A stretch of DNA of 35,796 bases from a virus, in the IMG/VR virus record IMGVR_UViG_3300045051_000105, positions 1 to 35,796 of that record. One strand, written 5' to 3'. Below the pieces are notes generated by a model, which saw only the letters and a program-made list of their open reading frames with translations, was not told the DNA's origin and ran no database searches. Shown here in pieces: positions 1 through 35,796 of the stretch; positions within the stretch are counted from its first letter, which is position 1; the number at the start of each line of letters is the position of its first letter. The position numbers were made by a program, and so were the translations under genes.

Positions 1-957
1 GAGAACTTCATGGCTAAGGCTTTCGAAGCTAACGCTGATAAATTTAAGGCTTTAGGTGCTCGCCGTGATGCAGCTTTCGGATTGAACATGAAGGCAGTAG
101 GTACAATGACTTTGCCTGCAAACATTGGTTCTGATTGGGCTTCTAAGATTGCTGGTTTGTCAAACACTATCTTGACTGACCCATTCCGTCAGATTCACTT
201 GCGTGATTTGATGCGTTCTTCTACAATTGAGCAAAACGGTGTATTCAAGTTTGCTAAGAAATCAGGTGGCGAAGGTGCTCCTGCAATCCAAACTGAAGGT
301 GCTTCTAAGGCTCAAGTAGATTACGATTTCACAATCACTGAGGTAACTCCTAAGACAATCGCTGCTTATGCTAAGATTTCTAAGCAAATGTTGCAGCGTT
401 TATCTTGGTTGCAAAACTTCGTATCTACTCAAATGGTACAAGATTTGTTAATCGTTGAAGATACTAACTTGTTAGATACTGCTGGAACTTCTGATTTCGT
501 AGGTCTTTGGGAATCAGCAACTTCTTACACTCCATCTGGTTCAGTAACAACTTCTTCTAACCGTTGGGATAAGTTAGCTAACGCTATCGCACAATTGAAG
601 GCTGCTCGTTTCACTCCAAATGTTGTTTTGGTTAACCCAATTGACTTCATGGAGTTGTTAATCAACAAGGAGTCTGGTGCAGGTTACTCTTTCCCTTCTT
701 TAGTTGCAAGTGGTAACTTATCTATTGCAGGTGTTCCAGTAATTGCTACTGATATCATTGATGCAAATAGCTTCTTGGTTGGTGATATGAATCGTGCAGC
801 AGAATTGTTGTTCGAAGATAACATCATGACTGAATTTGCTTACGAAGATGGTGATAACTTCACTAAGAACTTGGTAACTGTTCGTGTTGAGGAGTCAATT
901 GCATTGCCAATCTACTATGGTTCTGCAATGAGAAAAGGTGTTTTTGTGGTAGCATAA
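1..957 (+). CDS. Major capsid protein (HK97 fold), C-terminal part, cut by contig end
   Basis: Forms the icosahedral shell. The reading frame is open from base 1 (E-N-F-M-A-K-A-F) and is the direct continuation of the gene starting at 35541, because the contig ends overlap. Joined, the protein is about 394 aa, normal for HK97-type capsids. The ATG at 10 is therefore an internal Met, not the start. The sequence runs from a linker through IGSDWASKIAGL into the shell domain, with features typical of the family: a surface-loop region, VVLVNPIDFMEL, a GVPVIATDII segment and a C-terminal FTKNLVTVRVEESIALPI strand. Gene order (protease before, connector after) agrees. A hairpin terminator follows the stop codon. 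Confidence 0.93.
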   Translation, partial: ENFMAKAFEANADKFKALGARRDAAFGLNMKAVGTMTLPANIGSDWASKIAGLSNTILTDPFRQIHLRDLMRSSTIEQNGVFKFAKKSGGEGAPAIQTEGASKAQVDYDFTITEVTPKTIAAYAKISKQMLQRLSWLQNFVSTQMVQDLLIVEDTNLLDTAGTSDFVGLWESATSYTPSGSVTTSSNRWDKLANAIAQLKAARFTPNVVLVNPIDFMELLINKESGAGYSFPSLVASGNLSIAGVPVIATDIIDANSFLVGDMNRAAELLFEDNIMTEFAYEDGDNFTKNLVTVRVEESIALPIYYGSAMRKGVFVVA

Positions 958-987
958 TATATCTTTTTTGTTTTGTGTTGATTATGT

Positions 988-1024
988 AAGCCTACTTCCC
1001 ATGAGAACAGTAGGCTTATTTTTT
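988..1024 (+). terminator. Intrinsic terminator after the capsid gene
   Basis: AAGCCTAC (988-995) pairs with GTAGGCTT (1010-1017) around a 14-base loop and is followed by ATTTTTT. It stands between the capsid gene and the first connector-region gene, so it probably acts as a partial terminator that makes capsid transcript more abundant than downstream transcript. Confidence 0.85.
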
Positions 1025-1043
1025 AAAATCTAAATAAATTACA

Positions 1044-1241
1044 ATGGCTAAGGTAAAAGTGTTATCTATTTTCCATGATTTGGAAACTAATGATTTAAGA
1101 CAGGTTGGCGATATTTTTGAGTGTTCAGATGTTCGTGCAGATGTTTTAAACAATAAGAATTTGGTAGAAGTTTTAGAGAAGTCTGCTCCAATTAAGGCAG
1201 ATAAGGATAAGGCTGAAAAACCTGTATTTAAGAAGAAATAA
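1044..1241 (+). CDS. Small protein between capsid and connector genes
   Basis: 65 aa with a compact N-terminal part (VKVLSIFHDLE, then a VGDIFE strand and a RADVLNNKNLVEVL helix-strand) and a lysine-rich tail. Small proteins of this shape, ending their fold with a 'RA..L...GLVEV'-like segment, are common just after the capsid gene in phages and are usually unassigned. The stop TAA overlaps the next ATG by one base (TAATGG), so the two genes are translationally linked. The role is probably in head completion or decoration, but nothing in the sequence proves this. Confidence 0.75.
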   Translation: MAKVKVLSIFHDLETNDLRQVGDIFECSDVRADVLNNKNLVEVLEKSAPIKADKDKAEKPVFKKK

Positions 1242-1777
1242 TGGCTTACGAAATAGAATCAGTTAAGACACAAGGAATGGATTTGGTGGTAACATCAGAT
1301 TCATTACCTATTCCTATAACTTTAGCACAAGTTAAGGAACACTTAAACATTGATTTTAACGACCAAGATGATAAACTTAATGCACTATTGGCTTCGGCTT
1401 TTCGTGAGGTTGAGTTATTTACCGAATGTGGATTAAAGACTAAAACGGTAAGACTTTCTTATACACAAATCAATGGTACGGTTATGTTACCATTTGCACC
1501 TATTCAATCAATTACTTCGGTAGTTAATTTTAGTGGTACAAATCTTGTTCTTGATAAGGATTACGAATTGAGTGGCGAGAAAACAAAAATTAGTGCTTAT
1601 AGTGCCGATGGGATTAAAGTAACTTATGTTTGTGGATTCTCTACTTTGCCAAAAGATATTGAGAATGCAGTTCTTGATATTATTGCAGTAGATTTTGATA
1701 ACAAGGTTGAAGATAAAAGACTTGCTTTAAAGGCAATTAAGGATAGAATAAGACATTATCGCCCTATTTATGTATAA
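1241..1777 (+). CDS. Head-tail connector protein (gp6-like adaptor)
   Basis: 178 aa. The N-terminal half carries the signature of the HK97 gp6/phiE125 gp8 group of DNA-packaging adaptors: 'PITLAQVKEHLNIDFNDQDD' at about residues 24-43, followed by a helical segment 'LNALLASAFREVELFTECGL'. These proteins form a ring under the portal and receive the tail. The C-terminal half is beta-rich (IKVTYVCGFSTLPKDIENAVLDIIAVDFDN), as in the family. It overlaps the next gene by 8 bases. Position right after the capsid region fits. Confidence 0.83.
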   Translation: MAYEIESVKTQGMDLVVTSDSLPIPITLAQVKEHLNIDFNDQDDKLNALLASAFREVELFTECGLKTKTVRLSYTQINGTVMLPFAPIQSITSVVNFSGTNLVLDKDYELSGEKTKISAYSADGIKVTYVCGFSTLPKDIENAVLDIIAVDFDNKVEDKRLALKAIKDRIRHYRPIYV

Positions 1778-2120
1778 TAGACTTAATAGAATTAAAGGCA
1801 CATTTAAACGCAAGCTATCGGGCACTCCCGATGGTGCAGGTGGTTTATCGGGAGTAACTTATTCGAGTTATACTACGAATATTTACTTTGCAGAAACCAG
1901 TTCGTTCTATGGTAACTACGGAGGTATTAGAAACATTGAAAGTTCCAAGTTTGGAGTAAATCAATCCTTTGAAGGAGAAATGAGATACCGAAATGCGTTT
2001 GTACCAAGAACGACTGATATTTTAGAAGTTAATGGTGTTGATTATGCTTTGAGCAATATTATTGACCCAGACTTCACAAAAACTAAACTTACTTTTAAAG
2101 CAACAAGAAGAAGTGATTAA
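1770..2120 (+). CDS. Head closure protein (head-tail joining, SPP1 gp16-like)
   Basis: 116 aa, beta-rich. Pattern: N-terminal NRIKGTFKRKLSGTPDGAGG, a middle strand, and a C-terminal ILEVNGVDYALSNIIDPDF.KTKLTFKATRR. Head-closure proteins of the SPP1 gp16/HK97 gp7 type have this length, beta-barrel layout and position between the gp6-like adaptor and the gp10-like tail completion protein. Assignment is mostly from position and general pattern. It overlaps its neighbours on both sides, which suggests coupled translation. Confidence 0.7.
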   Translation: MYNRLNRIKGTFKRKLSGTPDGAGGLSGVTYSSYTTNIYFAETSSFYGNYGGIRNIESSKFGVNQSFEGEMRYRNAFVPRTTDILEVNGVDYALSNIIDPDFTKTKLTFKATRRSD

Positions 2121-2562
2121 ACTTACATTCGAAGGTCTTAAAGTTTTACAAAATAAACTCAATAGAGCACAAGAACGAATTGACAAGAAGATTTATGAGA
2201 ATGTGCAAAAGGAAGCAGATTACATAGAGATGAGGTCAAGGTCAAGTGCTCCCGTTGCTACTGGTGAGTTGAGAAGAAGCCAATATCGTGAAGAAAGACT
2301 AAAGAATAGGAATTTAATTGTAAAAATTGGTTTTAAAGCCGAATATGCTCCTTTCCAAGAATTTGGTACAGGTGTTCCACCAAAAGGTCATTTTAGACTT
2401 AATGCTGAATACACTGAGTTTGCTGATTTAGCATTATTGTTTAAAAGAGGAAATCCAAGGATGCCAGTTAGACCAAGAAGATACTTTTTACATCACTACA
2501 TTGTTGCAAGAAGAAAGTTGAATAGAACAACAAGTACATTAATGAAAAATATACTAAAATGA
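2113..2562 (+). CDS. HK97 gp10-like head-tail/tail completion protein
   Basis: 149 aa from the GTG at 2113. An upstream TTG at 2062 is also open, but it would overlap the previous gene by 59 bases, and family members begin with the IKLTFEGLKVLQNKLNRAQ segment that starts at the GTG, so I prefer the GTG. Family marks: a long N-terminal helix, SSAPVATGELRRSQ, then YAPFQEFGTG, the hallmark 'Y..E.GTG' of this group. HK97 gp10-like proteins sit at the neck or tail completion interface. The stop overlaps the next ATG (ATGATAAAT region, 4 bases). Confidence 0.82.
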   Translation: MIKLTFEGLKVLQNKLNRAQERIDKKIYENVQKEADYIEMRSRSSAPVATGELRRSQYREERLKNRNLIVKIGFKAEYAPFQEFGTGVPPKGHFRLNAEYTEFADLALLFKRGNPRMPVRPRRYFLHHYIVARRKLNRTTSTLMKNILK

Positions 2563-3002
2563 TAAATAGGGATAGTGCATTTGATTTACGGAAAGCATAT
2601 TACCAAGCATTAAGTGGTATTACTTATGGTGGTAGCACCATTGGTGTATATGATGAAATTGTACCCGAAGGTGCATCTTACCCCGTTATTGTTTTAGGTA
2701 ATCAAATCTCAAGAGGTGAAAGAAGTAAAGATACTTTCCAAAGAGATTCTACTATTGAAATAAGTGTTATTCAAAGATATGATTCAAGTGAAGGTGGTAA
2801 GAAGGAAGTAAATGATATTTCTAATCTTATCATTGCTCGTATTATTACATCTAATAATACTTATGGATTTAGTCAATACCTTGAAGGTTGGCAAGTAATG
2901 AATTGTGAATATGAAACAAATTCCGTAATATTACAATTGCCAACAGGATGGCAAGTAGAACAAAATATAATTTTTAGTCAATTGTTAAATCAATTAAATT
3001 AA
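2559..3002 (+). CDS. Tail terminator/completion protein (DUF3168 or gpU-like)
   Basis: 147 aa. N-terminal RKAYYQALSGITY, then VYDEIVPEGASYPVIVLGNQ, TFQRDSTIEISVIQRYDSSEGGKKEV and ISNLIIARI. The order 'pressure toward a short alpha helix, PVIVLG strand, D.TIEISV strand, and K.EV.DI.N.I...I helix' matches tail terminator proteins of the DUF3168 group, which cap the tail tube. Position just before the tail tube gene fits exactly. The function is assigned by pattern plus context. Confidence 0.75.
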   Translation: MINRDSAFDLRKAYYQALSGITYGGSTIGVYDEIVPEGASYPVIVLGNQISRGERSKDTFQRDSTIEISVIQRYDSSEGGKKEVNDISNLIIARIITSNNTYGFSQYLEGWQVMNCEYETNSVILQLPTGWQVEQNIIFSQLLNQLN

Positions 3003-3009
3003 TAATAAA

Positions 3010-3426
3010 ATGGCATTAGTAAACGGAACAGACTTACGCATTTATGTAGGTACAAAGAAAATAGCAAACGAAACTACTTGTAGTATCGATTTATCCACTT
3101 CAATGATTGAAACTTCAAGCAAGGATAGTGGAGCATGGATGACTCAAATTCCAGGTCGTAAGTCTTGGTCTTTATCATCTACAATTCAATTAGATTATGC
3201 AGACCCAACAACTACTTATACTTATGATGAGTTATTGACTGCATGGTTAGACCAAACTGAATTAACGGTATCTTTTAGAACTGCAGCAGTAAATGACACT
3301 ATGCTTACTGGAAAGGCTTATGTAGCTTCTAAGCCAGTTCAAGGTGGTGACCAAGAGATTGCAACCGTAGAAATTACATTGCAAGGAACTGGTGCATTAA
3401 CAAAAGGAGCAGTACCTGCTGCTTAA
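3010..3426 (+). CDS. Major tail (tube) protein, TP901-1 family
   Basis: 138 aa. N-terminal MALVNGTDLRIYVGTKKIANETTCSIDLST style start, IETSSKDSGAW and PGRKSWSLS are hallmarks of the TP901-1-type tail tube fold. The later TYDELLTAWLDQTELTVSF and GKAYVASKPVQGG...TVEITLQGTGAL complete the beta sandwich. It polymerises as rings along the tape measure. A terminator hairpin lies just after the stop, as it does after the capsid gene. Confidence 0.9.
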   Translation: MALVNGTDLRIYVGTKKIANETTCSIDLSTSMIETSSKDSGAWMTQIPGRKSWSLSSTIQLDYADPTTTYTYDELLTAWLDQTELTVSFRTAAVNDTMLTGKAYVASKPVQGGDQEIATVEITLQGTGALTKGAVPAA

Positions 3427-3451
3427 TAATCAAAAATAATTGATTACATTT

Positions 3452-3482
3452 GGGGTGAGGATTTAGTTCTTCACCCTTTTTG
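3452..3482 (+). terminator. Intrinsic terminator after the tail tube gene
   Basis: GGGTGA (3453-3458) pairs with TCACCC (3471-3476), followed by TTTTTGTTTT. It probably lets only part of transcription continue to the chaperone and tape measure genes. Confidence 0.8.
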
Positions 3483-3506
3483 TTTTAAACCCACAAACAC
3501 AAAAAC

Positions 3507-3878
3507 ATGAGAAGTATAACTTTTGAAGGCAAAAAAATCAACTTTGACTTTTCTTTAGGTAGTATCAATGATGTTTATGTTAAAGAGTTAGGAGGCGACT
3601 TCAATGACTTAATTAACATGAATGACTTTGAAAATGACACATCAAAACTTATTGAGGTAACTCGTGATATGATGCTAAGTGGTCATATCTATTGGCTTTA
3701 CATTAATGGTCATGATGAGGAAGCTGAATCTTTAGTAGCTAAGATTAAGAGTTCTAAAATGATTGCAACAAAATGGTTGATGCAAACAACGGTTATTGCA
3801 GTTGTTGAGTGGATTACTAAAGACTTGATGCCAAGTGATTTAGATGCACCAAAAGCTACTAACACAAAAAAAAAGTAG
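3507..3878 (+). CDS. Tail assembly chaperone, short (gpG-like) product
   Basis: 123 aa, between tail tube and tape measure, the fixed position of the tail assembly chaperone. It starts MRSITFEGKKINFDFSLGSI, a short beta hairpin often seen in these chaperones, followed by helices. The C-terminus is lysine-rich and encoded by nine consecutive A bases immediately before the TAG stop. This ends in a canonical A AAA AAG slippery heptamer in the correct phase, so some ribosomes should enter the -1 frame and make a longer gpGT-like product ending at 4189. The short form binds the longer form and the tape measure during tail assembly in well-studied phages. Confidence 0.85.
   Translation: MRSITFEGKKINFDFSLGSINDVYVKELGGDFNDLINMNDFENDTSKLIEVTRDMMLSGHIYWLYINGHDEEAESLVAKIKSSKMIATKWLMQTTVIAVVEWITKDLMPSDLDAPKATNTKKK
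3866..3878 (+). promoter_or_regulatory. Programmed -1 frameshift site in tail assembly chaperone
   Basis: Nine A bases (3866-3874) then G and the TAG stop. In the 0 frame the codons read ACA AAA AAA AAG TAG, so bases 3869-3875 form A AAA AAG, the same heptamer used by E. coli dnaX. After a -1 slip the ribosome reads GTA GTA ATA ACT TGG GGC AAT ATG, entering the next coding region in frame. Transcription slippage on the A9 run could give the same result. Confidence 0.85.
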
Positions 3879-3895
3879 TAATAACTTGGGGCAAT

Positions 3896-4189
3896 ATGCT
3901 CACAAGAATTTATAGGACTGGTTTGAAGCCATGGGAGTGGAAAAGGATGACTTTAGGGGAGTTTCTTGACTACGAACATGGCTTTGAATTTAGAAAAGCC
4001 GAGCAATGGGATATCACAAGAAATATAATGTGGGCTTCATTAGCAGCTATGGGTGGAAAGGATGCAAAACAACCTAAAGACCTTATACCATTATGGACGG
4101 ACAATATAGGCAAGGATTTAGAAAAATCAAAAGAAAAAGAGTATCTTTCGGATGAAATAGTTAAAAAGTGGGTTAATTCTATTGAGTAA
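3896..4189 (+). CDS. Tail assembly chaperone, frameshift extension (gpT-like)
   Basis: 97 codons from the ATG at 3896, but the frame is open back to the slippery site at 3875, and it is exactly the -1 frame of the preceding gene. I therefore expect it to be translated mainly as the C-terminal part of a fusion from 3507 to 4189 (about 227 aa). It is helical and rich in Trp (KPWEWKRMTLGEFLDYEHGFEF, then RNIMWASLAAMGGKD), like the T-domain that contacts the tape measure. Its stop overlaps the tape measure ATG (TAATGG). Confidence 0.82.
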   Translation: MLTRIYRTGLKPWEWKRMTLGEFLDYEHGFEFRKAEQWDITRNIMWASLAAMGGKDAKQPKDLIPLWTDNIGKDLEKSKEKEYLSDEIVKKWVNSIE

Positions 4190-6516
4190 TGGCAGAAACT
4201 AATGAGTTTTATATAAAGATTGGTGCAGATGTTAATGATGCGACTACTAAGTTAAATCAATTATCATCTCAACTTTCACAATTAGGAAGTGTTACACAAA
4301 ATACTTCAAGTAAGATTAGTGGAAGTATGAATAGTGTAGGGAAGTCAATCAACGGTGTTTTAGCTGGTATTGGTGTATCCCTTAGTATTGCATCTATTGT
4401 AAATTTTGGTAAATCAGCATTAGTAACTGCAGCACAATTAGAGCAAACTGCCGTAGCATTTAGGGTATTTACGGGTAGTGCTGCAACTGCCAATCAAATG
4501 CTTGCCGAGTTAAAATCTCAAGCACTCAACTCCCCGATGCAATTTCAAGACATCACTAAAGGGGCTCAAACATTATTACAATATGGATTAACGGCAAAGC
4601 AAACCGTAGAAATTACCCGAATGTTGGGTGATATTTCGGGTGGTAATGAAGATAAATTTCAAAGACTTTCTTTAGCGTTTGGTCAAGTAACTGCAGCAGG
4701 TCGTTTAATGGGTCAAGAGGCTCGCCAAATGATTAACGCAGGGTTTAACCCATTGCAAGCAATTTCGGATAAGACAGGCCAAAGTATGGCAGTTCTTACT
4801 CAAAGGATGCACGATGGGCAAATATCCGTTCAGGAAGTTGCTGATGCCTTTATTTATGCAACAAGTGAGGGTGGTAGATTCTTCGGAATGGCTGATGAGC
4901 AATCAAAGACATTGGCTGGGGCATACAATAAAATGGCTGAAAGTATTTCATTTACTTTCGCTGAAATTGGTCAAAACTTAAATAAATCTCTTGACTTATC
5001 AAGTGCAGCAACTCATATATCTAATTTGGTTGCTCAGATTGGCAAGAATTTCGAAACAAGTGGGCAACAATCAACATTTTGGGGTAATGCTTTAAAAGAA
5101 GTATTATCAACTTTAGCCTTAGCCATTGATATGGTTATTAAGGGTATAAAAATGTTTGCTACTGCAATCGAAGAATTAGTAAATATTAGTGGATTAGATA
5201 AATTTTCAAAATGGCTTGATGATACAACTATTAAGGTTGCAGGCTTATTTGGTGAGGAGGCTCAAAAGAATGTAAGGGATTTTATAGGCTACTTGCATAG
5301 TTTTGATGCTGGTATAGTTGGAGTTTCTAATTCAATGCCACAAGGTATTCCTGATTCCATAAAGTATATGGAAAATCAGATAAAAGACCTTAATAAAAAA
5401 ATGGAGTGGCAGATTTCTGTTGACCCAAAAGGTTATAAGGAATCATTAGATGCCGTTAATAAACTTACTAATGACATATTAGTATTAAAAAAGACCACTG
5501 GTAGAACCTTGTCGGGTGGTTTAGGATTTAGTTCTAAGCCAAGCAAGAAGTCGGAAAAGAAAACTGCAACACCAAAGTACGAAACTGTTGCATTCCCAGA
5601 CTTTATTACAAAAGATGTAGGAACTAAAATTAAAGCATTTATTCAGGAGAATAAAGATGCTGCAACGACTGTATCTAATTGGTGGAGTACATCTGAAACA
5701 AAAAGATTAGCTGAATTAAAAAAGAACTATGAGAAAGATGTAGCTTTTGCAACAAAATATGGTCTTGATTTAACAAATATTGAGAAGAAATACGAATCAG
5801 AAAGACTTTTGATTACGCAAAAATTCTCTCAAGGTAAAGTTAGTGCAAGAGATGATGCTCGTAAAAAAATGATTGAGCAATCAACTCGTGATGTAGCAGA
5901 TGCACTTAAAAAAGATTCATTAACTTTAAATGGCTTATTTACAACTTTAAAAGCTGATGATGCAAGAAATTCTTTAGGTAAATTTGCTCAATCGGTATAT
6001 TCTGCACAAAGAGATTTTGCAATGAATATTTCGGTTGGATTTGCAGAGATTGCAGGTGCAGCATTAGCTGGGGCATTTAATGTTCAGGATGCCTTTAAAG
6101 CACTTGGCTCAATGTTCGTTGGTGCTATTGGTGATTTATTAATTAAGGTAGGTACTGCAGCAATCGAATTAGGTTTATTTAAAGAAGGTATTGAAACTGC
6201 CTTAAAGTCACTTGGGGGTGGTGCAGGTATGGTTGCACTTGGTATTGCTGCAATTGCTGCTGGTACTGCACTAAAAGCCTATGGAGGCAAAATTAATGAC
6301 TCCATGAGTGCTAATAAACAAAGTGTTAGTAAGTCAACAAATAAACCAAGCCAAATGGGAATGACAAGTGGTGCTTCTTATCAATACGGAGGTGCTTCTT
6401 ATGCAACACAATCGGTTAAATTATCTATTGACTTAACGGGAGCAATTACGGCAACTCAAACGGGTTACCAAATCAATAAATCACTTGAAACAGTATTAAG
6501 AGTAACAGGACGATAA
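4189..6516 (+). CDS. Tape measure protein
   Basis: 775 aa. Residues about 1-70 are a helical coiled region; about 85-245 form the tape-measure domain (LEQTAVAFRVFTGSAATANQ, SPMQFQDITKGAQTLLQYGL, LSLAFGQVTAAGRLMGQEARQM, GFNPLQAISDKTGQSM). Then follow long helical stretches, a Lys/Thr/Ser-rich linker near 445-465, and hydrophobic segments at about 625-705 (AEIAGAALAGAFN, MVALGIAAIAAGTALKAYGG), usual for tape measure proteins that insert in the membrane during DNA entry. Length sets tail length: about 1.5 Å per residue implies a tail near 110-120 nm, an inference only. Confidence 0.93.
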   Translation: MAETNEFYIKIGADVNDATTKLNQLSSQLSQLGSVTQNTSSKISGSMNSVGKSINGVLAGIGVSLSIASIVNFGKSALVTAAQLEQTAVAFRVFTGSAATANQMLAELKSQALNSPMQFQDITKGAQTLLQYGLTAKQTVEITRMLGDISGGNEDKFQRLSLAFGQVTAAGRLMGQEARQMINAGFNPLQAISDKTGQSMAVLTQRMHDGQISVQEVADAFIYATSEGGRFFGMADEQSKTLAGAYNKMAESISFTFAEIGQNLNKSLDLSSAATHISNLVAQIGKNFETSGQQSTFWGNALKEVLSTLALAIDMVIKGIKMFATAIEELVNISGLDKFSKWLDDTTIKVAGLFGEEAQKNVRDFIGYLHSFDAGIVGVSNSMPQGIPDSIKYMENQIKDLNKKMEWQISVDPKGYKESLDAVNKLTNDILVLKKTTGRTLSGGLGFSSKPSKKSEKKTATPKYETVAFPDFITKDVGTKIKAFIQENKDAATTVSNWWSTSETKRLAELKKNYEKDVAFATKYGLDLTNIEKKYESERLLITQKFSQGKVSARDDARKKMIEQSTRDVADALKKDSLTLNGLFTTLKADDARNSLGKFAQSVYSAQRDFAMNISVGFAEIAGAALAGAFNVQDAFKALGSMFVGAIGDLLIKVGTAAIELGLFKEGIETALKSLGGGAGMVALGIAAIAAGTALKAYGGKINDSMSANKQSVSKSTNKPSQMGMTSGASYQYGGASYATQSVKLSIDLTGAITATQTGYQINKSLETVLRVTGR

Positions 6517-8618
6517 TGGTAGGATACGGAACTAAATATCAATTTGAATTTGATGCAACTTGCAAACCTTTTGCAAGCCAAGAATTAAAGGTAACTAAGT
6601 GTAAAGTATTAATCTTAAAAAAGGATTATTCGGGCACAATAACCGAAATTCCTTATGGTCAAGTAAGCCCTATTGAGATTGATTACCCTACTGCCGATGA
6701 CGATATTTTCTACCCACTAAGGGGTAGTACATTATCTTTTAATGTGCTTGGTGGAGCAATTAATATGGATTCTATTATTTCGGAAGATGAAACCGAATAC
6801 TATTTACAATATTACCGAGATAATGTTCTTTTTTGGAGTGGCTTTGTTTCTCCCGAATTATGTGAAGAAGATATATTCTTAAAGTATCCTGCAATTCAAT
6901 TCCAAACAATTGATGGTCTTGGTGCATTAAAAAACAAGACATTAACCGAAAGCACAAAATATCCCGATGGAATTATGAGCCTTTTAAGTGTTGTTCAAAA
7001 GGCATTAAACTCAATAGGGTACGGTTATGGGTTAAATGTGCTTTGTAAGCTATTTAATTTAAATCAAACTAAAACGGCTTATTCAACTCCTTTAGAGCAA
7101 ACATACATTTATACTGCTGGTATCCAAGATAAAAACTTTGAGTTTAAGGAAAACTCTGACTTAGTCTTAGATACTTGCAACCTTCTTAATTCTATTGTTT
7201 ATCAAAACTACGGTGCTTGGTATTTTGTAAAGGTTAAAGATTTAGCTTTTGGTGTTAATGAAGCAAGTAAGTTTGATATTAATGGTAACCTAAATACTTC
7301 TTCAAAGCAATTAATTCCTACACTAAGACATGGTGAGGATTTTTTAATTATTGCAGAGCCTAAGAGAAAGATTCGTAGATTCTACAAAGAAGTTGAAATT
7401 GAATATCAAAGAGGTGATAGTAAAATGATTAATGGCAACTTTAATATTTGGGTTGGCACTAAGAATGAAATTACTTATACCCCTACGCTTGATTTAAATT
7501 CGGGTTCTTTATCGGAAACAAGTTTTAAGTTTTTTACTAAAAGTTTTTTAGGTAGCCCTAAGACTTATTGTTTATACGACCCAATTGCTAATAGATATTT
7601 GCTTGGATTAACTTCTACATCACCATCGGAAGGTTGTATTTTTAATGATACTCCATTGAGCATAAATTGGGCTAATGGTTTTGATTTAAATATTAAGTGC
7701 CCTACGGCTAACCCATCTTTTTCGGTTTCGGTTGGAATACCCGAAGCCCCTGGGCAACCATCTTGGTATTTCAATTTTACTACGGGAGAGTGGCAAACAT
7801 CTGAATATGTATTTACAAAATCTGTTGATTATCCATCGGATGATTTAAATATATTTAGTTTTAATTTCCCATTCCCAGATGTTGTTGGTGCTTATGATAT
7901 TTACAAGTATAAAGATTATAAGGTTGGCATAAAGTTATACACTCAAGCAAGAACTGGGTATGGTAGTTATCAGACCATTTATGAACAAGTATTATTAAAC
8001 GGTAGTGGCAATTATGCAGCAAAAGCTACGGGTACTTGGCCTGTTTTTTATGAGAATAAAAGCCAATCTTATATTGACAACTTTAAGTTAATAAACCCTA
8101 AGAATACATCTTTAAAACCACCTAAAAAAGTAGTATATAGTGGGGATTCTTTGTTGTCTGATAACTTCTTTATAACGGATTATAATTATTCAAACTTACA
8201 TACATTTAATGGTACTGATTACATATCAACTTTTGATAAGTCTTGGTACGAAAGAGATGAGTATGATCCATTAAACCCTCCATTAGAAGGAGGAATTTAT
8301 GGCATCAATGAGTTAAATGCTCGAAACATTCTTAATCAATATTCTGATTATAGAAACATATTTTCGGGTACTATTATTGGTAAGAATCTTCAATTTGGTG
8401 CTATTTATGAGTTCCCTGTTCAAGGTGCATTAGCAGACAAGAAGTTCTTCCCATTATCAATGAAATTGAATGAGAGGGATTGTACTGCCGATGTTGTGTT
8501 CATGGAACTCACATCAAATGAGATAGATGCTCAAATGATAACATCAAGATACGATGTAAATGGCAACTTAATTTCCTCATCAGCAACTGAGAGTAAAAAA
8601 AAAAGCGTAACGGGGTAG
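6516..8618 (+). CDS. Large distal tail/baseplate protein
   Basis: 700 aa in the zero frame, beginning in the tape measure stop (ATAATGG). It follows the tape measure gene, where Dit/Tal-type distal tail proteins are found. The N-terminal 200 residues look like a tail-tip beta domain (YQFEFDATCKPF, YGQVSPIEIDYPTADDD, GSTLSFNVLGG, YLQYYRDNVLFWSGFVSPELCEE); the rest is beta-rich with aromatic loops. Similar long proteins in Bacteroidota phages are not well characterised. The C-terminus lies in a run of ten A bases and continues in the -1 frame for about 31 codons to 8701, right up to the next gene, so the natural protein may be longer. Confidence 0.75.
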   Translation: MVGYGTKYQFEFDATCKPFASQELKVTKCKVLILKKDYSGTITEIPYGQVSPIEIDYPTADDDIFYPLRGSTLSFNVLGGAINMDSIISEDETEYYLQYYRDNVLFWSGFVSPELCEEDIFLKYPAIQFQTIDGLGALKNKTLTESTKYPDGIMSLLSVVQKALNSIGYGYGLNVLCKLFNLNQTKTAYSTPLEQTYIYTAGIQDKNFEFKENSDLVLDTCNLLNSIVYQNYGAWYFVKVKDLAFGVNEASKFDINGNLNTSSKQLIPTLRHGEDFLIIAEPKRKIRRFYKEVEIEYQRGDSKMINGNFNIWVGTKNEITYTPTLDLNSGSLSETSFKFFTKSFLGSPKTYCLYDPIANRYLLGLTSTSPSEGCIFNDTPLSINWANGFDLNIKCPTANPSFSVSVGIPEAPGQPSWYFNFTTGEWQTSEYVFTKSVDYPSDDLNIFSFNFPFPDVVGAYDIYKYKDYKVGIKLYTQARTGYGSYQTIYEQVLLNGSGNYAAKATGTWPVFYENKSQSYIDNFKLINPKNTSLKPPKKVVYSGDSLLSDNFFITDYNYSNLHTFNGTDYISTFDKSWYERDEYDPLNPPLEGGIYGINELNARNILNQYSDYRNIFSGTIIGKNLQFGAIYEFPVQGALADKKFFPLSMKLNERDCTADVVFMELTSNEIDAQMITSRYDVNGNLISSSATESKKKSVTG

Positions 8619-8701
8619 GTACTGACCTTGGACAAGCAGGTGGCTCAGGCACTTTATTTGATAGATTTGTTGCTTTCTTTATGGACGATTTTAAACCTTA
8701 A
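8595..8701 (+). other. Probable -1 frameshift (or slippage) extension of the distal tail gene
   Basis: Ten A bases at 8595-8604 are read AAA AAA AAA AGC in the zero frame, which then stops at 8616-8618 after S-V-T-G. The -1 frame stays open as R-N-G-V-G-T-D-L-G-Q-A-G-G-S-G-T followed by a hydrophobic, aromatic LFDRFVAFFMDDFKP and TAA at 8699-8701. This fills what would otherwise be an 89-base gap; the next gene begins six bases later. A sequencing error in the homopolymer would give the same picture. Confidence 0.7.
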
Positions 8702-8707
8702 TAACCC

Positions 8708-9289
8708 ATGGCAAGAGAAATAGGATACTTTTATTATGTTAATCGTTCTGCAATCAAAATGTATGGTAGTGGTGATTTTATTAATGCAGTAGATACGGGA
8801 TATGTTTATGGTTGGACAGAAACATTAACCGATTTTACTCTAAGAGCATACCTTAAAACATTTACATTTGACACAACTAAAGCAAAAGCTGGTTTACAAT
8901 TTCGCCAAGAGGCAAAGAATAATGTTCCATTTGTTGGAATGTTTCTTGATGGTAGTGGGAAATTAAAGATATATCGTAGGGTAAAAACCGATGGTAGTAT
9001 AACTTTTGGTGCTACGGCAACACTTGGAGTTACCGAAGGCATTTGGTTGGAGATGAAAAAAATAAGTGGAGAAATAGAATTTAACTATTCTCTAAATCCA
9101 AGCAATACACCTATTGGCTCAATAGTTTGGACTAATTTAGATACCATTTACGATGAAACCCAATCATACCCAACTTTGGAAAAGCATTTAAGTTGTAGTA
9201 GTGGTTCGGATAATGTAAATTTGGCTTATTATACGAATGTATATACCGAAGATTGTTGGATTAGTCCAATAGGGCAAAAAGAAGATTAG
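8708..9289 (+). CDS. Tail-tip structural protein, possibly jelly-roll/lectin-like
   Basis: 193 aa, not firmly recognised. It has an alternating beta pattern: TLTDFTLRAYLKTFTFD, AGLQFRQEAKNNVPFVGMFL, GKLKIYRRVKTDG, GIWLEMKKISGEIEFNYSLN, DNVNLAYYTNVYT. The 'AGLQFR......GMFLDGSGKLKIYRR....WLEMKKISGEIEFNYS' rhythm resembles concanavalin A-like carbohydrate-binding domains (LamG or DUF1349 type). Placed between the distal tail protein and the fibre, it could bind host surface glycans. This is inference from strand pattern and place. Confidence 0.6.
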   Translation: MAREIGYFYYVNRSAIKMYGSGDFINAVDTGYVYGWTETLTDFTLRAYLKTFTFDTTKAKAGLQFRQEAKNNVPFVGMFLDGSGKLKIYRRVKTDGSITFGATATLGVTEGIWLEMKKISGEIEFNYSLNPSNTPIGSIVWTNLDTIYDETQSYPTLEKHLSCSSGSDNVNLAYYTNVYTEDCWISPIGQKED

Positions 9290-9291
9290 AA

Positions 9292-12200
9292 ATGGCAATA
9301 AAGACATTAAGAGTATTTCAAGAGTTTACTTCCGAGGGTTATGTACCTATGCCCGTTGCAGGCAACATTGACTATGGTGTAACGGTTGCAGGCACATTCC
9401 CAGGAACTACTCCATCAACATATCAAACGGATGACCCAGATATAGATGTTACGGTTACCACAATGACCGACTTTTATGTTTGGATTCGTTCTCATGGTGC
9501 TGAATGGAATATTAATTATACTCGTAATGTTCGTGTTTACCCCGATAGCCCATTGATTAACAATGTGGTAATGGGTATTATTATTGCTAATTATGAGAAC
9601 GCTTTGCCTGCTGGTGGTACAACGGGTCAAATATTAGCTAAGGTTGATAATACCGACTTTAATGCTCAATGGATTGATAATTATGCCGATTGGACAAGTC
9701 AATTAAAGCATGAGGTAAAAGCTGGTGTTGCATTAACAAAAGGTCAAGCAGTATATGTAAGTGGTGCTGATGGAACAAATATGGTTGTTTCTAAAGCCTC
9801 TAACGCAGCCGAAAGTACATCGTCTAAGACATTGGGTCTTATAGCACAAAATCTTGCCTTAAATGCCAAAGGATTCGTTCTTACGGAAGGGTTATTAAGT
9901 GGTCTAAATACATCTACGGCAACTATTGGTGACCCCGTTTGGTTGGGAACTAATGGCAACTTGATATATGGTTTAGCCAATAAACCTCAAACACCTGCTC
10001 ACTTAGTTTTTATTGGTTTTGTTACTCGTGTAAATGCTAATAATGGAGAGATATTTGTTAAGGTTCAAAATGGATTTGAACTTGATGAATTACATAATGT
10101 ATTAATATCAACTCCATCTAATGGTCAAGCATTAGTTTATGATTCTTCTTCATCTTTGTGGAAAAATCAAAATATTGCATCTTCATTAACGGCTAATGCT
10201 CCATTAAGTATTGCTTCTAATGTTATCTCAATTAGTTTAGCTAATTCTACTACTAACGGATATTTAAGTTCATCTGATTGGGTTGCTTTTAATTCTAAGC
10301 AAGGTGCATTATCGCTAACTACAAGTGGCTCAAGTGGTGCATCAACTTTGGTTGGCAATACATTGAATATTCCTAACTATTCATTGATTGGGTTAGGTGG
10401 TGTTCCAACAAGTAGAACATTAACTATCAATGGAACAACTTTTGATTTATCTTCCGATAGAACATGGAGTGTGGGTAGCGTTACATCCGTAGGTGCTACC
10501 GTACCTAATGGATTTGCAATTAGTGGCTCTCCTATAACAACTTCGGGTACTCTTGCTATAACATTTGCCCCTGGGTACTCTTTACCTACGGATGCAAAGC
10601 AAGCACAATGGGATGTTGCTTATAATAAAAGAATTGATACGGCTCAAATGCCATTACAAATTGATTCTAATATTATTTCTATTTACCAATCTTCTCCAAC
10701 TTCAAATGGTTATTTAAGTTCTACGGATTGGAGTACATTTAATGCTAAACAAAGCCCATTAAGTGGTACAGGATTTGTTAAAGTAAATGGCACAACCGTA
10801 AGTTACGATAATACGGTATATACTCCTGCATCACGATTATTGACCATCAATGGTACATCTTATGATTTGAGTGCTGACCGTTCTTGGACAATTACTCCTG
10901 GTTCGGGTATGCGTAATGTGACATCTTACTTTGCAACTTCGGGTCAAACTACATTCACCGTAACGGGTGGTTACACCGTAGGGCTTGTAGATGTTTATAT
11001 TAATGGTGTTAGGCTAACAAGTGCCGACTATACGGCTACTAATGGTACTACAATTGTTTTAGGTGTTGGTGCAGTAGTTAATGATATTGTTGATGTTGTT
11101 TCATTTACAGCATCATTGACAAGTGGTGTAACGGGTAGTGGTACAAGTAATTATATTGCTAAGTGGACAGGTAGTGGCACAATTGCTAACTCTCAAATAT
11201 TTGATAATGGTTCGGTAGTAGGTATTGGAACTACATCTCCTAATACTTTATTTAGTGTTAAAGCTAATGCGAGTTTTAGTTCCGTAATGGATATTCAAAA
11301 TGCAAGTGCAAGTGGATATTCAGCTATTGACTTTTATACCAATACGGGTACTTATATTGGTAATATGGGCGGAAGTTCTTCGCATACTAACTTATCTCTT
11401 GATAGCTATTTAGGTGGTATTTCATTTAAGATTTCGGGTAGCGAAAAGATGCGATTAGCTACAAATGGCAGCGTGGGAATAGGTACATCAACACCAAATA
11501 CTTACGACCCAAGTGGTAACAATTTGGTAGTATATGAAGCAGGTAATGCAGGTATAACTATTGCAACAGGAGCAACTAACTTTGGTAGCTTATTCTTTGC
11601 AAGAGAAGCTGGTACTGCTGGTGCATATCGTGGATATATTGAGTATGGTCAGTCTGCTGATTATATGGCATTTGGTACGGTATCTGCTGAAAGGATGAGA
11701 ATAACTTCATCAGGGAATGTAGGTATTGGTACAACATCTCCAACATTAGCCAATTCGAGAGCAGGTTTAGTAGTTCGTGGTAATGCGAATGGTGCTGAAC
11801 TTTTAGTTCAATCTACTACTGCAACAAATGGCTCATCAGATGGATATGTTATTGCTACGGTTGGAAGTGATGCCTACTTATATAATCGTTTAAATGGATT
11901 TCAAGCATTTGCTACAAATAACTTGGAGAGAATGCGTATCGCATCAGGTGGTCAATTATTAGTTGGAACAACTTCGGTAAATTGGTTAGAAAGAGTTTCA
12001 ATAAGTGGTACTGCATCATATAATGGTGTTGTAAGAATTGAAAATAATACCAATACCGTAGATGTAAATCACGGAATTTTAAATCTTGTTAATACGGTAA
12101 GCTATGCAGTAGGCAATGATGCCTTTTTAATGTTTAGTGCAAAAGATTCGGCAGGTACAATACATCCAAGAGCATCTATCGGGGCAAGAACATCATCGCA

Positions 12201-12936
12201 ATTAGGTGCTGATTTAGTATTCAATACAAGAAGTGATTCGGCATATACCGAAAAAATGCGAATTGCATCACAAGGAGCAGTTAAATTGGGTAAATCTGCA
12301 TATACAGATGTAATTTTTAGAAGTTTATATATTGGTGGTAGGCCATACGACACAGGTTATTCAATCATTAATATGAATCCAATAACTACCGATTTTAATG
12401 GTGGTTTTGATGTTGGTGTATTTGAAAATGGTACATCTGGAAGTCAATATTATTGGATTGGTGATAATAGAAATGGTGAAAGAATGCGAATAGATGCAAA
12501 TGGAAATGTTGGTATCGGTGGAACTGCTGCATCAAATTTTAAATTTTATATTAGAGGTATAAATGCAGCTAATACAGATTTTGGTATTGTTGTTGCCGAT
12601 ATTAACAATGTTACCAATTTGTATGTCATGAATAATGGAACTGGATATTTAAGAGCTTCTTCTTGGATATTTGGCTCTGATTTAAGAATGAAAGAAAATA
12701 TTTATGATGTAACAAATGGTATTGAAATGGTTTTGAAAATGAAGCCAAAACATTTTGATTATATAAATGGAGTTAAAGATAACATTGGATTTATAGCACA
12801 AGATATTCAAAAGATTTTGCCACAAGCAGTTAGTGTTGCTGGCAATGATGGAATGTTAGGATTAAAAACTGATTTTTTAATTCCATATTTGGTTAAAGCG
12901 ATACAAGAATTAAATGCAAAATTAGAAGCAAAATAA
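9292..12936 (+). CDS. Long tail fibre with C-terminal S74 autoprocessing chaperone
   Basis: 1214 aa, the likely host-binding fibre. The N-terminal ~130 residues should attach to the tail tip. Then come two copies of a module with NGYLSS.DW..FN.KQ and LTING..(F/Y)DLS.DR(T/S)W (about residues 320-400 and 475-540), followed by at least five 'E(R/K)MRI...G.V.IG' repeats, a fibrous beta pattern. The last ~86 residues are an S74 intramolecular chaperone: S1129-D-L-R-M-K1134 gives the Ser-Lys dyad with the usual spacing of five, then GIEMVLKMKPKHFDY, IGFIAQDIQKILPQAV and LIPYLVKAIQEL. Cleavage before Ser1129 would free the chaperone after trimer folding. Confidence 0.92.
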   Translation: MAIKTLRVFQEFTSEGYVPMPVAGNIDYGVTVAGTFPGTTPSTYQTDDPDIDVTVTTMTDFYVWIRSHGAEWNINYTRNVRVYPDSPLINNVVMGIIIANYENALPAGGTTGQILAKVDNTDFNAQWIDNYADWTSQLKHEVKAGVALTKGQAVYVSGADGTNMVVSKASNAAESTSSKTLGLIAQNLALNAKGFVLTEGLLSGLNTSTATIGDPVWLGTNGNLIYGLANKPQTPAHLVFIGFVTRVNANNGEIFVKVQNGFELDELHNVLISTPSNGQALVYDSSSSLWKNQNIASSLTANAPLSIASNVISISLANSTTNGYLSSSDWVAFNSKQGALSLTTSGSSGASTLVGNTLNIPNYSLIGLGGVPTSRTLTINGTTFDLSSDRTWSVGSVTSVGATVPNGFAISGSPITTSGTLAITFAPGYSLPTDAKQAQWDVAYNKRIDTAQMPLQIDSNIISIYQSSPTSNGYLSSTDWSTFNAKQSPLSGTGFVKVNGTTVSYDNTVYTPASRLLTINGTSYDLSADRSWTITPGSGMRNVTSYFATSGQTTFTVTGGYTVGLVDVYINGVRLTSADYTATNGTTIVLGVGAVVNDIVDVVSFTASLTSGVTGSGTSNYIAKWTGSGTIANSQIFDNGSVVGIGTTSPNTLFSVKANASFSSVMDIQNASASGYSAIDFYTNTGTYIGNMGGSSSHTNLSLDSYLGGISFKISGSEKMRLATNGSVGIGTSTPNTYDPSGNNLVVYEAGNAGITIATGATNFGSLFFAREAGTAGAYRGYIEYGQSADYMAFGTVSAERMRITSSGNVGIGTTSPTLANSRAGLVVRGNANGAELLVQSTTATNGSSDGYVIATVGSDAYLYNRLNGFQAFATNNLERMRIASGGQLLVGTTSVNWLERVSISGTASYNGVVRIENNTNTVDVNHGILNLVNTVSYAVGNDAFLMFSAKDSAGTIHPRASIGARTSSQLGADLVFNTRSDSAYTEKMRIASQGAVKLGKSAYTDVIFRSLYIGGRPYDTGYSIINMNPITTDFNGGFDVGVFENGTSGSQYYWIGDNRNGERMRIDANGNVGIGGTAASNFKFYIRGINAANTDFGIVVADINNVTNLYVMNNGTGYLRASSWIFGSDLRMKENIYDVTNGIEMVLKMKPKHFDYINGVKDNIGFIAQDIQKILPQAVSVAGNDGMLGLKTDFLIPYLVKAIQELNAKLEAK

Positions 12937-12937
12937 G

Positions 12938-14062
12938 ATGTCAAAAAATACTGATTTATCGGAGTTAATAAACTATGTAAAAGGGATTGCATCAGGTAGA
13001 CTGACATTCCCTTTCTATACATCAACATCTTCGTTTACGGGTACGGTAGCAGGTTATCTTGCATTTGATTCAAGTGGTAATGTCTTAACTACTACATCGC
13101 CATCTACACAATGGACAACAAGTGGTTCAAACATATTCTACAATACAGGTAATGTTGGTATCAATAATTCATCACCTGCTTATAAACTTGATGTAGTTGG
13201 TGATATTAACATTACGGGTTCATTTCGCATCAATGGCACTCCTATCGGAACAGGTGGAGGTGGTGGAATATCGGGTAGTGGTACAACAAACTTTTTGACT
13301 AAATGGAGTGGTTCTACTTCGGTAACTAATAGTATTGCGTTTGATAACGGAAGTGATTTTGCAATTAATACATCTAATCCATTATATCGCTTCACCGTTC
13401 AGCCATTTACTAACTTAAACTTTGGTATTGGTAGAACCTCATTGTTTTCTACCGATGACACCGTTTTTGTTAATGCCGTTAATAATACATACGGTGCTAT
13501 ACCAATGGTAATTAATGCCTCTCATTTAGGGTTATATGTTGGATTCTCAGAGGCAATGAGAATTAACTCATCTAAAGTTGTAATGATTGGAACAACTTCT
13601 GGTATTAGTGGTGGAGGATTACTTCAAGTTAATGGCGATGTCAATATTAGTGGAACTTTTAAGGTTAATGGTACGGCTATTGGTACGGGTGGTGGTACTG
13701 GTAACATTAGTGGTAGTGGTTCTTACGGATTCTTACCTGTATTTACTGCTTCGCAAACTATCGGTAGTTCAAATATAGGTGGAACTCCAAGTAATGATGC
13801 TAATGCCTATGCCTTCGTGTTTGTTAATGTTAGTGGATTAAACCCATGTGGGATTAGTTTGCAAGGTGATACCGAAGCTGGTTACTCAGCAATTGCAACA
13901 TCTTCTTCTTATGGACTTTCCCCCGCTTTGAAGCTAATTGCTACAAGAGTTAAAACAAGTGGTAAATTTAATATTGGTAATGTATCAACTTCCGACATGA
14001 TTGTTGGTGACTTATATGTTGATGCTAATGGTTTTGTTAAGAGAGCAACAAGTGCTACATAA
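12938..14062 (+). CDS. Second, shorter fibre-like protein
   Basis: 374 aa, starting one base after the long fibre's stop. It has two near copies of a module: DVVGDINITGSFRINGTPIG-TGGG-ISGSGT (about 85-115) and QVNGDVNISGTFKVNGTAIG-TGGG-ISGSG (about 228-258), plus FLTKWSGS and EAMRINSSKVVMIGTTS, both shared with repeats in the long fibre. This points to duplication from a common fibre gene. There is no S74 domain. It may be an accessory fibre or part of the same complex. The C-terminus (DMIVGDLYVDANGFVKRA) resembles ends of other Bacteroidota phage fibres. Confidence 0.75.
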   Translation: MSKNTDLSELINYVKGIASGRLTFPFYTSTSSFTGTVAGYLAFDSSGNVLTTTSPSTQWTTSGSNIFYNTGNVGINNSSPAYKLDVVGDINITGSFRINGTPIGTGGGGGISGSGTTNFLTKWSGSTSVTNSIAFDNGSDFAINTSNPLYRFTVQPFTNLNFGIGRTSLFSTDDTVFVNAVNNTYGAIPMVINASHLGLYVGFSEAMRINSSKVVMIGTTSGISGGGLLQVNGDVNISGTFKVNGTAIGTGGGTGNISGSGSYGFLPVFTASQTIGSSNIGGTPSNDANAYAFVFVNVSGLNPCGISLQGDTEAGYSAIATSSSYGLSPALKLIATRVKTSGKFNIGNVSTSDMIVGDLYVDANGFVKRATSAT

Positions 14063-14076
14063 TTAATAAATATTAT

Positions 14077-14084
14077 TATATTTG
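14077..14084 (+). promoter_or_regulatory. Possible promoter -7 element before small structural genes
   Basis: TATATTTG matches the Bacteroidota -7 consensus TAnnTTTG, 29 bases before the next ATG. No clear TTTG lies at the right distance upstream, so the site is only partly supported. Confidence 0.4.
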
Positions 14085-14112
14085 TTTAATTAAAACATAA
14101 TCCCAAAAACAA

Positions 14113-14502
14113 ATGAAAACAAATGCAGAACTAATGACACTTGTTCAACTTCTAAACGCTAATGTTGGAGAAGGGAAAACAAAGGGTCAAAAGAAATTAA
14201 TCAAGATTGGAGAAAGAATCCAAAAGCATCTTGATGAGTTTAACGAAAAGAAAGAAGAACTTCGTTTAGACAACGCTTCGGTAGATAAAGATGGTAATCT
14301 TTTACTAAACGAAAAAGGTGAGTATTCTTTCAATAAAGAGGGTGTTAAAAAGTTAAACTCTCAATTAAAAGATTTATTATTAAGTGAAATTAATGTTGAG
14401 CCTATTCAAGTTATTAATCCAGAAGGGTTAGAGTTGTATTCATTTTTGAATGGGTGGGTTAAAGGAGTAGAATTTAAGAAAGTAGAAGAAATAGAACTAT
14501 AA
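14113..14502 (+). CDS. Hypothetical helical protein (DUF1617-like pattern)
   Basis: 129 aa. Two long helices (AELMTLVQLLNAN and KKLIKIGERIQKHLDEFNEKKEEL), a 'DKDGNLLLNEKGEYSFNKEG' turn region, then KKLNSQLKDLLLSEINVEPI. This helix - 'D.DGN..... G.Y.F' - 'L...L..L' plan is the same as that of small phage tail-region proteins of the DUF1617 type. The function is unknown; context suggests a late, possibly structural, product. Confidence 0.7.
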   Translation: MKTNAELMTLVQLLNANVGEGKTKGQKKLIKIGERIQKHLDEFNEKKEELRLDNASVDKDGNLLLNEKGEYSFNKEGVKKLNSQLKDLLLSEINVEPIQVINPEGLELYSFLNGWVKGVEFKKVEEIEL

Positions 14503-14507
14503 GAGAT

Positions 14508-14837
14508 ATGGCAGTAACATTTGAATGGATTATTGTACAATTAGATACTAAGCCTCAAGAGGATGGTTTACAAGATGTTGTATCCGTTGTTCATTGGAGA
14601 AGAAAAGCAATTGATGATATTTTCACTGCTGAAAGCTATGGTACAATGGCTTGTGCAACTCCAAGTTCTACCGATTTTACTGCCTATCCAGACTTAACTC
14701 AATCACAAGTTGAATCTTGGTTGGATAATGGAATTGATGTATTTTCTATTGATAATAGCTTAGTAAATAACATTGATACTCAAAAGAATCCTCCAATTAT
14801 TGTTTTACCTCTACCTTGGTTATCAATTCAATCATAA
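14508..14837 (+). CDS. Small conserved phage protein, probably tail-associated
   Basis: 109 aa. Two beta strands at the start (TFEWIIVQLDTKP, DVVSVVHWRRKAID), then AESYGTMACA and a 'DLTQSQVESWLDNGID' helix. The 'W.V..L.......V..V.WR..A.D' beginning followed by 'YG' and an E..W helix is a pattern I know from small proteins beside tail-fibre genes in many marine and freshwater phages. The role is unknown. Its stop overlaps the next start (TAATGG). Confidence 0.72.
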   Translation: MAVTFEWIIVQLDTKPQEDGLQDVVSVVHWRRKAIDDIFTAESYGTMACATPSSTDFTAYPDLTQSQVESWLDNGIDVFSIDNSLVNNIDTQKNPPIIVLPLPWLSIQS

Positions 14838-15160
14838 TGGAAAACAATATCGAAAACATAATCAATCCTTTTAATGCTATATGGACTATGGTAGTCGGTG
14901 TAGTAGCTTTCTTTACTGGTAGAAAAAAGGAGAAAGTAGAAGTTAAGAGTAGTGAACTTGATAATGTAGATAAGGCAGTGAAAATTTGGCAAGATTTGGC
15001 AGAAACGATGACTTTAAAAGTAGAGAAACTAACCGAACAAGTTGAGTTGCTCACCAAAGAAAACCAAGAGTTGCGTTCTACCATATCAAGATTAGAGGAT
15101 AAGTTAGACCAATTCGATAAGAATCGTAAGACTAAGACTACGACAACAAAAGCTAATTAA
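14837..15160 (+). CDS. Membrane-anchored coiled-coil protein, holin or lysis-accessory candidate
   Basis: 107 aa from the ATG that overlaps the previous TAA. A GTG-like earlier start would overlap more and lacks support. Residues about 12-28 (FNAIWTMVVGVVAFFTG) form one membrane segment; about 36-95 is a strong coiled coil (LTEQVELLTKENQELRSTISRLEDKLDQF), and the end is Lys/Thr rich. It lies directly before the endolysin, which has no export signal and so needs a holin. A single membrane pass with a long soluble helix is less usual for a holin, so it could also be a lysis-timing or structural protein. Confidence 0.7.
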   Translation: MENNIENIINPFNAIWTMVVGVVAFFTGRKKEKVEVKSSELDNVDKAVKIWQDLAETMTLKVEKLTEQVELLTKENQELRSTISRLEDKLDQFDKNRKTKTTTTKAN

Positions 15161-15165
15161 TAAAT

Positions 15166-15192
15166 AGGCTACTTTCGGGTAGCTTATTTTGT
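15166..15192 (+). terminator. Weak intrinsic terminator before the endolysin
   Basis: GCTAC (15168-15172) and GTAGC (15179-15183) form a short stem over TTTCGG, followed by TTATTTTGTTT. The stem is five pairs plus flanking A-T pairs, so termination is probably partial. Confidence 0.6.
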
Positions 15193-15207
15193 TTAAATCA
15201 AACTACA

Positions 15208-15657
15208 ATGGTAACATCACAACAAGCACAAAAAAAGTATGGTACTCCATCGGATAGAAACCCACACATGGTCGTATGGGATGTACCAACCGAATTAGAA
15301 ATCGGTATGATTCCAAAGAAGATTTATTGCAATAAAGACATGGTTGAGCCTTTAACTAAGGCATTTAAATCATTAATTGCAACTGGTTGTGTTCACGAAA
15401 TAAAAACATGGGATGGTTGTTTCAATATTAGAAACAAGAGAGGATTATCCTCTATGAGTTTGCACTCATGGGGGTTGGCTATTGATATGAATGCGTTTTG
15501 TAATCCACTTGGTTTAACAAGAGAGCAAATTAAGGCAAAAGGATTAACTCCATTTAGTGAAAAATTCTTGGATTGTTTTAGAAAGAATGGATTTGATTGT
15601 GGAGCAGATTGGAAATCAAGGCCAGATTTTATGCACATGCAAATTTCTAAGATATGA
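15208..15657 (+). CDS. Endolysin, M15 family L-alanyl-D-glutamate-type peptidase
   Basis: 149 aa, one domain. Zinc ligands are visible in the family pattern: His86 and Asp93 in SLHSWGLAIDMN and His143 in DFMHMQI. The SxHxxGxAxD core is the hallmark of M15 (VanY/phage endolysin) peptidases, which cut peptide crosslinks in peptidoglycan. There is no signal peptide, so release depends on a holin. The gene lies between a membrane protein and a spanin candidate, and overlaps the latter by 4 bases (ATGA). Confidence 0.92.
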   Translation: MVTSQQAQKKYGTPSDRNPHMVVWDVPTELEIGMIPKKIYCNKDMVEPLTKAFKSLIATGCVHEIKTWDGCFNIRNKRGLSSMSLHSWGLAIDMNAFCNPLGLTREQIKAKGLTPFSEKFLDCFRKNGFDCGADWKSRPDFMHMQISKI

Positions 15658-16109
15658 GGTATTTAATCGTAATAATCGCCGCATTTTTGCTGCTAATGGC
15701 TTCTTGTAAGCGACCAGCGAGTACGTATTCTTCTAAGGAAAGTGTACGTATAGATACGTTTTTTCGATACAAAGAAGTTATCAAAACACTTCCTCAAAAA
15801 GATTCTATTGTTATATACAATCCTTGTGATAGTTTAGGTATCATAAATAGATTCTACACACAAATATCAATACCAAATGGCAAAGTTGAAATACAAAGCA
15901 AGAACAATAAGATTGTGGCAACTATTAGGAGTAATGGAACTATATCAACGATGGATTCCATACAAGTCAGTTCAATTGCGAAAGACACTTCTAAAATGGA
16001 AAAAGTCGTTGTAACTAACATTATCCCACAATGGGCTTTATTAACAATTATCATTGAAACTCTTATCATCGGATTGTACATCTACTTCCGTATCGTGTTT
16101 CCTAAATAA
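15654..16109 (+). CDS. Single-protein spanin (u-spanin) candidate: lipoprotein with C-terminal membrane helix
   Basis: 151 aa. The start is a lipoprotein signal: MRYL, a hydrophobic core (IVIIAAFLLL) and the lipobox M-A-S-Cys18. The middle 100 residues are soluble and beta-prone (SIVIYN, QISIPNGKVEIQSKNNKIVATI, KVVVTNII). The end, about 127-147 (WALLTIIIETLIIGLYIYF), is a transmembrane helix with a short basic tail (R-I-V-F-P-K). An outer-membrane lipid anchor at one end and an inner-membrane helix at the other is the design of the phage T1 gp11 spanin, which joins both membranes in the last step of lysis. The endolysin stop overlaps its ATG. Confidence 0.78.
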   Translation: MRYLIVIIAAFLLLMASCKRPASTYSSKESVRIDTFFRYKEVIKTLPQKDSIVIYNPCDSLGIINRFYTQISIPNGKVEIQSKNNKIVATIRSNGTISTMDSIQVSSIAKDTSKMEKVVVTNIIPQWALLTIIIETLIIGLYIYFRIVFPK

Positions 16110-16114
16110 ACTTA

Positions 16115-17260
16115 ATGGAAAAGAAAACCTATTCGCAAGTTGTATCAGATGCACTTGCAATATTTAACAAAGGTGGAGTTGGTAAGTCAGAGGCTTCAAG
16201 ATTAGCAGTTAAAGGAACTGAGTATCATGCCGAAACTATTCGTAAAGGTATGAGAAAGTTAGAACAAAGGATGGCAAGGAAAGAGAGCCACCCAGGGTTT
16301 GCAAAACATTGTGAGGAAAGAGGAATTGATATTGACGATGTAACTCTATTTTGGGATAAGACTAAGGAGTATTCGGTTGCCGTTAAATTGGATAAAAGCC
16401 AAAAGACTTATGAGAATTTAAGAGATGAAATCATTGAGGCAATGGATGCTCACTCTCCTAAATATCCGAACATTGAAAGGGATTTCTTAGTAGATAGTCA
16501 TTTGCTTGTAATAGACCCTGCCGATGTGCATATCGGGAAACTTGCTACTGCTTTTGAAAGTGGAGAAGATTACAACTCTCATATTGCCGTTAAAAGAGTA
16601 CACGAAGGGGTAGAGGGTATTTTGCAAAAGGTAAAAGGGTTTAACATTGACCAAATAATGTTGGTTATTGGTAATGACATTCTCCATGTTGATTCTCCTA
16701 AGAACACTACTACCTCTGGAACTTCACAAGATGTTTGCCAAATGTGGTATGATAACTTTTTAATGGCAAAGCAACTTTATGTTGAGGTTATTGAAAAGCT
16801 AACAAGTGTAGCCGATGTTCATGTAGTATTTAATCCTTCTAATCATGATTATACTAATGGTTTTTTTCTTGCTGATGCAATCAAATCTTGGTTTAGACAT
16901 TCTACCAACATTACATTCGATTGCTCAATTGCACATAGAAAATATTACCGATATTTTGAAAATCTTATTGGTACAAGTCATGGCGATGGTGCGAAACAGG
17001 CAGACTTAGGATTGCTAATGGCTACCGAGGCTAAGAAGGATTGGGGTGATACAAAACATAGATATTTTTACACTCACCATGTACATCACAAAACATCGAA
17101 AGACCTGATAGGGCTGACAATAGAATCTCTTAGAAGCCCAAGTGGAACGGATTCTTGGCACCATAGAAACGGTTATGGTGTTGGTGGAGTGAAAGCTATT
17201 GAAGGATTTTTGCACTCAAAAGAGCATGGTCAAATTTGTAGGATTACACATATATTTTGA
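16115..17260 (+). CDS. Calcineurin-like metallophosphoesterase with N-terminal helix-turn-helix-like region
   Basis: 381 aa. The C-terminal two thirds carry the metallophosphoesterase motifs in order: D137-V-H139, G-N-D (186-188), S-N-H-D (242-245), SHGDG (288-292) and H-H-V-H-H (321-325). Such enzymes use two metal ions to cleave phosphodiesters or phosphomonoesters. The first ~60 residues (SEASRLAVKGTEYHAETIRKGMRKLEQ) look like a helix-turn-helix DNA-binding unit, which would fit a nucleic acid target. It is the last gene of the plus-strand late block. Related proteins are common in Bacteroidota phages; the substrate is unknown. Confidence 0.83.
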   Translation: MEKKTYSQVVSDALAIFNKGGVGKSEASRLAVKGTEYHAETIRKGMRKLEQRMARKESHPGFAKHCEERGIDIDDVTLFWDKTKEYSVAVKLDKSQKTYENLRDEIIEAMDAHSPKYPNIERDFLVDSHLLVIDPADVHIGKLATAFESGEDYNSHIAVKRVHEGVEGILQKVKGFNIDQIMLVIGNDILHVDSPKNTTTSGTSQDVCQMWYDNFLMAKQLYVEVIEKLTSVADVHVVFNPSNHDYTNGFFLADAIKSWFRHSTNITFDCSIAHRKYYRYFENLIGTSHGDGAKQADLGLLMATEAKKDWGDTKHRYFYTHHVHHKTSKDLIGLTIESLRSPSGTDSWHHRNGYGVGGVKAIEGFLHSKEHGQICRITHIF

Positions 17261-17268
17261 TACCTTTG
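17235..17268 (+). promoter_or_regulatory. Bacteroidota-type promoter at end of late block
   Basis: TTTG (17235-17238), a 22-base spacer and TACCTTTG (17261-17268), an exact match to TAnnTTTG. Transcription would start near 17274. It could drive the HNH gene at 17461 by read-through, or a short RNA that ends at the hairpin at 17310-17346. Confidence 0.6.
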
Positions 17269-17309
17269 TAATGCGTTCATCGTGTTTCATTGGGTGTTGT
17301 GGTTTGGTT

Positions 17310-17346
17310 AGCAAGGTCGGGGAATATCTCCGACTTTTGCTTTTTA
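17310..17346 (+). terminator. Strong intrinsic terminator ending the late operon
   Basis: GCAAGGTCGGGGA (17311-17323) pairs with TCTCCGACTTTTGC (17327-17340), with one bulge and G-T pairs, followed by TTTTT. The stem is long and G+C-rich for this genome. It closes the plus-strand late block after the metallophosphoesterase. Confidence 0.82.
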
Positions 17347-17460
17347 AAATAATTTATTGATATTTGTATTAAGCAACTGCAACTGCTAACAAAAACTTTA
17401 ATGGCTCATTTTATATTTAGGGAGTTGCAGACCTATTTATAATTTGAGCCTTTATATTTT

Positions 17461-17943
17461 ATGACAATCTGGGCAAGTATTAAAGGTTACGAAGGCTTAT
17501 ATGAAGTAAGCACATTAGGTGAAATAAAGAGTTTTCACAATGGCAAAGAAAAACTAATTAAATGCACTATTCATAAACAAAATGGATATGCTTATTTTCA
17601 ATTAGTTAAAAATGGTGAAAAGAAAACAATGAGATTACACAAAGTTGTAATGGTATCTTTTATTGGAGAAAGTAGTAAAATTATAAATCACAAGAATGGA
17701 GATAAAACCGACAATAGATTGGATAATCTTGAGTACATAAGTAGCAGAGAAAATTCATCACATTATTGGAAAGATTTAAAATTGCCAGGTATTTATTATA
17801 ACAAGAAAACAGATAAATATAGAGCAAGGATTTATCACAATGGTAAAAGTATTCATCTTGGATATTTTCAAACTAAATTATTAGCTTACATGAAAATAAA
17901 AGATTACGAATCAGAAAATAAAATAGAAAATAAGTATAGATAA
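17461..17943 (+). CDS. NUMOD4-HNH homing endonuclease with C-terminal AP2-like domain
   Basis: 160 aa. N-terminal NUMOD4 motif (IWASIKGYEGLYEVSTLGEIKSF), a central HNH nuclease (LHKVVMVSFIG, then IINHKNGDKTDNRLDNLEYISSREN), and an AP2-like DNA-binding part (GIYYNKKTDKYRARIYHNGKSIHLGYF). Such free-standing enzymes cut DNA lacking the element and spread by repair. It stands alone between two terminators, the only plus-strand gene in the convergence zone, which fits recent insertion. It is related in layout to the endonucleases at 22357 and 26681, but those end in a different domain. Confidence 0.9.
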   Translation: MTIWASIKGYEGLYEVSTLGEIKSFHNGKEKLIKCTIHKQNGYAYFQLVKNGEKKTMRLHKVVMVSFIGESSKIINHKNGDKTDNRLDNLEYISSRENSSHYWKDLKLPGIYYNKKTDKYRARIYHNGKSIHLGYFQTKLLAYMKIKDYESENKIENKYR

Positions 17944-17944
17944 C

Positions 17945-17983
17945 AAAAATCCCCAAAGCCAAAAGCAGAGGGGATTATTTTTT
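17945..17983. terminator. Bidirectional terminator between converging blocks
   Basis: AATCCCC (17948-17954) pairs with GGGGATT (17970-17976). On the plus strand ATTTTTT follows; on the minus strand TTTTGTT follows. It can end both the plus-strand endonuclease transcript and the minus-strand replication operon, whose last gene stops at 18001. Confidence 0.85.
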
Positions 17984-18000
17984 AACACTATGAAATCAAA

Positions 18001-19356
18001 TTAAAATCCAGGAGATACATATTTTGGGTTTGTTTCTAAAATCTTGCTCGTAGCAGTATCAATAAATAATTCTGCAGTTTTAGTTTCTCCTTGTCTATTC
18101 TTTAAAAATATGTATTCTATAATATTTGTAAATGTTACATTAGGGTCATTATTTTCCTTAGCCCTTTCGTAAGCATAATAATCTTCTCTATATAAACCAA
18201 TTACAACTGAAGCATCTTGTTCTAATTGTGATGTACTTCTTAAGTCTGATAATTTTGGTCTATTACTACCTCTACCTTCAACTTGTCTGTTTAGTTGTGC
18301 AGCACATAAAAATGGTATCTTTAACATTTTAGCGAGTTGTTGAATCTTTTTTGAAACAGAGCCAACTACTGCCGTTTCATCAGAACTTTTTATTTGATTA
18401 TCAGTGCATAATTGAATATAGTCAATTGCCACCATATCAATCTTTTCTTCTCTAACTATTCTTTGAATTAAAGAACTCAAATAATTTATATCACGATTAC
18501 TCCCATCATAAAACTTAATAGGTAAATTCTCTAATTCTGTAACTGCCTTTTTTTGTATCTCACTAAATTGCTCAATAGAAATTCTACCAGAATTTATTTT
18601 AGAATATGATAATCCAGAATCAAGTTGCCCACTTATCATTCTATAAATTAAAGATTCAACAGGCATTTCTAAAGATAAAAAAAGTACCTTTTTATTAAGT
18701 TGTGCAGCCCTTTTTGTATGCTCTAATAAACATATAGTTTTACCTTGACCTGGCCTTGCTGCAAATAAAATTACACCACCATTCATCCAACCACCTGTTA
18801 CATTATCAAGAATGTTATATCCAGTTGGTACTCCAGGAGTGCTACCATTAGTCATAACCTCACCAAGAGTATTAACTGCAATTGATAATGCCTTTTTTAT
18901 GTCTAAAACCTCATCGCCTATTGGCATATATGAATGAGAAGTTACATTATTTATTTTATCAACAATTGAGAAATAATCATGACCTGTTGCCAACGAATTA
19001 TTTACCTCACGAGTTAATGTTAATAAATCTCTCTTACCCTTTAGTTCAGCCAAATACAAGATAACCTCTTGAGCATTTAAAGGAGTTCTTGTTGTTGATG
19101 CCATCATTACATCTACCCAATCATTGCTTCCTTTTGATTTTAAGCGTATAATAATATCCGATTGAGTGAATGTACCTTTTTCGGAAAATAATTCAACACA
19201 AGTCAAATAAACGGCTTTAGTTGTACCAAAGTGAAATACATCTGGAGTAATAATCTTTTGGATGTCTTTGGTATAGCTTGGGTGATTCATTAAGAGAGCC
19301 AAGACTTCTCTTTCGGCATCTAAATCGGTAAATGCTACTTTATCTAATTGTTTCAT
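18001..19356 (-). CDS. dnaB: Replicative DNA helicase, DnaB family
   Basis: 451 aa, full length for the family. N-terminal domain about 8-110 (LDAEREVLALLMNHPSY, ITPDVFHFGTTKAVY); linker; RecA-like motor from about 165 (GVPTGYNILDNVTGGWMNGG). Walker A is A-R-P-G-Q-G-K-T at about 200-207; FLSLEMPVESL follows; Walker B is in DMVAIDYIQL; later CAAQLNRQVEGR and SDLRSTSQLEQDASVV are the usual DnaB motifs. It unwinds DNA at the phage fork. It is the last gene of the long minus operon, next to a likely loader, so the phage brings its own helicase but no polymerase or primase that I can see. Confidence 0.95.
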   Translation of the reverse strand: MKQLDKVAFTDLDAEREVLALLMNHPSYTKDIQKIITPDVFHFGTTKAVYLTCVELFSEKGTFTQSDIIIRLKSKGSNDWVDVMMASTTRTPLNAQEVILYLAELKGKRDLLTLTREVNNSLATGHDYFSIVDKINNVTSHSYMPIGDEVLDIKKALSIAVNTLGEVMTNGSTPGVPTGYNILDNVTGGWMNGGVILFAARPGQGKTICLLEHTKRAAQLNKKVLFLSLEMPVESLIYRMISGQLDSGLSYSKINSGRISIEQFSEIQKKAVTELENLPIKFYDGSNRDINYLSSLIQRIVREEKIDMVAIDYIQLCTDNQIKSSDETAVVGSVSKKIQQLAKMLKIPFLCAAQLNRQVEGRGSNRPKLSDLRSTSQLEQDASVVIGLYREDYYAYERAKENNDPNVTFTNIIEYIFLKNRQGETKTAELFIDTATSKILETNPKYVSPGF

Positions 19357-19371
19357 AGTGTTGTTGTTTTA

Positions 19372-19848
19372 CTAAAACTTAAATGGGTTCACCACATTCG
19401 GTATATTAATACCTCTTGGCATATATCCTTCATCTTCCCAGGTGCGTTGATTAAGGTATGTAACGGGATGCTTTCTAAACTTAATATCTGGTGTTGATTT
19501 TAAATAGTGTGGCAAAGTTTCAAATATTTTCTCAATATCTTTCATTGGTAACTTTAAAAACTTTGTCTTTGCATCCTTTGTGCCAATCTTTTTATCATAA
19601 AGATTCCAAAACTTAATAAAAGCATCCTCTTTTTCATTTACCTCTTTGAGTATTTCTTGGGCACTCACTTTGGGTAATTGTGGCATTGCTAAAGGCTTAT
19701 CAATATGGTAAATTAAGTCCAATCCTTCGGTGCCAGATAACTTTGTTTCATTGAGAGAATCTAATAACTCTTGGTCTTTTATTGCGTAGTGAAACTTACT
19801 TAATAATTCTTGCAAGAAATCACCGAGTGCTAACTGTTTAGTTTTCAT
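19372..19848 (-). CDS. Replication protein, probable helicase loader
   Basis: 158 aa from the ATG at 19848; upstream ATGs at 19860 and 19902 are open but lie deeper in the previous gene, whereas 19848 gives the 11-base overlap (ATGAAAACTAA) seen elsewhere in this operon. The C-terminal part has F-I-K-F-W-N-L-Y-D-K-K-I-G with an 'AK.KFLKL...DIEKIFETLPHYL.STPD..FRKHPVTYLN.R.WEDEGY' pattern, which I know from replication and helicase-loader proteins of Bacteroidota phages and plasmids. Directly upstream of the DnaB gene, it probably loads the helicase. No ATPase motif is present, so it is not a DnaC-type AAA+ loader. Confidence 0.72.
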   Translation of the reverse strand: MKTKQLALGDFLQELLSKFHYAIKDQELLDSLNETKLSGTEGLDLIYHIDKPLAMPQLPKVSAQEILKEVNEKEDAFIKFWNLYDKKIGTKDAKTKFLKLPMKDIEKIFETLPHYLKSTPDIKFRKHPVTYLNQRTWEDEGYMPRGINIPNVVNPFKF

Positions 19849-20083
19849 TGTGTTGTTCATTATACCAATCTTTAAATTTCTTAATTCTAATAAATGATGC
19901 AAATTGCTCTCTATTCTTTGACATTTGCAACCTCATAATCCAAACTGCCAATGTTGTGTGAGAATTGTGAATTATACAATTGTCGAATGATTTAAAGTCA
20001 ATCATTGGCTCTTTTGTTTCTACAAAGTTTGTAGCCCAATCAATAGCCATTTGGAAGTATTCTTCTTGTTTCGATTGTTCCAT
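19838..20083 (-). CDS. Hypothetical small protein in replication operon
   Basis: 81 aa, unrecognised. Mixed helical: EEYFQMAIDWATNFVETKEP, then a segment with TTLAVWIMRLQMSKN and a basic end FIRIKKFKDWYN. It overlaps the preceding gene by 44 bases and the next by 11. Such deep overlap suggests a recent start shift or tight coupling. Confidence 0.65.
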   Translation of the reverse strand: MEQSKQEEYFQMAIDWATNFVETKEPMIDFKSFDNCIIHNSHTTLAVWIMRLQMSKNREQFASFIRIKKFKDWYNEQHNEN

Positions 20084-20336
20084 TTTTTAATTGTTTTCTT
20101 TTTTCTTTATCCTTTGCGTTCTTTCTTGCTTGCTCATCGGTCACATCGTAAATCTTAAACCAACCTTTAGCTAAAAGTCTTAGACTAAGTTTTTTCTTAC
20201 AATCGCAAACCAATCTCAAGCAATTAATATTACCATTCTTATCAAACCTATCTACCAAGTTAGTATTTGAGTAATCCTTAAAGCAATTGGGGCAATACAA
20301 ATGGTCTTTGTCAATTGTTGCCCTTCTATTTGCCAT
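20040..20336 (-). CDS. Zinc-ribbon-like small protein
   Basis: 98 aa from the ATG at 20336, which overlaps the upstream stop by 11 bases (ATGGCAAATAG). Two cysteine pairs, C-P-N-C near residue 15 and C-x-C (L-V-C-D-C-K-K) near 45, spaced 30 residues apart, suggest a zinc ribbon that binds nucleic acid or protein. The C-terminal third is very basic and helical (EQARKNAKDKEKRKQLK). The function is unknown; it is next to replication genes. Confidence 0.68.
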   Translation of the reverse strand: MANRRATIDKDHLYCPNCFKDYSNTNLVDRFDKNGNINCLRLVCDCKKKLSLRLLAKGWFKIYDVTDEQARKNAKDKEKRKQLKNGTIETRRILPNGY

Positions 20337-20553
20337 AAGTTTCATTGTAATATTGTTCTCCGTTTATATTTTCTTTTAAATAATATCTTGGAACTATTGT
20401 GTTACCTCTTTTATACCAAGCTTCCATTATCTGCTCTTTTTCCATTTGTTTGGCTTGTAAGATGTATTTTCTCATTTGAGCCATTCCTTGATTTAAATCA
20501 TAGTTGATAATTTTATCTTCCAACCATTCTACTGCCGTTTGTTTATTTTCCAT
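20326..20553 (-). CDS. Small early protein, MENK...TAV family, copy 1
   Basis: 75 aa: M-E-N-K-Q-T-A-V-E-W-L-E-D-K-I at the start, an A-K-Q-M-E-K-E-Q-I middle, and E-T-Y-G-K end. It is a paralogue of the next gene upstream (20543-20803), which shares the 'MENK.TAV..L.DK', '(A).. (M/I)EKEQI' and 'ETYGK' blocks. This family is common in Bacteroidota phages; the function is unknown. Start and stop both lie in 11-base overlaps with the neighbours. Confidence 0.8.
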   Translation of the reverse strand: MENKQTAVEWLEDKIINYDLNQGMAQMRKYILQAKQMEKEQIMEAWYKRGNTIVPRYYLKENINGEQYYNETYGK

Positions 20554-20803
20554 AAGTTTCTTCGTAAATATTATCGTAACCTGTTGTCATAAATGGTAAT
20601 CCAGTAAAGCTACACTCAGTATTTTTCAATACTTGTTCTGCAAATTCAAAAATCTGCTCTTTCTCTATTTCCTTAGCCTTGTCATACCAATCATTTAGAA
20701 ATTCATCAGCTTGCTTTCTGCTTATTTCATCTCGAACAAGAAGCCATTGAATCATTATAAATTTATCCTTTAAAAAATCTACTGCCGTTAGTTTATTTTC
20801 CAT
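20543..20803 (-). CDS. Small early protein, MENK...TAV family, copy 2
   Basis: 86 aa, tandem paralogue of the downstream neighbour: M-E-N-K-L-T-A-V-D-F-L-K-D-K-F, then K-A-K-E-I-E-K-E-Q-I-F and the same Y-E-E-T-Y-G-K end. It has about eleven additional residues, mostly before the shared end. Its start codon overlaps the upstream stop (ATGGAAAATAA). Function unknown. Confidence 0.8.
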   Translation of the reverse strand: MENKLTAVDFLKDKFIMIQWLLVRDEISRKQADEFLNDWYDKAKEIEKEQIFEFAEQVLKNTECSFTGLPFMTTGYDNIYEETYGK

Positions 20804-20975
20804 TATATTTTAAGTTTGATAAATACTGCGGATTAAATACTCCTGTATGTGGTAAATGGTTAATTGAATAAGACTTTGTAAGTTTCTCTACACTTACGGG
20901 CTTTGGCGATTCTGCTATCTCGCAAGATGTACATAATATTGTACATATCAATATTACAATTTTATTCTTCTTCAA
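20793..20975 (-). CDS. Small predicted lipoprotein
   Basis: 60 aa from a TTG at 20975, the only start codon before the signal. N-terminus: M-K-K-N-K, hydrophobic IVILICTILCT, then S-Cys18, a plausible lipobox of the kind seen in Bacteroidota. The mature part (about 43 aa) has P/S/V-rich EIAESPKPVSVEKLTKSYS and ends K-Y-N-G-K. Small phage lipoproteins made early can block entry of other phages, as for phage T5 Llp; here that is only a suggestion. Its stop overlaps the next gene by 11 bases. Confidence 0.7.
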   Translation of the reverse strand: MKKNKIVILICTILCTSCEIAESPKPVSVEKLTKSYSINHLPHTGVFNPQYLSNLKYNGK

Positions 20976-21222
20976 AATATTTAATTTGATTAAAATTTGT
21001 ATCCATTAAACCTCTACTTATCAAATATTGTGTTGCATCTTGTAATACAACCCTTCCATATTGATTTATTCCCCTTTTTGTTATAGTGCAAAAAAATAAA
21101 TACCAATATTTTTTAGTATTATATAATACGGTAGTTTCTCTATCAATTTCAACTTCTTCTGCATCCCAATGTGGATTCATAAATCCTAATCCTCCTGAAT
21201 AATCTAATTTTTTATTTTCCAT
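20962..21222 (-). CDS. Hypothetical small protein
   Basis: 86 aa, unrecognised. Starts M-E-N-K-K-L-D-Y-S-G-G-L-G, then a WDAEEVEIDRETTVLYN stretch and a beta-rich YWYLFFCTITKRG, ends EEE. No membrane or metal motif. ATG overlaps the upstream stop by 11 bases; its own end overlaps the lipoprotein TTG by 14 bases. Confidence 0.7.
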   Translation of the reverse strand: MENKKLDYSGGLGFMNPHWDAEEVEIDRETTVLYNTKKYWYLFFCTITKRGINQYGRVVLQDATQYLISRGLMDTNFNQIKYFEEE

Positions 21223-21436
21223 TGCATCTGTGACTTAGTTTAAATGTATTGTATTTGCAACCATAAATGACATAAGTAGAATCAAAATCATCATGAAAAT
21301 CTTCTTGAAAGTCATTGTTTTCATATTCCAAGATTGTTTGCGTGTTCATCGTCTGAGATTTTGAACTCCATGACAAAATAAGAGTAAGCAATAGCACTAA
21401 CTGGATTGCAATTAGGAATCTTTTTAAGTTCTTCAT
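21212..21436 (-). CDS. Small protein with N-terminal hydrophobic segment (start uncertain)
   Basis: 74 aa from 21436. Residues 7-23 (FLIAIQLVLLLTLILSW) look like a signal or membrane segment; the rest is acidic and ends C-N-G-K at the 11-base junction. The ATG at 21436 overlaps the previous stop as ATGA, which supports this start. A second ATG at 21349 would give a 45-aa soluble protein and would be preferred if the frame at 21321-21512 is the true neighbour. Both readings cannot easily be right together. Confidence 0.55.
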   Translation of the reverse strand: MKNLKRFLIAIQLVLLLTLILSWSSKSQTMNTQTILEYENNDFQEDFHDDFDSTYVIYGCKYNTFKLSHRCNGK

Positions 21437-21512
21437 ACTCTTGTAGCATTTTGGCGATTACCTCCCGATTGTCCTTTAATGCTTTTTCTTGTTGTGACTG
21501 CTTGCTTGCCAT
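21321..21512 (-). CDS. Hypothetical small protein in a third overlapping frame
   Basis: 63 aa. Begins at an ATGGCAAG after TAT, the same Y-G-K context that starts other genes in this operon; strongly helical (QQEKALKDNREVIAKMLQEYEEL). It overlaps the gene before it by 80 bases and the gene after it by 116. The amino acid make-up looks natural, whereas the last 23 residues of the upstream frame (RKSIKGQSGGNRQNATRV end) do not. This suggests the upstream gene lost its stop codon at this junction (CAA where other junctions have TAA). Confidence 0.5.
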   Translation of the reverse strand: MASKQSQQEKALKDNREVIAKMLQEYEELKKIPNCNPVSAIAYSYFVMEFKISDDEHANNLGI

Positions 21513-21615
21513 AAAGTTTTACATAATTAAGTTTTAATTGATAATCTAAGTTTGTTCCCCATTCGGAATATGTTAAACCAAGTTGGTTAGTTTTGAATTT
21601 GTGTTGTGATTTCAT
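21433..21615 (-). CDS. Hypothetical small protein, possibly extended by stop loss
   Basis: 60 aa. The first ~37 residues end K-L-Y-G-K, like neighbouring genes that stop right after Y-G-K. Here the next codon is CAA rather than a stop, and the frame runs 23 more codons (Q-A-V-T-T-R...) to a TGA that overlaps the next ATG. Either the extended protein is real and ATGA-coupled, or a point change removed the stop. Begins two bases after the nuclease gene stop. Unrecognised. Confidence 0.55.
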   Translation of the reverse strand: MKSQHKFKTNQLGLTYSEWGTNLDYQLKLNYVKLYGKQAVTTRKSIKGQSGGNRQNATRV

Positions 21616-21617
21616 GA

Positions 21618-22355
21618 TTAAAATAGGTAAGAGTTAATATAATATTGGTCAATGTCTAAGTAAGAGTTTACTCCAAAAAAGTTGTTATAAACCTCAACTC
21701 CTTTTGCAACCTTAGTCCAACCATTCTCAAGAAACTCATCCGAGCATTGAAAGAATCCTAAACGATTAGTTCCCTTTTCGATGACAATAAATGCCATCTT
21801 TTTGCCAAATAATTGTTGATAAATAGCTGCTTGAGAATCATAATTATACTTTTTTGCACTATACTTAAAATCATCAAGTGATGTTGTGGTTTTCAGGTCA
21901 TAAATCATATCGCCATTGATAATATCAGCTTTCCCCTTGAAAGGTAAATCCATGATTACTCCAGTTGTTGGTACTTCATATTTGCAACCATTATCCCAAA
22001 CTAATTTAGATAACTCACGATTGTTTCTTAAAGCCTTAACCATCCAATCAACCTCATCAGCCTCTTTGGTCAAAAGCATAAAATCCATGCCTCTATCTTT
22101 ACAAGCATCTTTGTATAAGTTTGTTGTTCTGGTAGAAGCATCAACTAATGGGAAGTCCTTTAATTTGTGGGGCTCTAATATAGCTTGATGAAAATAATTT
22201 CCTTGTAGCATAGCCAAAGTCTTTTCAGTTGGCACTCCAAACATCTTAGGGTTTCTAAGTAAGATTCCAATGTCTGAATTAGATAAAAATTGTCTACCTA
22301 ATTCACCATAATAATTTTTATCTTGCTTTAGCAATTCAATTGTTTCATTGTTCAT
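21618..22355 (-). CDS. Exonuclease VIII-like PD-(D/E)XK nuclease
   Basis: 245 aa. Family marks: LSNSDIGILLRNPKMF near the start, GNYFHQAILEP (His56, Glu61), then the nuclease core with Asp144 in GKADIINGD and Asp153-x-Lys155 in YDLKTTTS, followed by YDSQAAIYQQLFG, a Q...Y motif of the RecB/Cas4-like group. These enzymes resect double-stranded ends for annealing or recombination. The same operon codes for an SSB-like protein, but I recognise no annealing protein (RecT, Erf or Beta type), so the partner may be one of the unassigned genes. Confidence 0.87.
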   Translation of the reverse strand: MNNETIELLKQDKNYYGELGRQFLSNSDIGILLRNPKMFGVPTEKTLAMLQGNYFHQAILEPHKLKDFPLVDASTRTTNLYKDACKDRGMDFMLLTKEADEVDWMVKALRNNRELSKLVWDNGCKYEVPTTGVIMDLPFKGKADIINGDMIYDLKTTTSLDDFKYSAKKYNYDSQAAIYQQLFGKKMAFIVIEKGTNRLGFFQCSDEFLENGWTKVAKGVEVYNNFFGVNSYLDIDQYYINSYLF

Positions 22356-22356
22356 A

Positions 22357-22872
22357 TTATAAATATTTTAGTGTTGTATTGTTTATCCTATTACCATTTA
22401 GCTGACTACATAAATTTTGATAATTTATATTTAAAAGAATTGATGCTTCTTTAGCTGAATTGTAAATTTTACTATTAGATAAATCTATAACTTTTTTATT
22501 CATTTGCATCCTTCTTTTTTCACTAAAAACTTTTACACCAATTAAAAATGCGTGTTTCATATTTTCGCTATTGGTTGCCCATTCAAGATTAGAATAATGG
22601 TTATCATGCTTAATTCCATTAATATGGTTTACCTGAGGTTTATTGCCAGGATTATTTATAAAATTTAATGCAACAAGCCTATGAACCGAAATAGTTTTCT
22701 TTTTTCTATTCTTTACAAAATAAGCAACTTTATATCCCTTATGATTTAAAGATTGATTCATTATAAATCCTTGCTTATACATTTTACAATTAAAAGATTT
22801 AACATTACCAAAATTGCTTATCTGATATAAACCTTCATATCCTTTGATGTCTTTATAAATTTCATTTTCCAT
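22357..22872 (-). CDS. NUMOD4-HNH homing endonuclease with NUMOD1-like end
   Basis: 171 aa. NUMOD4 (IYKDIKGYEGLYQISNFGNVKSF), HNH core (SVHRLVALNFINN, then VNHINGIKHDNHYSNLEWATNSEN), and a NUMOD1-like C-terminus (KVIDLSNSKIYNSAKEASILLN ... NTTLKYL). It is close to the endonuclease at 26681-27226, including the N-x-x-L-K-Y-L end. It sits inside the early operon between a small gene and the nuclease gene, with an ATG overlapping the upstream Y-G-K stop by 11 bases, so it fits the operon without disrupting translation. Confidence 0.9.
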   Translation of the reverse strand: MENEIYKDIKGYEGLYQISNFGNVKSFNCKMYKQGFIMNQSLNHKGYKVAYFVKNRKKKTISVHRLVALNFINNPGNKPQVNHINGIKHDNHYSNLEWATNSENMKHAFLIGVKVFSEKRRMQMNKKVIDLSNSKIYNSAKEASILLNINYQNLCSQLNGNRINNTTLKYL

Positions 22873-23074
22873 AATTATTTTCTTTAAATGTTATTTGGTA
22901 TTTTCTTTTAAAATATAATTTAACATCACCATCTGGAGAAACTTCTTCAAAATCAGATGGAAAAATATCGTTTATCATAAATTCAAGTAATTGAAATATT
23001 GAATCCCAATAAGCATCAGAAAGTATTTCTTTCTGCTTTTCCCAGCTTGAATCATTGATTTTTGTACCATTCAT
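22862..23074 (-). CDS. Hypothetical small protein
   Basis: 70 aa, unrecognised. Helical start (SSWEKQKEILSDAYWDSIFQLLEFM), acidic turn (PSDFEEVSPDGD), then VKLYFKRKYQITFKEN and the N-Y-G-K end. Overlaps the previous gene by 23 bases and the next by 11 (ATGGAAAATGA). Confidence 0.7.
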   Translation of the reverse strand: MNGTKINDSSWEKQKEILSDAYWDSIFQLLEFMINDIFPSDFEEVSPDGDVKLYFKRKYQITFKENNYGK

Positions 23075-23273
23075 TTGCTATGATGTTTAAATATTCTTGA
23101 ACTTGTGGGTCTTTAATTTTACCATAAACATGAGATTGAACGATTCCTATCGTGTACTCTCTACCTCGGTATGGAAGTTTTTTATCTTTGTTTAATCTAT
23201 TTGCAGTTTCGATAAACAATTCTGAATAACTTCTATCTCTTGGTATTGGTAGTTTTTCTTTTGATTTACTCAT
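23052..23273 (-). CDS. Hypothetical small protein
   Basis: 73 aa, unrecognised. Basic and helical, with RDRSYSELFIETANRLN and YRGREYTIGIVQSHVYG, which could be a small DNA-binding fold, then helix DPQVQEYLNIIANEWYKNQ. The start overlaps the upstream stop as ATGA. Confidence 0.68.
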   Translation of the reverse strand: MSKSKEKLPIPRDRSYSELFIETANRLNKDKKLPYRGREYTIGIVQSHVYGKIKDPQVQEYLNIIANEWYKNQ

Positions 23274-23530
23274 AACTTTTCAATTTCATTTAAAACTTTT
23301 ATATAATGTTCTCTATTAGCTTTTATAGCTTTTATTGAATCTTTATCATAAGTATATGGAATAACATTAGAAGAAATAAAATCTAATATTAAATGCACTG
23401 CAATATCTGCACATCTTTTTGCTTCCAAATCATTAACATAATACTCAACACCTTCAGAATCTGTACCAAGATATAATGTGAATTTTTCAAATAAATCTTG
23501 TGCTTCTTTGATTGGATTCATATACCTCAT
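23270..23530 (-). CDS. Small early protein, MNP...AK.CA family
   Basis: 86 aa. After M-R-Y, MNPIKEAQDLFEKFTLYLG then LEAKRCADIAVHLILDFI and HYIKVLNEIEKL. The 'NP...A..L..KF....... AK.CA...V..IL.......... Y...V..E(I)' pattern is frequent in Bacteroidota phage early operons; the function is unknown. Start overlaps upstream TGA as ATGA; a second Met at residue 4 is also possible and matches family starts better. Confidence 0.78.
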   Translation of the reverse strand: MRYMNPIKEAQDLFEKFTLYLGTDSEGVEYYVNDLEAKRCADIAVHLILDFISSNVIPYTYDKDSIKAIKANREHYIKVLNEIEKL

Positions 23531-23808
23531 AATACCTTAAATGCTAAAATGTTGTTGATTGGGATGCACATTTGTTTTACCAGCTTAGGCAATAATTCTC
23601 TTTTGCCTTTGTGGATATGCTCCTCCATGATTGAGAAGTTTAGAAACGGTTCGGGGTGATTAATAATAACCATATTCCCCGATTCCGTAACCCCTAAAAT
23701 TTCAGATTCTAAATCTTCTTCTAAGTTTCCTAATTTGAAGATAAATCGTGCCTTATAGCCAACACTTCTTTCAATTGTCTTGACTAAGTTATTTGCGTTG
23801 CGTTTCAT
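23527..23808 (-). CDS. Hypothetical small protein
   Basis: 93 aa, unrecognised. Beta-rich: YKARFIFKLGNLEEDLESEILGVTESGNMVIIN, then HIHKGKRELLPKLVKQMCIPINNILAFKVL. It might be an OB- or SH3-like small barrel. Lies just downstream of the SSB-like gene and overlaps the following gene by four bases. Confidence 0.68.
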   Translation of the reverse strand: MKRNANNLVKTIERSVGYKARFIFKLGNLEEDLESEILGVTESGNMVIINHPEPFLNFSIMEEHIHKGKRELLPKLVKQMCIPINNILAFKVL

Positions 23809-23820
23809 TGTGTGTTGTGA

Positions 23821-24462
23821 TTAAAATGGCAATGGGTCGTTTTCTTCTACTTTATCCAATTTAAATGCTTCTTGCTTTGGTGAATCCATTGAGAATTTAG
23901 CCTTATACTCTGGAGTAGAACTAATCTTATCAGCTAACCACTCAGGTAATGTCATAAACAATTCTTGATTCCAAGCATCATAAGCCAATACTCTTGTTGG
24001 GTTGATTTGCTCAGGGCATTGTAAACCTTTTGGAATTGGAGTAATACCTGTGATATTTGCATAAGTCTTTGTACCATCAGCAGATGCCTTGTGTACTATG
24101 TTAAGCATACATGGTGCACCAACTAATTTAGTAATGTCAAAGTTGGCTGCTTCAGCATCAGTAAATGCTTTGCCTCTCCAAGATTCCAACATCTTGCGTA
24201 ATGTTGATTTCTCATTAAATGATAATGTAAAGTCCTTTGATATTACAAAAGGTTTAGCTTCTTCACCTTCTTTGAATACTGCCGTTTCTAATGGTAATTC
24301 AAAGTCCACCATAACCTTATGTAGCTTCTTTTTCTCACCCATATACTCTTGTTCTACGGTACCAATTTGAATCATTCCATAGCATCGTGCTACATGGTTT
24401 CCTGCTGGTACTAATTTGCGTTCGATGTTTCCTCCACCGTTTGATTTAGCGATAATTGCCAT
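23821..24462 (-). CDS. Single-stranded DNA-binding protein-like
   Basis: 213 aa. Begins MAIIAKSNGGG, then a beta-rich body: ERKLVPAGNHVARCYGMIQIG, KLHKVMVDFELPLE, TLRKMLESWRGKAF, APCMLNIVHK....TYANITGITPIPKG, the pattern of phage replication/ssDNA-binding proteins with an OB-like domain. The last residues are acidic with an aromatic tip (V-E-E-N-D-P-L-P-F), like the SSB tail (D-D-I-P-F) that recruits partner proteins. In one operon with the helicase, loader and exonuclease, this fits replication and recombination. Confidence 0.8.
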   Translation of the reverse strand: MAIIAKSNGGGNIERKLVPAGNHVARCYGMIQIGTVEQEYMGEKKKLHKVMVDFELPLETAVFKEGEEAKPFVISKDFTLSFNEKSTLRKMLESWRGKAFTDAEAANFDITKLVGAPCMLNIVHKASADGTKTYANITGITPIPKGLQCPEQINPTRVLAYDAWNQELFMTLPEWLADKISSTPEYKAKFSMDSPKQEAFKLDKVEENDPLPF

Positions 24463-24485
24463 AATTGTGTTTGTTTAAATTGAAA

Positions 24486-24725
24486 TTAAGATAATGCGAT
24501 TCGTAAATTATTTTCTTGACTAAAATATTGGTGTATGTTATTAACATAGTTGTATGTAAAACCTTGATTTAATAACAAATGACATTTGTTAAACATTTCC
24601 AATGAAAAGTGTGATTGAACTGAAATTTCTCCACTTGTTTTCCAAAAAGTAACGACAAAAAAGTCATCTACTTGAAGCCCAAAATTGGCTAAAATTGATT
24701 CGATTGAGTTAATTTGATTTTTCAT
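24486..24725 (-). CDS. Hypothetical small protein, first gene of the replication operon
   Basis: 79 aa, unrecognised. Helix (INSIESILANFGLQVDDF), then FFVVTFWKTSGEISVQSHF and helical FNKCHLLLNQGFTYNYVNNIHQYF. It is the first gene after the promoter at 24752-24782, so it is the promoter-proximal product of the operon that ends with DnaB. Confidence 0.72.
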   Translation of the reverse strand: MKNQINSIESILANFGLQVDDFFVVTFWKTSGEISVQSHFSLEMFNKCHLLLNQGFTYNYVNNIHQYFSQENNLRIALS

Positions 24726-24751
24726 GTGTTTTTTTGTGATTGATTATAGGA

Positions 24752-24782
24752 CAATATTAGTAAACAATTAATTAGTATCAAA
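24752..24782 (-). promoter_or_regulatory. Promoter of the replication operon
   Basis: On the minus strand TTTG (24782-24779), a 19-base spacer and TAATATTG (24759-24752), one mismatch from TAnnTTTG. Transcription would start near 24746, about 20 bases before the ATG at 24725. A terminator just upstream separates it from the previous unit. Confidence 0.72.
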
Positions 24783-24813
24783 ATAAAAATAAAAAAATAT
24801 TTAAAAATTTGTC

Positions 24814-24852
24814 AAAAAAAATAAAAAAGGGCTCTAATAATGCCAAGCCCTT
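24814..24852 (-). terminator. Terminator of the preceding early unit
   Basis: AAGGGCT and AGCCCTT (24827-24833 and 24846-24852) form a stem; on the minus strand a T-rich tract (TTTTTTATTTTTTTTG) follows. The stem covers the last codons and stop of the gene at 24834-25199. The plus strand also has a T-tract (TTCTTTTTTT), so it could work both ways. Confidence 0.85.
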
Positions 24853-25199
24853 CTTTTTTTGTCGTAATATTCTTGATTTCTCAATTCTTTTATTTCTTGC
24901 TCTTGAGATAAAATAACCTTATTAAGAGTTTCAATAATTCTAACTTTAACTGATAATTCTTCTTTTAGATTAAAGTAATCTCTAACAATTTCATCAAATT
25001 GCTCATTCATATCCTCAACATCACCTTTTAATCTTTTGAGATACAAAGCCCCATCAAGCATTTCTTCGTAAGCGTGTTGAATCCAGTCAATTGCTTCTAA
25101 GTCATCTCTGTCAAGAGTATTATTGTACTTCTTGATTCCCGTTTGTGAACGATTGTGTAAATCTTCTCTTACACTTTCTACTATGCTATCTACCTTCAT
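24834..25199 (-). CDS. Conserved phage protein (S-R-x-Q-x-G-x-x-K-Y... family)
   Basis: 121 aa. The N-terminal half has the widespread phage pattern N-R-S-Q-T-G-I-K-K-Y-N-N-T-L-D-R-D-D-L, WIQHAYEEMLDGALYLKRL: 'R...G..KYG.TL.... L....W..HA.EE.LD...YL'. Its arrangement of E/D residues in helices resembles all-alpha NTP pyrophosphohydrolases (MazG type), but the function is not proven. The C-terminal half is a coiled coil (NLKEELSVKVRIIETLNKVILSQEQEIKELRN). The start overlaps the previous gene by 14 bases; a terminator closes the unit. Confidence 0.8.
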   Translation of the reverse strand: MKVDSIVESVREDLHNRSQTGIKKYNNTLDRDDLEAIDWIQHAYEEMLDGALYLKRLKGDVEDMNEQFDEIVRDYFNLKEELSVKVRIIETLNKVILSQEQEIKELRNQEYYDKKRRAWHY

Positions 25200-25554
25200 A
25201 CTTATTTAAGTCTATGTTGTACTCTTTCAACAACTTGTTCATTCTATCGTTTAATTCAATCTTCTTATCTTCTTCCATTAAGTCCATCTCCAATCCTACA
25301 TTAAAAAAGAACTCCATTACAAAAGAGGCATTAACAAATTGGTCTAAGACATTATTCATGTCTACTCCACCATTTTCCTTTTGCTCAAAAATATGATTGA
25401 TTGATTTTTCTAATTCTCCCTTTAATTGATTGGTGAGATACTTAACCTTCTTTACATTGGTTGATGAATTTGACCACCTATCTTCGATGAAGTCGGTCAT
25501 GAAATTGCATAATGAGTAATAGGTTAAAAACTTGTGCGATTCTTTTTGTGTCAT
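25186..25554 (-). CDS. Hypothetical helical protein
   Basis: 122 aa, unrecognised, all helical: YYSLCNFMTDFIEDRW, VKYLTNQLKGELEKSINHIFEQ, NVLDQFVNASFVMEFFFNVGLEMD, DRMNKLLKEYNIDLNKYEG. The start overlaps the stop of the 38-aa membrane protein before it as ATGA. Confidence 0.72.
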   Translation of the reverse strand: MTQKESHKFLTYYSLCNFMTDFIEDRWSNSSTNVKKVKYLTNQLKGELEKSINHIFEQKENGGVDMNNVLDQFVNASFVMEFFFNVGLEMDLMEEDKKIELNDRMNKLLKEYNIDLNKYEGR

Positions 25555-25667
25555 TTTGTGTTTGATTTTAGGTTAAATAATTCTCGAAAATAATCAACTG
25601 GGATGTAGGCTATTGCAATCATTAGTTCAACAATTAGCCAAAATGTTTCTTTTAATTTCGCTTTCAT
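25551..25667 (-). CDS. 38-aa membrane protein
   Basis: A very short gene: M-K-A-K-L-K-E-T, a hydrophobic segment FWLIVELMIAIAYIPV, then DYFRELFNLKSNTK. Support is the ATGA overlap of its stop with the next ATG, its position in an otherwise unexplained gap, and the single clear membrane helix with basic start. The function is unknown. Confidence 0.65.
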   Translation of the reverse strand: MKAKLKETFWLIVELMIAIAYIPVDYFRELFNLKSNTK

Positions 25668-25714
25668 TGTGTGTTTGGTTTAGTTAAAAAATGTTGTAAA
25701 AATTCATCATTATA

Positions 25715-25770
25715 ATACCCTTTAAGGTATAATGTTGATATATTCAATCATATTTGTACCCATAAGGGTA
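25715..25770. repeat. Two palindromic operator-like sites
   Basis: TACCCATAAGGGTA (25757-25770) is a 14-base site with 5-base perfect arms; ATACCCTTTAAGGTAT (25715-25730) is a close relative. Their centres are 41 bases apart, about four DNA turns, which would allow two dimers to bind the same face. The first lies at the 3' end of a 44-aa gene, the second between it and the 38-aa gene. Confidence 0.55.
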
Positions 25771-25878
25771 TAAAAAAAATGATGTCTTTCCATCAGTCAG
25801 AATATCTTTACATTTAAGTTGGTAATATTCACGAGGAGGCGTAATATTCGGCTCATCCAACCTTTGTTCGTGCATCAT
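25744..25878 (-). CDS. 44-aa hypothetical protein
   Basis: Starts M-M-H-E-Q-R-L-D-E-P-N-I-T-P-P-R-E-Y-Y, then K-C-K-D-I-L-T-D-G-K-T and a Tyr-rich end (F-L-Y-P-Y-G-Y-K-Y-D). It fills a 250-base gap between genes, reads in the operon direction, and its composition is natural. A TAGATTTG box lies just upstream at 25898-25891. Unrecognised. Confidence 0.55.
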   Translation of the reverse strand: MMHEQRLDEPNITPPREYYQLKCKDILTDGKTSFFLYPYGYKYD

Positions 25879-25929
25879 TGTTTATGCCAACAAATCTAAC
25901 TTTATAACAATATTCAAGTTAGGGTTATC

Positions 25930-26280
25930 TTAAATAATATAATCTACTGGTTCAATTAAAAATTCAATTCTCGGATTTTCCTTGTCTAATCCTTTGTATA
26001 AAAATAATTCTGCAACCTTGTTGTCATTATCAAATGCCTCCACCTTTTGTAATAAGTCAAGTACGGCTTTGGTAACTCCATCTAAATCAGATTTTCTATT
26101 AGGATAGTAAACCTTCAAAATAATTTTGATGTTGCCTTGTATTTTTGCTCCTTTATAGAAAGTACATTGCTCAATAAAAGATTCTTCATAATCTCTTAAA
26201 GCCTTAGTCTTATACATAAACTTGCCACTAAAGCGATAAGAGTTAGACTTACTTGGAACCGTTCCGTAGATTACCTCCAT
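25930..26280 (-). CDS. rusA: RusA-like Holliday junction resolvase
   Basis: 116 aa from the ATG at 26280. An open frame reaches 26313, but 26280 overlaps the upstream 45-aa gene's stop (ATGGAGGTAA) and gives the usual RusA start (VIYGTVPSKSNSYRF). The catalytic acidic residues are at Asp65 and Asp67 (KSDLDG) and Asp86 (FDNDNKVAEL), matching D70, D72 and D91 of E. coli RusA. VYYPNRKSDLDGVTKAVLDLLQ is the family core. It cuts four-way junctions, useful for resolving replication intermediates before packaging. Length is normal. Confidence 0.92.
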   Translation of the reverse strand: MEVIYGTVPSKSNSYRFSGKFMYKTKALRDYEESFIEQCTFYKGAKIQGNIKIILKVYYPNRKSDLDGVTKAVLDLLQKVEAFDNDNKVAELFLYKGLDKENPRIEFLIEPVDYII

Positions 26281-26408
26281 TTGATGCCAAAGCCAAGTGT
26301 GAATACAATCCAAGAGAAATAAATTGATGCACTCTTATTCCACTTGTGGAGTGTGATGCAAGGCAATACTTCAAGCCTATTTTTAGTTACTAAGAATCTT
26401 ACTTTCAT
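26271..26408 (-). CDS. 45-aa small protein upstream of RusA
   Basis: M-K-V-R-F-L-V-T-K-N-R-L-E-V-L-P, then TLHKWNKSASIYFSWIVFTLGFGIKWR: a short basic N-terminus and a hydrophobic aromatic C-terminus that may be a membrane segment. Very small proteins with this 'KNRLE.LP...L....... .FSW.....GF' plan are common in Bacteroidota phages. Its stop overlaps the RusA start (10 bases), and its own start is two bases after the previous stop. Confidence 0.72.
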   Translation of the reverse strand: MKVRFLVTKNRLEVLPCITLHKWNKSASIYFSWIVFTLGFGIKWR

Positions 26409-26409
26409 A

Positions 26410-26586
26410 TTATAAACTTTCTAATTCATCCATTACTTCAAACCAAAAATTTGTATCGTGAATATTCTCATAGCTTAGGAATAAATCAACGGCAAACATT
26501 GCTAATTCTGGGGCTTTCTTGGTAGAAATATTATGGTTATTAATTAATTGTTCTAAAAGAATTTTTGTCATTTCTTGAGGTGTCAT
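26410..26586 (-). CDS. Hypothetical small helical protein
   Basis: 58 aa from the ATG at 26586, chosen because it overlaps the upstream stop as ATGA; an ATG at 26598 is also in frame. Helical: MTPQEMTKILLEQLINNHN, APELAMFAVDLFLSYENI, NFWFEVMDELESL. Unrecognised. Confidence 0.7.
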   Translation of the reverse strand: MTPQEMTKILLEQLINNHNISTKKAPELAMFAVDLFLSYENIHDTNFWFEVMDELESL

Positions 26587-26684
26587 AGGTCGCAACATTT
26601 AAGTAGTATAATAATTGAGCAAATAGCTATAATCCAATATGCAATAGCTACAAATTTGTGATTGATTTCGTCTAATTCTTTCAT
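26583..26684 (-). CDS. 33-aa membrane protein
   Basis: M-K-E-L-D-E-I-N-H-K-F, membrane helix VAIAYWIIAICSIIILL, then K-C-C-D-L. Its start overlaps the HNH gene's stop as ATGA and its own stop overlaps the next ATG as ATGA, so it is fixed at both ends by coupling. Function unknown. Confidence 0.65.
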   Translation of the reverse strand: MKELDEINHKFVAIAYWIIAICSIIILLKCCDL

Positions 26685-27226
26685 AAGTATTTCAAATTAT
26701 ATTTATTAGCATTTCTACCTGTAATTTGGGCATGAAGTGTAATATATTTTACTCCAATTTTATTTGATGCTATTTTTAAAGAATCATAAATAATGCCAGT
26801 TTCTACACAAATTACCTTTTTGGAATTATTCACCTTATTGACTAAAAATGTATTCTTTTGATTTTCAGTATATCTTCTTAGTGAATTATCGTAAGCGTGC
26901 TTAATATTTTCACTTCTTGTTACCCATTCAAGGTTTATTAAGCTATTATCAGATTTTATGCCATTTTTATGATTAACATCTGATTTATTCTCTGGATTAT
27001 CTAAAAAATTGACACAAACTAATCTATGTACATTTTTAGCATATACTTTACTATCCTTACATAAATATACTGATTTATAGCCTTTTGGGTTTGTACTTTG
27101 TTTAAGCACTATATCCTGTTTATTTGTTATACCATTTTTATACTTCCTTGCTAATGATTTCACATTACCCATGTTGCTAACTTGGTATAACCCTTCGAAA
27201 CCTTCAATATCTTTCCAAATTTCCAT
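26681..27226 (-). CDS. NUMOD4-HNH homing endonuclease with NUMOD1-like end
   Basis: 181 aa from the ATG at 27226, where related proteins begin (M-E-I-W-K-D-I-E-G-F-E-G-L-Y); an ATG at 27247 adds seven residues. NUMOD4, then HNH core (NVHRLVCVNFLDN, VNHKNGIKSDNSLINLEWVTRSEN), then NUMOD1-like C-terminus ending N-L-K-Y-L. It is the closest relative of the endonuclease at 22357. Its TGA overlaps the next ATG, so it sits at the head of an operon without cutting it. Confidence 0.9.
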   Translation of the reverse strand: MEIWKDIEGFEGLYQVSNMGNVKSLARKYKNGITNKQDIVLKQSTNPKGYKSVYLCKDSKVYAKNVHRLVCVNFLDNPENKSDVNHKNGIKSDNSLINLEWVTRSENIKHAYDNSLRRYTENQKNTFLVNKVNNSKKVICVETGIIYDSLKIASNKIGVKYITLHAQITGRNANKYNLKYL

Positions 27227-27290
27227 AGCTAAAATATTTATTTTCAAAAAAGTGCCTAAATTTTAATTTCCAGAAAAATAATTTTAAAAT

Positions 27291-27319
27291 AAAGTGATGA
27301 AAAATAATTTCACCACTTT
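27291..27319 (-). terminator. Inverted repeat, probable terminator after the RHH gene
   Basis: AAAGTG-A-TGAAA and TTTCA-C-CACTTT form an 11-pair stem with one mismatch over a 5-base loop. On the minus strand it is followed by ATTTTAAAATTATTTTTC, a loose T-tract. It lies between the regulator gene and the HNH gene. Confidence 0.55.
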
Positions 27320-27350
27320 ACGCAATCATCCTCAACCTATACTTTGAAAA

Positions 27351-27554
27351 CTAATCTTTTTTCTTTGGTAAAAGTGGTTCTTTTTCCATTAAATAAACTT
27401 CTACAAAATGTCTAAATAATCCAGCCCAATGGTTTCCAAATCGAGAATCAGCTTCTTTCTTTAATTCTGTTGGAATTCTTACGGAAACAACCGAAGTTGG
27501 GATGCCATGCGGTCTGCCTGCCTTTTTCTTGTTAGTTATTGTTTTATCTTTCAT
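27351..27554 (-). CDS. Ribbon-helix-helix DNA-binding regulator candidate
   Basis: 67 aa. K-A-G-R-P-H-G-I-P then SVVSVRIPTELKKEADSRFG followed by AGLFRHFVEVYLMEKEP. The short strand VVSVRIP followed by two helices is the ribbon-helix-helix (Arc/MetJ/CopG) plan, in which the strand enters the DNA major groove. It has its own promoter match at 27583-27613 and a hairpin after it, so it is a single-gene unit, as expected of a phage regulator. It may bind the operator-like palindromes reported here; this is inference. Confidence 0.78.
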   Translation of the reverse strand: MKDKTITNKKKAGRPHGIPTSVVSVRIPTELKKEADSRFGNHWAGLFRHFVEVYLMEKEPLLPKKKD

Positions 27555-27582
27555 GATTTTCTTTGAGTGTTTTTATTTAAAA

Positions 27583-27613
27583 CAAAGGTAGTTATTATAT
27601 TTTAAAACTACAA
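27583..27613 (-). promoter_or_regulatory. Promoter of the RHH regulator gene
   Basis: On the minus strand TTG (27613-27611), 20 bases, then TACCTTTG (27590-27583), an exact TAnnTTTG. The start would be near 27577, about 23 bases before the ATG. Confidence 0.7.
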
Positions 27614-27619
27614 CATTTA

Positions 27620-27892
27620 TTAAAATAATATTTTATAAATTAAAATTGAGATAATTAAATTTAGTCCAACTATAATCCATAAAAGGATTCCGACCAATTT
27701 TAGAATTTTTTCCGAAAAATTCCTGGGACTATCAGCTTTTTTACCCAAATGCCAATGGGTGAGTTTTCCCACTTTTTCTCCACTCCAAAGTAGCTTATTT
27801 ATAATTGTTCTAAATAGTGTGGGTTTGGGTTTTGGGAATTGAATAAAACCTATTAGTTCATAGTCTTTTTGTGTTTCTTGCTTTGCGTTCAT
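27620..27892 (-). CDS. Small C-terminally anchored membrane protein
   Basis: 90 aa. A soluble N-terminal part with P-K-P-K-P and WHLGKKADSPRN, then a long hydrophobic end (LKLVGILLWIIVGLNLIISILIYKILF), one long or two short membrane passes. Unrecognised. It is separated from the genes at 28237 onward by a hairpin-rich gap and from the regulator by that gene's promoter. Confidence 0.68.
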   Translation of the reverse strand: MNAKQETQKDYELIGFIQFPKPKPTLFRTIINKLLWSGEKVGKLTHWHLGKKADSPRNFSEKILKLVGILLWIIVGLNLIISILIYKILF

Positions 27893-28203
27893 ATTCTTTT
27901 TGTTTAGTATTCAATTTAAGGCACTATATTTTGCATTTAAGCTACTCAAATGGTAGTGGTAATATGTTTGTATGTTTTGACCTACAAAAGTCGCTTAAAA
28001 TCAATTTATTAAAGTTTTAAGTCAATAGGATATTCCAGGCTATTAATAAGCCCTAATAAATACCCTTGTATTTGCCCTTTCTTTTGCCTTGTATCGCTTC
28101 CAATTGCTTCGCTTAATACATTGGTAAGGCTTTAAATAAATAAAGCCCTAAAAAGGGCTATAAATAAGAAAAGCCCAAAAATGGCTAATTAATTAATAGT
28201 CTA
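27893..28203. other. Hairpin-rich gap without genes
   Basis: I see no coding region on either strand. It contains several short inverted repeats built from AAGCCC/GGGCTT: GGCTATTAATAAGCC (28038-28052), GGCTTT...AAAGCC (28128-28147), AGCCCTAAAAAGGGCT (28144-28159) and AAGCCCAAAAATGGCT (from about 28171). The AAAGCCC at 28142-28148 can pair either with the upstream or downstream partner, so two structures exclude one another. Confidence 0.6.
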
Positions 28204-28226
28204 TAAAAAAAGGGGCAAAAGCCCCT
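28204..28226 (-). terminator. Strong terminator of the first minus-strand unit
   Basis: AGGGGC-AAAA-GCCCCT (28211-28226); on the minus strand the stem is followed by TTTTTTT. It lies ten bases after the stop of the gene at 28237 and closes the 29575-28237 unit. Confidence 0.9.
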
Positions 28227-28236
28227 ATTTAATTAA

Positions 28237-28467
28237 TTATGAAAATGTACTGATATATTTACTTTCTTGCGTGTCTAAATTGTGAATAGCTATTTCAATT
28301 CTTCTTCCGTATCCTTTGTAATTCCAGGGCAAATATCCCTTTGCAAAATTTTGGGCTTGCAATATATTGGTAAACCCTTTTTGCCTAATTGATTGAAATA
28401 ATAATCTTCCGTTGCAAGTTAAATTTATTAAAATTTCGTGCTCTTTGTTTATTCTGAATCTTTTCAT
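28237..28467 (-). CDS. Hypothetical small basic protein
   Basis: 76 aa, unrecognised. Basic start (MKRFRINKEHEILINLTCNGRL), FQSIRQKGFTNILQAQNFAKGYLPW, then beta end (RRIEIAIHNLDTQESKYIST). Strand-helix-strand pattern. Last gene of the promoter-proximal early unit. Confidence 0.7.
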   Translation of the reverse strand: MKRFRINKEHEILINLTCNGRLLFQSIRQKGFTNILQAQNFAKGYLPWNYKGYGRRIEIAIHNLDTQESKYISTFS

Positions 28468-28478
28468 AGTATTAAAAA

Positions 28479-29060
28479 TTAAAATCTTTCTCCTGTTTCT
28501 AAAAATTCTTCTTCAAACTCTATTAATTCAAAACGGGCTTTTTCTTCGCTTAATTCGTATTCTATTTCTTTATACCCTCTTTGCTCAAATTTATTGCACA
28601 AATCCAGATACAAGTCAGCAACATATTCCCTTATTTGATTAAGTAATTCAAAAACATTACTATGAAATTCCAATATATTTTCATTAAGAATTATTTGAGT
28701 TTCGGAAGCGTAGCAATATCTACCCATGTTTCCAGTTCCGTATAAATTATAAATTGAATTTTGGATAGTATCAATAAACCAATTTGAATTTTTACCTGTT
28801 AATTTCTTGATAATTTCGGCTAATTTTTCGCTATTGAAATAATCAAAAGAAAAGCATAGGCCGTCACCTTGACAATTACCTAATGAATAATGAAATTTTG
28901 GATTTTCAAAACCTAATTGTTTCGCTTCATCTTCAAATTGCCAAATTAACCAACCTAATTCTATATAATCAATTGAATTAATATGATTTTGAATAGCTAC
29001 ATTTTGGGCTTCTTCGCTTAATTCTTCGAACTTAAAAAGTTTAATTTCTTGCGTTATCAT
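28479..29060 (-). CDS. Conserved early protein (L-S-E-E-A-Q... / S-L-G-N-C-Q-G-D-G family)
   Basis: 193 aa. It starts with a strand, then F-E-E-L-S-E-E-A-Q-N-V-A-I, then WQFEDEAKQLGFENPKFHYSL and the motif C-Q-G-D-G-L-C-F-S-F, followed by helical regions. The 'F.ELSEEAQ..A...........F...LG......... QGDG..F' pattern appears in many phage and plasmid proteins, sometimes labelled as antitoxin-like without proof. Early position suggests a role in host take-over or defence evasion. The cell role is not known. Confidence 0.75.
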   Translation of the reverse strand: MITQEIKLFKFEELSEEAQNVAIQNHINSIDYIELGWLIWQFEDEAKQLGFENPKFHYSLGNCQGDGLCFSFDYFNSEKLAEIIKKLTGKNSNWFIDTIQNSIYNLYGTGNMGRYCYASETQIILNENILEFHSNVFELLNQIREYVADLYLDLCNKFEQRGYKEIEYELSEEKARFELIEFEEEFLETGERF

Positions 29061-29088
29061 TGTTTTTAGTGTTTTATAGGTTAAAAAT

Positions 29089-29412
29089 TTAGTTTTCCTC
29101 TAATTGCTTTGCCTCTATTGCTTCCTCTATTTCGGAAAAATCAAATTGCTCATTAATCCAGTCATAAAGGGCAAAATAAGCAGCTTGACAAATATTTGTA
29201 GCATCACCCAATTCATGACCTGTAAAATCTGTAAAATTAAGGTCCTTGCAAATGTCAAAACAGTCAGCGTAGTAAATTATTTCATTTTCAATTGCTTCAT
29301 GTATAAAGGTCCAGGCTTCATCCATGTCGCACAAATTGTTATTTGAAATTTCGTCCAATAGGTTTGATTTTAAAAATATTAAAAATCTGTAACCGTCAAA
29401 TGATTTTTTCAT
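29089..29412 (-). CDS. Hypothetical acidic early protein
   Basis: 107 aa, strongly acidic (ends IEEAIEAKQLEEN). Helical regions MDEAWTFIHEAIENEIIYYADCFDICKDL and ATNICQAAYFALYDWINEQFDF. Small acidic early proteins of this type often travel with the neighbour family (Q-G-D-G protein) in phages and plasmids. Acidic surface could mimic DNA, but that is speculation. Confidence 0.7.
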   Translation of the reverse strand: MKKSFDGYRFLIFLKSNLLDEISNNNLCDMDEAWTFIHEAIENEIIYYADCFDICKDLNFTDFTGHELGDATNICQAAYFALYDWINEQFDFSEIEEAIEAKQLEEN

Positions 29413-29437
29413 AATAGTATATTTTAAGGATTAATAA

Positions 29438-29575
29438 TTAAGATAATAAATTTACAAGGGCTAAAATTATAAGTAAACCCCCTAATTGTTTTGCTAATTG
29501 CATTAAGTCTTTTTTAGTATAGGTTTCCTCTCCCAGAAACAAGTCTAATAACTCTTTTTTTGTAGTGTGTTTCAT
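29438..29575 (-). CDS. Small membrane protein, first early gene
   Basis: 45 aa from the ATG at 29575. A longer frame from 29650 would begin upstream of the promoter's transcription start near 29602, so it cannot be the true start. N-terminal helix KKELLDLFLGEETYTKKDLMQLAKQL, then membrane segment GGLLIILALVNLL. First gene behind the early promoter. Unrecognised. Confidence 0.68.
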   Translation of the reverse strand: MKHTTKKELLDLFLGEETYTKKDLMQLAKQLGGLLIILALVNLLS

Positions 29576-29608
29576 TGTCTTTATTGTTTTTGTTTTTGTT
29601 TGATGATG

Positions 29609-29638
29609 TAAAGGTAATACTTGTAAACATAAATACAA
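29609..29638 (-). promoter_or_regulatory. First early promoter (minus strand)
   Basis: On the minus strand TTG (29638-29636), 19 bases, then TACCTTTA (29616-29609), one mismatch from TAnnTTTG. It would start transcription near 29602, 27 bases before the first ATG, at the edge of the intergenic control region. Confidence 0.65.
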
Positions 29639-29764
29639 TAGGTCAAACAAATTATTTTTAAAAAAGTATGAAATTTAGAATCATTCTAAATAAGCATACC
29701 TATAAAAATACGTCGCTTAAACTATTGCATAATTAAAATATTTCCATTTTTTACCAATTACAAT

Positions 29765-29830
29765 TTATTACACTATTAGTATACTATTTATTATACTATT
29801 AAGTATTCTATTAAGTATTCTAATAAGTGT
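29765..29830 (+). repeat. Iteron-like 12-bp tandem repeats, left cluster
   Basis: Five units in a row: ACTATTAGTAT, ACTATTTATTAT, ACTATTAAGTAT, TCTATTAAGTAT and TCTAATAAGTGT (29772-29830), one of 11 and four of 12 bases, consensus ACTATTAAGTAT, preceded by TTATTACACTAT overlapping the first. Units are about one DNA turn apart, as in binding arrays for an initiator or repressor. Confidence 0.75.
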
Positions 29831-30271
29831 AAAAAAAAAGTATCATAAGGGAGTATAATTCTTTTTCTTTGCCTACTTTCTTTTTCTTATTTAGAACCTA
29901 TTCATTTTGCACACAATATTGAGTAGTAAACCAGGTTATTTAACCGAAACAATAGAACACTAAACATATTGATTTTAAGCCCTTATTTATCCTTTGTTAA
30001 GGTCTTTGTACTTGCATACCTATTTGAGTTTATTAGGTGTAATGTATGGGGCTTTATATGGTGTGCTATATGGTGGTTATATGTTCATATCTTAATTGAT
30101 ATAATTACCCTATTGCAAGGGCTTTTTTTATCCAATATCAATACCCTGTTTAATCAAGGCTAAAAGGGAATTACCCAGGTGGGTTACCCTCCGACTACCA
30201 TCTGTTGAATTGGTGTACCCTATTACTACCTACGTTACCCTACCCTTACAGGTGTGTTATTGTGTGTTTCT

Positions 30272-30347
30272 GGGGTGTATTTGGGGCAAAGAGGGGTGTA
30301 CCCCGAAAAGGTGGGGAGCAAAAGGGGGTGGGTAGGTCTGGTCGGGG
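30272..30347 (+). other. G-tract region with quadruplex potential
   Basis: Plus-strand G runs of 4, 4, 4, 4, 5, 3 and 4 at 30272, 30283, 30293, 30313, 30324, 30330 and 30344. Loops between the first four runs are 7, 6 and 16 bases. The surrounding genome is very poor in G runs. The palindromic GGGGTGTACCCC (30293-30304) overlaps the third run and could compete as a hairpin. Confidence 0.6.
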
Positions 30348-30407
30348 TACCCAACAAAAAAAACCTAAAACTTTTTGGGTAATAGATGTAAACACTCGTG
30401 ATAAAAA

Positions 30408-30494
30408 ATGGAGAAAAACAAAGAGTTTAGATTGATTATAAATAAGAAGTGTTATGTTTGTGGTGTAAACACTATTAAGATTGAGTCTAAATAA
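30408..30494 (+). CDS. Possible 28-aa CxxC peptide or gene remnant
   Basis: M-E-K-N-K-E-F-R-L-I-I-N-K-K-C-Y-V-C-G-V-N-T-I-K-I-E-S-K then TAA. The C-Y-V-C-G is half of a zinc-binding motif usual at the start of HNH or nuclease-like proteins, so it may be the broken start of one. No other support. Confidence 0.25.
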   Translation: MEKNKEFRLIINKKCYVCGVNTIKIESK

Positions 30495-30560
30495 GGCAAA
30501 AATCGGGTTAAACTCATGGATAAAGTCTTGGTTATTAAGTAGTTAGGTATTATTTAGATT

Positions 30561-30578
30561 GTTTCCAAATAAGGAAAC
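30561..30578. repeat. Perfect palindrome in the control region
   Basis: GTTTCC-AAATAA-GGAAAC, six-base arms. It stands 155 bases before the first late gene and next to the right repeat cluster. It is suited to be an operator for a dimeric protein. Confidence 0.5.
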
Positions 30579-30590
30579 ATATATATTATA

Positions 30591-30638
30591 TTATTATACT
30601 CTTTATTATACTATTGGTGTAATGATATAGTGTAATAA
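30591..30638 (+). repeat. Iteron-like repeats, right cluster
   Basis: TTATTATACT occurs at 30591-30600 and 30603-30612, 12 bases apart. TTTATTATACTATT (30602-30615) is identical to 29787-29800 in the left cluster. ATAGTGTAATAA (30627-30638) is the reverse complement of TTATTACACTAT at 29765-29776. Confidence 0.7.
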
Positions 30639-30732
30639 GTTTTCGGTTAGCCAATTTTGAAAAAGAAAGTAAAAATCAATTCCACATAAAAAAAATATAA
30701 ATCCAATTTGAAACGATTAAACAACTACACTT

Positions 30733-31215
30733 ATGAGTGAAGAAAAAAAGAGAGTGGCTCATCCAAATAGCATTAAGAACTTAAAGCCTATTCAAAAAGG
30801 CGAGGTTCGTAATCCTAATGGTAGGCCAAAGAGTATGATTAGGAAAGTCATTGAGGAAGCTGGTGATATTCTTGATGTCAAACTTAGTAGGCACGATGTA
30901 ATGAGTGTTACTGCTTTGGTGCAATCAATGACAGTTAGTGAAATTAAAAGAGTAGCAAGTGATTCTCAAACCCCTGGTTTCATTGCCGTAGTAGCAAATG
31001 CCATCTTAGGTGATATTAAGAATGGTGAAATGAAGAATACCCAATTTATGTTGGAGTTTCAACATGGAAAGGCATTACAAGCTATTCAAATGGAAAAGGT
31101 AGTTAGAGAAGATATTATAGACCCAAGACAATTAAGCGATGAAGAAATTAGACAAAGACTTTCAGAATTACGAAATAGAGATATTGAGGAGAGAGATTTC
31201 GAGGAGGTCGTTTGA
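30733..31215 (+). CDS. terS: Terminase small subunit
   Basis: 160 aa. N-terminal 'PIQKGEVRNPNGRPKSM' is the K-G..NPNGRPK signature (DUF5681-type) common in Bacteroidota and proteobacterial phage small terminases; helical DNA-binding and oligomer segments follow (RKVIEEAGDILDVKLS, SVTALVQSMTVSEIKRVAS), and an acidic C-terminus (NRDIEERDFEEV) probably contacts the large subunit. It recognises phage DNA for packaging. First gene of the late block; it overlaps the large subunit gene by 77 bases. Confidence 0.85.
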   Translation: MSEEKKRVAHPNSIKNLKPIQKGEVRNPNGRPKSMIRKVIEEAGDILDVKLSRHDVMSVTALVQSMTVSEIKRVASDSQTPGFIAVVANAILGDIKNGEMKNTQFMLEFQHGKALQAIQMEKVVREDIIDPRQLSDEEIRQRLSELRNRDIEERDFEEVV

Positions 31216-32521
31216 TAACTTTGTTAAGTACATCAAGCCCGACTATGATATGCAATGGTTTCATAAAGTTATATGCGACCACTTGGATAAGGTTCTTAAT
31301 GGTGAGATAAAGAAGCTAATGATATTTGTGCCTCCTCAACACGGAAAGTCCGAATTATCTACTCGTAGTTTCCCGACTTATGCACTTGGGAAGAAGCCTA
31401 ACTTAAAGATTGCTCTTGCATCTTATAACGCAACCCTTGCCGAACAATTTAGTGCCGAAATACAAAGAAGGATTACAAGTGATGAGTATAAAATACTTTT
31501 CCCCGATACACGCATTAGTGAAAAGAAGGGTGAAGCTATTCGAACTGCCGAGTTCTTTCAAGTTGTTGGTAGTGGAGGCTATTTAAAAGCCGTTGGTCGT
31601 GGTGGTTCATTAACTGGAACTGCCGTTGATTTAGGTATTATTGACGACCCCTTAAAAGACCGACAAGAGGCTCAATCTAACATTATCAAGGAGCAATTGT
31701 GGAATTGGTACACCGATGTGTTCGAAACTCGCTTACATAACGATTCTGCACAAATTATTATTCAAACTCGGTGGTATGATGATGACTTAGCAGGTCGTTT
31801 GCTTGAAAGAGATGATGATTGGACAATCATTGAGTTTCCTGCTTTAAGAGAAAGAGCCGAGAATAATTACGACCCAAGAAAAGAAGGTGAGGCTTTATGG
31901 GAGGCAAAGCATAGTGCCGAGAAGCTATTAAGGGTTAAAAAGAACGAACCTTTTACTTTTGAATCACTTTATCAACAAAACCCTAAACCAAGTAGTGAAT
32001 CTTTGATTTACCACGATTGGCAAGTGTGTGAGTTTTTCCCGAAGGATGCCGAGGTTGTCTTTAGTGGACTTGACTTTGGATTCTCTAATGACCCGACTGC
32101 TTTGATAAGAATTGCTAAAATTGGTAATAAGTTGTACCTTGACGAAGTAATTTACGATAAAGGATTAACTAATTCCGATTTGGTCAAAAGGATTGAAATG
32201 TACCCCGATAAGTATGGGGAGATTTATGCCGATAGTGCCGACCCTAAATCAATTGAGGAATTAAGGCGAGCTGGGGTCAAAGTTCTTAAAGCAGTAAAAG
32301 GGAACGATTCCGTTAATGCTGGTATTAGTAAATTGCGAGAGTATGAGGTGTATTATACTCGTAGGTCAAAGAATATCAAGAAAGAAGTGGATAATTATCA
32401 ATGGCTAACGGTTGGTGGTAAACCAATCAACAAGCCGATAGATGACTTTAACCACGCACTTGATGCTATTCGATATGCGATTTATACGAAGTATTCTAAA
32501 AAGAAACTTTTAATTTTTTAA
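31139..32521 (+). CDS. terL: Terminase large subunit
   Basis: 460 aa. Packaging motor: ATPase plus nuclease. Walker A P-P-Q-H-G-K-S at 65-71, Walker B V-D-L-G-I-I-D-D at 163-170, then the RNase H-like nuclease with Asp in GLDFGFSNDPTALIRI, a second acidic site in YADSADPKSIEELRRAG and a third in NHALDAIRYAIY. The ATG at 31139 gives a deep overlap with the small subunit gene; a TTG at 31184 would reduce it but would cut a likely helix. Packaging type (cos or headful) cannot be told from sequence alone. Confidence 0.95.
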   Translation: MKKLDKDFQNYEIEILRREISRRSFDNFVKYIKPDYDMQWFHKVICDHLDKVLNGEIKKLMIFVPPQHGKSELSTRSFPTYALGKKPNLKIALASYNATLAEQFSAEIQRRITSDEYKILFPDTRISEKKGEAIRTAEFFQVVGSGGYLKAVGRGGSLTGTAVDLGIIDDPLKDRQEAQSNIIKEQLWNWYTDVFETRLHNDSAQIIIQTRWYDDDLAGRLLERDDDWTIIEFPALRERAENNYDPRKEGEALWEAKHSAEKLLRVKKNEPFTFESLYQQNPKPSSESLIYHDWQVCEFFPKDAEVVFSGLDFGFSNDPTALIRIAKIGNKLYLDEVIYDKGLTNSDLVKRIEMYPDKYGEIYADSADPKSIEELRRAGVKVLKAVKGNDSVNAGISKLREYEVYYTRRSKNIKKEVDNYQWLTVGGKPINKPIDDFNHALDAIRYAIYTKYSKKKLLIF

Positions 32522-32524
32522 GCA

Positions 32525-33898
32525 ATGGGATTACTTGATTTTTTTACTGGCAAAAAAGCCATTAACATTAATGCTCAACAAATGAAGCAACAACAAATCT
32601 TCATGGGTGGGCAAACCTATTCTTTGTACAACGCTGACTATCGTGATGCGATTCAAAATGGATACGAAAAGAATGTGGATGTGTATGCAATCATTAGTGA
32701 TATTGCATCTCGTGCAGTTGAAGTTCCGTTAGAATTATACCAAGCTAATAAGATTGATGTAAAGAAAGCCGAGAGATATAAATCCTTAATGATGCGACCA
32801 AATGATAGAAGTATCTTGGAAGCTAATGGCATTAAGAGAAAGAACTTAAAAGAATTGGAAGAACATCCAATTTTGGCATTATTAAGACAACCTAACAACT
32901 ACCAGACAACAAAAGAGTTCTTTGAGGCTATTTTCTCATGGTACTTGCTTTTGGGTGATGTGGGTGTGTATGCCGAGGAAGACCCAATTAAAAAGGGTAG
33001 AATTGCAAGACTTCATGTTATTGCTGCTAACGACTACCAAATCGTTACCGATGGATTCCGTAAGATTGTTGGTTACAATATTTTTTCCTTGAATGTTAAA
33101 AACATTGACCCTAAGTATTTCTTATCGTTCCGTTCATTCAATCCTAACGAAACTAACTTCTTGAGTATTCCTCGTGGATTCTCTCCTTTGCAAGCTGGTT
33201 CTCGTGTATTGCAAAAGGCAAATAGTGGAGAAGAAGTAGCAATTGAGAATTATGAAACTCGTGGTGCCGTTGGTATGTTATATACCGATGACCCGAATGT
33301 TCAAGATATTAGTGGAAGTGGTTACCAAGACTTGCAAGACCGAGTTTATGACAAAGTTTATAATTCGGCTAACCAAGGTCGTATTGCTTTCTCAAACACT
33401 AAGATGGGTTACTTGAAGCTATCAACAAGCAACATTGACTTAGACCTTCGTCAAATGAGTAAGTTATCTACCGAGCAACTTTGCCGTTTGTGGCACTATC
33501 CTTATGTGCTTTTAAACTCGGATAACTTAACGGAAAGCAACTTGGCTCATTTTATCCGTAGAATGATTATCAACTGCGTTATTCCGTTGCAATCAAAGGT
33601 GTTAGAAAAAATGCTTGCTTGGCTTGCTCCAACAATGAATATTAACCCTGCACAATACATTCTTCGTTTTGATGTTGATGCCTATCCAGAGATGAAGCAA
33701 AACTTCTTGGATGCAGCGACAATCTTGGAAAAACTTGATGGTGTTCTTACGCAAGATGAGAAAAGGGTGTTTATGGACTTTGAGCCAACTAATGACCCAA
33801 TTATGCAAAATGTGTATATTAAATCAAATCAAGTGCCGATTGGTAGCTTGAATATTGACCCTAACACAATTGGTTCGCCAATTATAGATGAAGATTAA
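32525..33898 (+). CDS. Portal protein (HK97 family)
   Basis: 457 aa. Dodecameric ring at one vertex through which DNA enters and leaves. Family pattern: short N-terminal MGLLDFFTGKK, VYAIISDIASRAVEVPLELYQ, HPILALLRQPNNYQTTKEFFEAIFSWYLLLGDVGVY, FRSFNPNE....GFSPLQAG, GAVGMLYTD, then LRQMSKLSTEQLCRLWHYPYVLLN and SNLAHFIRRMIINCVIPLQSKVLEKM. Length and place after the terminase fit. Confidence 0.93.
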   Translation: MGLLDFFTGKKAININAQQMKQQQIFMGGQTYSLYNADYRDAIQNGYEKNVDVYAIISDIASRAVEVPLELYQANKIDVKKAERYKSLMMRPNDRSILEANGIKRKNLKELEEHPILALLRQPNNYQTTKEFFEAIFSWYLLLGDVGVYAEEDPIKKGRIARLHVIAANDYQIVTDGFRKIVGYNIFSLNVKNIDPKYFLSFRSFNPNETNFLSIPRGFSPLQAGSRVLQKANSGEEVAIENYETRGAVGMLYTDDPNVQDISGSGYQDLQDRVYDKVYNSANQGRIAFSNTKMGYLKLSTSNIDLDLRQMSKLSTEQLCRLWHYPYVLLNSDNLTESNLAHFIRRMIINCVIPLQSKVLEKMLAWLAPTMNINPAQYILRFDVDAYPEMKQNFLDAATILEKLDGVLTQDEKRVFMDFEPTNDPIMQNVYIKSNQVPIGSLNIDPNTIGSPIIDED

Positions 33899-33899
33899 T

Positions 33900-34037
33900 A
33901 TGGATTACATAACTTCAATTATTTTAATAGTTAGTGTAGTAGGTTCTTTCTTGCTTGGGTTCATGATTACTTATGAGCCTGAGCATAAAAGAATTGAACG
34001 CAAAAAGGTTGAACGCATATTTAGAAACAAACGATGA
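33900..34037 (+). CDS. 45-aa membrane protein between portal and head gene
   Basis: M-D-Y-I-T, membrane helix SIILIVSVVGSFLLGFMITY, then a charged tail (EPEHKRIERKKVERIFRNKR). The ATG is two bases after the portal stop (TAATATGG) and its TGA overlaps the next ATG (ATGA), so it is a real, tightly placed gene. A membrane protein among head genes is unusual; it may act on the host envelope or anchor proheads. Confidence 0.78.
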   Translation: MDYITSIILIVSVVGSFLLGFMITYEPEHKRIERKKVERIFRNKR

Positions 34038-34765
34038 CCGAAGAACAATACATCCGAGCATGGACACGAAGGCATGATATAAACGAAAGAGGTTTTTATG
34101 CTTTCCTTCAAACTAAATTAAATATTGAAACTAAGGCTTACATTCAAAGTCTTGAAGGTAGGAATCCGAGTACATTTCACATTACATCACACTTTAGTGA
34201 TAAGTGGATGATGGAGATACTTAAAGATGCTTATTACAAGTTTGGTAGAAAGCAAAATGAGTTCCTTAATGGGACAAACAAAAAAGCCGAAGATGATGAG
34301 TTTAATAACGCATGGAATTTAGCCGTTCTTTTGCTATTTAACAACCTCGTTGAGTTCATTGTGATACTTGGTATCATTCGGACAATAAAAAACGATATAA
34401 AGCGATTTGTGGAGGATAAGGTTAGTCAAGGTATTCCGACAACGGCTATAATTACTTTGCTCGGATTATATTTAACTCAAAAGAATATTATTCGTGCTCA
34501 AACGATTGCAAGAACCGAAACTACAAAGATTATGAATCTTGCAAGTTTAGAGTGGGCTAAGTTGGAGAAAAAAGAAATTAAGAAAAAATGGATAGTTACA
34601 TTAGATGGAAAAGAAAGAGCAACGCATAATGCTATGGCTAATTATCCTGCTATTGGCTTATCTGAAAAGTTTATCGTAGGTGGATTCCCTATGAATGCCC
34701 CTGGTGATAATAGTGCCCCCGTATCCGAATTAGTTAATTGCCGATGTGGGATAATGTTTGTATAG
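34034..34765 (+). CDS. Head morphogenesis protein (SPP1 gp7/Mu gpF-like)
   Basis: 243 aa. Helical N-terminus; the C-terminal part has the hallmark: AQTIARTETTKIMNLASLEWAK, WIVTLDGKERATHNAMANY, FIVGGFPMNAPGDNSAPVSELVNCRC. The 'R.ET', 'T.D...R..H' and 'P.D......NCRC' motifs define this minor head protein family, which enters the head with the portal and may be ejected with DNA. Followed at once by a strong promoter match. Confidence 0.88.
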   Translation: MTEEQYIRAWTRRHDINERGFYAFLQTKLNIETKAYIQSLEGRNPSTFHITSHFSDKWMMEILKDAYYKFGRKQNEFLNGTNKKAEDDEFNNAWNLAVLLLFNNLVEFIVILGIIRTIKNDIKRFVEDKVSQGIPTTAIITLLGLYLTQKNIIRAQTIARTETTKIMNLASLEWAKLEKKEIKKKWIVTLDGKERATHNAMANYPAIGLSEKFIVGGFPMNAPGDNSAPVSELVNCRCGIMFV

Positions 34766-34795
34766 TTTGGTAGTAATTTATTTTTGTTATATTTG
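34766..34795 (+). promoter_or_regulatory. Strong internal promoter before protease and capsid genes
   Basis: TTTG (34766-34769), 18 bases, TATATTTG (34788-34795), an exact TAnnTTTG, right after the previous stop codon. The start would be near 34801, with about ten bases of leader. Together with the terminator after the capsid gene it forms a protease-capsid unit. Confidence 0.78.
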
Positions 34796-34812
34796 CGAAT
34801 ATTGATTTGTAT

Positions 34813-35541
34813 ATGAGAGATTATAAAATAAAGTCTGACGGAGAAATTACCGACTTAGATATTGAAAAGCGAATCGTAACTGGTTATGCTGCTAAGTTTG
34901 GTAATGTTGATTTGCATGGTGATATGATTATGCCTGGAGCATTTTCTAAAACCATAAAAGAAAGAGGAGTTAATGGAAAGAATGAGATTTGGTTTTTACA
35001 TGACCACGATTCTTCTAAGCCTCTTGGAAAGCCACAAGTCTTAAAGGAGGATTCATTTGGTCTTTACTTTGAAGCTAAAATTGTTGATACCGAAATTGGT
35101 GAAGATATTCTTAAACTTTATGAAGAAGGTTTAATTAATCAACATTCAATTGGTTTCTCAACAATTAAGGAAGAAAAAGTAGAGCCTAAAAATAAGCCTG
35201 CTTATTATGAGATTCAAGAAGTTAAATTATATGAGTTTTCTTCAGTTTTATGGGCAGCTAACCCAGATACTCCATTTTTGGGGTTGAAATCGTTAGATGC
35301 TAAGGGTTTATCTGATAGATTTGAAAAACTTTACAAAATGTTGCGTAAAGGAAATTTAAAAGACGAATCCTATGAATTGTTAGAAATTGAGTATAACTTT
35401 ATCAAGTCGGAAATGTTCAAGCTAATTAATAGCAGAGAGAAGTCGGAAATTGTTACCACTCCCGAAGTTGTTAATCCAGAAGAATTAATCCAAAAACAAC
35501 AATTAGAATTTTTACAACAATTAAAAAACTCGTTTAAATAA
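34813..35541 (+). CDS. Prohead protease (HK97 gp4-like, U35)
   Basis: 242 aa from the ATG at 34813; a TTG two codons upstream is also open. Family marks: RIVTGYAAKFGNVDLHGDMIMPGAF near the start, catalytic His in FLHDHD, catalytic Ser in NQHSIGFS, then EIQEVKLYEFSSVLWAANPDTPFLG. It cleaves the capsid's N-terminal scaffold region during maturation and then is lost. Its stop overlaps the capsid start (TAATGG). The C-terminal tail is helical and may bind the scaffold. Confidence 0.92.
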   Translation: MRDYKIKSDGEITDLDIEKRIVTGYAAKFGNVDLHGDMIMPGAFSKTIKERGVNGKNEIWFLHDHDSSKPLGKPQVLKEDSFGLYFEAKIVDTEIGEDILKLYEEGLINQHSIGFSTIKEEKVEPKNKPAYYEIQEVKLYEFSSVLWAANPDTPFLGLKSLDAKGLSDRFEKLYKMLRKGNLKDESYELLEIEYNFIKSEMFKLINSREKSEIVTTPEVVNPEELIQKQQLEFLQQLKNSFK

Positions 35542-35795
35542 TGGAGGATATTAAAAAGTTAGTTGAGGAAGTAAAAGGCGACCTTAACGAAATGATTCAA
35601 AAAGGTGTTAGTCGTGAAATCGAAGGTTTGAACATTGACGATTTGACTAACCAAGTTAAGAATGCAGGTGAGAAATTTGCTTCTTTAGAGGAGAAATTAG
35701 GTTTGGTAGAAAAAGGATTAGCTGATGCTATCTTGGATTCTAACCAAAAGAATGTATCTTCTCAACCTGAGAACTTCATGGCTAAGGCTTTCTAA
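35541..35795 (+). CDS. Major capsid protein, N-terminal part (cut by contig end)
   Basis: The first 76 codons of the capsid gene before the duplicated end: a helical, acidic delta/scaffold-like region (IKKLVEEVKGDLNEMIQKG, LEEKLGLVEKGLADAIL) that guides assembly and is removed by the protease. The apparent stop TAA at 35793-35795 arises from one base: the contig end reads TTC-TAAG, while the same place at the start reads TTC-GAAG. With the circle closed, translation continues at base 1. Confidence 0.85.
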   Translation: MEDIKKLVEEVKGDLNEMIQKGVSREIEGLNIDDLTNQVKNAGEKFASLEEKLGLVEKGLADAILDSNQKNVSSQPENFMAKAF

Positions 35796-35796
35796 G
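35769..35796 (+). repeat. Terminal overlap with bases 1-28
   Basis: Bases 35769-35792 are identical to 1-24, and 35794-35796 to 26-28; only 35793 (T) differs from 25 (G). This is how an assembler writes a closed circle. The genome length is then about 35,768 bp. Confidence 0.9.

Follow-up and report, generated by a model that had tools for sequence, protein, structure and literature searches.

A conserved poly-A run in a predicted phage tail-hub gene as a candidate programmed slippage element for two protein forms

Known slippage systems and the A-run of the hub gene

The closest published parallel to the element described here is a pair of type VI secretion genes (PMC4256274). According to that paper, tssM1 of Citrobacter rodentium carries an A11 run, and both forms of its product as well as their ratio are needed; tssM3 of Yersinia pseudotuberculosis carries an A9 run, its DNA encodes the long form and slippage yields the short one. 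Slippage in the two genes is put at ~15–25% (PMC4256274). For phage tail chaperones, PMC3711429 gives 6–7% frameshifting, and PMC5009743 describes variants that arise by frameshifting for the chaperone as well as for capsid and tail-tube proteins of phages. A review notes that Ig-like extensions are indifferent to the direction of the frameshift or to in-frame coding. In an insertion sequence of Roseiflexus, a nascent-RNA hairpin stimulates polymerase slippage on T5C5, with loss of a base (PMC5009743). Poly-A slippage has been proposed for a Campylobacter phage in a methyltransferase gene, not in a tail gene (PMC2853527). Searches of open-licence papers brought up no description of slippage affecting a tail hub.

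We analysed an A10 run in the gene for the predicted central tail-tip hub of an uncultured phage (IMG/VR record IMGVR_UViG_3300045051_000105; the window is the whole analysed stretch of 35,796 nt, and the genes and parts of the element given below lie on its + strand). What appears to be new is that programmed slippage would provide a predicted tail-tip hub in a short and a long form, and that the form encoded by default in the DNA has switched repeatedly. As in tssM1 and tssM3, an A-run lies in a structural gene, two C-terminal lengths result and the DNA default can be reversed. Unlike these genes, in which a large domain is lost and slippage was measured, the present case concerns a phage tail hub with an extension of 31 residues and is known from sequence. 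Its element is moreover kept across a whole phage group, with several switches of default and, in most lineages, a predicted hairpin 5' of the run; the tssM-like reversal of default here occurs within one phage group, in a related kind of machine.

With the G/GT chaperone (PMC5009743), the site shares a slippery run close to where a tail gene ends (3' side) and a minor extended form. Unlike the chaperone, which is not in the virion and has one shift direction per phage, it involves a predicted hub whose runs are longer, a predicted hairpin on their 5' side and a default frame that switches. Two C-terminal forms of a virion protein are also known from the Ig-extended proteins; the frameshifted head and tail-tube proteins, several of them with Ig-like additions, are made by a ribosomal shift, whereas here a predicted tip hub, a linker-helix and poly-A are involved. 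The Roseiflexus element resembles the site in having a hairpin, here a predicted one, immediately 5' of the slippery motif. This parallel is incomplete, because the published T5C5 case loses one base, whereas the shifted state on the A-run described here requires one added A or two lost.

The hub gene (short form, 700 aa, positions 6516–8618) lies directly after the tape measure gene and ends in ESKKKSVTG before its stop codon. A sequence-only reading had placed an A10 run at the end of this large distal tail gene, and we confirmed it at 8595–8604. The zero frame reads AGT AAA AAA AAA AGC GTA ACG GGG TAG across the run, with the TAG at 8616–8618. In the -1 frame, a TAA read at 8594–8596 overlaps the start of the run, and past this stop the frame is open as KKKRNGVGTDLGQAGGSGTLFDRFVAFFMDDFKP to a stop ending at 8701, with 31 residues beyond the lysines. 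The same reading had described a Gly-rich -1 extension of about 31 residues filling an 89-base gap, which proved exact: 89 bases separate the zero-frame TAG from the next ATG (8708), and only six remain between the end of the extension and 8708. The extension, RNGVGTDLGQAGGSGTLFDRFVAFFMDDFKP (8606–8701), consists of the Gly-rich linker followed by a helix predicted to be amphipathic; tryptic cleavage of the long form would be expected to release, for example, NGVGTDLGQAGGSGTLFDR. The short-form stop TAG arises from the extension-frame codons GTA GGT, and a third-frame stop TAA (8608–8610) arises from CGT AAC.

The extension frame contains no ATG, GTG or TTG until an ATG six codons before its end. 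Together with the TAA at the start of the run, this lack of a usable start codon means that the extension can be reached only by a shift inside the run, and we rejected a separate small gene with its own start on the same ground. A stop immediately preceded the lysines in every shifted row inspected, including the rows of L020–L025 and L038.

Runs of at least eight A are rarer in the window than expected from shuffles (11 matches vs 27.3). Only two runs of at least nine A lie within its genes, the A10 run and an A9 run in the tail-chaperone gene (3866–3874), and each of the 15 longer relatives examined (12–14 kb) has these two sites and no further A or T run of that length. The depletion of long A-runs in the window and the presence of the run in every one of the 48 contigs extending to this point (see below) place the A10 run beyond chance. 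A further A9 run (29831–29839) falls outside the called genes, among several A8–A9 runs on the window's right side.

Relatives, run length and the encoded frame

Relatives were sought by two profile scans, a scan for the peptide FVAFFMDDF and a scan for NG[VI]GTDLG.(Q/E)AG with free wobble. A first scan, before these, yielded five IMG/VR relatives, one with 83% and four with 43–44% identity, and all five kept the run, the TAG and the -1 extension. In total, the site was reached by 48 contigs, namely the window and 47 distinct IMG/VR contigs, all uncultured. The scan by extension peptide, which allowed free wobble and had no A-run in its pattern, found 47 viral stretches, and the run was present in all except L082, which ends at a contig edge. 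L082 was excluded from the counts, as were L083 and L084, two genome-contig matches with no A-run and unrelated sequence past the pattern that we took as chance. Seven partial matches to the query (L029, L030, L033, L037, L039, L040 and L111) were not read as reaching the site. The relatives point to Flavobacteriia as hosts. Among isolates we found no such element; the homologues in Cellulophaga and Flavobacterium 11b had neither run nor extension at the gene end, and the extension peptide gave no match at E≤10 in 50,697 phage records.

The run was A10 or A11 in 48 of 48 contigs. The extension was in the -1 frame in 23 of these, including the window, and directly in frame in the other 25, so that the check proposed in the sequence-only reading, a search for homologues carrying the extension in frame, gave a positive result. 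A10 runs were found in 22 shifted contigs (the window among them) and 14 in-frame ones, A11 runs in one shifted and 11 in-frame contigs; by tally, L118–L120 fall within the A10 GCCG group. Because A10 and A11 both occur in both states, run length alone does not fix the state.

We built a tree of the core protein from 41 distinct rows (L028, L050 and L076 partial), with run and extension excluded. The best tree required five changes of state, of which at least three are forced by well-supported branches, compared with a mean of 14 after shuffling. We relied on the lower figure, since the tree program warned of long branches meeting. State was consistent by clade over contigs from 45 metagenomes, and close clades were uniform across samples: the six near-identical contigs L013–L018 were all in-frame, and L020–L025 and L038 were all shifted.

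These distributions bear on two explanations at the DNA level. The first is a homopolymer miscount during assembly, the gene being truly in one frame everywhere; A10 and A11 runs are indeed error-prone in some chemistries. The shifted contigs, however, cluster by clade, and the 22 besides the window come from 22 metagenomes and also end at the zero-frame TAG. A11 was called throughout the L043 clade, and L002 has A11 yet is shifted. A miscounted run that simply fuses the frames, named in the sequence-only reading as the finding that would speak against slippage, was not what we observed, as both states occur with A10 and with A11 and are consistent by clade. We consider a miscount extremely improbable; judging from the contigs compared, the state of the homopolymer is neither an assembly error nor chance. 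The second explanation is phase variation, in which mutations of one A in the run toggle phage populations between a short and a long hub. Homopolymers are mutable, and at least three switches of the default frame have taken place, but the uniform state of close clades across samples and the occurrence of either state with either run length make such toggling very unlikely.

Selection on the extension, the run and the stop codons

We counted codon changes in five pairs of shifted sequences. In the extension frame, 43 synonymous changes were found vs 14 non-synonymous ones (pS 0.40, pN 0.039). The other two frames of the same pairs showed the opposite pattern, with pS of 0.09 and 0.00 vs pN of 0.13 and 0.14. 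By this measure the out-of-frame extension is evolving like a translated, selected peptide, and the analysis rules out a plain stop with an unused remnant downstream. Homologues that merely stop at the zero-frame TAG had also been proposed as evidence against slippage; the 22 shifted contigs other than the window indeed end at this codon, yet their -1 extension shows conservation at the protein level.

Codon usage was counted in 19 of the 41 rows or in 12 deep lineages. The three Lys codons of the run were AAA in 36 of 36 cells of the deep lineages. As a control, 17 other near-invariant Lys columns of the same gene had AAA in 87 of 183 cells, and none of them was all AAA. Where the run is followed by TCC or CTT, the tenth A is supplied by the Ser codon TCA before it; in the other cases it is supplied from downstream. 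The Arg right after the run was CGT in all 11 deep lineages with Arg there (core usage 0.21), and another Arg of the extension peptide was AGA in 8/8. The Val after the run was GTA in 11/11 deep lineages, and the twelfth has Ile, encoded by ATA. The Gly, Thr, Leu and Ala codons adjoining these fixed codons were variable.

CGT and GTA/ATA are the codons that place TAA and TAG in both other frames, and they do so in the in-frame lineages too, which argues that slipped products would be made there as well. Codon fixation alone is no proof, because TTC in a Phe-Phe pair is equally fixed and has no stop-forming role. At this pair (8675–8680) the first codon was TTC in 12/12 lineages and the second TTT in 11/11 with Phe there, a choice that would avoid a T run and could reflect either chance or run avoidance. 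The Gly codon before the TAG was the rare GGG (0.088) in 11 of 11 shifted representatives, so the short form of shifted lineages always ends in Gly.

The codon data also bear on a reading in which only the long form is functional. The A-run would then be tolerated, slippage would mend losses of one base in its vicinity, and the short form would arise as a side product. Such a rescue would fit the conservation of the extension in both states, and 'savior' frameshifting is named in PMC5009743. In-frame lineages would then need no run of ten or more A, yet all 25 in-frame contigs keep it, and neither the codon choice that keeps stops in both other frames nor the invariant GGG is expected. We consider rescue as the sole function unlikely.

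The upstream hairpin, the agent of slippage and the hub protein

An RNA hairpin of 7 bp with one bulge, CTC-A-TCAG/CAA/CTGAGAG, is predicted at 8576–8593 of the window (-5.0 kcal/mol) and ends 1 nt before the A-run. A small hairpin is predicted at this place in most lineages, and its sequence differs between them, with the stems CTCAC/GTGAG, AGGAAC/GTTCCT, AAGAAC/GTTCTT, CTCCG/CGGAG and GCCG/CGGC. We compared folding at the run with windows at every codon offset of the gene, the hairpin having been spotted before it was tested. The mean 20-nt fold at the run was -3.52 in 17 relatives vs -0.59 (sd 0.40) elsewhere, and -3.28 vs -0.61 in the 12 deep lineages; in both sets, 0 of 490 offsets were as low. 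In 34-nt windows, two or three of the 490 offsets were as low as the run site.

In a test of perfect stems in 18 distinct contexts, the window and L036 had weak ranks (p 0.11 for each). Four of the 18 contexts have either no hairpin (L041, L049) or a weak one (L026, L043), and L013 forms it only with a mismatch. By eye, we noted one double, synonymous, compensatory change (L036 vs L006) and a few changes of single hairpin pairs (window, L002, L028, L044). A terminator was rejected, as the hairpin precedes A's, not T's, on the coding strand.

The same phages provide a comparison in the tail-assembly chaperone pair (3507–4189; genes 3507–3878 and 3896–4189), whose A9 run shows the usual -1 shift. 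Its phase was fixed as xxA AAA AAA AAG with a -1 shift in 16/16 sequences, in all of which the -1 frame was open for ~107 codons from the run and nearly identical. The chaperone run is an ordinary G/GT-type site. The hub gene, lying downstream of the tape measure, does not have the G/GT position between the major tail protein and the tape measure. Its run is longer than that of the chaperone by one or two bases and is followed by G, T or C. No such hairpin was seen at 19 chaperone sites, three of them from named phage records (mean -0.86 in 24-nt windows). The hub run probably differs from the chaperone run in its mechanism.

Programmed -1 frameshifting of the ribosome on A AAA AAA within the run is the main rival to slippage of RNA polymerase. 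The heptamer is present in frame in the window, and the same phages have a -1 site of fixed phase with an A AAA AAG context at the chaperone. With a ribosomal -1 slip, shifted phages would gain the long form, and in-frame phages a short form ended by TAA. A stem-loop or pseudoknot 3' of the slippery site is common, though not universal, at programmed -1 ribosomal frameshift sites. In predictions of pseudoknot-free folds, no structure stood out 3' of the hub run in seven sequences (z -0.89 to +0.92). The greater length of the hub run, the variable base after it and the 5'-adjacent hairpin, which the chaperone site lacks, also weigh against the ribosome, and so does the GTA-encoded TAG in in-frame lineages, where a ribosomal -1 slip would not use it. 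We give ribosomal frameshifting a limited chance. With no 3' structure and with a 5' hairpin here but not at the chaperone, polymerase slippage is favoured over ribosomal slippage, and we infer that the polymerase is the more probable agent.

Taken together, these findings suggest that the gene for the predicted central hub of the tail tip contains, in its A10 run, an element for programmed slippage. The agent would most likely be RNA polymerase, which would slip on the run with the aid of the small nascent-RNA hairpin just upstream and produce transcripts with varying numbers of A, from which ordinary translation would make two hub forms. The short hub would terminate no more than ~24 bases past the first A, at TAG or TAA; the long hub would add the Gly-rich linker and an aromatic helix of amphipathic character. 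This phage encodes the short form directly and would owe the long one to slippage; in about half of the relatives the roles are reversed, the long form being encoded and the short one left to slippage. We think it likely that programmed slippage, probably by RNA polymerase, yields both a short and a long hub and leaves the DNA default free to flip. The comparative evidence thus best supports what the sequence-only reading had suspected, namely that slippage gives rise to a short and a long version of a tail-tip protein that is not a chaperone, and both versions probably enter the tail tip.

A more far-reaching version, which we put forward tentatively as a possibility, is that the gene is indifferent to its frame. 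Strong mixing would make both forms whatever the DNA encodes, so that the default would drift, and selection would act on the A-run, the hairpin, the extension and the early stops in the two other frames. Solved relatives of the hub fold are trimers. With a frame-indifferent gene, the hub would be an oligomer mixed from short and helix-bearing subunits, in which polymerase error sets a built-in asymmetry of the tip or controls its valency.

If slippage is as proposed, a structural protein of the virion tail tip is made in two forms across a whole phage group, and natural contigs of both defaults, with the chaperone A9 run as an internal comparison in the same genomes, are at hand. Testable questions would be why a hub needs two kinds of subunit, how slippage of the host RNA polymerase comes about and is promoted by a hairpin, and what allows a reading frame to be nearly neutral in evolution. 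Annotation software will label such genes as truncated or intact and miss one product each time.

The assignment as a hub comes from structure prediction. We modelled the natural in-frame long form of L010, which is 82% identical to the short form of the window, with 22 sequences (single chain; mean pLDDT 72, pTM 0.77). VIA alignment matched the model to the baseplate hubs 8fqc_C1 (Z 16.0, 300 aligned, rmsd 5.3) and 3d37_B (Z 15.4, 282 aligned, rmsd 4.6), and to the further hubs 9ki1_G of Mu (Z 14.0) and VgrG 4uhv (Z 13.2). By fold, the product is predicted to be a tail hub of the gp27/VgrG type. The match is at the level of fold only, as a profile of the hub protein gave 0 matches at E≤1 among PDB sequences. 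In the L010 model the last strand ends at residue 689, which suggests that the short form is a complete fold. It is followed by a low-confidence linker and a helix (706–709 and 712–722). Of five helix variants, four had a hydrophobic moment of 0.52–0.54 and one of 0.31.

The next gene (8708–9289) encodes a protein of 193 aa without a Pfam or PHROG match, modelled as a lectin-like beta-sandwich (pLDDT 82.9). VIA gave Z 20.1 to 3mep_C and ~18 to C-terminal domains of GH43. Guessing from its position, the extension helix may dock this lectin-like neighbour, or it may dock another part of the tip. Within the hub itself, residues ~296–496 of the L010 model form an inserted beta-sandwich that resembles carbohydrate-binding modules. 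This insert is poorly conserved between subgroups in the alignment and is perhaps receptor-facing and fast-changing.

Follow-up and report, generated by a model that had tools for sequence, protein, structure and literature searches.

Which proteins read the short repeats that border the divergent control region of this phage, and do those repeats serve transcription, replication or packaging? The window, by which we mean the whole 35,796-base stretch analysed (an IMG/VR virus record), looks complete and circular, because its two ends share about 24 bases (GAGAACTTCATGGCTAAGGCTTTC). Leftward early genes, running from ~29.6 kb to 18 kb, encode a DnaB-like helicase, a replication protein, a PDDEXK exonuclease, RusA and an RHH-type protein, while rightward late genes (terminase, head, tail) start at 30,733. 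Between the two sets lies 1.08 kb of non-coding DNA, which is conserved and is the single divergent early/late control region of this ~35.8-kb phage; it holds both the repeat arrays and a set of palindromes. The control region had no match to named phages by nucleotide similarity, and Rfam and tRNA searches found nothing. The genes that matter for what follows are:

18001-19356, minus strand: DnaB-like replicative helicase
19372-19902, minus strand: replication protein whose C-terminal half is related to phage replication initiation proteins (phrog_270)
30733-31215, plus strand: small-terminase candidate, first gene of the late operon, with weak DUF5681 similarity; it precedes the terminase large subunit
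31139-32521, plus strand: terminase large subunit

Elsewhere in the window, three HNH endonuclease-like ORFs (17461-17943, 22357-22872 and 26681-27247) cross-matched the same loci in tblastn, and a 28-bp tandem repeat (GGCTATAAATAAAAAAAGCCC) at 28128-28187 is terminator-like.

Two repeat clusters had been described here in an earlier note, and both are real: a ~12-bp unit (ATTAYACTAWTW) makes up an array at each edge of the control region.

29759-29840, unoriented: left 12-bp array, with units at 29767-29778 (+), 29778-29789 (+) and 29790-29801 (+), two degenerate units, and one at 29822-29833 (-)
30585-30639, unoriented: right 12-bp array, with units at 30593-30604 (+), 30605-30616 (+), 30612-30623 (-) and 30625-30636 (-)

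Tandem Repeats Finder reported 5.4 copies of a 12-bp unit with 81% matches at 29759-29828, in agreement with the tandem 11-12 bp units claimed for the left cluster; the same array can also be read as a 24-bp repeat, whose score of 84 is the highest in the window. The right cluster had been called direct repeats, which holds for two units at 12-bp spacing (30590-30615) but not for the array as a whole, whose orientation is mixed (+ + - -); the left array is mixed too (+ + +, two degenerate, -). The 14-base word said to be shared by the clusters, TTTATTATACTATT, has exactly two copies in the window, at 29787-29800 and 30602-30615, and nine matches with up to two mismatches against 2.9 expected (nine was reached in 1 of 100 shuffles). 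The inverted 12-base copy is also present, within AATTTATTACACTAT at 29762-29776 and ATAGTGTAATAAGTT at 30627-30641, which are 93% complementary. A pyrimidine-rich tract at 29859-29890, to the right of the left array, is retained in several distant relatives and missing from others.

Related phages carry the arrays as well, whereas the earlier note had named absence from close relatives as a refutation. A motif derived solely from the right arrays of 12 relatives was scanned over the left regions; an earlier search by unconstrained EM had drifted to base composition and was discarded. At positions 29700-29900 of the window the right-array motif had three matches, against 0.27 in shuffles (P 0.0005), and it had none in the 660 bp that separate the arrays. 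The left regions of 10 of the 12 relatives passed at P<0.01, the failures being L033 and L036, the two with the most diverged RHH protein. Among relatives the number and orientation of units vary and the core TTAYACTA is retained; the sequence of the left array turns over, and the right array keeps its position. In the left arrays of eight relatives we also saw small inverted repeats in which pairing is kept and the sequence differs (CTTTCTAAGAAAG, CATTCTTTAGAATG, CTATCTTAAGATAG). The helical spacing, the persistence of the motif despite turnover of the left array, and the conserved place of the right array together make it well supported, at the level of sequence, that the 12-bp arrays are multi-unit protein-binding sites. 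Thus, of the earlier suggestion of a binding array for an initiator or regulator, the array itself stands, whereas the role as origin is a candidate reading.

The earlier note looked for the binder among small unassigned proteins, which is plausible: one such protein is encoded in every relative.

27351-27554, minus strand: RHH-type DNA-binding protein with an invariant AT-hook-like KKAGRP, candidate array binder, present in 12/12 relatives

Its strand motif SVR(I/V) and the KKAGRP are conserved among relatives, and an extended stretch is followed by two predicted helices, as in RHH proteins. Sequence and fold comparisons with known RHH proteins gave weak matches or none: the best family match, a weak one, is to an RHH antitoxin, and a fold search with a model of low confidence returned no match. 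The RHH operator arrays of Arc, CopG and omega likewise consist of short sites spaced about one turn apart and read by a small RHH protein; in contrast to those, the unit here is only partly palindromic and binding is predicted. Reading the upstream regions of the RHH gene by eye, we noticed no 12-bp array at its promoter. We consider the conserved RHH protein the best candidate and the most likely array binder; it would bind the 12-bp arrays and act on the divergent transcription units. We infer both binder and function with much less certainty than the Fur-box reading developed below.

A close rival to the RHH protein, which we hold to be possible with the odds against it, is that the arrays are iterons and the control region the origin: an initiator would bind the 12-bp units and open the AT-rich DNA, onto which it would load the DnaB-like helicase. 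The arrays do consist of conserved units in tandem, spaced by about one helical turn. Iteron origins such as lambda oriO and P4 ori/crr consist of short tandem units about one helical turn long, in P4 at two places, as here; they differ from the arrays in that the units here lie in both orientations and no initiator was found. The GC skew, named as a check in the earlier note, changes sign in the control region, but gene direction switches there too and the skew follows it. A search across all viral contigs for TTACACTA-type units, three in a row and 11-12 bp apart, gave 20 matches, against four for the reversed pattern; three come from this phage family, and 10 fall within the Ser-Asp-Ser-Val linker of a gene of replication type, several of them adjoining a DnaB-like helicase (the one protein checked is DUF6291). 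In such serine-rich linkers (DUF6291-type genes, L191-L232), AGT encodes 137 of 150 serines, compared with 60 of 469 in the rest of those genes; an origin located within the initiator gene, as in lambda O, would be expected to leave such a bias. However, the word common to linkers and arrays was imposed by the search itself, and the codon bias could stem from repeat expansion. None of the window phage's conserved early proteins is DUF6291-like (hhalign probability <3%), so that such an initiator was rejected for this phage and the DUF6291 link is suggestive only. Nor does the window's replication protein show a known DNA-binding domain, only the C-terminal replication domain being found, and no tandem array of the 12-bp motif was found in the replication genes of the window. 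The DUF6291-type linkers themselves often hold 12-bp repeats (TAGTGTAAGTGA) and are possible in-gene origins of Bacteroidota phages.

Improbable, in our judgement, is a role of the arrays as part of a pac site bound by the small terminase. A pac site is usually located just before the small-terminase gene, and 93 bp separate the end of the right array from the small-terminase candidate; the left array, however, is ~900 bp away. Contig ends of relatives overlap by tens of bases, so their genomes look circular or permuted. Of 28 contig ends (in L003-L039) located up to 5 kb upstream of the terminase gene, 15 are within the first 1 kb, several of them near the left array, but contig ends are scattered and could reflect breaks in the assembly at variable repeats. 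A fixed cos end was rejected, as the contig cut points differ and the ends overlap.

Beyond the arrays, the control region contains four 21-bp palindromes with the core TTAGAATNATTCTAA, at 29674, 30426, 30475 and 30553, which the earlier note had missed along with the predicted late promoter. We list them with the predicted promoters around which they lie:

29609-29638, minus strand: predicted early promoter, leftward, in which a 19-bp spacer separates TTG (complement of 29636-29638) from TACCTTTA (complement of 29609-29616)
29674-29694, unoriented: Fur-like palindrome TTTAGAATCATTCTAAATAAG, upstream of the leftward promoter, with the same core as the Riemerella Fur box ATTTAGAATTATTCTAAAT
30426-30446, unoriented: Fur-like box 1, TTTAGATTGATTATAAATAAG, which overlaps the late, rightward promoter at its -33 element and spacer
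30432-30460, plus strand: predicted late promoter, TTG at 30432-30434, 18-bp spacer, TATGTTTG at 30453-30460
30475-30495, unoriented: Fur-like box 2, TTAAGATTGAGTCTAAATAAG, shortly after the point where late transcription is predicted to start
30553-30573, unoriented: Fur-like box 3, TTTAGATTGTTTCCAAATAAG, ~12 bp ahead of the right array
27799-27813, unoriented: a further palindrome with one core mismatch, inside a small ORF upstream of the RHH gene

The core is identical to the Fur box of the flavobacterium Riemerella anatipestifer, a predicted consensus for which four promoters were EMSA-tested with purified Fur; the protein bound selected promoters (PMC5609570). In a 7-1-7 Fur-box test the core at 29674 was exact and the other three control-region boxes had one or two mismatches. 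For the late promoter, the -7 consensus of Flavobacterium psychrophilum, TAnnTTTG at -12 to -5 (PMC9723704), served as reference. All relatives examined have a TANNTTTG -7 element there, some -270 to -290 relative to the small-terminase gene, and three relatives (L004, L009 and L012) have TTG-N19-TATNTTTG at the place of the early promoter. Box 1 covers the TTG and spacer of TTG-N18-TATGTTTG, and box 2 starts 15 bp past the -7 element. The word TGTAAACA occurs only three times in the window (29622, 30387 and 30464), always in the control region beside promoters, and was seen again near the RHH promoter in several relatives.

The palindromes are concentrated here far beyond chance: the window has five, against an average of 0.11 in shuffles, and across 13 family genomes there are 59 sites in 15.9 kb of control region compared with 15 in 440 kb elsewhere, a ~109-fold difference in density, several of the 15 being one site upstream of the RHH gene or lying outside only through a contig cut. 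The palindrome at 27799-27813 is conserved in several relatives, possibly through coding constraint. Boxes 2 and 3 have a match at the same place in 13/13 genomes; box 1 is held at its place in 6/13, the closest relatives, and in distant relatives it is absent from the -33 position while boxes 2 and 3 remain. Fur-regulated promoters of Flavobacteriia likewise combine the palindrome ATTTAGAATNATTCTAAAT with a TAnnTTTG -7 element (Riemerella anatipestifer, PMC5609570), but the phage boxes stand several to a control region and at a late (structural) operon rather than at iron-uptake genes. Host-type Fur-like boxes, one overlapping the predicted late promoter, are to us the most surprising part of this region.

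The box is not confined to this family. In viral contigs its 24-bp form had at least 120 matches, against none for the reversed control. Among the matches listed, 73 of 74 distinct sites lie outside predicted genes, 50 between tandem genes and nine between divergent ones; since none of the 74 lies between convergent genes, we rejected a reading of the palindrome as a terminator. Measured from the box centre in 82 oriented fragments, the -7 element starts at +23/24 in 16, at +17 in five and at +26 in three, and it is rarely found on the opposite strand. Among the genes downstream, whose leaders are short, are those for a major head protein, a portal protein and a protein resembling a tail fibre, and in 13 other box-bearing phages most sites with up to two mismatches are intergenic.

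Such phages might be thought to read the box themselves, as the operator of a phage-encoded late regulator that resembles a Fur box by convergence: the 24-bp form has more matches among viral contigs than among bacterial genomes, and in unrelated phages it keeps a preferred distance from the late promoters at which it stands. We regard this as unlikely. Among 15 conserved proteins of the window's family, the terminase large subunit alone was found in more than one of the 13 other box-bearing phages, the RHH protein is found in 0/27 other carriers, and chromosomal copies of the box sit at iron genes. The RHH protein was rejected as palindrome binder on that 0/27 count, for which the records searched held no positive control. 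A phage-encoded Fur was rejected too, no Fur gene being found in 39 box-bearing records or in 12 relatives. With no Fur gene in those 39 records and no shared conserved protein except terminase, a host protein would therefore be the simplest reader of the box.

In Flavobacteriales and their relatives, the same core lies on the chromosome upstream of feoAB, of fecA-like and other TonB siderophore receptors, of IscA/SufA and of the fur gene, and it also precedes a Dps/ferritin-like gene and a diaminobutyrate decarboxylase similar to RhbB (siderophore). The motif thus marks iron genes in the likely host clade, Bacteroidota. Chromosomes seldom carry the 24-bp form (a 257-Gb collection has 50 stretches, several of them prophages or unrelated repeats), and 61 Flavobacterium genomes have only 0-5 core matches each (the reversed control being almost absent); the phage sites may therefore exceed ordinary Fur boxes in length or strength, or another protein may read them. 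Where a -7 element was recognised on chromosomes, it mostly lies 12-18 bp from the box, compared with mostly 17-26 in phages. Two kinds of chromosomal locus stood apart. Twelve loci of the Dysgonamonadaceae MAG Nc350_bin116 are rich in the palindrome, most copies being 200-500 bp away from genes, and resemble a repeat family more than a regulon; two loci each in Flavobacterium sp. 1355 and CROMO_A_120 are prophage-like structural clusters with a perfect box at the operon start.

Taking arrays and palindromes together, we favour, at a probability of roughly 55%, a joint reading in which the late promoter is under the control of host Fur and a phage regulator, most likely the RHH protein, binds the arrays. 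The four 21-bp palindromes would be Fur boxes read by the host's Fur-family iron regulator; we infer Fur binding, and whether it represses or activates, from their placement. As one box lies on the -33 element and spacer and another just past the predicted start, late transcription would be blocked while Fur is loaded with iron, and would be released when iron runs low or when replicating phage DNA titrates Fur. That unrelated Bacteroidota phages share the arrangement, with a host Fur box at a preferred promoter distance, iron-gated late expression and perhaps titration of Fur by DNA replication, seems to us a little short of an even bet.

The nearest precedent we found for Fur control in a phage is that reported for Shiga toxin production in E. 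coli O157 (PMC5552940). There too, host Fur acts on a phage-borne gene; that gene is a toxin gene of a lambdoid prophage, whereas here the target would be a late operon promoter, family-wide and in unrelated phages. The literature searched, which leaves out most subscription papers, held no report of Fur boxes at phage structural promoters.

For this phage family, the 12-bp arrays are a marker of the control region. If the Fur reading is true, the timing of lysis in many Bacteroidota phages, which are abundant in water and gut, would be tied to iron, and nutrient state and phage production would be joined by a testable link, in that an iron chelator or deletion of fur would alter late transcription. 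The box would then also be a sequence signature for locating late promoters in uncultured phages.
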